A stretch of DNA of 39,663 nt from Trueperaceae bacterium (GTDB lineage Bacteria > Deinococcota > Deinococci > Deinococcales > Trueperaceae). The position numbers and the translations under genes were made by a program. The stretch lies in NCBI GenBank assembly GCA_007130855.1, contig SLRS01000281.1:1-39663 (forward strand), written 5' to 3'. Below, in pieces: positions 1 to 39,663 of the stretch. A model generated the notes under the pieces. It worked only from the letters and a program-made list of their open reading frames with translations, had not been told where the DNA came from and searched no databases. Each line of letters opens with the position of its first letter. Position 1 is the first letter of the stretch.

Positions 1-27
1 CTAACCGCTAGTCGAAGGGGCCTCGAT

Positions 28-103
28 TGGTGGGTCGTATAGGACTCGAACCTATGACCCGCTGATTAAAAGTCAGCTGCTCTACCAGCTGAGCTAACGA
101 CCC
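28..103 (-). tRNA. tRNA-Lys (anticodon UUU)
   Basis: The minus strand folds into a complete 76-nt cloverleaf. The acceptor arms GGGTCGT and ACGACCC pair fully, followed by discriminator A and a genome-encoded CCA (28-30). The D arm is GCTC/GAGC. The anticodon stem GCTGA/TCAGC closes the loop CTTTTAA, giving anticodon TTT. The T arm ATAGG/CCTAT closes TTCGAGT. It decodes AAA/AAG lysine codons. It stands alone, and a promoter lies just upstream at 119-148. Confidence 0.98.
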
Positions 104-118
104 AACACAGCGCTCGTG

Positions 119-148
119 AGTATATGGAGCCGGTGCGTGACGCGTCAA
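119..148 (-). promoter_or_regulatory. Promoter of tRNA-Lys
   Basis: On the minus strand, TTGACG (148-143) is followed after 18 bases by TATACT (124-119). This is close to the sigma-70 consensus TTGACA/TATAAT. The predicted transcript start is near 112, about nine bases before the mature tRNA 5' end. Confidence 0.75.
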
Positions 149-249
149 GGGGTCATGTTGCGAGCGCGTGCGGCGCCGCGGCTCGCCCCGGCGGCCGCAG
201 CCCGGCGGCGCTCGCGGCGGGGCGGCGTCCAAACGTGATCGGGGACGCC

Positions 250-278
250 TTGTGACGCTCGCCTCACGTTGCTAGACT
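250..278 (+). promoter_or_regulatory. Promoter of the nuo operon
   Basis: TTGTGA (250-255) and TAGACT (273-278) are separated by exactly 17 bases and match the sigma-70 consensus at four of six positions each. The predicted start near 285 gives a leader of about 158 bases before nuoA. Unlike most genes in this window, this operon has a recognisable -35 box and a long leader. Confidence 0.6.
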
Positions 279-335
279 GAGGGACGTTGGAGGTCGTGAA
301 AAGCGGCACGAGCACCGCAGTTCCGCCTCCGGAAC

Positions 336-356
336 CGGCCGGCCGTTGGCCGGCCG
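336..356 (+). other. Hairpin in the nuo leader
   Basis: CGGCCGGCC and GGCCGGCCG are perfect 9-bp arms around a GTT loop, all G-C pairs. The hairpin lies in the predicted 5' untranslated region. No T-run follows, so it is not a classical terminator. It could act as a stabilising 5' structure, an attenuator or a protein-binding site; the sequence does not decide. Confidence 0.6.
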
Positions 357-442
357 CGTTGCTGAACCTCAGGGTCCATGCCCGGTCCCCGGTGCCGATC
401 CGACGACGCCGGGGCCGAGCGAGAGAGTGAGAGGGTTGCCTC

Positions 443-790
443 GTGTACGAGAGCTTGCTCATGATGTTCCTCGCGGCCGGCTTCATCGGCGCCGCGGCGG
501 TCGTCGTCGGCGCGTTGCTGGGACCGAAGCGGGCCGGCCCCGACAAGCTGGCCGCCTACGAGTCGGGCCTGCCCGCCACGGGCACGGCCCGTGAACGGTT
601 CCCGGTCCACTTCTACCTCGTCGCCATGCTCTTCATCCTGTTCGACGTCGAGGCCGCCTTCTTCTTCCCGCTCGCCGTCAAGTTCGGCATGGCGCCGCAG
701 TTCCTCTTCGCGCAGGCCATCATCTTCGTCGCGATCCTCGCGGTTGGCTACATCTACGTCATCCGCAAGGGTGTACTGGACTGGAAGTGA
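443..790 (+). CDS. nuoA: NADH-quinone oxidoreductase subunit A
   Basis: NuoA (Nqo7-type) is a small membrane subunit of complex I next to the quinone-access channel. The protein has 115 residues, normal for the family, with three hydrophobic helices. Family features are visible: [19 protein letters not shown] in the first loop and [13 protein letters not shown] in the second helix, whose acidic residues line the proton/quinone path. The start is a GTG at 443 with a purine-rich stretch (GAGAGG) upstream. It is the first gene of the operon and overlaps nuoB by four bases if nuoB uses its GTG at 787. Confidence 0.96.
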
Positions 791-1329
791 GCATGGGTCT
801 CAAGGACCTCTTCGAAAAGGACGTCCAGGAACTCGAGCGCGACGGCATCCTGTTCAGCACGCTGGGAAGGCTCGTGGCCTGGGGCCGCAGCAACAGCCTC
901 TGGCCCGCCACCTTCGGGCTGGCATGCTGCGCCATCGAGATGATGCAGTCGACCAACGCCCGCAACGACATGGCCCGCCTGGGCTCCGAGGTGTTCCGCG
1001 CCAGCCCGCGCCAGGCCGACGTGATGATCGTGGCCGGCCGCCTGTCGAAGAAGATGGCTCCGGTGATGCGCCGCGTGTACGAGCAGATGCCCGACCCCAA
1101 GTGGGTCATCAGCATGGGCGCCTGCGCCAGCTCGGGCGGCATGTTCAACAACTACGCGATCGTGCAGAACGTAGACTCGGTCGTGCCCGTCGACATCTTC
1201 GTACCGGGTTGTCCCCCGCGTCCCGAGGCGCTGATCTTCGGCGTCTTGCAGCTCCAGAAGAAGGTTCGCGGGGAGGCGTTCGACGAACGGGGCGTGGCGT
1301 TGCCGATGATCGAAGGGTGGTCGCGATGA
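787..1329 (+). CDS. nuoB: NADH-quinone oxidoreductase subunit B
   Basis: NuoB carries the terminal [4Fe-4S] cluster N2 that hands electrons to quinone. All four ligands are visible in the 180-residue product: the tandem pair C47-C48 in [11 protein letters not shown]113 in GACASSGG, and C142 in VPGCPPRPE. The call uses GTG 787, which forms a GTGA overlap with the nuoA stop. The ATG at 793, two codons in and preceded by GGAAG, is an equally plausible start. The gene ends in an ATGA overlap with nuoC, so translation is probably coupled. Confidence 0.97.
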
Positions 1330-1979
1330 CGTCCGACGACGTCCCTCGGCCGGCTGCCACGGCGTCCACCAAGCGCGTGCTGGAGGTGCTCGAGGCGCAG
1401 GGCGGCCGCTCGGAGCGCCACGACGATCAGCTCACGGTGCGGTTCGCCGCCGACGCCATCGTCGAGGCGGTGCGCGCCGCCCGTGAGGGTGGTTTCGACC
1501 TGCTCTCCGACGTTTTCGGCATCGACTGGCTGCGTTATCCGGGCCATCAGGGTCCGCGCTTCTCGGTGCTGTACAACCTCTACTCGATCCACGATGGCGA
1601 GCGCCTGTTCCTCCGGGTGGACGTCGACGACGACCAGCGCGTGCCGAGCATCACGGGCGTGTGGAAGGCCGCCGACTTCATGGAGCGCGAGGTGTACGAC
1701 CTCTTCGGTATCCACTTCGGGGGTCACCCCAACTTGCGCAAGCTCATCACGCCCGAGGACCTCGAGGGCCATCCATTGCGCAAGGACTTCCCGCTCGGCG
1801 AGACGCCCACGCTGTTCAACGATGGCCGCTTCCTCGACCCTGCCGCCTTCCGCGCCGGCATGATCGGCGCCAGCGACGGGCTCACGGGCTGGGTCGGCGG
1901 CGCACGCAAGGGTGTGGTGTCGGAGCAGGCCGAACCGCTCCATCCCAGCAGGGTTCACGACGAGGAGGGGAGCGCATGA
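1326..1979 (+). CDS. nuoC: NADH-quinone oxidoreductase subunit C (30 kDa type)
   Basis: NuoC is a hydrophilic connecting subunit of the peripheral arm of complex I and has no cofactor. The 217-residue protein contains the 30-kDa subunit signature [16 protein letters not shown] followed by [20 protein letters not shown]. It is a separate protein, not fused to NuoD as in Escherichia coli. ATG 1326 overlaps the nuoB stop (ATGA), and the gene ends in the same kind of overlap with nuoD at 1976. The last 40 or so residues are less conserved and rich in polar residues. Confidence 0.97.
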
Positions 1980-3205
1980 CCGAGCGTCCCGCGGGCTACC
2001 ACGCGCTCACCGTCGATGAGGAGCGCCGGGGCGACTTCGACACCCGCTTCATGCGTATCAACGTGGGTCCGCAGCACCCCAGCACGCACGGCGTGCTGCG
2101 GCTGGTGGTCGATCTCGACGGCGAACGCATCGTGCGCATCAGCCCCCAGATCGGCTACTTGCACACCGGCTTCGAGAAGACGATGGAGCACCGGACCTAC
2201 CAGCAGGTGATCACCTACACCAACCGGATGGACTACGTCCACTCCTTCGCCCACGACCTGGCCTACGTCCTCAGCGCCGAGAAGCTGATGGAGGCGCGCG
2301 TGCCGGAGCGGGCGCAGCGCGTGCGGGTGATCCTGACGGAGCTCAATCGGATCGCCAGCCACCTGGTGTTCCTCGGCACCGGCATCCTCGACATGGGGGC
2401 GCTGACGCTCTTCTTCTACACGATGCGGGAGCGGGAGCAGCTCCTCGACATCTTCGAGTCGGTCACCGGCGTGCGCATGAACTTCGGCTACTTCCGTGTC
2501 GGCGGCCTCTACCGGGATGTGCCCGAGAGCTTCGAGCACGATGTGCGGGCATTCCTGGCGGGGTTTCCGAAGATGCTGGACCAGTACGCCACCATGTTCA
2601 TGAAGAACGACATCTTCGTGAACCGGACCAAGGGCGTCGGTGTGATCCCGCGCGAGCGGGCGCTGGAGTACGGGCTCACCGGCCCGAGCCTGCGCGCGAG
2701 TGGCGTGCCGCTCGACTTCCGCAAGGCCGAGCCCTACTCGGGTTACGAGGAGTACGCCTTCGAGGTGCCCACCAGCGAGGAGGGCGACGCCTTCGCGCGC
2801 TTCGAGATGCGGTTTCGCGAGATGACCCAGTGCCTTCGCATCGTGGAGCAGGCGCTCGACCGGCTCGAGCCCGGGCCGGTGCAGGATCCCGACCGGCGCA
2901 TCAGTCTGCCCCCGCGCAGCGAGCTCGAGACGTCGATGGAGGCGGTCATCTTCCACTTCAAGCTGGTGACCGAGGGGTTCCACCCACCGCGTGGGGTGTC
3001 GTACGTCGCGACCGAGTCTGCCCGCGGCGAGCTCGGCTACTACCTCGTCAGCGACGGCGGTTCGATGCCGTACCGGGTGAAGGTGCGCGTCCCCAGCCTG
3101 ATCAACCTCCAGTCGCTCGAGCTCGCCTGCGTCGGCGGCCTGTTCGCCGACATGGTCGTGAACATCGCCACGCTCGACCCGGTGATGGGGGACGTCGACA
3201 AGTGA
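1976..3205 (+). CDS. nuoD: NADH-quinone oxidoreductase subunit D (49 kDa type)
   Basis: NuoD forms the quinone-reduction site together with NuoB. The 409-residue protein opens after about 30 residues with the family signature [15 protein letters not shown] and closes with the typical [11 protein letters not shown]. It is related to the large subunit of NiFe hydrogenases, but the nickel-binding cysteines are absent, as expected for NuoD. ATG 1976 overlaps the nuoC stop, and the TGA overlaps the GTG of nuoE. Confidence 0.97.
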
Positions 3206-3818
3206 GCACCAGCCGCGGGCACGAACTCCCTACCGTCACGCCCTTCTTCGCCGACAAGCAGGACCTGCTCGCACGGATCCTGAGCCGCTACCCCGACTAC
3301 GGCCGCCGCAGCGCGGTGATGCCGCTGCTGTGGGAGGTCCAGCGGGCCGAGCGGCACGTGTCCCGGGCACGGGTCGACGAGATCGCCGAGATCCTCGGCC
3401 TGCACGCCACCGAGGTCAAGGGCGTGATGAGCTTCTACAGCACCTATCACGAGCACCCGGTAGGCGCCTATCACCTGCAGGTGTGCCGCACGCTGTCGTG
3501 TTCGCTCGCCGGGGCCGACGAGCTCGCCGCCTTCCTGGAGGAGGAGCTCGATCTCGTCAACGGCGAGACCGACGCCGAGGGGCGCTTCTCGCTGCAGTTC
3601 GTCGAGTGCCTCGGCTCGTGCGGCACGGCCCCGGTGCTGCAGGTGAACGACAGCTACTTCGAGCGGGTCTCGCGGTCGCGCTGCCGGGCGCTGCTCGACG
3701 CCATGCGCCGCGACGCGCTGCCGGCTCCGACGGTCGAGCGTGGCGGCGACAACGAGGTCGTACGCGTCGAGGGCGCCGATCGAAGCGCGACGGGCGAGGC
3801 GGGGGAAGGGGACAGGGC

Positions 3819-3822
<4 letters not shown>
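3202..3822 (+). CDS. nuoE: NADH-quinone oxidoreductase subunit E (24 kDa type)
   Basis: NuoE has a thioredoxin-like fold and holds the [2Fe-2S] cluster N1a beside the NADH site. The four ligands are visible: C95 and C100 (VCRTLSC) and C136 and C140 (VECLGSC). The 206-residue product is somewhat longer than usual because of a polar C-terminal tail of about 35 residues with no recognised domain. GTG 3202 overlaps the nuoD stop (GTGA). The end overlaps nuoF (ATGA). Confidence 0.96.
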
Positions 3823-5155
<1,333 letters not shown>

Positions 5156-5159
<4 letters not shown>

Positions 5160-7585
5160 GGGTCAAGGTCAACGACCGCGAGCTCGAGCTGGCGCCCGGC
5201 ACCTCCGTCATCGACGCCGTGTTCGCAGCGGGCTACGACGTGCCGTACTTCTGTTCGCAGGCGTACATGTCGCCGATCGGCGCGTGCCGCATGTGCCTCG
5301 CTCGCATCGGCGCGCCGCGCAAGGATCGCGACGGCAACTGGCTCGTCGACGACGCCACCGGCGAGCCGAAGGTGTTCTTCTTCCCGACCATGATGGCCAC
5401 CTGCACCACCGTGGTGATGGAGGGGATGGTGGTCGACACCCTCTCCAAGGAGGTCAAGGACGCCCAGCGCGGCATGGTGGAGTTCACCCTCATCAACCAT
5501 CCGCTCGATTGCCCGGTGTGCGACAAGGGGGGCGCCTGCGAGCTGCAAGACCGCGCTTACGAGTACGGCACCGGCCGCTCGCGCTTCGTGTTCGACAAGC
5601 GCCACCAGGAGAAGCATCACCCGCTCAGCGAGCTGATCACGCTCGATCGCGAGCGCTGCATCCACTGCAAGCGCTGTGTGCGCTACTTCGAGGAGGTGCC
5701 CGGCGACGAGGTGCTCGATTTCATCGAGCGCGGCGGCCACACCTACATCGGCACGCTCGAGGAGGGCCTGCCCAGCAACTTCACCGGCAACATCACCGAC
5801 ATCTGCCCGGTGGGCGCGCTGCTCGACGCTACCAGCCGCTTCCGCGGCCGCAACTGGGAGTACGACCACACCTTCACCACCAGCCTCGACGACGCCTCGG
5901 GCTCCGCCATCGTGATCGACGCCCGCACTGGACGCATCGAGCGCATCAAGAGTGGCATCAACCCCGAGGTCAACAAGAGTTGGATCGACGACGGGATCCG
6001 CTTCGGCCACGAGTACGCCGGCGACCCGGAGCGCCTGCGGCGGCCGCTGCTGCGCCGGGGCGACGCCTTCGAGGAGGCCTCCTGGGACGAGGCGGCTGCG
6101 TTCATCAGCGAGCGCCTCGGTGGCCTCTCGGGCAAGGACGTGGGGATCGCCATCCGCGCCGACGCCACCCTCGAGGAGGGCGTGGCCGCGCGCGCGCTCG
6201 CCGAGCTCATCGGCACCGGGCAGGTCGATCACGCGCCGCGCCACGGGCCATCGCTCGTGCCGGTCCATGGCGCCACGCTGCAGGACCTCGCCACGGCCAC
6301 TGCGGTCATCGTGCTCGGCGACGTGACCGAGGAGTTGCCGGCCCTCGATCTGCGCATCAAGGACGCGCTCAAGGGGGTGTCGCCGCCGCCGCTGTTCGCG
6401 CACGGCGTCCCCATCGCCGACTTGCGGCTCAAGGAGCGCATGCCGCGAGCCCGTGAGCGGCTCACGGTGGTGGCCCCCTACCGCGTCGGCCTCATGCAGC
6501 ACGCCGGGCGTCCCGTCGTCGTCCCGGTGGGTGGCGAGGCGGCCTGGCTGCAAGCGATGACGGACGTCGCCAACGGCACCGACCCCGACGAGGGCGCGCT
6601 CGGCATGGGCCGGGCCGAGGCCCAGGGCCTGGTACGGCAGTGGCGCGAAGCGAGCAAGGCGGTCATGGTGGTGGGCGGTTTCGTGCTCGCCAGCGCCAAG
6701 GCCACCGACGCCGCGGCCGCCCTCGCCAAGGCCGTCGGCGCGAGCCAGCTCCTGGTGCCGCCCATGGCCAACGGTCGCGGTCTCGAGATCACCCAGGTGC
6801 TCCCCAGCCACGCCCGCTACGACTACCGCGGCATGCTCGCCGGCAGCGCCAAGGCGCTGTTGCTGTCGGGACTCGATCCCGCCCGTGACCCGGCCACGGC
6901 CGCGCGGCTCGGCGCCTGCGAGCTGCTCGTGGTGCACGACCTGTTCCTCACCGACACCGCCAAGCTGGCGCACGTGGTGCTGCCGGGCAAGAGCGGTTAC
7001 GAGAAGGACGGCACGACGGTGAGCCTGGAGGGCCGCTTCCTGCCGGTACGCGCCGCGCCGGTCGACAACGGCGAGGCGGAAGACCTCACCGGCGTGGTCA
7101 AGGTCCTGGGTGAGGCGTTCGGCAAGCGGCTCGAGGGGCGCAGCGTGCGCTCCGCCCGGCGCGTGCTGCGCAAGGAGCTGGGTTTCGATCCGGCGGAGCT
7201 CGACCGGCTGGGCTTGCTCCACGACCTCCCGCGCCGCCGCTCCGGCGTGAGCGTGGGACCGCGCCAGGAGGCGACCGGTGCCGCCCTGCGGGTGCCGACC
7301 ATGGTGCGGCCCGAGTACCTCGCGCGCAACCCGAGACTCCGGGCCGCGCTCGGTGACCTGGCGCTGCGGCTCCATCCAGCCGACGCCGCCGGGCACGACC
7401 TCCATGACGGCGACGAGGTGCGCGTGCCGGTGGACGGCGCGCCCTGGCGCCTGCGGATCGTGCTCTCCGAGGCGGTACCGCGCGGCGTCTGCTTGGTGCC
7501 CGCCACGCCCGACGCTCCGGTCGGCCGCGCGCACGTGGCGCTCGAGCAGGTCGTGCACGAGCGGCGGGCGCTCGAGGTGGCCTGA
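5156..7585 (+). CDS. nuoG: NADH-quinone oxidoreductase subunit G (75 kDa type)
   Basis: NuoG relays electrons through several Fe-S clusters. In the 809-residue product the [2Fe-2S] ligands C33, C44, C47 and C83 are present. So are the His-Cys [4Fe-4S] set H115, C119, C122 and C128, and the set C168, C171, C174 and C217. The rest is a molybdopterin-oxidoreductase-like domain that acts as scaffold. The extra N7-type ligands known from Thermus and E. coli appear replaced: the CxxCxxxC stretch reads [10 protein letters not shown] (241-250) and the fourth site is D278 in [11 protein letters not shown]. The stop overlaps the nuoH ATG by one base (TGATG). Confidence 0.96.
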
Positions 7586-8598
7586 TGGATCCGCTCTGGG
7601 TCACGCTCATCAAGGCCTTCGTGCTGTGCCTGGTGTTGCTCGGCGCCTTCGCCTACATGACGCTCATTGAGCGCCGCATCCTGGGGCGCATGCAGCACCG
7701 TCACGGGCCCAACCGCACCGGCCCGTTCGGCCTCCTGCAGCCGATCGCCGATGCCATCAAGTCGGTCTTCAAGGAAGACATCATCGTCACCAACGCCGAC
7801 AAGGTCGTCTACGTGATGGCGCCGATGATCTCGATCATCTTCGCGCTGTCGGCCTTCGGCGCCATCCCGGGCGGCCCCGCCGGCAGCCTGTTCGGCTTCA
7901 ACCCCTGGGTGGTCGACCTCGACATCGGCGTGCTGTACGTGCTGGCCGTGACCTCGGTGGGGGTGTACGGGATCTTCCTCGGCGGCTGGGCATCGAACAG
8001 CAAGTACGCCCTGCTCGGCTCGCTGCGGTCGTCAGCGCAGATCATCTCCTACGAACTCGGGCTCGGGCTCTCGGTGCTCTCCGTGATCATGATCGCCGGC
8101 ACGCTCAACCTGCGCGAGATCGTCGAGGTGGGCGTGTGGACGGTGAGCCCCTGGTTGTGGCCGCCGTTGGCGGTCGCCTTCGTGGCGTTCGTGATCTCGG
8201 CGATCGCCGAGGTCAACCGCACGCCCTTCGACCTGCCCGAGGCCGAGCAGGAGATCGTGGCCGGCTACCTGACCGAGTACTCGGGCATCAAGTGGGCGCT
8301 CTACCAGATGTCCGAGTACGTCAACATGATGACGGCCGCGGCATTCATCAGCACGCTGTTCCTGGGCGGGTACCGGGGACCGTACGTCTTGGAGCGTCTG
8401 ATCCCCGGCAGCAGCGAATGGCCGATCATCTGGCTGGTGCTCAAGATGGCGATCTTCATGTTCTTGTTCATCTGGTTGCGCGCGACGCTGCCGCGGTTCC
8501 GTTACGACCAACTCATGCGCTTCGGTTGGCTCTACCTGTTCGAGGTGGCGCTGGCTGCAACGCTGTTGACCGGGGCGGTGATCGCGTTTGTGCTCTGA
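7585..8598 (+). CDS. nuoH: NADH-quinone oxidoreductase subunit H
   Basis: NuoH is the membrane subunit that joins the peripheral arm to the proton-pumping arm and contributes to the quinone chamber. The 337-residue protein has about eight hydrophobic segments and the family signatures [19 protein letters not shown] near residue 40 and [21 protein letters not shown] around 210, whose acidic residues are important in the family. ATG 7585 overlaps the nuoG stop. A 33-base spacer before nuoI is the longest gap inside the operon. Confidence 0.97.
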
Positions 8599-8631
8599 TG
8601 CGCGCGCCGTGACCCAGCGAGGAGGGCGATC

Positions 8632-9158
8632 GTGAGCGTCCTGGACATCGCCAAAGGGATGGGTGTCACGCTCGGGCACCTGTTCAAGAAGCCCGTCACC
8701 GTGCAATATCCCGACGAGCCGGCGCAGATCAAGGCGCGCTTCCGCGGTCGACACCACCTGTTGCGTCATCCCGATACCGGCCTGGAGAAGTGCATCGGCT
8801 GCAGCCTCTGCGCCGCCGCCTGTCCTGCCTACGCGATCTACGTCGAGGCCGCCGAGAACGACCAGGAAGACCCCGTGTCGGCCGGCGAGCGCTATGCCTC
8901 GATCTACGAGATCAACATGCTGCGCTGCATCTTCTGCGGCTTCTGCGAGGAGGCCTGCCCCACCGGCGCGGTCGTGCTCGGCCACGAGTTCGAGCTCGCC
9001 GACTTCCGCTACCAGGATTTCGTGTACCGCAAGGAGGACATGCTGGTGGGGGTCAAGGGGAGCAAGTGGCAGCGCCGCGAGGCCGCGGCCAAGGGCACCG
9101 CGGTCCGCGTTGCCCTCGAGGCGCCGGGGCGACCGGAGCTCGAGGGCGTGGAGCACTG

Positions 9159-9159
<1 letters not shown>
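8632..9159 (+). CDS. nuoI: NADH-quinone oxidoreductase subunit I (two [4Fe-4S])
   Basis: NuoI is a ferredoxin-like subunit holding clusters N6a and N6b. Two CxxCxxCxxxCP motifs are visible in the 175-residue product: C54, C57, C60, C64 and C99, C102, C105, C109. The start is a GTG at 8632 with a strong Shine-Dalgarno sequence, GAGGAGG, at 8619-8625. This is the only nuo gene whose start is not tied to the preceding stop, which fits the need for its own ribosome binding site. The stop overlaps the nuoJ ATG (ATGA-type overlap). Confidence 0.97.
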
Positions 9160-9752
<593 letters not shown>

Positions 9753-9753
9753 G

Positions 9754-10074
9754 GTGGTGGCTACCGAGGCCTACGTCGCCCTCTCGGGCGTGCTCTTCAG
9801 CATCGGCGCGGTCGGTGTGCTCACGCGCCGCAGCGCCATCATGATCTTCCTGTGCGTGGAGTTGATGCTCAACGCGGCCAACCTGGCGCTGGTCGCGTAC
9901 GCCTACCGGTGGGCCGGCACCGGTCTCCTGACCGGCATCAGCGGGCAGACGGCGGTGTTCATCATCCTGGCGGTGGCCGCGGCCGAGGTCGCGATCGGCC
10001 TCGGGATCCTGGTGGCGATCTTCCGTAACCGCGCCAGCACCGACGTCGACGCCTTGTCGGAGGTGCGGCTGTGA
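9754..10074 (+). CDS. nuoK: NADH-quinone oxidoreductase subunit K
   Basis: NuoK is a small membrane subunit homologous to MrpC, with three helices. The 106-residue product keeps the two functionally important glutamates: E36 in CVELMLNAANL and E78 in AAAEVAIGLGI. Two GTG codons in a row (9754 and 9757) are both possible starts, one base after the nuoJ stop. The end overlaps the nuoL GTG. Confidence 0.96.
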   Translation: MVATEAYVALSGVLFSIGAVGVLTRRSAIMIFLCVELMLNAANLALVAYAYRWAGTGLLTGISGQTAVFIILAVAAAEVAIGLGILVAIFRNRASTDVDALSEVRL

Positions 10075-11996
10075 CCGGCGATCCCGTCTCCTGGGCGGCG
10101 CTGGCGCCGCTCCTGGCGCTGTTCGGCGCGCTCGTGAACGGCATGTTCGGGCGCCGGCTGCGCGAACCGTGGCCCGGGTACCTCGCCAGCGGCGTGGTCG
10201 TGCTCGGCTTCGTGCTCTCGCTCCTGGCCTTCGCGACCTTCGGGCAACGCGAGGTGGGCGTGAGCGTGCGCCTGTGGGAGTTCCTGCCCGTCGCCGGGCT
10301 CGACCTGGCGGTCGGCTTCCACCTCGACCAGCTGTCGCTGCTGATGATGCTGATCGTGACGGGCGTGGGCGCGCTGATCCACGTCTACTCGCTCGGCTAC
10401 ATGCACGGCGATGGGGGCTACGCCCGCTACTTCGCCGCGCTGAACCTGTTCATCGCCGCCATGCTCGTCTTGGTGATGGCCGACTCCTACCTGCTGATGT
10501 TCGTGGGCTGGGAGGGTGTGGGCGTCTGCTCGTTCCTGTTGATCGGCTTCTGGTACCGCCAGCAGCGCAATCCCGACGCGGCGCGCAAGGCGTTCATCGT
10601 CAACCGCATCGGCGACACCGGCTTCTTGCTGGCGATGTTCCTGATGTACCGCACCTTCGGCACGCTCACGATCGCCGACGTGAACGCCGCGGCGACGGCC
10701 TTCGCCTTCGGCGCCGGTGCGCTCACGTCCATCGGCGTGCTGCTGATGCTGGCCGCCGCCGGCAAGAGCGCGCAGCTCCCGCTGCACGTATGGCTGCCCG
10801 ACGCGATGGCCGGCCCGACGCCGGTCTCGGCGCTCATCCACGCCGCCACCATGGTCACGGCCGGCGTCTACCTGATCGCGCGCAGTGCGCCGCTCTTCGC
10901 GCAGAGCCCCGACGCCTCGGCCGTGGTGGCTTGGGTCGGCGGACTCACGGCGCTGCTCGCCGCGCTGGTCGCGCTCGCCCAGACCGACATCAAGCGGATC
11001 CTGGCCTACTCCACGATCAGCCAGCTCGGCTTCATGTTCGTGGCCGTCGGTGTGGGTGCGTACTGGGTCGGGATCTTCCACGTGCTCACGCACGCCTGCT
11101 TCAAGGGGCTGCTGTTCCTGACCTCGGGCAGCGTCATCCACGGCCTCGGCGGCGAGCAAGACGTCCGCCGCATGGGCGGCCTGCGTCGCTTCATGCCGCT
11201 GACCGCGCTCACGGCCCTGGTCGGCACCCTGGCGATCGCGGGGGTGCCGCTGCTGGCGGGCTTCTTCAGCAAGGATGCCATCTTGCTCCACACCTTCGCG
11301 TCGACGCTGCTCGCCGATCATGGCGCGGGCGTGCTCTATGGCGTGTTGCTGCTGTCGGCCACGCTCACCGCGGCCTACATGGGGCGCTGGTACCTGCTGG
11401 TGTTCGAGGGCGAGCCGCGCCTGAGCGTCGAGGCGCGGGGCAAGGTGCACGAGTCGCCGCGCGTGATGACGGTGCCGCTGCTGGTGCTGGCCGCGGCGTC
11501 GGTGCTGACCGGCTACCTGGGGCTGCCTGCCTTCGCCTTCCCCAACTGGATCGCACCCTGGCTCGAGCCCGCGACCGCCACGGTGGGCTTCGCCTACCCG
11601 CCTTTGTGGGCCGAGTGGCTGTTGATCGGGGCCGCCGTGCTCGCCACGGTCATCGGCCTGGCGCTGGCCTGGTGGGTGTACCTGGTGCAGCGCGGTGTGC
11701 CGGTGGCGCGCCTTGCCAGCGGTCGCCTGGCCACCTTCGCGCGGAGCGGCGCCGGTTTCGACGCCCTCTACCAGCAGGCGGTCGTGGGGCCCGCCGAGGG
11801 GACCTCGGTGGCGCTCGCGGTGCTCGACCGCGACGTGCTCGATCGCGGTCTCGCCGCCTCCGTCACCACCACCGGGGTGTTGGCGCGTGGCGTCATGCTG
11901 CTGCAGACCGGCTTGGTGCGGAACTACGCGCTCGCCATGCTGGTGGGTGCCGTGGTGCTGCTGTTCGTGGTGGTCCTGGCGGGGGTGCGCGCATGA
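10071..11996 (+). CDS. nuoL: NADH-quinone oxidoreductase subunit L (antiporter-like)
   Basis: NuoL is the distal proton-pumping subunit, related to MrpA cation/proton antiporters. The 641-residue protein is highly hydrophobic and contains the proton-translocation module signatures FVGWEGVGVCSFLLIGFW, LHVWLPDAMAGPTPVSALIH and DIKRILAYSTISQLG. The latter two carry the conserved Lys/His path. The long C-terminal part, with a last helix, fits the lateral-helix architecture of NuoL. GTG 10071 overlaps the nuoK stop. Confidence 0.97.
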   Translation: MTGDPVSWAALAPLLALFGALVNGMFGRRLREPWPGYLASGVVVLGFVLSLLAFATFGQREVGVSVRLWEFLPVAGLDLAVGFHLDQLSLLMMLIVTGVGALIHVYSLGYMHGDGGYARYFAALNLFIAAMLVLVMADSYLLMFVGWEGVGVCSFLLIGFWYRQQRNPDAARKAFIVNRIGDTGFLLAMFLMYRTFGTLTIADVNAAATAFAFGAGALTSIGVLLMLAAAGKSAQLPLHVWLPDAMAGPTPVSALIHAATMVTAGVYLIARSAPLFAQSPDASAVVAWVGGLTALLAALVALAQTDIKRILAYSTISQLGFMFVAVGVGAYWVGIFHVLTHACFKGLLFLTSGSVIHGLGGEQDVRRMGGLRRFMPLTALTALVGTLAIAGVPLLAGFFSKDAILLHTFASTLLADHGAGVLYGVLLLSATLTAAYMGRWYLLVFEGEPRLSVEARGKVHESPRVMTVPLLVLAAASVLTGYLGLPAFAFPNWIAPWLEPATATVGFAYPPLWAEWLLIGAAVLATVIGLALAWWVYLVQRGVPVARLASGRLATFARSGAGFDALYQQAVVGPAEGTSVALAVLDRDVLDRGLAASVTTTGVLARGVMLLQTGLVRNYALAMLVGAVVLLFVVVLAGVRA

Positions 11997-13465
11997 TGTC
12001 CGTGCTGTTGGTGCTGCTGCCGCTGGTCGTGGCGAGCGTCTTGCTGTTCACGCGCACGGTGCGCAGCGCGCGGGTGATCGCCTGGATCGGCGCGCTGGCC
12101 GCCTTCGTGACCGCCTCGCTGCTCTCGGGCAGCGCGAGCGTGCAGATCCCCTGGATCCCCGGCGTGGGCGCCTACATCGCCTTCGATCCCGGCCAGGCCG
12201 GCGGCGTGCTGGCGCTGATCGCCAGCCTGGTGATGCTGCCCACCGTGCTGTGGGCCTCGCTGCGCGTCGAGACCGACACCGGCCGCTTCCTGGCCGCCCT
12301 GTTCGCGATGTGGGGCGGACTGATGGGCCTGTTCCTGGCGCGTGACCTGGTCTTGTTCTACGTGTTCTGGGAGTTCACGCTGCTGCCGTCGCTGGTGCTG
12401 CTGGGCGGCTGGGGACTCGCCCAGCGGCGCCAGGCGCTGCTCAAGTACCTGCTCTACGCGATCGCCGGTTCGTTCGCCATGCTCCTCACCGTGGCCGCCA
12501 TCCGGCCGCTGGCGGGCGCCGAGAGCTACCTCTTCGACGACCTGCTCGCGGCCACGGCGAACCTCGACGGGCTGACCCAGACCTGGCTGTTCGCCGGCTT
12601 CGCGCTGGCGTTCGCGGTGAAGTTGCCGCTGTTCCCGCTCCACCACTGGCTGATCGACTTCCACGAGCAGAACCATCCGTCGGGTGCCGCCGACGTCGCC
12701 GGCACGCTCTACAAGGTCGGTGGCTTCGGCCTGTTCGCCTGGGCGCTGCCGCTCCTGCCCGAGGGCGCGCGCCAGGCGGCGCCGCTGCTGCTGGCCCTGG
12801 GCGCGTTCACCGCCACCTATGGGGCCGTGATCGCCGCGCGGCAGCACCACCTGAAGCGACTCCTGGCCTACGCCTCGCTGTCGCACATGGGCCTGGTGGC
12901 CGTGGGGCTGTTCGGCCTCCACCTGGCCGGGCTGTCGGGCGCCATGTACCTGCTGGGCGCGCAGATGGTCACCACCGGCGGGATGTTCTTGCTGTCGGGC
13001 ATGCTCCACGCGCGCCGTGGCAGCTTCGACACCGGCTCCTACGGCGGCATGGCGGCGTCGGCCCCGGCGCTGGCTGCGGTGACGCTGCTGGTGCTGTTCG
13101 CGAGCATCGGCGTGCCGGGCCTGGCGAACTTCCCGGGCGAGTTCCTGGCGCTGCTGGGGGCCTTCCAGGCGAGTAGCGCGGCCGGCGTCCTGGCGGTGAT
13201 CGCCGTGATCGCCGCGGGCGTGTACGGCGTCAACCTCTACCAGCGCCTCTACCAGGGTCCCGAGCCGACGCCCGTGGCCGACCTGCGGCCGCTGGAGGTG
13301 GTGGTGCTCGCGCCGATCGTCGCCGCCACGCTCTGGCTGGGCCTGGCCCCGGCCCCGCAGCTGCGCACCTTCGAGGCCGACGCCACGGTGACCATCACCC
13401 AGCTCCAGCAAGCCGGGGCGCCGCCCGCTGCGCCGCCGGTCGCGCTCGGGGAGGTGCGGCGATGA
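11993..13465 (+). CDS. nuoM: NADH-quinone oxidoreductase subunit M (antiporter-like)
   Basis: NuoM is the middle antiporter-like proton pump of complex I. The 490-residue protein has the family motifs FYVFWEFTLLPSLVLLGGWG, LPLFPLHHWLIDFHEQNHPS and HLKRLLAYASLSHMGLV. Two ATG codons overlap the nuoL stop (11993 and 11996); the first is used here, but either could start the protein. The C-terminus is a soluble Ala/Pro-rich tail of about 30 residues. The stop overlaps the nuoN ATG. Confidence 0.97.
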   Translation: MMSVLLVLLPLVVASVLLFTRTVRSARVIAWIGALAAFVTASLLSGSASVQIPWIPGVGAYIAFDPGQAGGVLALIASLVMLPTVLWASLRVETDTGRFLAALFAMWGGLMGLFLARDLVLFYVFWEFTLLPSLVLLGGWGLAQRRQALLKYLLYAIAGSFAMLLTVAAIRPLAGAESYLFDDLLAATANLDGLTQTWLFAGFALAFAVKLPLFPLHHWLIDFHEQNHPSGAADVAGTLYKVGGFGLFAWALPLLPEGARQAAPLLLALGAFTATYGAVIAARQHHLKRLLAYASLSHMGLVAVGLFGLHLAGLSGAMYLLGAQMVTTGGMFLLSGMLHARRGSFDTGSYGGMAASAPALAAVTLLVLFASIGVPGLANFPGEFLALLGAFQASSAAGVLAVIAVIAAGVYGVNLYQRLYQGPEPTPVADLRPLEVVVLAPIVAATLWLGLAPAPQLRTFEADATVTITQLQQAGAPPAAPPVALGEVRR

Positions 13466-14964
13466 CGCTGCTGCCCGAGGGCTTCATCGTCTGGAGCGTG
13501 CTCGCCCCGGCGCTGTTCCTGCTCGGCTTCGCGCTGCTCACGCTGCTGCTCGGGGTGTTCCAGCGCGATCGCGGCTTCGTGGCCGCGGTCGCGCTGACCG
13601 GCATCGCCGGAGCAGCGGTGTTCGCCCTGCACTTCCTGATGGAGGCGCAACGCGGCAGCGCCGAGTCGGGCTTCGGGTTGCGCTACCTGGCCGACGCGCA
13701 CGCCAGCGCCTTCACGCTGGTCATCCTGCTCGGTACCGCCCTGGCGGTGCTGGTGGGCCAGGGGACGCTCGAGCGCCTCGATCTCGACCACCCCGAGTAC
13801 TTCCCGCTGCTGCTGCTCTCCGCCACCGGAGCGGTGGTGATGGTCTCGGCCGGCGATCTCATCACGCTCCTGCTGGGGCTCGAGATCATGTCGCTCGCGG
13901 TCTACGTGCTGGCCGCCTGGCGCAGCGACGTCCGGCAGAGCCAGGAGGCCGGGCTCAAGTACTTCCTGCTCGGCTCCTTCGCCTCGGCGCTGTTCATCTA
14001 CGGGATCGCGCTCACCTACGGCGCCGGCGGACACTTCGACTACGCCAGCCTGATGGCGGTCTTCGCCGCCACCGGCTTCGAGGCGCACATCACGGCGCTG
14101 CTAGGCGCGGTCCTGATCATCGCCGGCCTCGGCTTCAAGGTCGCCTTCGTGCCCTTCCACCAGTGGGCTCCGGACGTCTACACGGGCGCACCGACGCCGG
14201 TGACGACGTTCATGGCGGTGGTGGTCAAGACGGCCGCCTTCGGGGCGTTACTGCGCGTTGCCGCGACGATCTTCGCCGGCCTCGAGGCGGGCGCCCTCGG
14301 TGCCATCTTGCCCGGCGTGCTCGTCGTGCTGATCGGCGCCACGTTGGTGGTGGGCAACCTCGGCGCGCTGTTGCAGGCGGGCGTCAAGCGCATGCTGGCG
14401 TACTCCGCCGTCGCGCACGCCGGCTACCTCGGACTCGCCGTGGTCGCCGCGGGCGCGGACGGCATGGCCGCCGCCGGCTTCTACCTGGCTGCCTACACGC
14501 TCATGACCGCGGGGGCGTTCGCGGTGCTCACCCAGGTCATGGACGACGACGACCGCGGCGACACCATCGAGCACTTCGCGGGGCTCGGGCGCCGGCGTCC
14601 GTGGCTCGCAGCGGCGATGGCCGTGTGTCTCTTGAGCCTCGCGGGGATCCCTCCGTTCGCGGGCTTCATCGGCAAGGTGCTGGTGATCCAGGCCGCCATC
14701 ACGGCCGGTCACGTGGTCCTGGCGGTGCTGGCCGTCGTCACCAGCGTGGTGGCGGTCGTGTACTACGCGCGCGTGGTGGTGGCGATGTACTTCCGCGAGC
14801 AGAGCAGCGCCGCACGCCTGCCGGAGCGCCCGGCCTCGCGCTCCGTGGACGTCGCCATCGGCATCGCCGCGGTCGGTACGCTGCTGCTGGGCCTGCTGCC
14901 GGGGCTGTGGTACACGCTCCTGGAGCAGGGGCAGAACCTGTTGGTGTTCGTGTCGTCGCCTTGA
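13462..14964 (+). CDS. nuoN: NADH-quinone oxidoreductase subunit N (antiporter-like)
   Basis: NuoN is the antiporter-like proton pump next to NuoK. The 500-residue protein shows GLEIMSLAVYVLAAW, KVAFVPFHQWAPDVYTGAPT and GVKRMLAYSAVAHAGYLGL, all expected for the family. ATG 13462 overlaps the nuoM stop. This is the last gene of the operon: no plus-strand gene follows for about 450 bases, and the next gene is convergent. Confidence 0.97.
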   Translation: MTLLPEGFIVWSVLAPALFLLGFALLTLLLGVFQRDRGFVAAVALTGIAGAAVFALHFLMEAQRGSAESGFGLRYLADAHASAFTLVILLGTALAVLVGQGTLERLDLDHPEYFPLLLLSATGAVVMVSAGDLITLLLGLEIMSLAVYVLAAWRSDVRQSQEAGLKYFLLGSFASALFIYGIALTYGAGGHFDYASLMAVFAATGFEAHITALLGAVLIIAGLGFKVAFVPFHQWAPDVYTGAPTPVTTFMAVVVKTAAFGALLRVAATIFAGLEAGALGAILPGVLVVLIGATLVVGNLGALLQAGVKRMLAYSAVAHAGYLGLAVVAAGADGMAAAGFYLAAYTLMTAGAFAVLTQVMDDDDRGDTIEHFAGLGRRRPWLAAAMAVCLLSLAGIPPFAGFIGKVLVIQAAITAGHVVLAVLAVVTSVVAVVYYARVVVAMYFREQSSAARLPERPASRSVDVAIGIAAVGTLLLGLLPGLWYTLLEQGQNLLVFVSSP

Positions 14965-15018
14965 GCTCGGTGCCGCGAGCCGGCCGGGTGGACCGGTGGC
15001 GGGGCGCTGGCTGAACGT

Positions 15019-15035
15019 CGGCCGGGCGCCGGCTG
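15019..15035. terminator. Terminator-like hairpin between nuoN and the rhodanese gene
   Basis: CGGCCGG and CCGGCTG (one G-U pair) close a GCG loop in the 80-base gap between two converging genes. No T-run follows on either strand, so the evidence is structural and positional only. Confidence 0.4.
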
Positions 15036-15044
15036 GGCGTCGGC

Positions 15045-15371
15045 TCAACCTTCCTCGACCGGGAGTCCGTGCGCCTCCCACGCGAGGATGCCGCCGGCCA
15101 AGTTGACGGCGTCGTAGTCGTGCTCGCGGAGGAAGGCCGTCACGCGGCCCGAGCGGGCGCCGCTGCGGCAGCTGACCACGATCGGCCGGTCCCTCGGCAA
15201 GGCCGCCTCGTAGGTCTCGAGGAAGCTCGACAACGGCAGGGCCGCGGCGCCAGGGATGCGCTTGTGCCTGAGCTCGTCGATCTCGCGCACGTCGACGTGG
15301 TGCGCGCCGGCCTCGATGCGCGCCTGGGCCTGGTGCGGATCGACTTCGGGTATCTCGGCAGGCGTGTGCAT
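15045..15371 (-). CDS. Single-domain rhodanese-like sulfurtransferase
   Basis: This 108-residue protein is one rhodanese domain of the GlpE/PspE size class. It contains VDVREIDELRHKRIPGAAAL near residues 26-45 and the active-site loop CRSGARS with the catalytic cysteine at C68. Such enzymes move sulfane sulfur to thiophilic acceptors; the acceptor cannot be told here. No signal peptide is visible, so it is probably cytoplasmic. It converges on nuoN and diverges from the DinB-like gene. A TAGCAT box five bases before the ATG suggests a leaderless transcript and supports this start. Confidence 0.9.
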   Translation of the reverse strand: MHTPAEIPEVDPHQAQARIEAGAHHVDVREIDELRHKRIPGAAALPLSSFLETYEAALPRDRPIVVSCRSGARSGRVTAFLREHDYDAVNLAGGILAWEAHGLPVEEG

Positions 15372-15376
15372 GGGTC

Positions 15377-15382
15377 ATGCTA
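15377..15382 (-). promoter_or_regulatory. -10 box of the rhodanese gene (leaderless)
   Basis: TAGCAT on the minus strand lies five bases before the ATG at 15371. No -35 box is evident. Confidence 0.55.
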
Positions 15383-15400
15383 CGCCCACCACGGCATTGG

Positions 15401-15406
15401 TACGGT
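15401..15406 (+). promoter_or_regulatory. -10 box of the DinB-like gene (leaderless)
   Basis: TACGGT lies seven bases before the GTG at 15414. It is back to back with the rhodanese -10 box. Confidence 0.45.
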
Positions 15407-15413
15407 GGCGTGC

Positions 15414-15917
15414 GTGGACCCCTACCTGCAGCGCATCCTCGATCGCCTGGGCCCGCTCGACCCGATCGACGTGCTCGGCGCCACGCCCACCATCCTGGCC
15501 GACCTCGCCGAGCGCTTCGGCGAGCGCGACTGGAACACGAGCCAGGCGGTCGGGAAATGGCCTGCGCGCACCATCCTGGCGCACCTCGCCGATACCGAGC
15601 TCGGGCTCGCCTTCCGCTTCAGGCAGGCGGTCAGCGTGCCTGCCGGCGATCCGCCGCATGCGGTACAGCCGTTCGACCACGACGCCTGGGCCGAGCGCAG
15701 CGGCCGTGCCGACCCGTGGCTCGCGCTCGAGGCATTTCGCGCCCTGCGGGCCTGGAACCTGACGCTCTTCAGCGGCTTCTCGCTCGACGACTGGGGCCGC
15801 GACGTGTTCCATCACGAGCGCGGCTTCGAGAGCGTCGACACCATGGTGCGGTTCCTCGCGGGCCACGACCTGCACCACCTCGATCAGCTCCAGGCGATCG
15901 CCCGCGGCGGCGGTTGA
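15414..15917 (+). CDS. DinB/YfiT-like four-helix putative metal-dependent protein
   Basis: The 167-residue product resembles the DinB superfamily (DinB_2/YfiT type), which usually binds a divalent metal with three histidines. Candidate ligands are the histidine in TILAHLADTE near residue 60 and the histidines in GHDLHHLDQLQAI near the C-terminus. Members include thiol-dependent transferases and uncharacterised damage-inducible proteins, so the substrate is unknown. I chose GTG 15414 because a TACGGT box sits seven bases upstream and the protein then begins MDPYLQRILDRL. An in-frame GTG at 15405 is possible but overlaps that box. Confidence 0.8.
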   Translation: MDPYLQRILDRLGPLDPIDVLGATPTILADLAERFGERDWNTSQAVGKWPARTILAHLADTELGLAFRFRQAVSVPAGDPPHAVQPFDHDAWAERSGRADPWLALEAFRALRAWNLTLFSGFSLDDWGRDVFHHERGFESVDTMVRFLAGHDLHHLDQLQAIARGGG

Positions 15918-15934
15918 GCGCCGGGCTTCCGTGG

Positions 15935-15940
15935 TAGAAC
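15935..15940 (+). promoter_or_regulatory. -10 box of ndk (leaderless)
   Basis: TAGAAC ends seven bases before the ndk ATG at 15948. Confidence 0.5.
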
Positions 15941-15947
15941 ACGCCTC

Positions 15948-16370
15948 ATGGCAACCGAACGCACCTTTGCGATGGTCAAACCCGACGGCGTCGTGCGTGG
16001 CTTGATCGGGACCATCGTCTCCCGCATCGAGGCCAAGGGCTACCGGATCGTCGCCATGAAGCGCATGCGCATCCCGCGCGAGCTGGCCGAACGCCACTAC
16101 GGCGAGCACCAGGGCAAGCCCTTCTTCGAGCCGCTCGTGGCCTTCATCACCAGCGGTCCGGTGGTGGCCATGGTCCTCGAGGGCGAGAACGCCATCGCCG
16201 GCTGGCGCGCCATGATGGGAGCCACCAACCCCGCGGACGCCGCGGTCGGCACCATCCGTGGTGACTTCGCCACGACCATCGACGAGAACGTGGCACACGG
16301 TTCGGATGCTCCGGCGACGGCCCGGCGCGAGATCGAGATCTTCTTCGGCGAGGACGGCCCGCTCGACTGA
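15948..16370 (+). CDS. ndk: Nucleoside diphosphate kinase
   Basis: Ndk transfers the gamma-phosphate of ATP to nucleoside diphosphates through a phosphohistidine. The 140-residue protein has the usual length and motifs: [15 protein letters not shown] at the N-terminus, and [20 protein letters not shown] with catalytic H117. No Shine-Dalgarno sequence is seen. The TAGAAC box seven bases upstream suggests that the transcript begins at or next to the ATG. The gene is probably monocistronic, with a possible hairpin at 16390-16410 after it. Confidence 0.97.
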
Positions 16371-16389
16371 TCGAGCGTCGCGGCGAGCA

Positions 16390-16410
16390 CGCCGGCGCGG
16401 CCACCCGGCG
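16390..16410 (+). terminator. Weak terminator-like hairpin after ndk
   Basis: CGCCGG and CCGGCG flank a 9-base loop 20 bases after the ndk stop. No T-run follows, so this is a weak candidate. Confidence 0.3.
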
Positions 16411-16430
16411 AAGGGCGGGCGCACCGTTGG

Positions 16431-16436
16431 TAGCAT
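16431..16436 (+). promoter_or_regulatory. -10 box of the aminotransferase gene
   Basis: TAGCAT preceded by TTGG lies 42 bases before the ATG. The resulting short leader of about 36 bases carries GAGGTGAGG directly before the start. This unit therefore appears to have a leader, unlike most of its neighbours. Confidence 0.45.
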
Positions 16437-16478
16437 GGCGGGCGGACGGTGCAGAGCCGTTCCCGAGTGAGGTGAGGC

Positions 16479-17633
16479 ATGTCCGGACTCTCGCAGCGTA
16501 TCCAGGCACTCAAGGTCGCCTCGACGATCGCGTTCAACGCCAAGGCGCTCGAACTCAAGCGCGCCGGTGTCGACGTCATCGCGATGACGGCCGGCGAGCC
16601 CGACTTCCAGCCGCCGGCGCACGTGCTCGAGGCCGCCGTCGAGGCGGTCCGCCTGGGCCTCACGAAGTACACCGCCTCCGAGGGCACCCGCGACCTGCGC
16701 GACGCCATCGCCGCCAAGCACGCGCGCGAGAACGCGCTGCACTACGGCGCCGACCAGGTCGTGGTCTCCACCGGTGGCAAGCAAGTGCTCTACAACGCCT
16801 TCATGGCGCTGCTCGAGCCGGGCGACGAGGTGATCGTGCCGGCGCCCTATTGGGTGACCTACCCGGCCCAGATCGAGCTCGCGGGCGGTGTGACCGTCGC
16901 CGTGCCCACGAGCGCGGGCGACGGCTTCGTGCCCGATCCCGAGCGCGTCGCCGCCGCCATCACGCCGCGCACCAAGGCGATCTTGCTCAACTCACCCAAC
17001 AACCCTACCGGCGCGGTGTACCCCGAGGCCGTGCTCCAGGCGATCGCGGACCTGGCGGAGAGCCACGACCTGTGGCTCGTCACCGACGAGCTCTACGAGC
17101 ACATCGTCTACGAGGGCGCCTTCACGCCCGTCGCGCGCTACTACCCCGAACGCACCCTGCTCGTCCACGGCGCCAGCAAGGGCTACGCGCTCACGGGCTG
17201 GCGCATCGGCTGGGGCTGCGGACCGCAGCGGTTGATCGCGGCGATGGGCAAGCTGCAGGGGCAGGTCACCAGCAATGCCAATGCCGTGGCCCAGTACGCG
17301 ACCCAGGTGGCGCTGACCGAGGTCGAGCGCACCGCGCAGTTCCAGTCGATGACGCGCGGGGCGTATCGCGAGCGTCGCGACGTCATCGTGCGCGGCCTCA
17401 ATGCGCTGGGCCTGCGCACCCCGGTGCCGCAGGGCGCCTTCTACGTGATGAGCGACATCAGCCCGATCCACGCCGACGAGAACGTCGCCGCCATCAGGCT
17501 GCTCGAGCAGGCTCACGTGGCGGTGGTCCCGGGCACCGACTTCGCCGCGCCTGGCTTCGCGCGCCTCTCCTACGCCTGCTCCATGGAGCAGATCGAGACC
17601 GCCTTGACGCGCATCGAGGGGCTGCTGGCGTGA
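16479..17633 (+). CDS. PLP-dependent class I aminotransferase (aspartate aminotransferase type)
   Basis: The 384-residue fold-type I enzyme resembles the thermophilic-type (class I-beta) aspartate aminotransferases. Visible are MTAGEPDF (36-43), TGGKQVLYNA, the PYWVTYP substrate-site segment, NSPNNPTGA (171-179), TDELYEHIVY (202-211) and the PLP-binding K234 in GASKGYALTGWRIGWG. It most likely exchanges amino groups between aspartate/glutamate and 2-oxo acids; prephenate or aromatic activity cannot be excluded. A GAGGTGAGG ribosome binding site precedes the ATG. The stop overlaps the GTG of the OsmC gene, implying co-expression. Confidence 0.93.
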   Translation: MSGLSQRIQALKVASTIAFNAKALELKRAGVDVIAMTAGEPDFQPPAHVLEAAVEAVRLGLTKYTASEGTRDLRDAIAAKHARENALHYGADQVVVSTGGKQVLYNAFMALLEPGDEVIVPAPYWVTYPAQIELAGGVTVAVPTSAGDGFVPDPERVAAAITPRTKAILLNSPNNPTGAVYPEAVLQAIADLAESHDLWLVTDELYEHIVYEGAFTPVARYYPERTLLVHGASKGYALTGWRIGWGCGPQRLIAAMGKLQGQVTSNANAVAQYATQVALTEVERTAQFQSMTRGAYRERRDVIVRGLNALGLRTPVPQGAFYVMSDISPIHADENVAAIRLLEQAHVAVVPGTDFAAPGFARLSYACSMEQIETALTRIEGLLA

Positions 17634-18049
17634 GCGACGACGACGCGCGCATCGTCGCTCGCACCGAGCGTGGCAGCTTCGAGACGACGATCGGCATGCG
17701 CGGACACCGCTTGGTCGCCGATGAGCCGCTGGCGCTCGGCGGCACCGATCTGGGCCCCACACCGAGCGAGCTGGTGGCCGCGGCGTTGGCCGCTTGCACC
17801 ACGATCACGTTGCGCATGTACGCCGACCGCAAGGCCTGGCCGCTGGAGGCGGTGGAGGTCGGCGTGGGCCGACGCATCGAGGTCGGCGCCGGCGGCAGCC
17901 GCGCGGCGCCGCGCTACCTGCGCACCCTCAAGCTCACGGGTCCGCTGGACGAGAGCCAGATCGCGCGCCTGCTGCAGATCGCCGACCGCTGCCCGGTGCA
18001 TCGGCAGCTCACGGGGGGTACCGAGGTGACGACCGAGCTGATGGGCTGA
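17630..18049 (+). CDS. OsmC/Ohr-family protein
   Basis: The 139-residue protein matches the OsmC-like family of small thiol-dependent peroxidases. It has the two expected cysteines, C56 in AALAACTTITLRMYADRK and C121 in ADRCPVHRQL. It is closer to the YhfA-like OsmC branch than to Ohr by overall look; this is a judgement without alignment. It probably detoxifies organic peroxides in the cytoplasm, which suits an oxidative-stress-tolerant organism. GTG 17630 overlaps the aminotransferase stop (GTGA), so the two are likely coupled. Confidence 0.85.
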   Translation: MSDDDARIVARTERGSFETTIGMRGHRLVADEPLALGGTDLGPTPSELVAAALAACTTITLRMYADRKAWPLEAVEVGVGRRIEVGAGGSRAAPRYLRTLKLTGPLDESQIARLLQIADRCPVHRQLTGGTEVTTELMG

Positions 18050-18074
18050 GCGCCTGGAGGCCATGCGAGCGCGT

Positions 18075-18080
18075 TAGCAT
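18075..18080 (+). promoter_or_regulatory. -10 box of the AMP nucleosidase gene (leaderless)
   Basis: TAGCAT ends five bases before the ATG at 18086. Confidence 0.5.
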
Positions 18081-18085
18081 GGCGC

Positions 18086-18994
18086 ATGAGCGACCGCGAC
18101 GACGACCGCGACGGAACGCGAGCGTCCTCGGCTGGCGAGGTTTTGGGGGAGGAGACGCCGCTGGCCGCGGTGCCGATGCCGGCGCCGGCCTCCGGCGCGT
18201 CCAACCACATCTACGCCAACCCCGAGAAGTGGCGCATCGGCCGCGAGTTCCTGTCGCGCTACACCGGCACCGAGCCGGAGGCCTTCCAGAAGCAGATCGT
18301 CCTGACGAACTTCGGCCACTACCTGGAGCGCTTCGTGGCGATCGCCGGCGACGCGACGCGCACGCAGGGCTCGGCCATGACCGCCGCGCACTCCGAGCAG
18401 CTCGGTGTCTCGATCATCGACTTCTCGATCGGCTCACCCGTCGCGGCATTGATCATCGAAGTCCTCGCCACCGCCGATCCGAAGGCGACCTTGTTCCTGG
18501 GGATCTGCGGCGGGCTGCACCGCTCGCTCGAGGTCGGCGACTTCGTCCTGCCGACGGCGGCCATCCGCGACGAGGGTGCCTCGAAGCACTTCATGCCGGC
18601 GCAGGTGCCGGCGCTGCCGACGTTCAAGATCCAGAAGTTCGTCTCGCAGATCGTCCTCGAGCGTGGGCTCGACTACCGTACCGGCGTGGTGCACACCACC
18701 GACTACCGCTTCTGGGAGTTCAACGAGCGGTTCAAGGAGCAGCTCTACGAGGAGCGCGCGCTGGCGATCGACATGGAGTCCGCGACGCTGTTCTCGGTCG
18801 GGTTCGCCAGCAAGGTGCCGATCGGAGCCCTGCTGCTCGTCTCCGACCTGCCGCTGCGCGAGGGCGGGATGAAGACGCGCGAGAGCGCCCGGGCGGTGTT
18901 CCGTCGTTTCGCCGATCGCCACATCGAGATCGGCGTGGAGGCCATGAGCCAGATCGCCGAGCGTGGCGAGCACATCCGCCACTACCGCTGGTGA
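18086..18994 (+). CDS. amn: AMP nucleosidase, short form (nucleoside phosphorylase fold)
   Basis: The sequence strongly resembles the catalytic part of AMP nucleosidase, which splits AMP into adenine and ribose 5-phosphate. Characteristic stretches are GDATRTQGSAMTAAH, FLGICGGLHRSLEVGDFVLP, FMPAQVPALPTFKIQKF, YRTGVVHTTDYRFWEF and AIDMESATLFSVGFASKVP. At 302 residues it lacks the N-terminal regulatory domain of the E. coli enzyme (about 480 residues). The first 40 or so residues are acidic, then Ala/Pro-rich, and look disordered. TAGCAT five bases before the ATG supports this start. The end overlaps the GNAT gene. Confidence 0.85.
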   Translation: MSDRDDDRDGTRASSAGEVLGEETPLAAVPMPAPASGASNHIYANPEKWRIGREFLSRYTGTEPEAFQKQIVLTNFGHYLERFVAIAGDATRTQGSAMTAAHSEQLGVSIIDFSIGSPVAALIIEVLATADPKATLFLGICGGLHRSLEVGDFVLPTAAIRDEGASKHFMPAQVPALPTFKIQKFVSQIVLERGLDYRTGVVHTTDYRFWEFNERFKEQLYEERALAIDMESATLFSVGFASKVPIGALLLVSDLPLREGGMKTRESARAVFRRFADRHIEIGVEAMSQIAERGEHIRHYRW

Positions 18995-19428
18995 CGAGCG
19001 TGACCTCGAGCGCAGGGCAGGGGGTCGTGTACGTCGAGCACCTCGAGGGCGTCGAGCCTGCGCACCTGAGCGGTTTCTTCGAGGGGTGGCGACATCCGCC
19101 CTCGCCCGCGACGCACCTCCGCCTGCTGCGCGGCTGCGACCACGTGGTGCTCGCGCTCGACGTGAGCAGCGCGCAGGTCGTGGGGTTCGTGACGGCGCTG
19201 TCCGATGGCGTCCTGAGCGCGTACCTGCCGCTGCTGGAGGTGCTGCCGGAGTACCGCGGCCGCGGGATCGGCTCGGCGCTGGTGCGGCGCGTGCTGCAGC
19301 GGCTGGAGGGCTTGTACATGGTCGCCGTCACGTGTGACGCCGAACTGCAGTCGTTCTACGCGCGCTTCGGGCTCGGGCCCGCCGTGGGCGCGAGCCGCCG
19401 CGATCACGCCCGGCAGTCGGGCACCTGA
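18991..19428 (+). CDS. GNAT-family N-acetyltransferase
   Basis: The 145-residue protein has the acetyl-CoA binding motif of GNAT enzymes, LPEYRGRGIGSALVRRVLQRL (the Q/RxxGxG/A core), preceded by the usual beta strands. The C-terminal motif FYARFGLGP ends the fold. The acceptor substrate is unknown. GTG 18991 overlaps the upstream TGA (GTGA), so it is probably translated together with the AMP nucleosidase. The next GTG at 19000 is an alternative start. Confidence 0.85.
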   Translation: MTSVTSSAGQGVVYVEHLEGVEPAHLSGFFEGWRHPPSPATHLRLLRGCDHVVLALDVSSAQVVGFVTALSDGVLSAYLPLLEVLPEYRGRGIGSALVRRVLQRLEGLYMVAVTCDAELQSFYARFGLGPAVGASRRDHARQSGT

Positions 19429-19444
19429 GGCGGCCGCGGTGACG

Positions 19445-19450
19445 TAGGCT
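19445..19450 (+). promoter_or_regulatory. -10 box of the EamA-type transporter gene (leaderless)
   Basis: TAGGCT ends eight bases before the ATG at 19459. Confidence 0.45.
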
Positions 19451-19458
19451 CGCTCGAC

Positions 19459-20364
19459 ATGCTGCACCTGCTCGGCGTCGGCGCCGCCGTCCTCATCTCC
19501 TTCTCCGCCATCTTCATCCGCTACGCCGACGTGTCGGTCTCGACGGCGGCATTCTTCCGTCCCGCCTACGCGTTGCCGTTGATCGCGCTGCTGTACCTGC
19601 TCACGCGCCGCCACGACACCCGGACCCGCCGCGAGCGCGTCTTCACGATCCTGGCCGGTGGGCTGATGGGGCTGTCGTTCACCCTCTGGAACTACTCGAT
19701 CGCGTACGTCGGAGCCGGCCTGGCGACGGTCCTCGGCAACACCCAGGTGGTGTTCGTGGGGCTGGTCGCCTGGCTCGTGTTCCGCGAGCGCCCGCCGGCC
19801 ATGACCGTCTTCGCCGTGCCGCTGGTGCTGGGCGGGGTGGTGCTGGCCACCGGCGTGGGCCGGCCCGACGCCTATGGCGCGGAGCCGCTCTTGGGCGTGC
19901 TGTACGGGGTGGTGAATGCGCTGGCCTACACCGCCTTCCTGCTGATCTTCCGGCGCACGGCCCGCGGCCTGGTGCGCCCCTCGGGCCCGCTGCTCGACGC
20001 CACCATCGGCGCCTTGATCGTCACCTTCGTGCTCGGCGTCGCCACCGATCCAGGCTTCGATCTGCGGCCCGTATGGCCGGCGCACGGCTGGCTGCTGGCG
20101 TTGGCGGTGGGATCGCAGACCATCGCCTGGTGGGGGATCCTGGCGGTCCTGCCGCGGCTGCGGGCGCTCGACACCTCGGTGATCCTGCTGGTACAACCCG
20201 GGCTGACCGTGGTGTGGGGCGGGCTCCTGTTCGCCGAGCGGCCTTCGCCGCTGCAGTGGACGGGCGTGGCCTCGATCCTCGGCGGCGTGGCGCTGGTGAT
20301 GCTGGCGAGCGCGCGCGAGCGAGCGCTCGGACGCCGCCTCGACGACGGCGCTCGCTCCGCGTGA
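19459..20364 (+). CDS. EamA/DMT-superfamily transporter
   Basis: The 301-residue protein has about ten hydrophobic helices arranged as two EamA repeats. Typical signatures are FIRYADVSVSTAAFFRPAYA in the first repeat, LGNTQVVFVGLVAWLVFRERP at its end, and VILLVQPGLTVVWGGLLFAERPSPLQWTG in the second. Members export amino acids or other metabolites across the cytoplasmic membrane; the substrate cannot be told. The short tail is basic. TAGGCT eight bases upstream suggests a leaderless mRNA. Confidence 0.9.
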   Translation: MLHLLGVGAAVLISFSAIFIRYADVSVSTAAFFRPAYALPLIALLYLLTRRHDTRTRRERVFTILAGGLMGLSFTLWNYSIAYVGAGLATVLGNTQVVFVGLVAWLVFRERPPAMTVFAVPLVLGGVVLATGVGRPDAYGAEPLLGVLYGVVNALAYTAFLLIFRRTARGLVRPSGPLLDATIGALIVTFVLGVATDPGFDLRPVWPAHGWLLALAVGSQTIAWWGILAVLPRLRALDTSVILLVQPGLTVVWGGLLFAERPSPLQWTGVASILGGVALVMLASARERALGRRLDDGARSA

Positions 20365-20402
20365 GGCCGCGCGATGATGCGACGCGTGTGGCGCGGCGCT
20401 GG

Positions 20403-20408
20403 TAGCGT
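20403..20408 (+). promoter_or_regulatory. -10 box of the lipoprotein gene (leaderless)
   Basis: TAGCGT ends six bases before the ATG at 20415. Confidence 0.45.
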
Positions 20409-20414
20409 GAGCGC

Positions 20415-20906
20415 ATGCGAATCCTCCCTCGTTCGATCCGTGGCGCCGCGCTCGCGGCGCTCGTCGCAGCCGTGCTCCTGGCGGCGTGTGCGCCGACGAC
20501 CACCGGGAGCCGCGAAGCGCCCTTCAGGGCCGACCGCGACGGTCCCGCCGTGGCGCGCCCGGGCGACGCGGTCTACGTCCGGCTCGACGTGCCGCGCGAG
20601 GTGTTCGGCTTGACCCAGGCCGATCTGGGCGGACGCTGGCAGCCCTGGACGCCCACGCTGGCCCGCGCCGTGGCCACCTACCGCTTCACGCTGCGCGACC
20701 TCGTCGCGCCCGACGGCTGGGACTTGACGCTCGACCGGGCGGTGGCGTACCTGAGCCAGGGCCGGCGCACGGCTGCGATCGAGGTCATCGTGCGCGTGCA
20801 GGTGCCCAGCGATGCGCGGCTCGGCGGCCAGCGGGTGCGGGCGGTCCTGGTGGACCAGGGCGGCACCAGCATGCCGATCGAGATCGTGGTCCAGGTCGGG
20901 CGCTGA
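20415..20906 (+). CDS. Predicted lipoprotein of unknown function
   Basis: I do not recognise the family. The 163-residue product begins with basic residues and a hydrophobic stretch ending in the lipobox LLAAC with C25, so it should be lipid-modified and exported. The mature part looks all-beta, with alternating hydrophobic residues such as AVYVRLDVP and IEVIVRVQV, and has no further cysteine. It resembles a small immunoglobulin-like or adhesion-type surface domain, which is inference only. It converges on the minus-strand CDS at 20960, with a hairpin in the gap. Confidence 0.75.
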   Translation: MRILPRSIRGAALAALVAAVLLAACAPTTTGSREAPFRADRDGPAVARPGDAVYVRLDVPREVFGLTQADLGGRWQPWTPTLARAVATYRFTLRDLVAPDGWDLTLDRAVAYLSQGRRTAAIEVIVRVQVPSDARLGGQRVRAVLVDQGGTSMPIEIVVQVGR

Positions 20907-20916
20907 CCGGCACGCG

Positions 20917-20938
20917 GCCGACCCCAGGACGGGTCGGC
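20917..20938. terminator. Hairpin between converging genes
   Basis: GCCGACCC and GGGTCGGC form a perfect 8-bp stem around the loop CAGGAC, in the 53-base gap between the lipoprotein gene and the minus-strand CDS. No T-run is present. It could terminate both transcripts. Confidence 0.45.
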
Positions 20939-20959
20939 GCCGAGCCGACCGGACGCGGC

Positions 20960-21322
20960 TCAGCCTTCGAACCCCTCACGCTGCAGCCCGCTCACGCGCC
21001 AGCCGCCGTCGACGCCGAGCGCCAGGGTGAACAGCCAGCGCTGCGGGGCCACGGCGGAGCCTGGCGTCACCAGCACCTCGGCGCGCGCCGCGCGCTCGCG
21101 CCGGTCCCAGCTGCACACGCTCCGCTCGGCCGGCCCGAGCAGCGCTCGATGCCGCTCGTTGGCGAGCAGCCTCGCCAGGCCCGTCTCGTCGCCGACCTGG
21201 GCGGCGGGGCCCGGACCCAGCAGCGGCCAGGCGCGCGCCGCGGCGGTGGCGGGCTCGGCCTGATCGAGCGCCGCGAACAGCGCCGTCAGCAGGCTCCGCG
21301 CCTCGTCGTGCCGCGCCGGCAG
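20960..21322 (-). CDS. Small hypothetical protein downstream of gabD, non-canonical start
   Basis: This open frame on the minus strand is bounded by a stop at 20960 and an upstream in-frame stop inside the gabD end. I placed the start at a CTG at 21322, seven bases past the gabD stop, because no ATG, GTG or TTG occurs in frame until deep inside the protein. Coding evidence is strong: of about 120 codons only around seven end in A or T. The 120-residue product also looks natural: helical at first (SLLTALFAALDQAEPA), then a beta region ending WLFTLALGVDGGWRVSGLQ. It may be an NTF2-like or DUF4864-like domain (unverified). A sequence error or frameshift hiding the real start is the main alternative. 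Confidence 0.6.
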   Translation of the reverse strand: MPARHDEARSLLTALFAALDQAEPATAAARAWPLLGPGPAAQVGDETGLARLLANERHRALLGPAERSVCSWDRRERAARAEVLVTPGSAVAPQRWLFTLALGVDGGWRVSGLQREGFEG

Positions 21323-21329
21323 CGACGGG

Positions 21330-22760
21330 TCAGTCGAGCTTGAACGAGACGTACTTCACCTCGAGGTACTCCTCGATCCCCCAGGGTCCGCCCTCGCGGC
21401 CGATGCCCGACTCCTTGACGCCGCCGAAGGGCGCGTAGGGCGCTGCCGGCACGCCGTCGTTGACGCCCACGAGGCCGTACTCGAGCGCCTCGGAGACGCG
21501 GATGGCGCGGGCCAGGTCACGGGTGTACAGGTAAGCCGCCAGGCCGTAGGGGGTGTCGTTGGCCTGCTCGATGGCCTCGGCCTCAGTGCCGAAGCGCACC
21601 AGCGGCGCGACCGGCCCGAAGGTCTCCTCGTGCATGATGGCCATGTCGTTGGTGACGTCGGTGAGCACCGTGGGCGGGTAGAAGAGACCGCCGCTGGCGC
21701 GGCCGCCGGTGACGACCGTGGCGCCCTTGGCGACGGCCTCGTCGACGTGCTCCATCACCTTGGCGAGGCCCGCGCCGTCGACCAGCGGTCCGATGTCGGT
21801 GCCGTCGTCGAGCGGGTCGCCGACCTCCAGCGCCTCGACCGCGGCCGCGAAGCGCTCCACGAACGCCTCGAAGATGCCGTCTTGGACGTAGACCCGGTTG
21901 GTGCACACGCAGGTCTGGCCGGCGTTGCGGAACTTGCACGCCACCACCTGCGCCACGGCCCGGTCGAGGTCGGCGTCGTCGAAGACCAGGTAGGGCGCGT
22001 GCCCACCGAGCTCGAGCGAGAGGCGCTTGACCGTGTCGGCCGCCTGCCGGTAGAGCATCTTGCCGACCTCGGTCGAGCCCGTGAAGGAGAGCTTGCGGAT
22101 GCGCGGGTCGGCCATCATCACGCCGGTGACCGAGGCCGGCTTGAAGGAGGTCAACACCTGCAGAGTGCCGGGCGGGCCGCCCGCCTCGAGCCACAGCTCG
22201 GCGAGCCGCAGGGCCGTGAAGGGGGTCTGCTTGGCCGGCTTCACGATCATGGGGCAGCCGGCGGCCAGGGCCGGCGCCGCCTTGCGCGTCAGCATCGCGG
22301 CCGGGAAGTTCCAGGGGGTGATCGCGAAGGCCGGGCCGACCGGCTGTTTGATCGCCAGCAGGCGTTTGCCAGGCAGGTGGCTGGGGAACCAGGTGCCGTA
22401 GACCCGTTTGGCCTCGTCGGCGTACCACTCGACGAAGCCCGCCGCGTAGGCCGCCTCGCCGCGGCCCTCGCGGATGGGCTTGCCCATCTCCCGCGCCATC
22501 AGCCGGCCGAGTTCGTCCTGGTTGGCCATGATCAGGCCGTGCCAGCGGCGCAAGGTGGCGGAGCGCTCGAACGCGCTCACCTCACGCCAGTGCTCGAACG
22601 CGCTCCAGGCGATGTCGACCGCGGCCTTCGCCTCGGTCTCGCCGCAGTCCGCGGCGCTGCCCAGCGCCGCCCCAGTGGCGGGGGAGACCACCTCGAAGGT
22701 CTGCTCGGTGTCGTGCCAGTCGTCGGTCAGGTAGCGCGGAGAGGTCACGGTGGCGCTCAT
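21330..22760 (-). CDS. gabD: NAD(P)-dependent succinate-semialdehyde dehydrogenase-type aldehyde dehydrogenase
   Basis: The 476-residue protein has the full aldehyde dehydrogenase layout: cofactor-binding ITPWNFPAAML (147-157), KPAKQTP, FTGSTEVGK, the general base E250 in SLELGGHAP and the nucleophile C284 in NAGQTCVCTNR. C286 beside it is typical of succinate-semialdehyde dehydrogenases (GabD group). It probably oxidises succinate semialdehyde to succinate, but other small semialdehydes are possible. No GABA transaminase lies next to it. TAGACT six bases before the ATG suggests a leaderless mRNA. The small CDS at 20960 follows almost directly. Confidence 0.9.
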   Translation of the reverse strand: MSATVTSPRYLTDDWHDTEQTFEVVSPATGAALGSAADCGETEAKAAVDIAWSAFEHWREVSAFERSATLRRWHGLIMANQDELGRLMAREMGKPIREGRGEAAYAAGFVEWYADEAKRVYGTWFPSHLPGKRLLAIKQPVGPAFAITPWNFPAAMLTRKAAPALAAGCPMIVKPAKQTPFTALRLAELWLEAGGPPGTLQVLTSFKPASVTGVMMADPRIRKLSFTGSTEVGKMLYRQAADTVKRLSLELGGHAPYLVFDDADLDRAVAQVVACKFRNAGQTCVCTNRVYVQDGIFEAFVERFAAAVEALEVGDPLDDGTDIGPLVDGAGLAKVMEHVDEAVAKGATVVTGGRASGGLFYPPTVLTDVTNDMAIMHEETFGPVAPLVRFGTEAEAIEQANDTPYGLAAYLYTRDLARAIRVSEALEYGLVGVNDGVPAAPYAPFGGVKESGIGREGGPWGIEEYLEVKYVSFKLD

Positions 22761-22766
22761 GCCCTC

Positions 22767-22772
22767 AGTCTA
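22767..22772 (-). promoter_or_regulatory. -10 box of gabD (leaderless)
   Basis: TAGACT on the minus strand ends six bases before the ATG at 22760. Confidence 0.5.
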
Positions 22773-22789
22773 CGGGCGCCTGCGCCGAG

Positions 22790-22821
22790 CCGTGCGTCGT
22801 CACGCGGCGGCCGGCGCACGG
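22790..22821 (-). terminator. Terminator-like hairpin after crtI
   Basis: CCGTGCG and CGCACGG are perfect 7-bp arms with an 18-base loop, starting four bases after the crtI stop and before the gabD promoter. No T-run follows. Confidence 0.35.
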
Positions 22822-22824
22822 AAC

Positions 22825-24321
22825 TCAGGCGGCGCCGATGAGGTCGTCGGCGATCTTCGCGGAGGAGAGGACCCCCGGCAGGCCGGCGCCCGGATGCGTC
22901 CCGGCACCCACCAAGTACAAGTTGGGGATGTCTTGCGAGCGGTTGTGCGGCCGGAACCAGGCCGACTGCCGCAGGGTCGGCTCCACCGAGAAGGCCGAGC
23001 CGAGATAGCTGCCGAGGGTGTCGCGGAAGTAGCGCGGGTCGACCATCCGCTCGGTGACCAGGTGCTCGGAGAGACCGGGCAGGTAGCGTTCCTCGAGCAG
23101 GGCCATGATCGCGTCGCGGTAAGGCTGGGCAGAAGTGGCCCAGTCGATACCGCTCTTGAGGTTCGGCACCGGCGAGAGCACGTAGAAGTTCTCGTGGCCC
23201 TCGGGCGCGATGCTGGCGTCGGTGATGGTGGGCATGTGCAGGTAGAGGCTGAAGTCCTGCGCCAGGGTCCCGCGGTTGTGGAAGATGTCGCTCAGCAGTT
23301 CCTCGTAGCGCGGGCCGAGGATGATGTTGTGGTGGGCCAGCCCGGTGTCGGTGTAGCGCCGATCGGTGCCGAAGTACAGCACGACGAGCGACATCGAGAA
23401 GCGCGTCTTCTCGAAGCGCTCGTCGCTGTTGTGCTTGCGGTAGCGCGGGTCGATCATGGTGCTATAGGTGGTCGCGACGTCGGCGTTGGAGACCACGATG
23501 TCGGCGCCGATCTCGCGCCCGTCGGCGAGCACCACGCCGGTGGCGCGCGGCGTACCGTCGGGAGCCTCCTTGACGCGGATGTGGTCGACCCTGGCGCCGA
23601 GTTCGACCTCCACCCCGAGGTGTTCGAGCAGCCGCCCGAACGCCGCGACCAACTCGCCCGTCCCACCCATCGCGTACCACACGCCCCACTCCCGCTCGAG
23701 GTAGTGGATCATGGCGTAGATGCTGGTGGTGTCGAACGGGTTGCCGCCCACGAGCAGCGGATGGAAGCTGAAGCACTGCCGCAGGAAGTCGTCCTCGACG
23801 TACTTCGACACGTAGCGGTAGACGCTCTGGTCGGAGCGCAGGCGCATCAGGTCGGGTGCCACCTTGAGCATGTCCCACAGCGTCAGGAAGGGGTGATCGG
23901 CGAGCTCGGTGAAACCCTTGTCGAAGATCTTCTTGGTGGTGTGCAGGAAGTTGAGGTAGCCGCGCTTGTCGGCCGGGTTGAACCGCTCGATCTCGCCGAG
24001 GGTGAACAGCTCGTCGTCGTTGTAGTCGAAGCGGCGCCCTTTGTGGTCGAAGATCCGGTAGAAGGGGTCGCACTTGACGAAGTCGACCTCGTCCTCGCGG
24101 CGCCGGCCCGCCTTGGCCCAGATGTCGTCGAACAGCCACGGGGCGGTGATGATCGTGGGGCCGCCGTCGAACTTGAAGCCATCTTGCTCGAAGACGTAGG
24201 CACGTCCGCCGAGCTTGTCGAGGGCCTCGACCAGCGTGACCTGGTGCCCCCCGGCTGCGAGGCGGGCGGCGGCAGCGAGGCCTCCGAAGCCCGAACCGAT
24301 GACCACGATGCGGCGTTTCAT
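22825..24321 (-). CDS. crtI: Phytoene desaturase (CrtI family)
   Basis: CrtI enzymes desaturate phytoene towards lycopene using FAD, at the membrane. The 498-residue protein starts with the Rossmann motif GSGFGG (9-14) followed by [10 protein letters not shown], and ends with the CrtI signature [20 protein letters not shown] plus [13 protein letters not shown]. Both fit the bacterial phytoene desaturase group. No crtB or crtE is adjacent, so the carotenoid pathway is dispersed. Related CrtO/CrtD-type activities cannot be excluded. ATG 24321 is chosen because the motif begins eight residues later and TACGCT lies seven bases upstream. Confidence 0.92.
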
Positions 24322-24328
24322 GCCCCAC

Positions 24329-24334
24329 AGCGTA
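24329..24334 (-). promoter_or_regulatory. -10 box of crtI (leaderless)
   Basis: TACGCT on the minus strand ends seven bases before the ATG at 24321. Confidence 0.5.
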
Positions 24335-24398
24335 CCGATTCGCGCCGGTGCCCACGTGGAGCCGCGCTCACAGTGCCGACGGCGCTCGGCGGCCGGGC

Positions 24399-25253
24399 TC
24401 AGCTGCCACGCAGGGCGAGTTGCACCACGTCGCGCGCGAAGCGGGCTGTGGCGAGGGTGGCCGGGTGATCGAGCCGCATGCGGGTATCGGGGTGGGCGGC
24501 GGTAAGGACCGCCAGCGCCGCCAGCCGGCTGCCGTCGCGGCGCCAGACCAGGCCGGCGTCGTGGCGCGCGTGGCTGATCCAGCCCCCCTTGCTCCCGACG
24601 CTCAGCCCGCCGAACGCCTGCGCCTCGCCGGTGATCAGCCGCGCGATGGCTTCGCGGTGGCGCTGCGCGCGCAGCGTGTCGCGGGCCCAGGCGCTCGCTG
24701 CGGCGCCGAGCAGGCGCTCGTCGTCGAGCGCCAGCAGCAGTCGCAGCACGTCGCCGGCGGTGGTGACGGCCATGTGCCCGGCCCGTTGCCGCGGCGTCTG
24801 CCGAACGGCGTCCACCTGCAGCGGGCCCTCGAGCCACGTGTTCGGCATCTCGATGCCGGCCAGCGCGGCGTTGACGGCCGCCAGCCCGAGCTGCGCCAGC
24901 ACGAGGTTGGCGGCCATGTTGTCGGAGATCACGATCATGAGCCTGAGCATGTCGCGCCAGCTCGGGGCCAGGCCCGCGTCGAGCAGCTGCAGCAGCCCGC
25001 TGCCACCGGCCGCGTGCTCGTCCGCGAGCGCCACGCGCTCGTCGAGGTCGAGCTCGCCGCGTTCGGCCGCTCGCAGCGCCAGCACCAGCAGCGGCAGCTT
25101 GACCAGGCTGGCGGCCGGGAAGGGGGTAGATTCGCCGACGCCGAACGCCTCGCCCGCTATCTCGGCGGCCACGGCGTGCTGCCCGGGGAGGCGACCGAAG
25201 CGCTGGCGCGCGCGCGTCGCGAGCGCTGCAGTCAGCTCCGCGCGGCGCCTCAT
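24399..25253 (-). CDS. Serine hydrolase of class A beta-lactamase fold
   Basis: The 284-residue protein has the active-site set of the beta-lactamase2 family: S49-L-V-K52 (SxxK), S110-D-N (SDN) and S221-K-G-G in place of the usual K-T-G. The omega-loop glutamate of true class A enzymes (ExxLN) is not visible; the region reads [19 protein letters not shown]. No signal peptide is seen although the family normally works outside the membrane. It is therefore probably a hydrolase or peptidase-like relative, not a resistance enzyme. The ATG overlaps the stop of the upstream decarboxylase (ATGA), so the two are translated together. Confidence 0.8.
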
Positions 25254-26527
25254 CCGGCGCCCGGGCGCCCGGCCGCCGTGTCGCCACCGGCTCCTGCGTC
25301 GACCGCCGCGTCGGCGTCGAGCTCATCGGCCCAGAGCGCCTCGAGCGGCTGTCGCCGGCGCACCAGGCGGGCGGCGCCCGAAGGCTCGATCACCAGCTCG
25401 GCGGCGTGGGTGTGCGAGGCGTAGTGCGAGCCCATGCCCAAGCCGTAAGCGCCGGCCATGCCGACCGCCAGGAGATCGCCGGGCTCGAGCTCGGGCAGCG
25501 CCACGTCGCGGCCGAGCCGGTCGGCGTTCTCGCACAGCGGGCCGTCGACGTCGGTGACCACGTCGAGCGGCGCGGGCTCGACGCCCGCCGGGAGCAGCTG
25601 CCCGCGCACGCTCACCGGGGCGATGGGGTGGCGGGCGCCGTAGAGCGCCGGCCGCAGCAGGTCGGCCATGCCGGCGTCGACGATCAGGTGCCGGCGGAGC
25701 CCTTGTTTGACGTGCAAGACGCGCGTCAGGAGCGTTCCGGCGGCCGCGACCAGGGCCCGACCGGGCTCGAGCCAGAGGCGCAGGCCGCGCGGCTCCACGT
25801 GTCGGGCCAGCTCCTCCGCGAGCCGCTCGAGCGGGTAGCCGGGGAGGGCGAAGCCGCCACCGAGGTCGAGTTCGCGCGCTGCTGGCAGGGCGTCGAAGAG
25901 CGGCATCAGCGTGCGCAGCACCTCCTGGTGCACGGCCGGATCGGTGAGTTGCGAGCCTGCGTGCACGTGGAACCCCGCCAGCGCGCCGGCGGCCGCCACC
26001 TCGCGGGCCAAGGCGAGCGCCTCGTCCGGGGCGAGCCCGAACTTCGAGTCGGCCTTGCCGACCGCCATGTGCTCGTGCGTGCGGGGGTCGAGTCCGGGGT
26101 TGACGCGCACGAATGCCCGCATCCCCTCGGGCCAGCCGCCGGCGTCGGCGCGCCAGGCGAGCCACTGCCCTGCCGAATCGAGGCTCAGGCGCGTCACCCC
26201 GACCGCGCGCGCCAGGGCCCGCAGCGCCGGATCCTGGGCCGGGCCACCGACCACGATCTCGTCGACGGCGATGCCTGCGCGGATCGACCGCGTCAGCTCG
26301 CCGACCGTGATCACCTCGGCCCCCACGCCGGCGCCGGCCAGGTGGCGCAGGAGCGCGCCGTTGGCGTTGGCCTTGACCGCGTACGCCAGGGTTGCGTCGG
26401 GCACGTGGGCGCGCAGCGTGGCGAGGGCACGGTCCACCTCGCCGAGGTCGTAGACCCACAAGGGTGTGTCGTGGCGTCGCGCGAGGTCGAACAGCAGGGC
26501 GGTGCGGGAGCCGTGCGGTGCGCTCAT
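25250..26527 (-). CDS. lysA: Diaminopimelate decarboxylase-type PLP enzyme (fold type III)
   Basis: The 425-residue protein matches the LysA/ornithine decarboxylase fold. Visible are PLP lysine K52 in [16 protein letters not shown], the glycine-rich [18 protein letters not shown], the dimer-site cysteine in DGPLCENAD, and [17 protein letters not shown] near the end. The best match is diaminopimelate decarboxylase, which makes lysine from meso-diaminopimelate. However, Deinococcus and Thermus make lysine by the LysW/alpha-aminoadipate route, so the substrate is uncertain. TAGCAT seven bases upstream supports ATG 26527. It is the first gene of a two-gene operon with the serine hydrolase. Confidence 0.82.
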
Positions 26528-26534
26528 GGGGCGG

Positions 26535-26540
26535 ATGCTA
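26535..26540 (-). promoter_or_regulatory. -10 box of lysA (leaderless)
   Basis: TAGCAT on the minus strand ends seven bases before the ATG at 26527. Confidence 0.5.
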
Positions 26541-26606
26541 GCACCGGCTCGGACGCGCGGTGCGTTTCGCGCCGCCGGCGTGGCGGACGCACGCGGCCGC
26601 GGCACG

Positions 26607-26612
26607 TACACT
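26607..26612 (+). promoter_or_regulatory. -10 box of the basic-headed membrane protein gene (leaderless)
   Basis: TACACT ends seven bases before the ATG at 26620. Confidence 0.5.
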
Positions 26613-26619
26613 GGCAGGC

Positions 26620-27192
26620 ATGATGAATCGGCAGCTACGCCGCGCCCAGAAGAAGCAGGACGAGAAGGTCGACAAGGAGCGGCAGAAGCGTAAGGACAAA
26701 CGCACCGCGAAGGTGTCGTCGCTGCGCGAGCGGCGCGCGAAGCGGCGCCAGGAGTCGCTCGAACGGGCCGAGGCGCGCAAGCGCGGTGAGGAGCCCAAGG
26801 CGATCACCGCCGACGCCTCGCCCGCCGCCAGGCGCAAGCGGCCGGGACGCTTCAGTGGAGCGTTGATGATGGCGACGGTCTTCTTCATCGTGCTGCAGAG
26901 CGCGGTGCCGCCCGAGCAGCCCGGCGAGGTCGACGTCCTGCGCAGCGTCACCTCGGCCGGCTTCTACTTGCTGTTCGGATACTTCTCGACGCTCTGGCTC
27001 ATGCGGCGCGACACGCCCAAGCCGATCATGATGACGCTGATCACCGGAGCCATGCTGACGCTGGGTGTGGAGATCGCGAAGTACTTCCAGCCCGGGATGG
27101 TCACCGATCCGCTGATGCTGGCCCTGGCGGTGCCCGGGCTGGTGGCCGGCGCGTTCCTGGGGCGCCTGGTCTACCTGAACAGCCCGGGGTGA
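26620..27192 (+). CDS. Membrane protein with a strongly basic, coiled-coil-like N-terminal head
   Basis: I do not recognise a characterised family. The 190-residue product has two parts. Residues 1 to about 83 are almost entirely charged, rich in Lys, Arg, Glu and Gln (it opens MMNRQLRRAQKKQDEK), and are probably helical. The rest holds about four hydrophobic segments near 84-100, 115-133, 140-162 and 168-188. Positive residues before the first helix predict a cytoplasmic head, which could touch nucleic acid, ribosomes or membrane lipid. The TACACT box seven bases upstream fixes the ATG. The stop overlaps the mtnN GTG (GTGA). Confidence 0.8.
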   Translation: MMNRQLRRAQKKQDEKVDKERQKRKDKRTAKVSSLRERRAKRRQESLERAEARKRGEEPKAITADASPAARRKRPGRFSGALMMATVFFIVLQSAVPPEQPGEVDVLRSVTSAGFYLLFGYFSTLWLMRRDTPKPIMMTLITGAMLTLGVEIAKYFQPGMVTDPLMLALAVPGLVAGAFLGRLVYLNSPG

Positions 27193-27908
27193 GCGAGGCG
27201 TCGGCTCGCGCGCCGATCGGCCTGATCGGCGCCATGCCCGAGGAGCTCGAGCGGCTGCTGGCCCTGGCCGAGGGCGTGCAGCGCGAGCGCTCCGGCCCGT
27301 TCGAGCTGGTGCGCGCGCGTCTCGAAGGCACTGCGGTGGTGATGGCCACGTGTGGCATCGGCAAGGTCAACGCTGCGGCCCTGGCCCAGGCACTGGCCGG
27401 CGCCGGCGTGGCCGCCGTGATCGTGACGGGTGTCGCCGGTGCGCTCGATCCGGCGTTGCGCGTCGGCGACCTGGTGGTGAGTCGTGACGCCGTGCAGCAC
27501 GACGTCGACGTGACCGCGCTCGGCTACGCCAGCGGCGAGGTGCCGGGCGAGCCGCTCACGTGGAGCGCTGACGAGCCGCTGCGGGCTGCCGCCCTCGCGG
27601 CCGCGCGGGAGGTCGCGAAGCGCGACGGGGTGCGCTGCGTGCTCGGCCGGATCGCCTCGGGCGACGCGTTCGTCGCCGACGCCGAGCACGCGGCGCGGCT
27701 GCACACGCGCTTCGAGGCGAGTTGTGCCGAGATGGAGGGCGCCGCGGTGGCGCAGGTCTGCGCGCGCTGGGGGGTGCCGTGGGTGGTGATCCGGAGCGTG
27801 TCCGACACCGCCGACCAAGCGGCCGAGATCGACTTCCGCGCCTTCACGGTCGTCGCGGCCGAGCGGGCGGTGGCGGTGGTGCTGGGAACGCTGCGGCGCC
27901 TGGCGTAA
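27189..27908 (+). CDS. mtnN: 5'-methylthioadenosine/S-adenosylhomocysteine nucleosidase
   Basis: MtnN hydrolyses the adenine-ribose bond of methylthioadenosine and S-adenosylhomocysteine. The 239-residue protein has IGAMPEELERL with the N-terminal active-site glutamate, CGIGKVNAA, VTGVAGALDPALRVGDLVVS, CAEMEGAAVAQV with the ribose-contacting Met-Glu, and RSVSDTAD with the catalytic aspartate. GTG 27189 overlaps the stop of the membrane-protein gene, so the two form a coupled operon. Only 12 bases separate its stop from that of the converging glucosidase gene, and a hairpin spans this point. Confidence 0.93.
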   Translation: MSEASARAPIGLIGAMPEELERLLALAEGVQRERSGPFELVRARLEGTAVVMATCGIGKVNAAALAQALAGAGVAAVIVTGVAGALDPALRVGDLVVSRDAVQHDVDVTALGYASGEVPGEPLTWSADEPLRAAALAAAREVAKRDGVRCVLGRIASGDAFVADAEHAARLHTRFEASCAEMEGAAVAQVCARWGVPWVVIRSVSDTADQAAEIDFRAFTVVAAERAVAVVLGTLRRLA

Positions 27909-27916
27909 CGCCGCAG
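27891..27916. terminator. Hairpin spanning the mtnN stop codon
   Basis: CTGCGGCG and CGCCGCAG are perfect 8-bp arms with a 10-base loop that contains the mtnN TAA. The converging glucosidase gene ends at 27921, so one structure could serve both directions. There is no T-run. Confidence 0.45.
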
Positions 27917-27920
27917 CGAC

Positions 27921-29774
27921 TCAGGGCGCACCGAGGCCGAGCAGAAAGACGAGCGCCGCCGCATCCCAGGCCTGGGGCCGGCAGGCCACGGGGTAGGGGA
28001 CCGGGGGCCGTTCGTCGCGCTCGTAGCCCGCGACCAGCTCCGGCAGCCGCAGGTCGCGCTGCGCCGCCGCGAGCGCGTACACGGCGTCGCGGACCAGGCG
28101 CGCCTCGGAGCGGTAGCCGTAGGCGTCGAGGCCGGCGGCGAAGAGCGCGGTGTCGTGCGGCCACACCGAGCCGTTGTGGTAGCTGACGGGGTTGTAGCGG
28201 TGCTCGCCGAGCCCGAGCGTCCGCAGTCCCCAGCCCGACCAGGTGGCCGGGCCCAGCAGCGAGGCGACGAGACGCCCGGCGTGGCTCGCCGGGACGATGC
28301 CGCTCCACAGCAGCTGGCCGGCGTCGGAGTTGCGCACCTGCAGCGGCCGCTTCTCGCCGTCGAGGGCCATCGCGTAGGTGTCCAAGTCGTCGAGCCAGAA
28401 GGCCTGGTGGAAACGTTCGCGCAGGGTGTCGGCGCGCAGGCGCCAGGCTTCGGCCGCGGCGCCATCGCCGAGCAGGGTGTACCAGGTCGCGGCGGCGCGG
28501 AAGGCGGCGTAGGCGTAACCCTGCACCTCCGAGACGGCCAACGCGCCCTCGGCCAGGCTGCCGTCGGCGTGACTCATCGAGTCGCCCGAGTCCTTCCACG
28601 ACTGCACCCGCAAGCCGCTGCCGTGGGCGGCCGGCGTGAACTCGATGAAGCCGTCGCCGTCGCCGTCGCCGTCGCCCACCAGCCACGCCAGGGCCGCTTC
28701 CCAGGCGGGCCGCAGCGCCCGCACCAGGCCGTCGTGGCCGACCGCCTGGCGATGCGCTTCGAGCAGCATCAAGAACAGCGGGGTGGCGTCGACCGTGCCG
28801 AAGTAGCGCGCGTGGGGCACGGTGCCGAGGCGTGACAGCTCGCCGTAGCGGACCTCGTGCAGGATCTTGCCGGGCGCCTCGGCGCGGAAGTCTTCGGCGA
28901 CCTGTCCCTGGTGTGCGGCCAGGTAGCGCAGCGTTCCCTCGGCGACGTCGGGACGGTGAGGCAGCAGCATGTGGGCGCTGATCAACGCATCACGCCCGAA
29001 GGCCGCCACGAACCAGGGGATGCCCGCGGCCGGGACCGGGCCCTCGGGCATGAACAGCAGCAGGGCGCGCAGGTCGTCGATGGCGCGCGCCAGGACGCGC
29101 GCGTCGGGCGCCGCGGGGAGGCCCGCGAAGCTCGCGCGCCACGCCTCGTACGACATGGCGGCCGCAGGTGGGTCGTCGAGCGGGTTGTGCACGCGCAGCT
29201 CGACGCGCACGGCGACGCGCTCGCCCGGCGCGAGCGAGAGCTCCCAGTCGGCTCCGTCGGGGCGGGCCGCGGCCAGCGCGTCGAAGCGCAGCGCTACGCC
29301 TTGCGTCACGCCGTCGCGCGCGGTGTGGCGCAGGCTCAGCCGGTCATCCTCGACCTGCGTCTCGCTCTCTGGCCGCTCCATGTGATGCCAACCACGCGCC
29401 TCGAAGAGGTCGGCGAACTCCCCCTCGACCTCGAGCTCGATACTCAGCGAGCGGCGCTCGAGCGAGGTGTTCTCGACCTCGAGCTCGTCGACGAGCCCGT
29501 CGGCCGCGGCGCGCAGGCGGCGCCGTACGGCCAGCAGCTGCGAAGGCCCGGCGATGAGCGCGTAGTGCGCATGGAACAGGTCGGGCCGCGGGCTCTCGGC
29601 GACCAGCGTCTGGAAGGCGTGCTCGCCCGACGCCAGCCAGCGCCAGGCGTAGCGCTTCAGGAGACGCGTGTCGCGGTTGTAGAGGCCGTGCACGCCACGG
29701 TCGGCCTGGCCGTCGGCGTCGGCGACGAGGAAGGTGAAGTGCTCCTTGAGCACGACGTTGTCGCGGAAGTCCAT
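27921..29774 (-). CDS. Amylo-alpha-1,6-glucosidase / glycogen debranching-type enzyme
   Basis: The 617-residue protein has an N-terminal GDE_N-like beta domain (VLKEHFTFLVADADG, GLYNRDTRLLKRYAWRW) and a C-terminal (alpha/alpha)6-barrel glucosidase domain (PWFVAAFGRDALISAHMLL, VQSWKDSGDSM, YAYAAFRAAATWY, NPVSYHNGSVWPHDTALFA). It should hydrolyse alpha-1,6 branches or related glucosides; no signal peptide is seen, so it is cytoplasmic. The normal family segment DGDGF is expanded to GDGDGDGDGF by a hexanucleotide repeat (28650-28676). The start at 29774 has GGAG five bases upstream; an in-frame ATG at 29813 lies too close to a TAGCTT box to be inside the transcript. It ends the sugar-uptake gene cluster. 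Confidence 0.88.
   Translation of the reverse strand: MDFRDNVVLKEHFTFLVADADGQADRGVHGLYNRDTRLLKRYAWRWLASGEHAFQTLVAESPRPDLFHAHYALIAGPSQLLAVRRRLRAAADGLVDELEVENTSLERRSLSIELEVEGEFADLFEARGWHHMERPESETQVEDDRLSLRHTARDGVTQGVALRFDALAAARPDGADWELSLAPGERVAVRVELRVHNPLDDPPAAAMSYEAWRASFAGLPAAPDARVLARAIDDLRALLLFMPEGPVPAAGIPWFVAAFGRDALISAHMLLPHRPDVAEGTLRYLAAHQGQVAEDFRAEAPGKILHEVRYGELSRLGTVPHARYFGTVDATPLFLMLLEAHRQAVGHDGLVRALRPAWEAALAWLVGDGDGDGDGFIEFTPAAHGSGLRVQSWKDSGDSMSHADGSLAEGALAVSEVQGYAYAAFRAAATWYTLLGDGAAAEAWRLRADTLRERFHQAFWLDDLDTYAMALDGEKRPLQVRNSDAGQLLWSGIVPASHAGRLVASLLGPATWSGWGLRTLGLGEHRYNPVSYHNGSVWPHDTALFAAGLDAYGYRSEARLVRDAVYALAAAQRDLRLPELVAGYERDERPPVPYPVACRPQAWDAAALVFLLGLGAP
28650..28676 (-). repeat. Hexanucleotide repeat, four and a half copies, within the glucosidase gene
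   Basis: On the plus strand GCCGTC is repeated four times and followed by GCC. On the coding strand this reads GGC-GAC repeats, encoding alternating Gly and Asp at about residues 367-375. The copies are perfect. Confidence 0.9.
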
Positions 29775-29815
29775 CACTGCTCCAGTCCCAGGCGCCAGCC
29801 GCTGCGGGCGCATCG

Positions 29816-29821
29816 AAGCTA
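29816..29821 (-). promoter_or_regulatory. Possible -10 box of the glucosidase gene
   Basis: TAGCTT on the minus strand would start a transcript with a leader of roughly 35 bases and a GGAG ribosome binding site. No -35 box is clear. It lies just past the hairpin that follows the permease gene, so the glucosidase may have its own promoter. Confidence 0.3.
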
Positions 29822-29828
29822 CCAGGCA

Positions 29829-29854
29829 CGCGCGTCGGCGGCCGTCGACGCGCG
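29829..29854 (-). terminator. Hairpin after the second sugar permease gene
   Basis: CGCGCGTCG and CGACGCGCG are perfect 9-bp arms around an 8-base loop, two bases after the permease stop codon and before the glucosidase gene. With no T-run it could be a terminator or a partial one that lowers downstream expression. Confidence 0.45.
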
Positions 29855-29856
29855 GG

Positions 29857-31299
29857 TCACTCCTTACCGCCGCCGAACGAGACCCCCTCGAGGAAGTAGC
29901 GCTGGAACACCACGAACAAGATGATGACAGGGATGGCGGAGAGCACCGCGCCGGCCAGGATGAGACCCCAGTCGCCGACCGCCCCGTAGGTGTTGCGGAA
30001 CGAGAGCAAGCCGATCGGCAGCGTCTTGATGCGCTCGGGGCTGGTGAGCACGATGAAGGGCCAGAAGAAGTCGTTCCAGGCGCCTTGGAAGGTCAGGATC
30101 GTGAGCGCGCCGAGCGCCGGGCGTGCCATCGGCAGCACCACGTTCCAGTAGCGCCGCCAGTGGCTCGCGCCGTCGATCATGGCGGCTTCCTCGACCTCGC
30201 GCGGTATCGACTCGAAGAACTGCTTCATGATGAACACGGCGCCGGCGTTCAGCGCGGTCACGAAGACCAGGCCCGTGAGGCTGTTCAGCATGCCGCCGGG
30301 ATAGCCCCAGAGGCTCGACAGGGTGAAGCCATCGATCGTCACGATGCCGTCTCGCAGCACCAGGTAGTTCGATATGAACAGCACCTGCAGGGGCACCATC
30401 TGCGAGAAGAGCACCAGCATGAAGATCAGGCTGCGGCCGCGGAAGCGCAGTCGCGCCAGTGCATAGCCGGCCATGGAGGCGATCACCAGCGTCACCACGA
30501 TGCGCACGAAGGCGAAGGTGAAGCTGTTGCCGATCCAGGCGAGGAACAGGCTCTCGCGCGTGGCCGGACTGCGGACCTCGTTGAAGGTGCGCACGTAGTT
30601 GCGCAAGACGTAGCCCAGCAGGCCCGGGGCGACGTCGTTGAAGGAGGCCGTGCGGCCCCGACGCTCGAGGCGGGAGGCCGTCAGCGTCGACTCCACGTAA
30701 CGCATGCCGAGGTCGGCGGTGACGTCGAGCGGGAGCCGGTCGATCACCGGGCCCTCGCCCTCGTAGGCGATCGTGAACGCGTAGGTGACCTGGCGCCCGC
30801 GGAGGTCCTCGGCGGGCGTCTCGATCGTGACCGGGACGTCGGCGCGGAGCTCGAGTTCGCTGACGGTGGCGTAGTCGGCGGCGAACTCGATCGCCAGGAC
30901 CGCGCCGAGGCCGGCTCCGGGCCGCCGGCGCGGCACCACCACCTCGGGCTCGCTCAGGGCGACGCCGTCGGGGACGAAGTAGCTGATCTCGAACGGCACC
31001 ACCGCGCCGGGGGCGAAGCCGCCGAACCAGCGATCGCCGGCGCCGGCCTGGCCGAGTTGCGCCGCGGCCGTCCAGTTGCGGAGCTGCAGCTGCGGGATGG
31101 CGAGGGTCGGGGGGTACTCGAGCGGGTCGGTCTTGAGGCTCGAGAGCGTGGCGAACAGCAGCGGTCCCACGAAGACGATGGCGAACGCCAGCATGAGCGC
31201 GTACACGAGGCCCGCGCGGGCCCAGCGGCGGCGCGCCTGCCAGTGCTCGAGGGCGCGTTGCTCGGCGTGGCTGAGGGGAGCGGCAGCGTCGGCCCGCAT
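29857..31299 (-). CDS. Sugar ABC transporter permease (MalG type) with large insertion
   Basis: This is a membrane subunit of a carbohydrate uptake ABC transporter (MalG/AraQ class). The EAA loop that contacts the ATPase is clear: EEAAMIDGASHWRRYWNVVLP at about 380-400, and further helices follow normally. At 480 residues it is far longer than the usual 270-300. The first helix is at about 29-51; the core resumes at NYVRTFNEV (224). The roughly 145 residues between (about 77-222) are non-hydrophobic and look beta-rich, so an extra extracytoplasmic domain is likely. ATG 31299 lies one base after the stop of the partner permease. Confidence 0.9.
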   Translation of the reverse strand: MRADAAAPLSHAEQRALEHWQARRRWARAGLVYALMLAFAIVFVGPLLFATLSSLKTDPLEYPPTLAIPQLQLRNWTAAAQLGQAGAGDRWFGGFAPGAVVPFEISYFVPDGVALSEPEVVVPRRRPGAGLGAVLAIEFAADYATVSELELRADVPVTIETPAEDLRGRQVTYAFTIAYEGEGPVIDRLPLDVTADLGMRYVESTLTASRLERRGRTASFNDVAPGLLGYVLRNYVRTFNEVRSPATRESLFLAWIGNSFTFAFVRIVVTLVIASMAGYALARLRFRGRSLIFMLVLFSQMVPLQVLFISNYLVLRDGIVTIDGFTLSSLWGYPGGMLNSLTGLVFVTALNAGAVFIMKQFFESIPREVEEAAMIDGASHWRRYWNVVLPMARPALGALTILTFQGAWNDFFWPFIVLTSPERIKTLPIGLLSFRNTYGAVGDWGLILAGAVLSAIPVIILFVVFQRYFLEGVSFGGGKE

Positions 31300-31300
31300 C

Positions 31301-32410
31301 TCAGTAGCCCTCGCTGCGCACCAAGCGGCGCTGCAGCAACACGACCACGAGCGTCAGCACGGCCAGGAACATGGCGCCGGCCGCGGCGAAGCCGACTTCG
31401 GGTGTCTGGGCCCCCGGGAACATGCGGTTGTAGACGAAGTAGGCGAGTGTCACCACCGAGCGCAGCGGCGCAGCGTCACCGAAGATCGCCACCTGGTCGA
31501 ACATCTGCAGCGTCCCGATCATCGACAGCGTCAGCACCAGGAAGGTGACCGGCGCCACCGACGGAATGGTGATCCGGAAGAACTGCGCCGTGGCGTTGGC
31601 GCCGTCGATGGCGGCGGCCTCGTAGAGGCTCTTCGGCACGTCCTGGAGGGCGGCGAGGTACATGAGCATGAACGTCGGGATGGTGGTGAAGACGTTCTGG
31701 ATCATGATCGCGGCGAGTGGGATCGGCACGGCGAGCCAGAAGGGAGCGCCGGAGGGGATGGTGTCGCGCGTCTGCAGCCAGATGAAGTCGACCGGCGGAA
31801 CCTCGCGCGCGCTGAGCACGCCGGTGGTCACCAGCAGCCAGGTGGCGCCGCCGGCCACCAGCAGCGACACCACCAGCAGCGCCGGATCGGTCCAGGCGGC
31901 GGGGAGGCGGCGGCGGCGCTCCCAGGCCACCTGCGCCACTTGCAGCGCGACGACGATGGCCGCGAAGGCGAGCACGATCGGCACGGAGCGCTGCACGGTC
32001 TCGCCGAGGTAGTTGATGAGTCCGCGGCGCTGGAACATCCACAGGAAGATCAGCGTGATCACGACCGAGGAGGTGATGCTGGGCATGTAGAACGCGGCCC
32101 GGAAGAAGCCGATGCCGCGCACCCGCTGGTTCAGGACCGCGGCCATCACCAGCGCCAGGAAGGTCTGCACCGCAGTGACGATGATCGCGAACAGGATGGA
32201 GTTGCGCAGGGCGCTGAGGAACAGCGCATCGTTGAACAGATCGACGTAGTTGCGCAGGCCGACCCAGTTCGGCGGCCGGAACAGATCGTAGTCGGTGAAG
32301 CTGAAATAGACGGCCCTGGCCGAGGCGTACAGGAAGAAGATGGTCAACAGCGCGAGGAACGGCAGCAGGAACAGGTACGCCGCGACGGCGTCGGCTCGCT
32401 TGGTGCCCAC
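31301..32410 (-). CDS. Sugar ABC transporter permease (MalF type) with inserted hydrophobic segments
   Basis: This is the MalF/UgpA-class partner permease. The EAA loop is YEAAAIDGANATAQFFRITIP at about 263-283. The N-terminal helix (12-34) and the FYMPSITSSVVITLIFLWMF helix (107-126) are typical. At 369 residues it exceeds the usual 290-310. An extra 70 or so residues (about 141-212) separate LINYLGETV from the next core helix. They contain two additional hydrophobic stretches (143-160 and 176-197) separated by a basic WERRRR loop. It lies between the binding-protein gene and the MalG-type gene, with a stem-loop upstream. Confidence 0.9.
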   Translation of the reverse strand: MGTKRADAVAAYLFLLPFLALLTIFFLYASARAVYFSFTDYDLFRPPNWVGLRNYVDLFNDALFLSALRNSILFAIIVTAVQTFLALVMAAVLNQRVRGIGFFRAAFYMPSITSSVVITLIFLWMFQRRGLINYLGETVQRSVPIVLAFAAIVVALQVAQVAWERRRRLPAAWTDPALLVVSLLVAGGATWLLVTTGVLSAREVPPVDFIWLQTRDTIPSGAPFWLAVPIPLAAIMIQNVFTTIPTFMLMYLAALQDVPKSLYEAAAIDGANATAQFFRITIPSVAPVTFLVLTLSMIGTLQMFDQVAIFGDAAPLRSVVTLAYFVYNRMFPGAQTPEVGFAAAGAMFLAVLTLVVVLLQRRLVRSEGY

Positions 32411-32478
32411 GGGAGCGACCCCCTCGGTGAGTGGCGGCCGCGGCCCCGGAGGGCGCGCTGCCGCGAAGTGGCGGAGTG

Positions 32479-32516
32479 GCGCCGTGCGCGGCGCGAAGAG
32501 CCACTGCGCACGGCGC
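32479..32516 (-). other. Long stem-loop between binding-protein and permease genes
   Basis: GCGCCGTGCGC and GCGCACGGCGC are perfect 11-bp arms with a 16-base loop that can itself form a GGC/GCC stem. It sits in the 124-base gap after the binding-protein stop. In many ABC operons such a structure protects the upstream mRNA or terminates part of the transcripts, giving more binding protein than permease. That role is inferred here. Confidence 0.65.
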
Positions 32517-32534
32517 TTGCGGGGGGGTCCGGCG

Positions 32535-33758
32535 CTAGCGGGCGCGCTGGGTCAGAGCCGTCAGGTCGCGCTGGGCCTCGGTGAGCGCCTCGTCGACGCT
32601 GGCCTGGCCGGTCATGATCGCCACGAGCGCGTCGTTGATCGGGGTCATCCAGTCGGTGCCGATGTTGCCGAACTGGAAGCCCAGGACGTTGCCGTCCGCG
32701 GCGCCCTCGAACACGATCGCGTTGGCGGTCGCCTCCGGGGTGCCCTCGAGGAAGAAGGGGTTGTCGGCGAGCTCGGTCCGGCTGGGGATCGCGAGCCCCT
32801 GCTCGAGCACCCACTGCTGCGCCTCGGGGCTGGTCAACGCCTCGAGCACCCGCAGGGCCGCGTCGCGGTGCGGCGAATCGGCGTTGATGCCGTAAGCGAC
32901 GGTGTAGAGGAAGTTGCCGCGCTCGCCCGAGGGGCCGATCGGCATGAAGGTGGTGCCGTACTGGAGGTTGGGTGCTTCGTTGCGCAAGAAGCCGAGCATC
33001 CAGGCGCCCTCGATGGCTACGCCCACGTCGTCCGTGGCGAAGCAGCCGCCGGTCCAGCCCTGCCCGATGTCGGAGGGCTGGATGGCCGCGCCCTCGCGCA
33101 CGAGGTCGGTGTACCAGGTCACGGCCTCGACGAAGGCCGGGTCGAGCAGGTTGCTGACGCCGGCCTCATCGAAGGTGTCCCAGCCCGCGGCGAAGGCGAA
33201 GGCGCCGAAGCGGTCGAAGCCAGCAGGCAGGCACGCGCCGTAGACGTCGTCGTCGAGCGCGTCCACGCCCCGGAGCTTGTCGGCGAAGGTCTCCCAGGTG
33301 TCGTGCTCGTCGGGGACGTCGACGCCTGCCTCGAGGAACAGGTCGATGTTGTAGAAGACGGCGAGCGTGTTGAAGTCCTTGGCGATGCCGTAGACGCTGC
33401 CGTCGACGGTGTAGGCCTCGACCAGGCTGTCGATGAAGGGGCTCGTGTCGATCAGGCCGTCGAGCGGGAGCACCTTGCCCGTGGCGATGATGCCGGGCGC
33501 CGTCTCGACCGGGATGTAGAAGATGTCGCCCGCGGTACCGGCCGAGAGCGCGTTGAACAGCGCCGCGTTGAAGTCGCCCTCGAGCGGTTCGTAGCTGAGC
33601 GTGATGCCCTCGGCGGCGAGCTCGGCGCCGATGACCTCGTCGAGCAGGCGGACGAGGATGGCCGGGTCTTGCCCGCCATACCCCATGATGCGGATCTGCT
33701 GGGCCAGGGCCCCGCCGACGATGGACAGGGCCAGGATGCTGATCAGGATTCGTTGCAT
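32535..33758 (-). CDS. Extracellular sugar-binding protein of the ABC transporter
   Basis: The 407-residue protein belongs to the family 1 solute-binding proteins. A signal peptide is clear: MQRILISILALSIVGGALAQ with cleavage after ALA at residue 20. No lipobox cysteine is present. Family features include the aromatic and acidic early part (MGYGGQDPAILVRLLDEV), YGIAKDFNTLAVFYN near the hinge, and GVAIEGAWMLGFL. The sugar cannot be read from sequence, but the glucosidase in the same cluster suggests alpha-glucan oligosaccharides. AACGGAG precedes ATG 33758, a good ribosome binding site. It lies 80 bases after the LacI-type gene. Confidence 0.92.
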   Translation of the reverse strand: MQRILISILALSIVGGALAQQIRIMGYGGQDPAILVRLLDEVIGAELAAEGITLSYEPLEGDFNAALFNALSAGTAGDIFYIPVETAPGIIATGKVLPLDGLIDTSPFIDSLVEAYTVDGSVYGIAKDFNTLAVFYNIDLFLEAGVDVPDEHDTWETFADKLRGVDALDDDVYGACLPAGFDRFGAFAFAAGWDTFDEAGVSNLLDPAFVEAVTWYTDLVREGAAIQPSDIGQGWTGGCFATDDVGVAIEGAWMLGFLRNEAPNLQYGTTFMPIGPSGERGNFLYTVAYGINADSPHRDAALRVLEALTSPEAQQWVLEQGLAIPSRTELADNPFFLEGTPEATANAIVFEGAADGNVLGFQFGNIGTDWMTPINDALVAIMTGQASVDEALTEAQRDLTALTQRAR

Positions 33759-33838
33759 GCGGTCTCCGTTTCGGTGTCTCGCGTGGTGTGGTGGCGTGCT
33801 GGGTGAGGCGGCGGTGAAGCGCCGTCGCGCTGTTGGGC

Positions 33839-34861
33839 TCACCTCCTCTCGGCGGTCGTGCCGCGGCTGACCAGGCTGACGGGCAGTCGCAGGCTGCGGA
33901 TGCGCTCGCCCTGGAGGGCTTCGCGCAGGAGTGTGACGGTCTCGCGTGCGAGCGCGTCGATGTCCTGGCGGATCGTGGTGAGACGTGTGCCCACCTCGGG
34001 GAGGTCGTCGAAGCCGACGATCGAGACGTCGCTGGGGACGCGCACGCCGAGGTCGGCGGCGGCCGTCATGCAGCCGCTGGCGAGTTCGTCGCTGGCGGCG
34101 AAGATGCCGGTAGGGCAGGAGCCGGCCTCGAGGTGGGCGCGCAATGCCCGGTAACCGCTCAGGGGCGTGCCGTCGTCGGCGACCGCGAGGGCGCTGGAGC
34201 GCTGGAGCGCGGCTCGCACGGCCTCGTCGAAGCCGCGTGCCCGGTCGGCGTAGGCCTGCGAGTGCGGCATGGCCGACACGTGGAGCAGCGACTCGTGACC
34301 GAGGCGCAGCAGGTGCTCGGCCGCGAGGCGGCCGCCGGCCTCGTCGTCGGGCGCCACGCAGCGCACGCCGGGGTGATGGCCCACGAGTACGAAGGGCCGA
34401 CCGAGCCGCTCGGCGTGCGCGATGCGCGGGTCGTCCGGATGGGCTCCGAGCAGCACGAAGGCATCGGCATCGCGCTCGGGCAGCCCGTCGCTGCCCGTCG
34501 GTACGTCCTGCACCCGCAGGCCGCTGTCGGCGAGGTGGTCGCTGAAGCGCTGCAGGAACAACACGAAGAACGGCGTGAGCCGCGGGTAGCCGTGGGCCAC
34601 GCTCAACGCGACCGCGACCGAGCGGCGGTTCGACAGCTCGCGGGCGGCCCGGTCGGGATCGTAGGCGAGTTCGGTCGCCGTCGCCAGCACGCGCCGCCTG
34701 GTCTCCGGGTGGACGCCGCCGCGGCCGTTCAGGGCGCGACTGACGGTCCCGATCGAGACGTTGGCGGCCTGCGCGACGTCGTGGATCGTGACGCGCCCGC
34801 CCGTGGCACGTGGCGCGGCGCTGCGCTGCCGGTCCTGGCGTGCTCGAGCTGCTCGGGCCAT
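33839..34861 (-). CDS. LacI/GalR-family transcription regulator
   Basis: The 340-residue protein has the N-terminal LacI helix-turn-helix at about 25-50 (TIHDVAQAANVSIGTVSRAL) with the hinge NRRSVAVAL. It is followed by a periplasmic-binding-protein-like sugar-sensing domain (FVLVGHHP, GIFAASDELASGCM, VSIVGFDDLPEVGTRLTTI). About 24 basic residues precede the DNA-binding domain. It is the first gene of the sugar cluster. Its own promoter has a perfect TTGACA and a palindromic operator just after the start, so autoregulation and control of the downstream transporter genes are likely. The inducer is unknown. Confidence 0.93.
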   Translation of the reverse strand: MARAARARQDRQRSAAPRATGGRVTIHDVAQAANVSIGTVSRALNGRGGVHPETRRRVLATATELAYDPDRAARELSNRRSVAVALSVAHGYPRLTPFFVLFLQRFSDHLADSGLRVQDVPTGSDGLPERDADAFVLLGAHPDDPRIAHAERLGRPFVLVGHHPGVRCVAPDDEAGGRLAAEHLLRLGHESLLHVSAMPHSQAYADRARGFDEAVRAALQRSSALAVADDGTPLSGYRALRAHLEAGSCPTGIFAASDELASGCMTAAADLGVRVPSDVSIVGFDDLPEVGTRLTTIRQDIDALARETVTLLREALQGERIRSLRLPVSLVSRGTTAERR

Positions 34862-34875
34862 CCGCTACCCACTTC

Positions 34876-34889
34876 CGTAAACGCTTACG
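34876..34889. promoter_or_regulatory. LacI-type operator 1
   Basis: CGTAAACGCTTACG has perfect CGTAA/TTACG arms and the central CG typical of LacI/GalR operators. It lies 8-21 bases downstream of the predicted transcript start of the lacI promoter, a position that blocks elongation or clearance. Confidence 0.75.
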
Positions 34890-34903
34890 AAGCTGATACC
34901 GAT

Positions 34904-34932
34904 AGCCTACGGAGTGCGGCCTGTCCTGTCAA
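34904..34932 (-). promoter_or_regulatory. Promoter of the lacI-sugar transport operon
   Basis: On the minus strand TTGACA (34932-34927, perfect) and TAGGCT (34909-34904) are spaced by exactly 17 bases. The predicted start near 34897 gives a leader of about 36 bases that contains operator 1. Confidence 0.8.
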
Positions 34933-34995
34933 GTGTGCCTAGAGAATACGCGTACAGAACGGTAGCGGAGGGAGAGCGACGCGCCGCTCGCGAGT

Positions 34996-35011
34996 CCGAA
35001 AGCGCTTACGG
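34996..35011. promoter_or_regulatory. LacI-type operator 2
   Basis: CCGAAAGCGCTTACGG is a 16-bp palindrome with one mismatched pair and a central CG. It shares the GCTTACG half with operator 1. The two centres are 121 bp apart. It could assist repression of the lacI promoter by looping, or regulate rightward transcription towards aceE. Confidence 0.6.
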
Positions 35012-35095
35012 CGGATGCTCGCGCAGCGGGGCGGTCCGACGTCCGGCCGGCGCTGCGTGTCGTCGCTGCCGTGCCCCACGGCCGATCCGACGCGG

Positions 35096-35101
35096 TAGCA
35101 T
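35096..35101 (+). promoter_or_regulatory. Possible -10 box of aceE
   Basis: TAGCAT in the GGTAGCAT context seen before other genes here. No matching -35 box is evident. It would give a leader of about 117 bases. Confidence 0.3.
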
Positions 35102-35131
35102 GATTCGCTACGCGGCCACGGCGTCTCCTGG

Positions 35132-35143
35132 GCGACCGGTCGC
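35132..35143. promoter_or_regulatory. Palindrome in the aceE leader
   Basis: GCGACCGGTCGC is a perfect 12-bp palindrome. A further CGACCG at 35155-35160 can pair with CGGTCG at 35137-35142 as an alternative hairpin. It may be a regulator site or an RNA structure; its function is unknown. Confidence 0.35.
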
Positions 35144-35224
35144 AGTACCGTGCACGACCGCCGTCGCCGCCGTGGGTTGGCCAGAAGGAGCCTGCCCGCG
35201 CGCCGGTGAGAGAGGAAGCGACCT

Positions 35225-37951
35225 GTGGCCGAAGCCCACGAAGAGGTCAAGACGGAGCGCTCACGGCTCTCGGACGAGGAACGCGAGCAGCTCGACCGCA
35301 TCGAGATGCGCGAGTGGCTCGAGTCGCTCGACTACGTGCTCGCGAGCGGTGGCGAGGAACGCGTCACCGAGATCCTCGAGCGCCTCGAGCAGCACGCCGA
35401 ACGCAGCGGCGTCCACGTGCCGTTCAGCTCCACCACGCCCTACGTCAACACCATCTCGCTCGAGGAGCAGCCGCCCTACCCGGGCGACCAGAAGCTCGAG
35501 CGCCGGATCAAGACGCTGATCCGCTGGAACGCCGTGTCGATGGTGGTACGCGCCAACAAGAACTCCGACGGGATCGGTGGGCACCTGGGCACCTACGCCT
35601 CGGCGGCCACGCTCTACGAGGTCGCCTTCAACCATGTCTTCCGTGGTCCGGACGCGGGTGCCGACGCCGATCTGGTGTTCTTCCAGGGCCACGCCAGCCC
35701 TGGCATCTACGCCCGCTCGTACCTCGAGGGACGCATCGAGGTGGAGCAGCTGCGCAACTTCCGGCGCGAGCTGCAAGCCACCCCCGGGCTGTCGTCGTAC
35801 CCGCATCCGTGGCTGATGCCCGACTACTGGCAGTTCCCGACCGTGTCGATGGGCCTGGGCCCGATCGTGTCGATCTACCAAGCGCGCTTCAACCGCTACC
35901 TCGAGGCGCGCAGGCTCAAGCCCAAGGGTACGGGCAAGGTCTTCGCCTACATCGGCGACGGCGAGACCGACGAGCCCGAGACGCTGGGCGCGATCAAGTT
36001 CGCCGCGCGCGAGAAGCTCGACAACCTGATCTGGGTGATCAACTGCAACTTGCAGCGGCTCGACGGTCCCGTGTTCGGGAACGGGCAGATCATGCAGGAG
36101 CTCGAGGGCATCTTCCGCGGCGCCGGCTGGAACGTGATCAAGGTCGCCTGGGGATCGAAGTGGGACGAACTGCTCGCCGAGGACCACGACGGCGTGCTGG
36201 TCAAGCGCTTCGGTCGTCTGGTCGACGGTGAGTCGCAGCGCTACGCGGCGTTCGGCGCGCCCGAGCTGCGCGAGAAGTTCTTCGACTCACCCGAGCTGCA
36301 GCAGCTGATCGAGGGCTGGACCGACGACGACCTGGCCGAGCTCACGCGCGGTGGCCACGATCCGATCAAGGTGTACGCCGCCTACCACCGAGCCATGCAG
36401 CACCAGGGGTCGCCCACGGTCTTGCTGACGCGCACGGTGAAGGGGTACGGCCTCGGTGAAGCGGGCGAGGCGCTCAACGTCGCGCACCAGCAGAAGAAGC
36501 TCGATCTCGAGGCCATGCGCGCGTTCCGCGACCGCTTCGACGTGCCCATCGAGGACGACGACCTCGCCGAGGCGCCGTTCTTCCGGCCGCCCGAGGACTC
36601 ACCCGAGCGCCGCTACCTGCTGGAGCGCCGCGAGGAACTCGGCGGCTTCGTCCCCGCGCGGCGCGAGGAGGCTGCGAGCGTCCCGCCGCCCGAGGCCGAG
36701 GCCTTCGAGGAGTTCTTCGCCGGCACCGAGAACCGTTCGGTGTCGACCACCGGCGTGTTCGTCAGCATCCTGCGCAAGCTCCTGCGCGACCCGGCCTGGG
36801 GCGAGCTGGTGGTGCCAATCGTGCCCGACGAGGCACGCACCTTCGGCATGGAGTCGCTGTTCAGGCAAGTCGGCATCCACTCGTCGATGGGCCAGAAGTA
36901 CGACCCGGTCGACAGCGACAACCTGCTCTACTACAAGGAGAGCCACGACGGGCAGATCCTCGAGGAGGGGATCACCGAGGCCGGTTCGATGAGCTCGTTC
37001 ATCGCCGCCGGCACGGCCTACGCCACCCACGGCGTGCCGACGGTGCCGTTCTTCATCTACTACTCGATGTTCGGCTTCCAGCGCATCGGCGACCTGATCT
37101 GGTTGGCGGCCGACATGCGGGCCAAGGGCTTCCTCGTCGGCGGCACCGCCGGCGGCACCACCCTCGCGGGCGAGGGCCTGCAGCACCTCGACGGTCACTC
37201 GCACGTGTTGGCGTTGCCCGTTCCGAACCTGCACGCCTACGACCCGGCCTACGCCTTCGAGCTCGCGATCGTCGTGCGCGAGGGCTTGCGCCGCATGTAC
37301 GAGGAGCAAGAGACGTGCTCGTTCTACGTGACGGTCGGCAACGAGAACTACCCGATGCCGGCGGCGCCGACGCACTTGGAGCGCGACGAGTTGATCGAGG
37401 GCGTCATGAACGGGCTCTACGCCTATCGGCCCAGCGGCAAGAAGCGTTCGCGGCTGCGCGCGCAGTTGCTCGGCTCGGGCTCGATCTTGAACGAGGTGCT
37501 GCGGGCGGCGCGGATCCTCGAGGACGACTACCAGGTCGCCGCCGACGTGTGGAGCGCCACGAGCTACAAGGCGCTGCAGCGTGACGCCCTGGCGGTGGAG
37601 CGGTGGAATCGGCTGCACCCCGACGAGACGCCGCGCGACAGCTACGTGGCCCGGCGGCTCGGCCCCAGCAAGGGACCGATCGTGGCGGCGAGTGACTACA
37701 TGAAGGTGCTCTCGGACGCGCTCGCCCGGCATCTGCCCGGACGCACCCTGGTCAGCCTCGGGACCGATGGCTTCGGACGCAGCGAGGCACGTGCCGAGCT
37801 GCGCGACCACTTCGAGGTGAGTGCAGCGCACGTGGTGCTCGCGACCCTCAAGGCGTTGGCCGACGACGGCCAGCTCGAGTCCGGGGTGGTCGTCAAGGCC
37901 ATCGCCGACCTCGGCATCGACCCCGACAAGCCCGACCCGTACCTGGCGTGA
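35225..37951 (+). CDS. aceE: Pyruvate dehydrogenase E1 component (homodimeric)
   Basis: AceE decarboxylates pyruvate with thiamin diphosphate and passes the acetyl group to the lipoyl arm of E2. The 908-residue protein resembles the single-chain E1 of gamma-proteobacteria and Deinococcus. Visible are [23 protein letters not shown], the diphosphate/Mg motif [13 protein letters not shown] with [34 protein letters not shown], and [11 protein letters not shown] near the end. The start is GTG 35225, since an in-frame stop lies at 35207 and GAGG precedes it by nine bases. It is followed after 18 bases by aceF. Confidence 0.96.
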
Positions 37952-37969
37952 CAAGGAGGCGACGACGAC

Positions 37970-39331
37970 GTGTCCACTGAGTTCAAGCTCCCCGAGGTCG
38001 GTGAGGGCATCGAGGCCGGCACCGTGGTGTCGGTCCTGGTCTCCGAGGGCGATCGGATCGAGGTCGACCAGAGCGTCCTCGAGTTCGAGACCGACAAGGC
38101 GGTCGTCGAGGTCCCCTCGACCGTGGCCGGGGTGGTCTCCAAGGTCCACGTGAAGGCGAACGACGAGGCCAAGGTGGGCCAGACGATCCTGACGGTCGAC
38201 GAGGGCGCCGAGGCCGGCGCCGGTGACGAGGGCGCCGAGGCCGGCGCCGCTGACGAGGGCGCAGCCGAAGAGGCCGACGAGGGCGCCGACGAGGGCGCAG
38301 GGGCGCCGCCACAGCGGGACGAGGAGGCCGCCGAGCGAGGCGAGGCGGCCGCCCAGGGGCGCACGACGGCTGCGCCCACGTCCGCCCGCGGCGTCGGCGC
38401 AGCCGACGATGGCGAGCGGCGGCCGATCCCCGCCGCGCCCAGCGTGCGACGCCTCGCCCGCGAGCAGGGCGTCGACTTGCGGCGGGTCTCGGGCAGCGGT
38501 CTGCTGGGGCGCATCTCGGCCGAGGACGTGCTGCGCTTCGCCGAGGGAGGCGAGGAGGCCCGTCCGGCGGCCGCCGCGGCGCCGGCGCCGGCGGCGGTGC
38601 CGCTCCCCGACTTCTCCGTCTGGGGCGAGACCGAGCGCGTGGCCATGTCGGGCATCCGCAAGGCGACCGTCCGCGCCATGACCAACGCCTGGGCCACGGT
38701 GCCGATGGTGACGCACTTCGACAGCGCCGACGCGACCGAGTTCGAGGCGTTGCGGCAGCGCTTCAAGCGCGCGGCCGAGGCGCTCGGTACCAAGCTCACG
38801 CCAACGGCGATGCTCATCAAGGTGGTCGCATCGGCGCTGCGCAAGTTCCCGGACTTCAACGCCAGCCTCGACGTGGACACCCTCGAGATCGTGTACAAGC
38901 GCTACGTGAACGTGGGCGTGGCGGTCGATACCGACCGCGGCCTGCTGGTGCCGGTGGTGAAGAACGCCGATCAGAAGAACATGCTCGACCTGGCCGTAGA
39001 GCTCGGCGAGCTGGCCGACAAGGCGCGCGACCGCAAGCTCGGGCCGGATGACATGCAAGGCGGCAACCTGACGGTGTCGAACCTGGGCGGCATCGGCGGG
39101 CACGGCTTCACGCCGATCGTCGACCCGCCCGACGTCGCCATCCTGGGCGTCTCGCGGTCGCGGATGGAGCCGGTCTGGGACGCGGAGAGCGAGACCTTCG
39201 TGCCGCGCCTGATGATGCCGTTGGCGCTCTCGTACGATCACCGGCTCATCGACGGGGCTTCGGCGGCGCGGTTCTTGCGCTGGGTCTGCCGCGCCATCGA
39301 AGAGCCGTTCTTGATGGCGCTCGAAGGCTGA
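37970..39331 (+). CDS. aceF: Pyruvate dehydrogenase E2 component, dihydrolipoamide acetyltransferase
   Basis: AceF forms the core of the complex and moves acetyl groups to CoA. The 453-residue protein has one lipoyl domain with the lipoylated lysine K43 in [12 protein letters not shown], a long Ala/Glu/Gly-rich linker (about 75-145) containing a 9-residue tandem repeat, a peripheral-subunit binding domain ([18 protein letters not shown] and [13 protein letters not shown]), and the catalytic domain ending with [10 protein letters not shown] (H424 and D428). The GTG 37970 start has AAGGAGG ten bases upstream. No E3 (lpd) gene follows in this window. Confidence 0.96.
38198..38251 (+). repeat. 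27-base tandem repeat in the aceF linker
   Basis: Two copies (38198-38224 and 38225-38251) differ at one base and encode DEGAEAGAG and DEGAEAGAA. Related partial units, DEGA, continue to about 38300. The repeat lengthens the flexible, acidic swinging-arm linker. Confidence 0.85.
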
Positions 39332-39350
39332 ACGGCTCCGGTTCCGCCGC

Positions 39351-39394
39351 GAGCGTCGGACGGGTGTCCCTAGCGGGACGCTCGTCCGACGCTC
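39351..39394 (+). terminator. Strong hairpin terminator after aceF
   Basis: GAGCGTCGGACG (39351-39362) pairs perfectly with CGTCCGACGCTC (39383-39394). Inside, GGT/GCT (with two G-U pairs) and GTCCC/GGGAC continue to a TAGC tetraloop, giving a continuous 20-bp stem. It lies 20 bases after the aceF stop and before the lptB promoter. No T-run follows. Confidence 0.75.
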
Positions 39395-39407
39395 ATACCG
39401 GCGGTGC

Positions 39408-39413
39408 TACCAT
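39408..39413 (+). promoter_or_regulatory. -10 box of lptB (leaderless or nearly so)
   Basis: TACCAT ends nine bases before the ATG at 39423. No -35 box is clear, and the upstream hairpin occupies that position. Confidence 0.4.
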
Positions 39414-39422
39414 GGCCCAGGT

Positions 39423-39663
39423 ATGTCGGTCGTGGCCCCGGTCCTAGAGCATCCGCACCAGCGCGCCGCGCAGCCCGCCCAGGCCAGGCTCCTCGCCTCG
39501 GGACTGGTGAAGCGCTACGGCCGCCGCACCGTGGTCGACGGCGTCGATCTGCGCCTCGACCCCGGCGAGATCGTCGCGCTGCTCGGCCCGAATGGCGCCG
39601 GTAAGACCACCAGCTTCTACATGATGGTCGGCTTCGTGCGGCCGAACGCGGGGCGCATCGAAC
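39423..39663 (+). CDS. lptB: LPS export ABC transporter ATPase LptB (5' part only)
   Basis: Only the first 80 codons are inside the window. The visible part contains [45 protein letters not shown], i.e. a complete Walker A motif GPNGAGKTT near residue 60. The following [15 protein letters not shown] is characteristic of LptB, which powers lipopolysaccharide transport to the outer membrane. The protein begins with about 25 extra polar residues compared with usual LptB. ATG 39423 is supported by TACCAT nine bases upstream. Presence of LptB suits a diderm envelope. Confidence 0.85.

Follow-up and report, generated by a model that had tools for sequence, protein, structure and literature searches.

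Can a gene that lacks an ordinary start codon ahead of its conserved domain still be translated and, if so, from where? The question is raised by a locus in the window, by which we mean the whole 39,663-nucleotide stretch analysed here (contig SLRS01000281.1), part of a Trueperaceae genome (G000) that is a metagenome assembly, a draft in 287 contigs. On the minus strand, positions 21322–20960 translate into 120 residues followed by a TGA stop, with the C-terminal end GGWRVSGLQREGFEG. G+C at codon positions 1, 2 and 3 of this ORF is 0.833, 0.600 and 0.942. The frame is bounded upstream by a TGA at 21358–21356 (−), for an open length of 131 codons, and from that stop to codon 69 it contains no ATG, GTG or TTG; the earliest ordinary in-frame start is the GTG of codon 69 itself, at 21118–21116 (−). 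An earlier note on this DNA had described a frame of about 120 codons with about 94% third-position G+C and no ordinary start, and had pointed to a CTG at 21322, seven bases past the stop of gabD. Both descriptions agree with our count: the gabD stop is TGA 21332–21330 (−), the CTG occupies 21322–21320 (−), and a 7-nt spacer (21323–21329) separates them.

The gene directly upstream of the ORF, at 21330–22760 (−), encodes a gabD-like succinate-semialdehyde dehydrogenase, which matches NCBIfam model TIGR01780 at E 8.8e-192 and 637.9 bits, just below the cut-off of 646.35. On the other side of the ORF lies a convergent lipoprotein-like gene (20415–20906, +), named by eye from its N-terminus. We searched for near-cognate starts (CTG, ATC, ATT, ATA, ACG, AAG and AGG) in frame between the upstream TGA and the domain and found two from this list, CTG 21322 and an ACG at 21352–21350 (−) that lies within gabD. 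A further CTG is formed at the gabD stop itself, where a C and the TGA make up CTGA (21333–21330, −), out of frame with the ORF.

Four of the other five frames over the same bases carry 1–3 stops and one, antisense, is open. Since the antisense frame is open too, openness of the ORF is by itself weak evidence of coding. The antisense frame runs from a GTG over 285 codons (20486–21343, +), spans both the ORF and the lipoprotein gene, and is probably a shadow frame produced by G+C-rich DNA. In 668,836 screened bases of G000, 18 of 735 coding-like runs, the ORF included, lack an ordinary start before their coding signal, and many of the remaining 17 look by eye like antisense shadows.

We take the ORF to be coding because of homology. 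A single-protein search of six congeners gave matches in three (G001, G004 and G005; E 3.4e-40, 2.9e-39 and 6.9e-39). Each of these copies stands directly behind gabD and starts with the GTG of a GTGA, and the window protein is 60%, 59% and 58% identical to them over 120 codons, with no internal indels. The open antisense frame is what a chance open frame in G+C-rich DNA might look like, but identity of 58–60% with copies that three congeners carry in the equivalent position after gabD rules that explanation out for practical purposes. The earlier note had called the protein natural-looking and proposed that orthologues be checked for an ATG at the equivalent codon; the conservation was found, the ATG was not, the congeners having GTG. 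On this comparison the ORF is a real gene, or was one until very recently.

A family profile found matches in 21 of 39 Trueperaceae genomes, at 22 places, one of them a contig-end fragment. In the remaining 72 of 111 genomes of the phylum, where fewer candidates were scored per genome, it found none, and the ORF protein had no match among plasmid records. Within the genomes searched, then, this is a gabD-linked protein family confined to Trueperaceae and without a confident database name. By eye, the preceding frame ends in a gabD-like C-terminus in 18 of the 20 other members, the exceptions being those of G029 and G010. The G029 member (L051) is preceded by a frame ending IADDLIRESVAG, which by eye resembles the end of a phytoene-desaturase-like gene that the window carries at 22825–25326.

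In the genus of the window, its own genome counted, the family is present in four of seven genomes. In congener G003, whose gabD is 85% identical, no such gene lies in the interval from gabD to the convergent lipoprotein gene (L034), so the gene is dispensable in the genus. In the nearest congener, G002 (gabD 88% identical), contig C442 stops 43 nt past the gabD stop and the lipoprotein gene sits at the end of a different contig. G002 gave no family match by profile, and the conserved N-terminus was not seen by eye in the 43 nt behind gabD. Immediately after gabD, this contig end (L033) has an imperfect 17-nt tandem repeat; as in the window, a CTG follows the gabD stop after seven bases, soon before the contig ends. 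G006 yielded neither the lipoprotein gene nor, at E 1e-100, gabD.

Where, then, do the relatives start? The starts assigned to the 20 other members are ATG in 2, GTG in 8, TTG in 8 and CTG in 2. The 5′ ends of these 20 are readable, and in 10 of them the start and the gabD stop share an NTGA: GTGA in G001, G004, G005 and G036, TTGA in G025, G032, G033 and one G037 copy, and CTGA in G012 and G024. In G021, G034 and the second G037 copy a TTG lies one base past the gabD stop. The place of the start is thus stable across the family while its codon varies, and its frame relative to gabD has shifted before. The two CTGA members belong to another genus than the window, g7. At the G012 CTG there is no ordinary in-frame start from 194 codons before to 81 codons after; G024 has an in-frame GTG at −18 codons, inside gabD, and another at +10. 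With ordinary starts near the CTG of G024, G012 is the clean case.

The window copy differs from all of these. By hand count, the distance from the gabD stop to the conserved HD(D/E) motif is 19 nt in the window and 32 nt in the three congeners. Because the linker is 13 bases shorter, the overlap CTG at 21333 is out of frame and CTG 21322 becomes the plausible start. For the same reason the window is not a simple copy of the G012/G024 arrangement: it has the CTGA of those members, in the wrong frame, and no ordinary start ahead of the conserved domain. This exact arrangement, with a candidate CTG start at +7, is seen in one genome. The earlier note had listed three possible origins: reinitiation at a CTG start, frameshifting or an erroneous base. 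Of these the orthologues favour the CTG, with the qualification that the CTG homologous to theirs is out of frame. The same note had held that an ATG lost here by mutation would mark a pseudogene. The comparison took another form, as the congeners have GTG and the window departs from them in linker length and in the base before the TGA.

A wrong base count within 21333–21310 would restore a familiar picture, since with the linker in another phase the overlap CTG comes into frame, as in G012 and G024, and the real gene would start at the CTGA overlap. We consider such an assembly error improbable: single-base indels are rare in short-read contigs, and the start would still be CTG, so that the puzzle of a gene with no ordinary start would stay. 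Translation might also enter the frame from further upstream, by initiation at ACG 21352 inside gabD or by a ribosomal frameshift, either from gabD or from a short peptide that starts at CTG 21333. The ACG is in frame, and a C after UGA makes for weak termination. Yet no slippery sequence was seen by eye at the end of gabD, and of 20 relatives, 10 start in the overlap with the gabD stop and 3 after a gap of one base; we regard these routes as very improbable. By its place, CTG 21322 is the better candidate than ACG 21352.

The predicted structure bears on the start as well. An AlphaFold2 model of the window protein, from an alignment of 21 rows, has pLDDT 93.8 and pTM 0.87. With residues numbered from CTG 21322, its helices span residues 8–19, 24–34, 37–43 and 46–54 and its strands 65–75, 78–87, 94–102 and 108–115. 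Since the first helix begins at residue 8, the real start should be close to CTG 21322. A start at the GTG of codon 69 was rejected, as it would delete all four helices, the helical half of the model.

Two readings lead, a working gene and one recently lost. Our leading reading, to which we give an even chance, is a functional small NTF2-like gene translated from the gabD mRNA and started at CTG 21322. A ribosome would terminate gabD at TGA 21332–21330, remain on the mRNA and begin again seven bases further, at the CTG, where the initiator tRNA would pair with a mismatch at the first base. Output would be low and tied to gabD translation. In the history of the locus, a change in linker length would have moved the overlapping NTG out of frame, and the nearby CTG would have taken over.

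No Shine–Dalgarno-like pairing was detected in the 20 nt before CTG 21322 (0.3 kcal/mol), which weighs against this start; the GTG-started gene of G005 has none either (0.6 kcal/mol), and the two together fit coupling rather than free initiation. If CTG 21322 is the start, the gap to be crossed from TGA to CTG is 7 nt. PMC10666635 and PMC6728339 describe termination–reinitiation at short overlaps with a steep fall with distance. In PMC10666635, reinitiation losses are 5, 20 and 70% at 2 nt, with near abolition at about 20 nt, and studies with coupling across longer gaps are also cited. As to the codon, PMC4633059 reports no enrichment of CTG among the starts selected in mycobacteria (0.03%), and PMC11497404 finds, in an E. 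coli system, a lower stability of initiation complexes on CUG than on AUG, GUG and UUG. On these grounds a CTG at +7 should initiate weakly, with low output.

The other reading is that a real small indel in the linker put the start out of frame, and that what remains is a young pseudogene not yet decayed. Selection and decay speak to both. Between the window copy and the three congeners, dN is 0.33–0.36 and dS 0.53–0.71, a ratio of 0.47–0.67; for gabD in the same pairs the ratio is 0.21–0.22. Among the three congeners themselves, dN/dS is 0.44, 0.34 and 0.08 for the ORF and 0.12, 0.11 and 0.07 for gabD. The family evolves fast, and the ratios of the window copy are among its highest, still below 1. 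In a leave-one-out comparison, 10 columns reach at least 90% conservation in the other 20 members, and the window copy keeps 7 of them; for each of the three congeners the count is 9 of 9, for G032 7 of 10, for G020 8 of 11, for G012 8 of 12 and for G024 7 of 12. The members with an assigned or proposed CTG start (G012, G024 and the window) are also among those keeping the fewest. Such a pattern would fit a weaker constraint on the lineage of the window.

Neutral decay was simulated with a simple model and assumed rates, taking 0.26 substitutions per site, half of the gabD dS of 0.528, for the time since the split from G002. Under neutrality since that split, the chance of an open frame today is 0.062, 0.001 and 0.000 at 0, 0.05 and 0.15 indels per substitution, which disfavours an old pseudogene; we regard that as unlikely. 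When six conserved residues were also required, the probability was at most 0.001 at 0.26 per site; as the six were chosen from those that the window keeps, we give this value no weight. After neutrality of only about 0.02 per site, the frame would remain open with probability 0.33–0.82.

In favour of a recent loss are a linker 13 nt shorter, which is not a multiple of three, a gene absent from G003, and in G002 a profile search without a match and a contig end with a tandem repeat and without the conserved N-terminus by eye. The 3 of 10 well-conserved columns at which the window copy differs (the congeners differ at 0 of 9) led us to weight the CTG reading down and the loss up. Against the loss stand the 120-codon open frame with its 94% third-position G+C, a dN/dS below 1 and the improbability of long neutrality in the simulation. 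We judge a recent loss possible, though rather doubtful.

CTG is seldom counted among bacterial start codons. Non-canonical ones are reportedly treated, to judge by the title, in work by Baudet from 2010 on Deinococcus deserti, which is of the same phylum as the window; our literature search found no paper titled on start codons in Truepera. In genus g7, two genes which we take to encode cysteine desulfurases, from the motif YLDHAATTP, have plausible CTG starts just behind or overlapping the upstream stop: L099:16040-17200 in G012 and L133 in G024. The G012 protein matches Pfam Aminotran_5 with 226 bits, and profile position 2 falls on residue 8 counted from the overlap CTG. The G024 frame is closed by a stop six codons before the candidate start, and no ordinary start occurs until codon 17, by which point YLDHAATTP has been passed. 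The CTG proposed for this gene comes 4 nt after the TGA of the preceding gene; in the alignment, G012 shows a CTG at that position and G032 a GTG. The orthologues of G035 and G029 have GTG and TTG near the equivalent place. Judged from these alignments, the g7 desulfurase points independently to a CTG start just behind a stop.

We also surveyed NTGA overlaps of coding-like runs (237,553 bases in the case of G000). In G012 the first base was C in 19, G in 64, A in 6 and T in 2, and C accounted for 2 of 44 in G013 and 9 of 44 in G000. CTGA overlaps without an ordinary start within −12 to +20 codons numbered 5 of 19, 0 of 2 and 2 of 9 in G012, G013 and G000. Of the five in G012, four have weak coding scores, which leaves the family member as the one convincing case; the cysteine desulfurase falls outside the filter because of a GTG at +20. 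In G000 the survey yielded no second case that we found convincing. The survey alone is thus no proof that CTG starts are frequent.

Runs without an ordinary start were also read by eye, the 18 of 735 in G000 together with 27 of 451 in G012 and 14 of 412 in G013. A Pfam scan of four such runs gave one 2-hydroxyacid dehydrogenase (G013), weak AAA-type matches (G000) and two runs with no match. The dehydrogenase, L081:5589-6575 (2-Hacid_dh_C, E 3.7e-45), is closely preceded by an in-frame stop and shows coding signal for 23 codons before any ordinary start, with CTG and ACG as near-cognate candidates. The G000 run with the weak AAA-type matches, L142:2207-3850, is coding-like over 548 codons and has no ordinary start near its beginning.

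A variant initiator tRNA was considered and rejected as a cause. PMC11497404 describes an initiator-tRNA stem change that relaxes discrimination against CUG in vitro. The ordinary initiator anticodon-stem string occurs exactly in G000, G001, G002, G004, G005, G012, G024 and G032, so the CUG-relaxing change was not seen in these genomes. ARAGORN called tRNA-Met at that string in G000, G001, G002, G004 and G005. In G003 the string was found with one difference only, and no tRNA was called there.

More broadly, Trueperaceae may use CTG as a working start at gene junctions, a lineage-wide relaxation under high G+C. We hold this tentatively, at somewhat short of an even chance. Its instances would be the CTGA starts of G012 and G024, the CTG at +7 in the window and the desulfurase CTG 4–5 nt behind a TGA in two species, and such use would be possible since post-termination ribosomes need no strong start signal. 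If post-termination ribosomes do take CTG, genes behind stops in G+C-rich genomes will have been missed or shortened in annotation. With GTG, TTG and CTG at one and the same overlap, and a desulfurase CTG in two species, the question of CTG starts becomes a testable one.

What the protein does can be approached through its fold. The model predicts an NTF2-like fold, with helices packed against a curved beta sheet as in NTF2 and cystatin, and its four helices and four strands are what it shares with NTF2-like, ketosteroid-isomerase and cystatin-like proteins. A Foldseek search of solved structures had no match at E ≤0.001 (best 2.4e-3), and many NTF2-like and ketosteroid-isomerase-like entries appear in its list. 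In a structural comparison with 1000 chains, 381 had Z of at least 8; NTF2-like and ketosteroid-isomerase-like entries were frequent among the best 50, with YchJ and PBP2a/PBP5 entries also present. The best match, 3gwr_A (Z 12.6, rmsd 2.8, 107 residues aligned), is CaMKII-association-domain-like and only 9% identical in sequence. By sequence, solved structures gave weak matches only: a designed complex (E 0.0011), a modified ketosteroid isomerase (0.19) and a designed NTF2 (1.4). Fold and place suggest that the protein, produced along with the dehydrogenase, is probably its small partner, in a ligand-binding or accessory role.

Among named families, no Pfam entry matched the window protein above its cut-off. 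DUF4864 (PF16156), for which a literature search found no paper, does not match it at E 1 and matches 2 of 21 family members weakly (best E 0.0028); its alignment with the G012 member runs along residues 16–114, yet scores 17.3 bits against a curated cut-off of 27.1.

The closest known arrangement is that of gene pairs whose start and stop codons overlap, as described in PMC6728339 and PMC10666635. A text search of these two papers met no word that begins with CTG (CUG was looked for in PMC10666635 only). The family resembles such pairs in that gabD and the next gene overlap as NTGA in 10 of 20 other members. It differs from them in that the start at the overlap can apparently be CTG and in that the candidate start in the window lies 7 nt past the stop.
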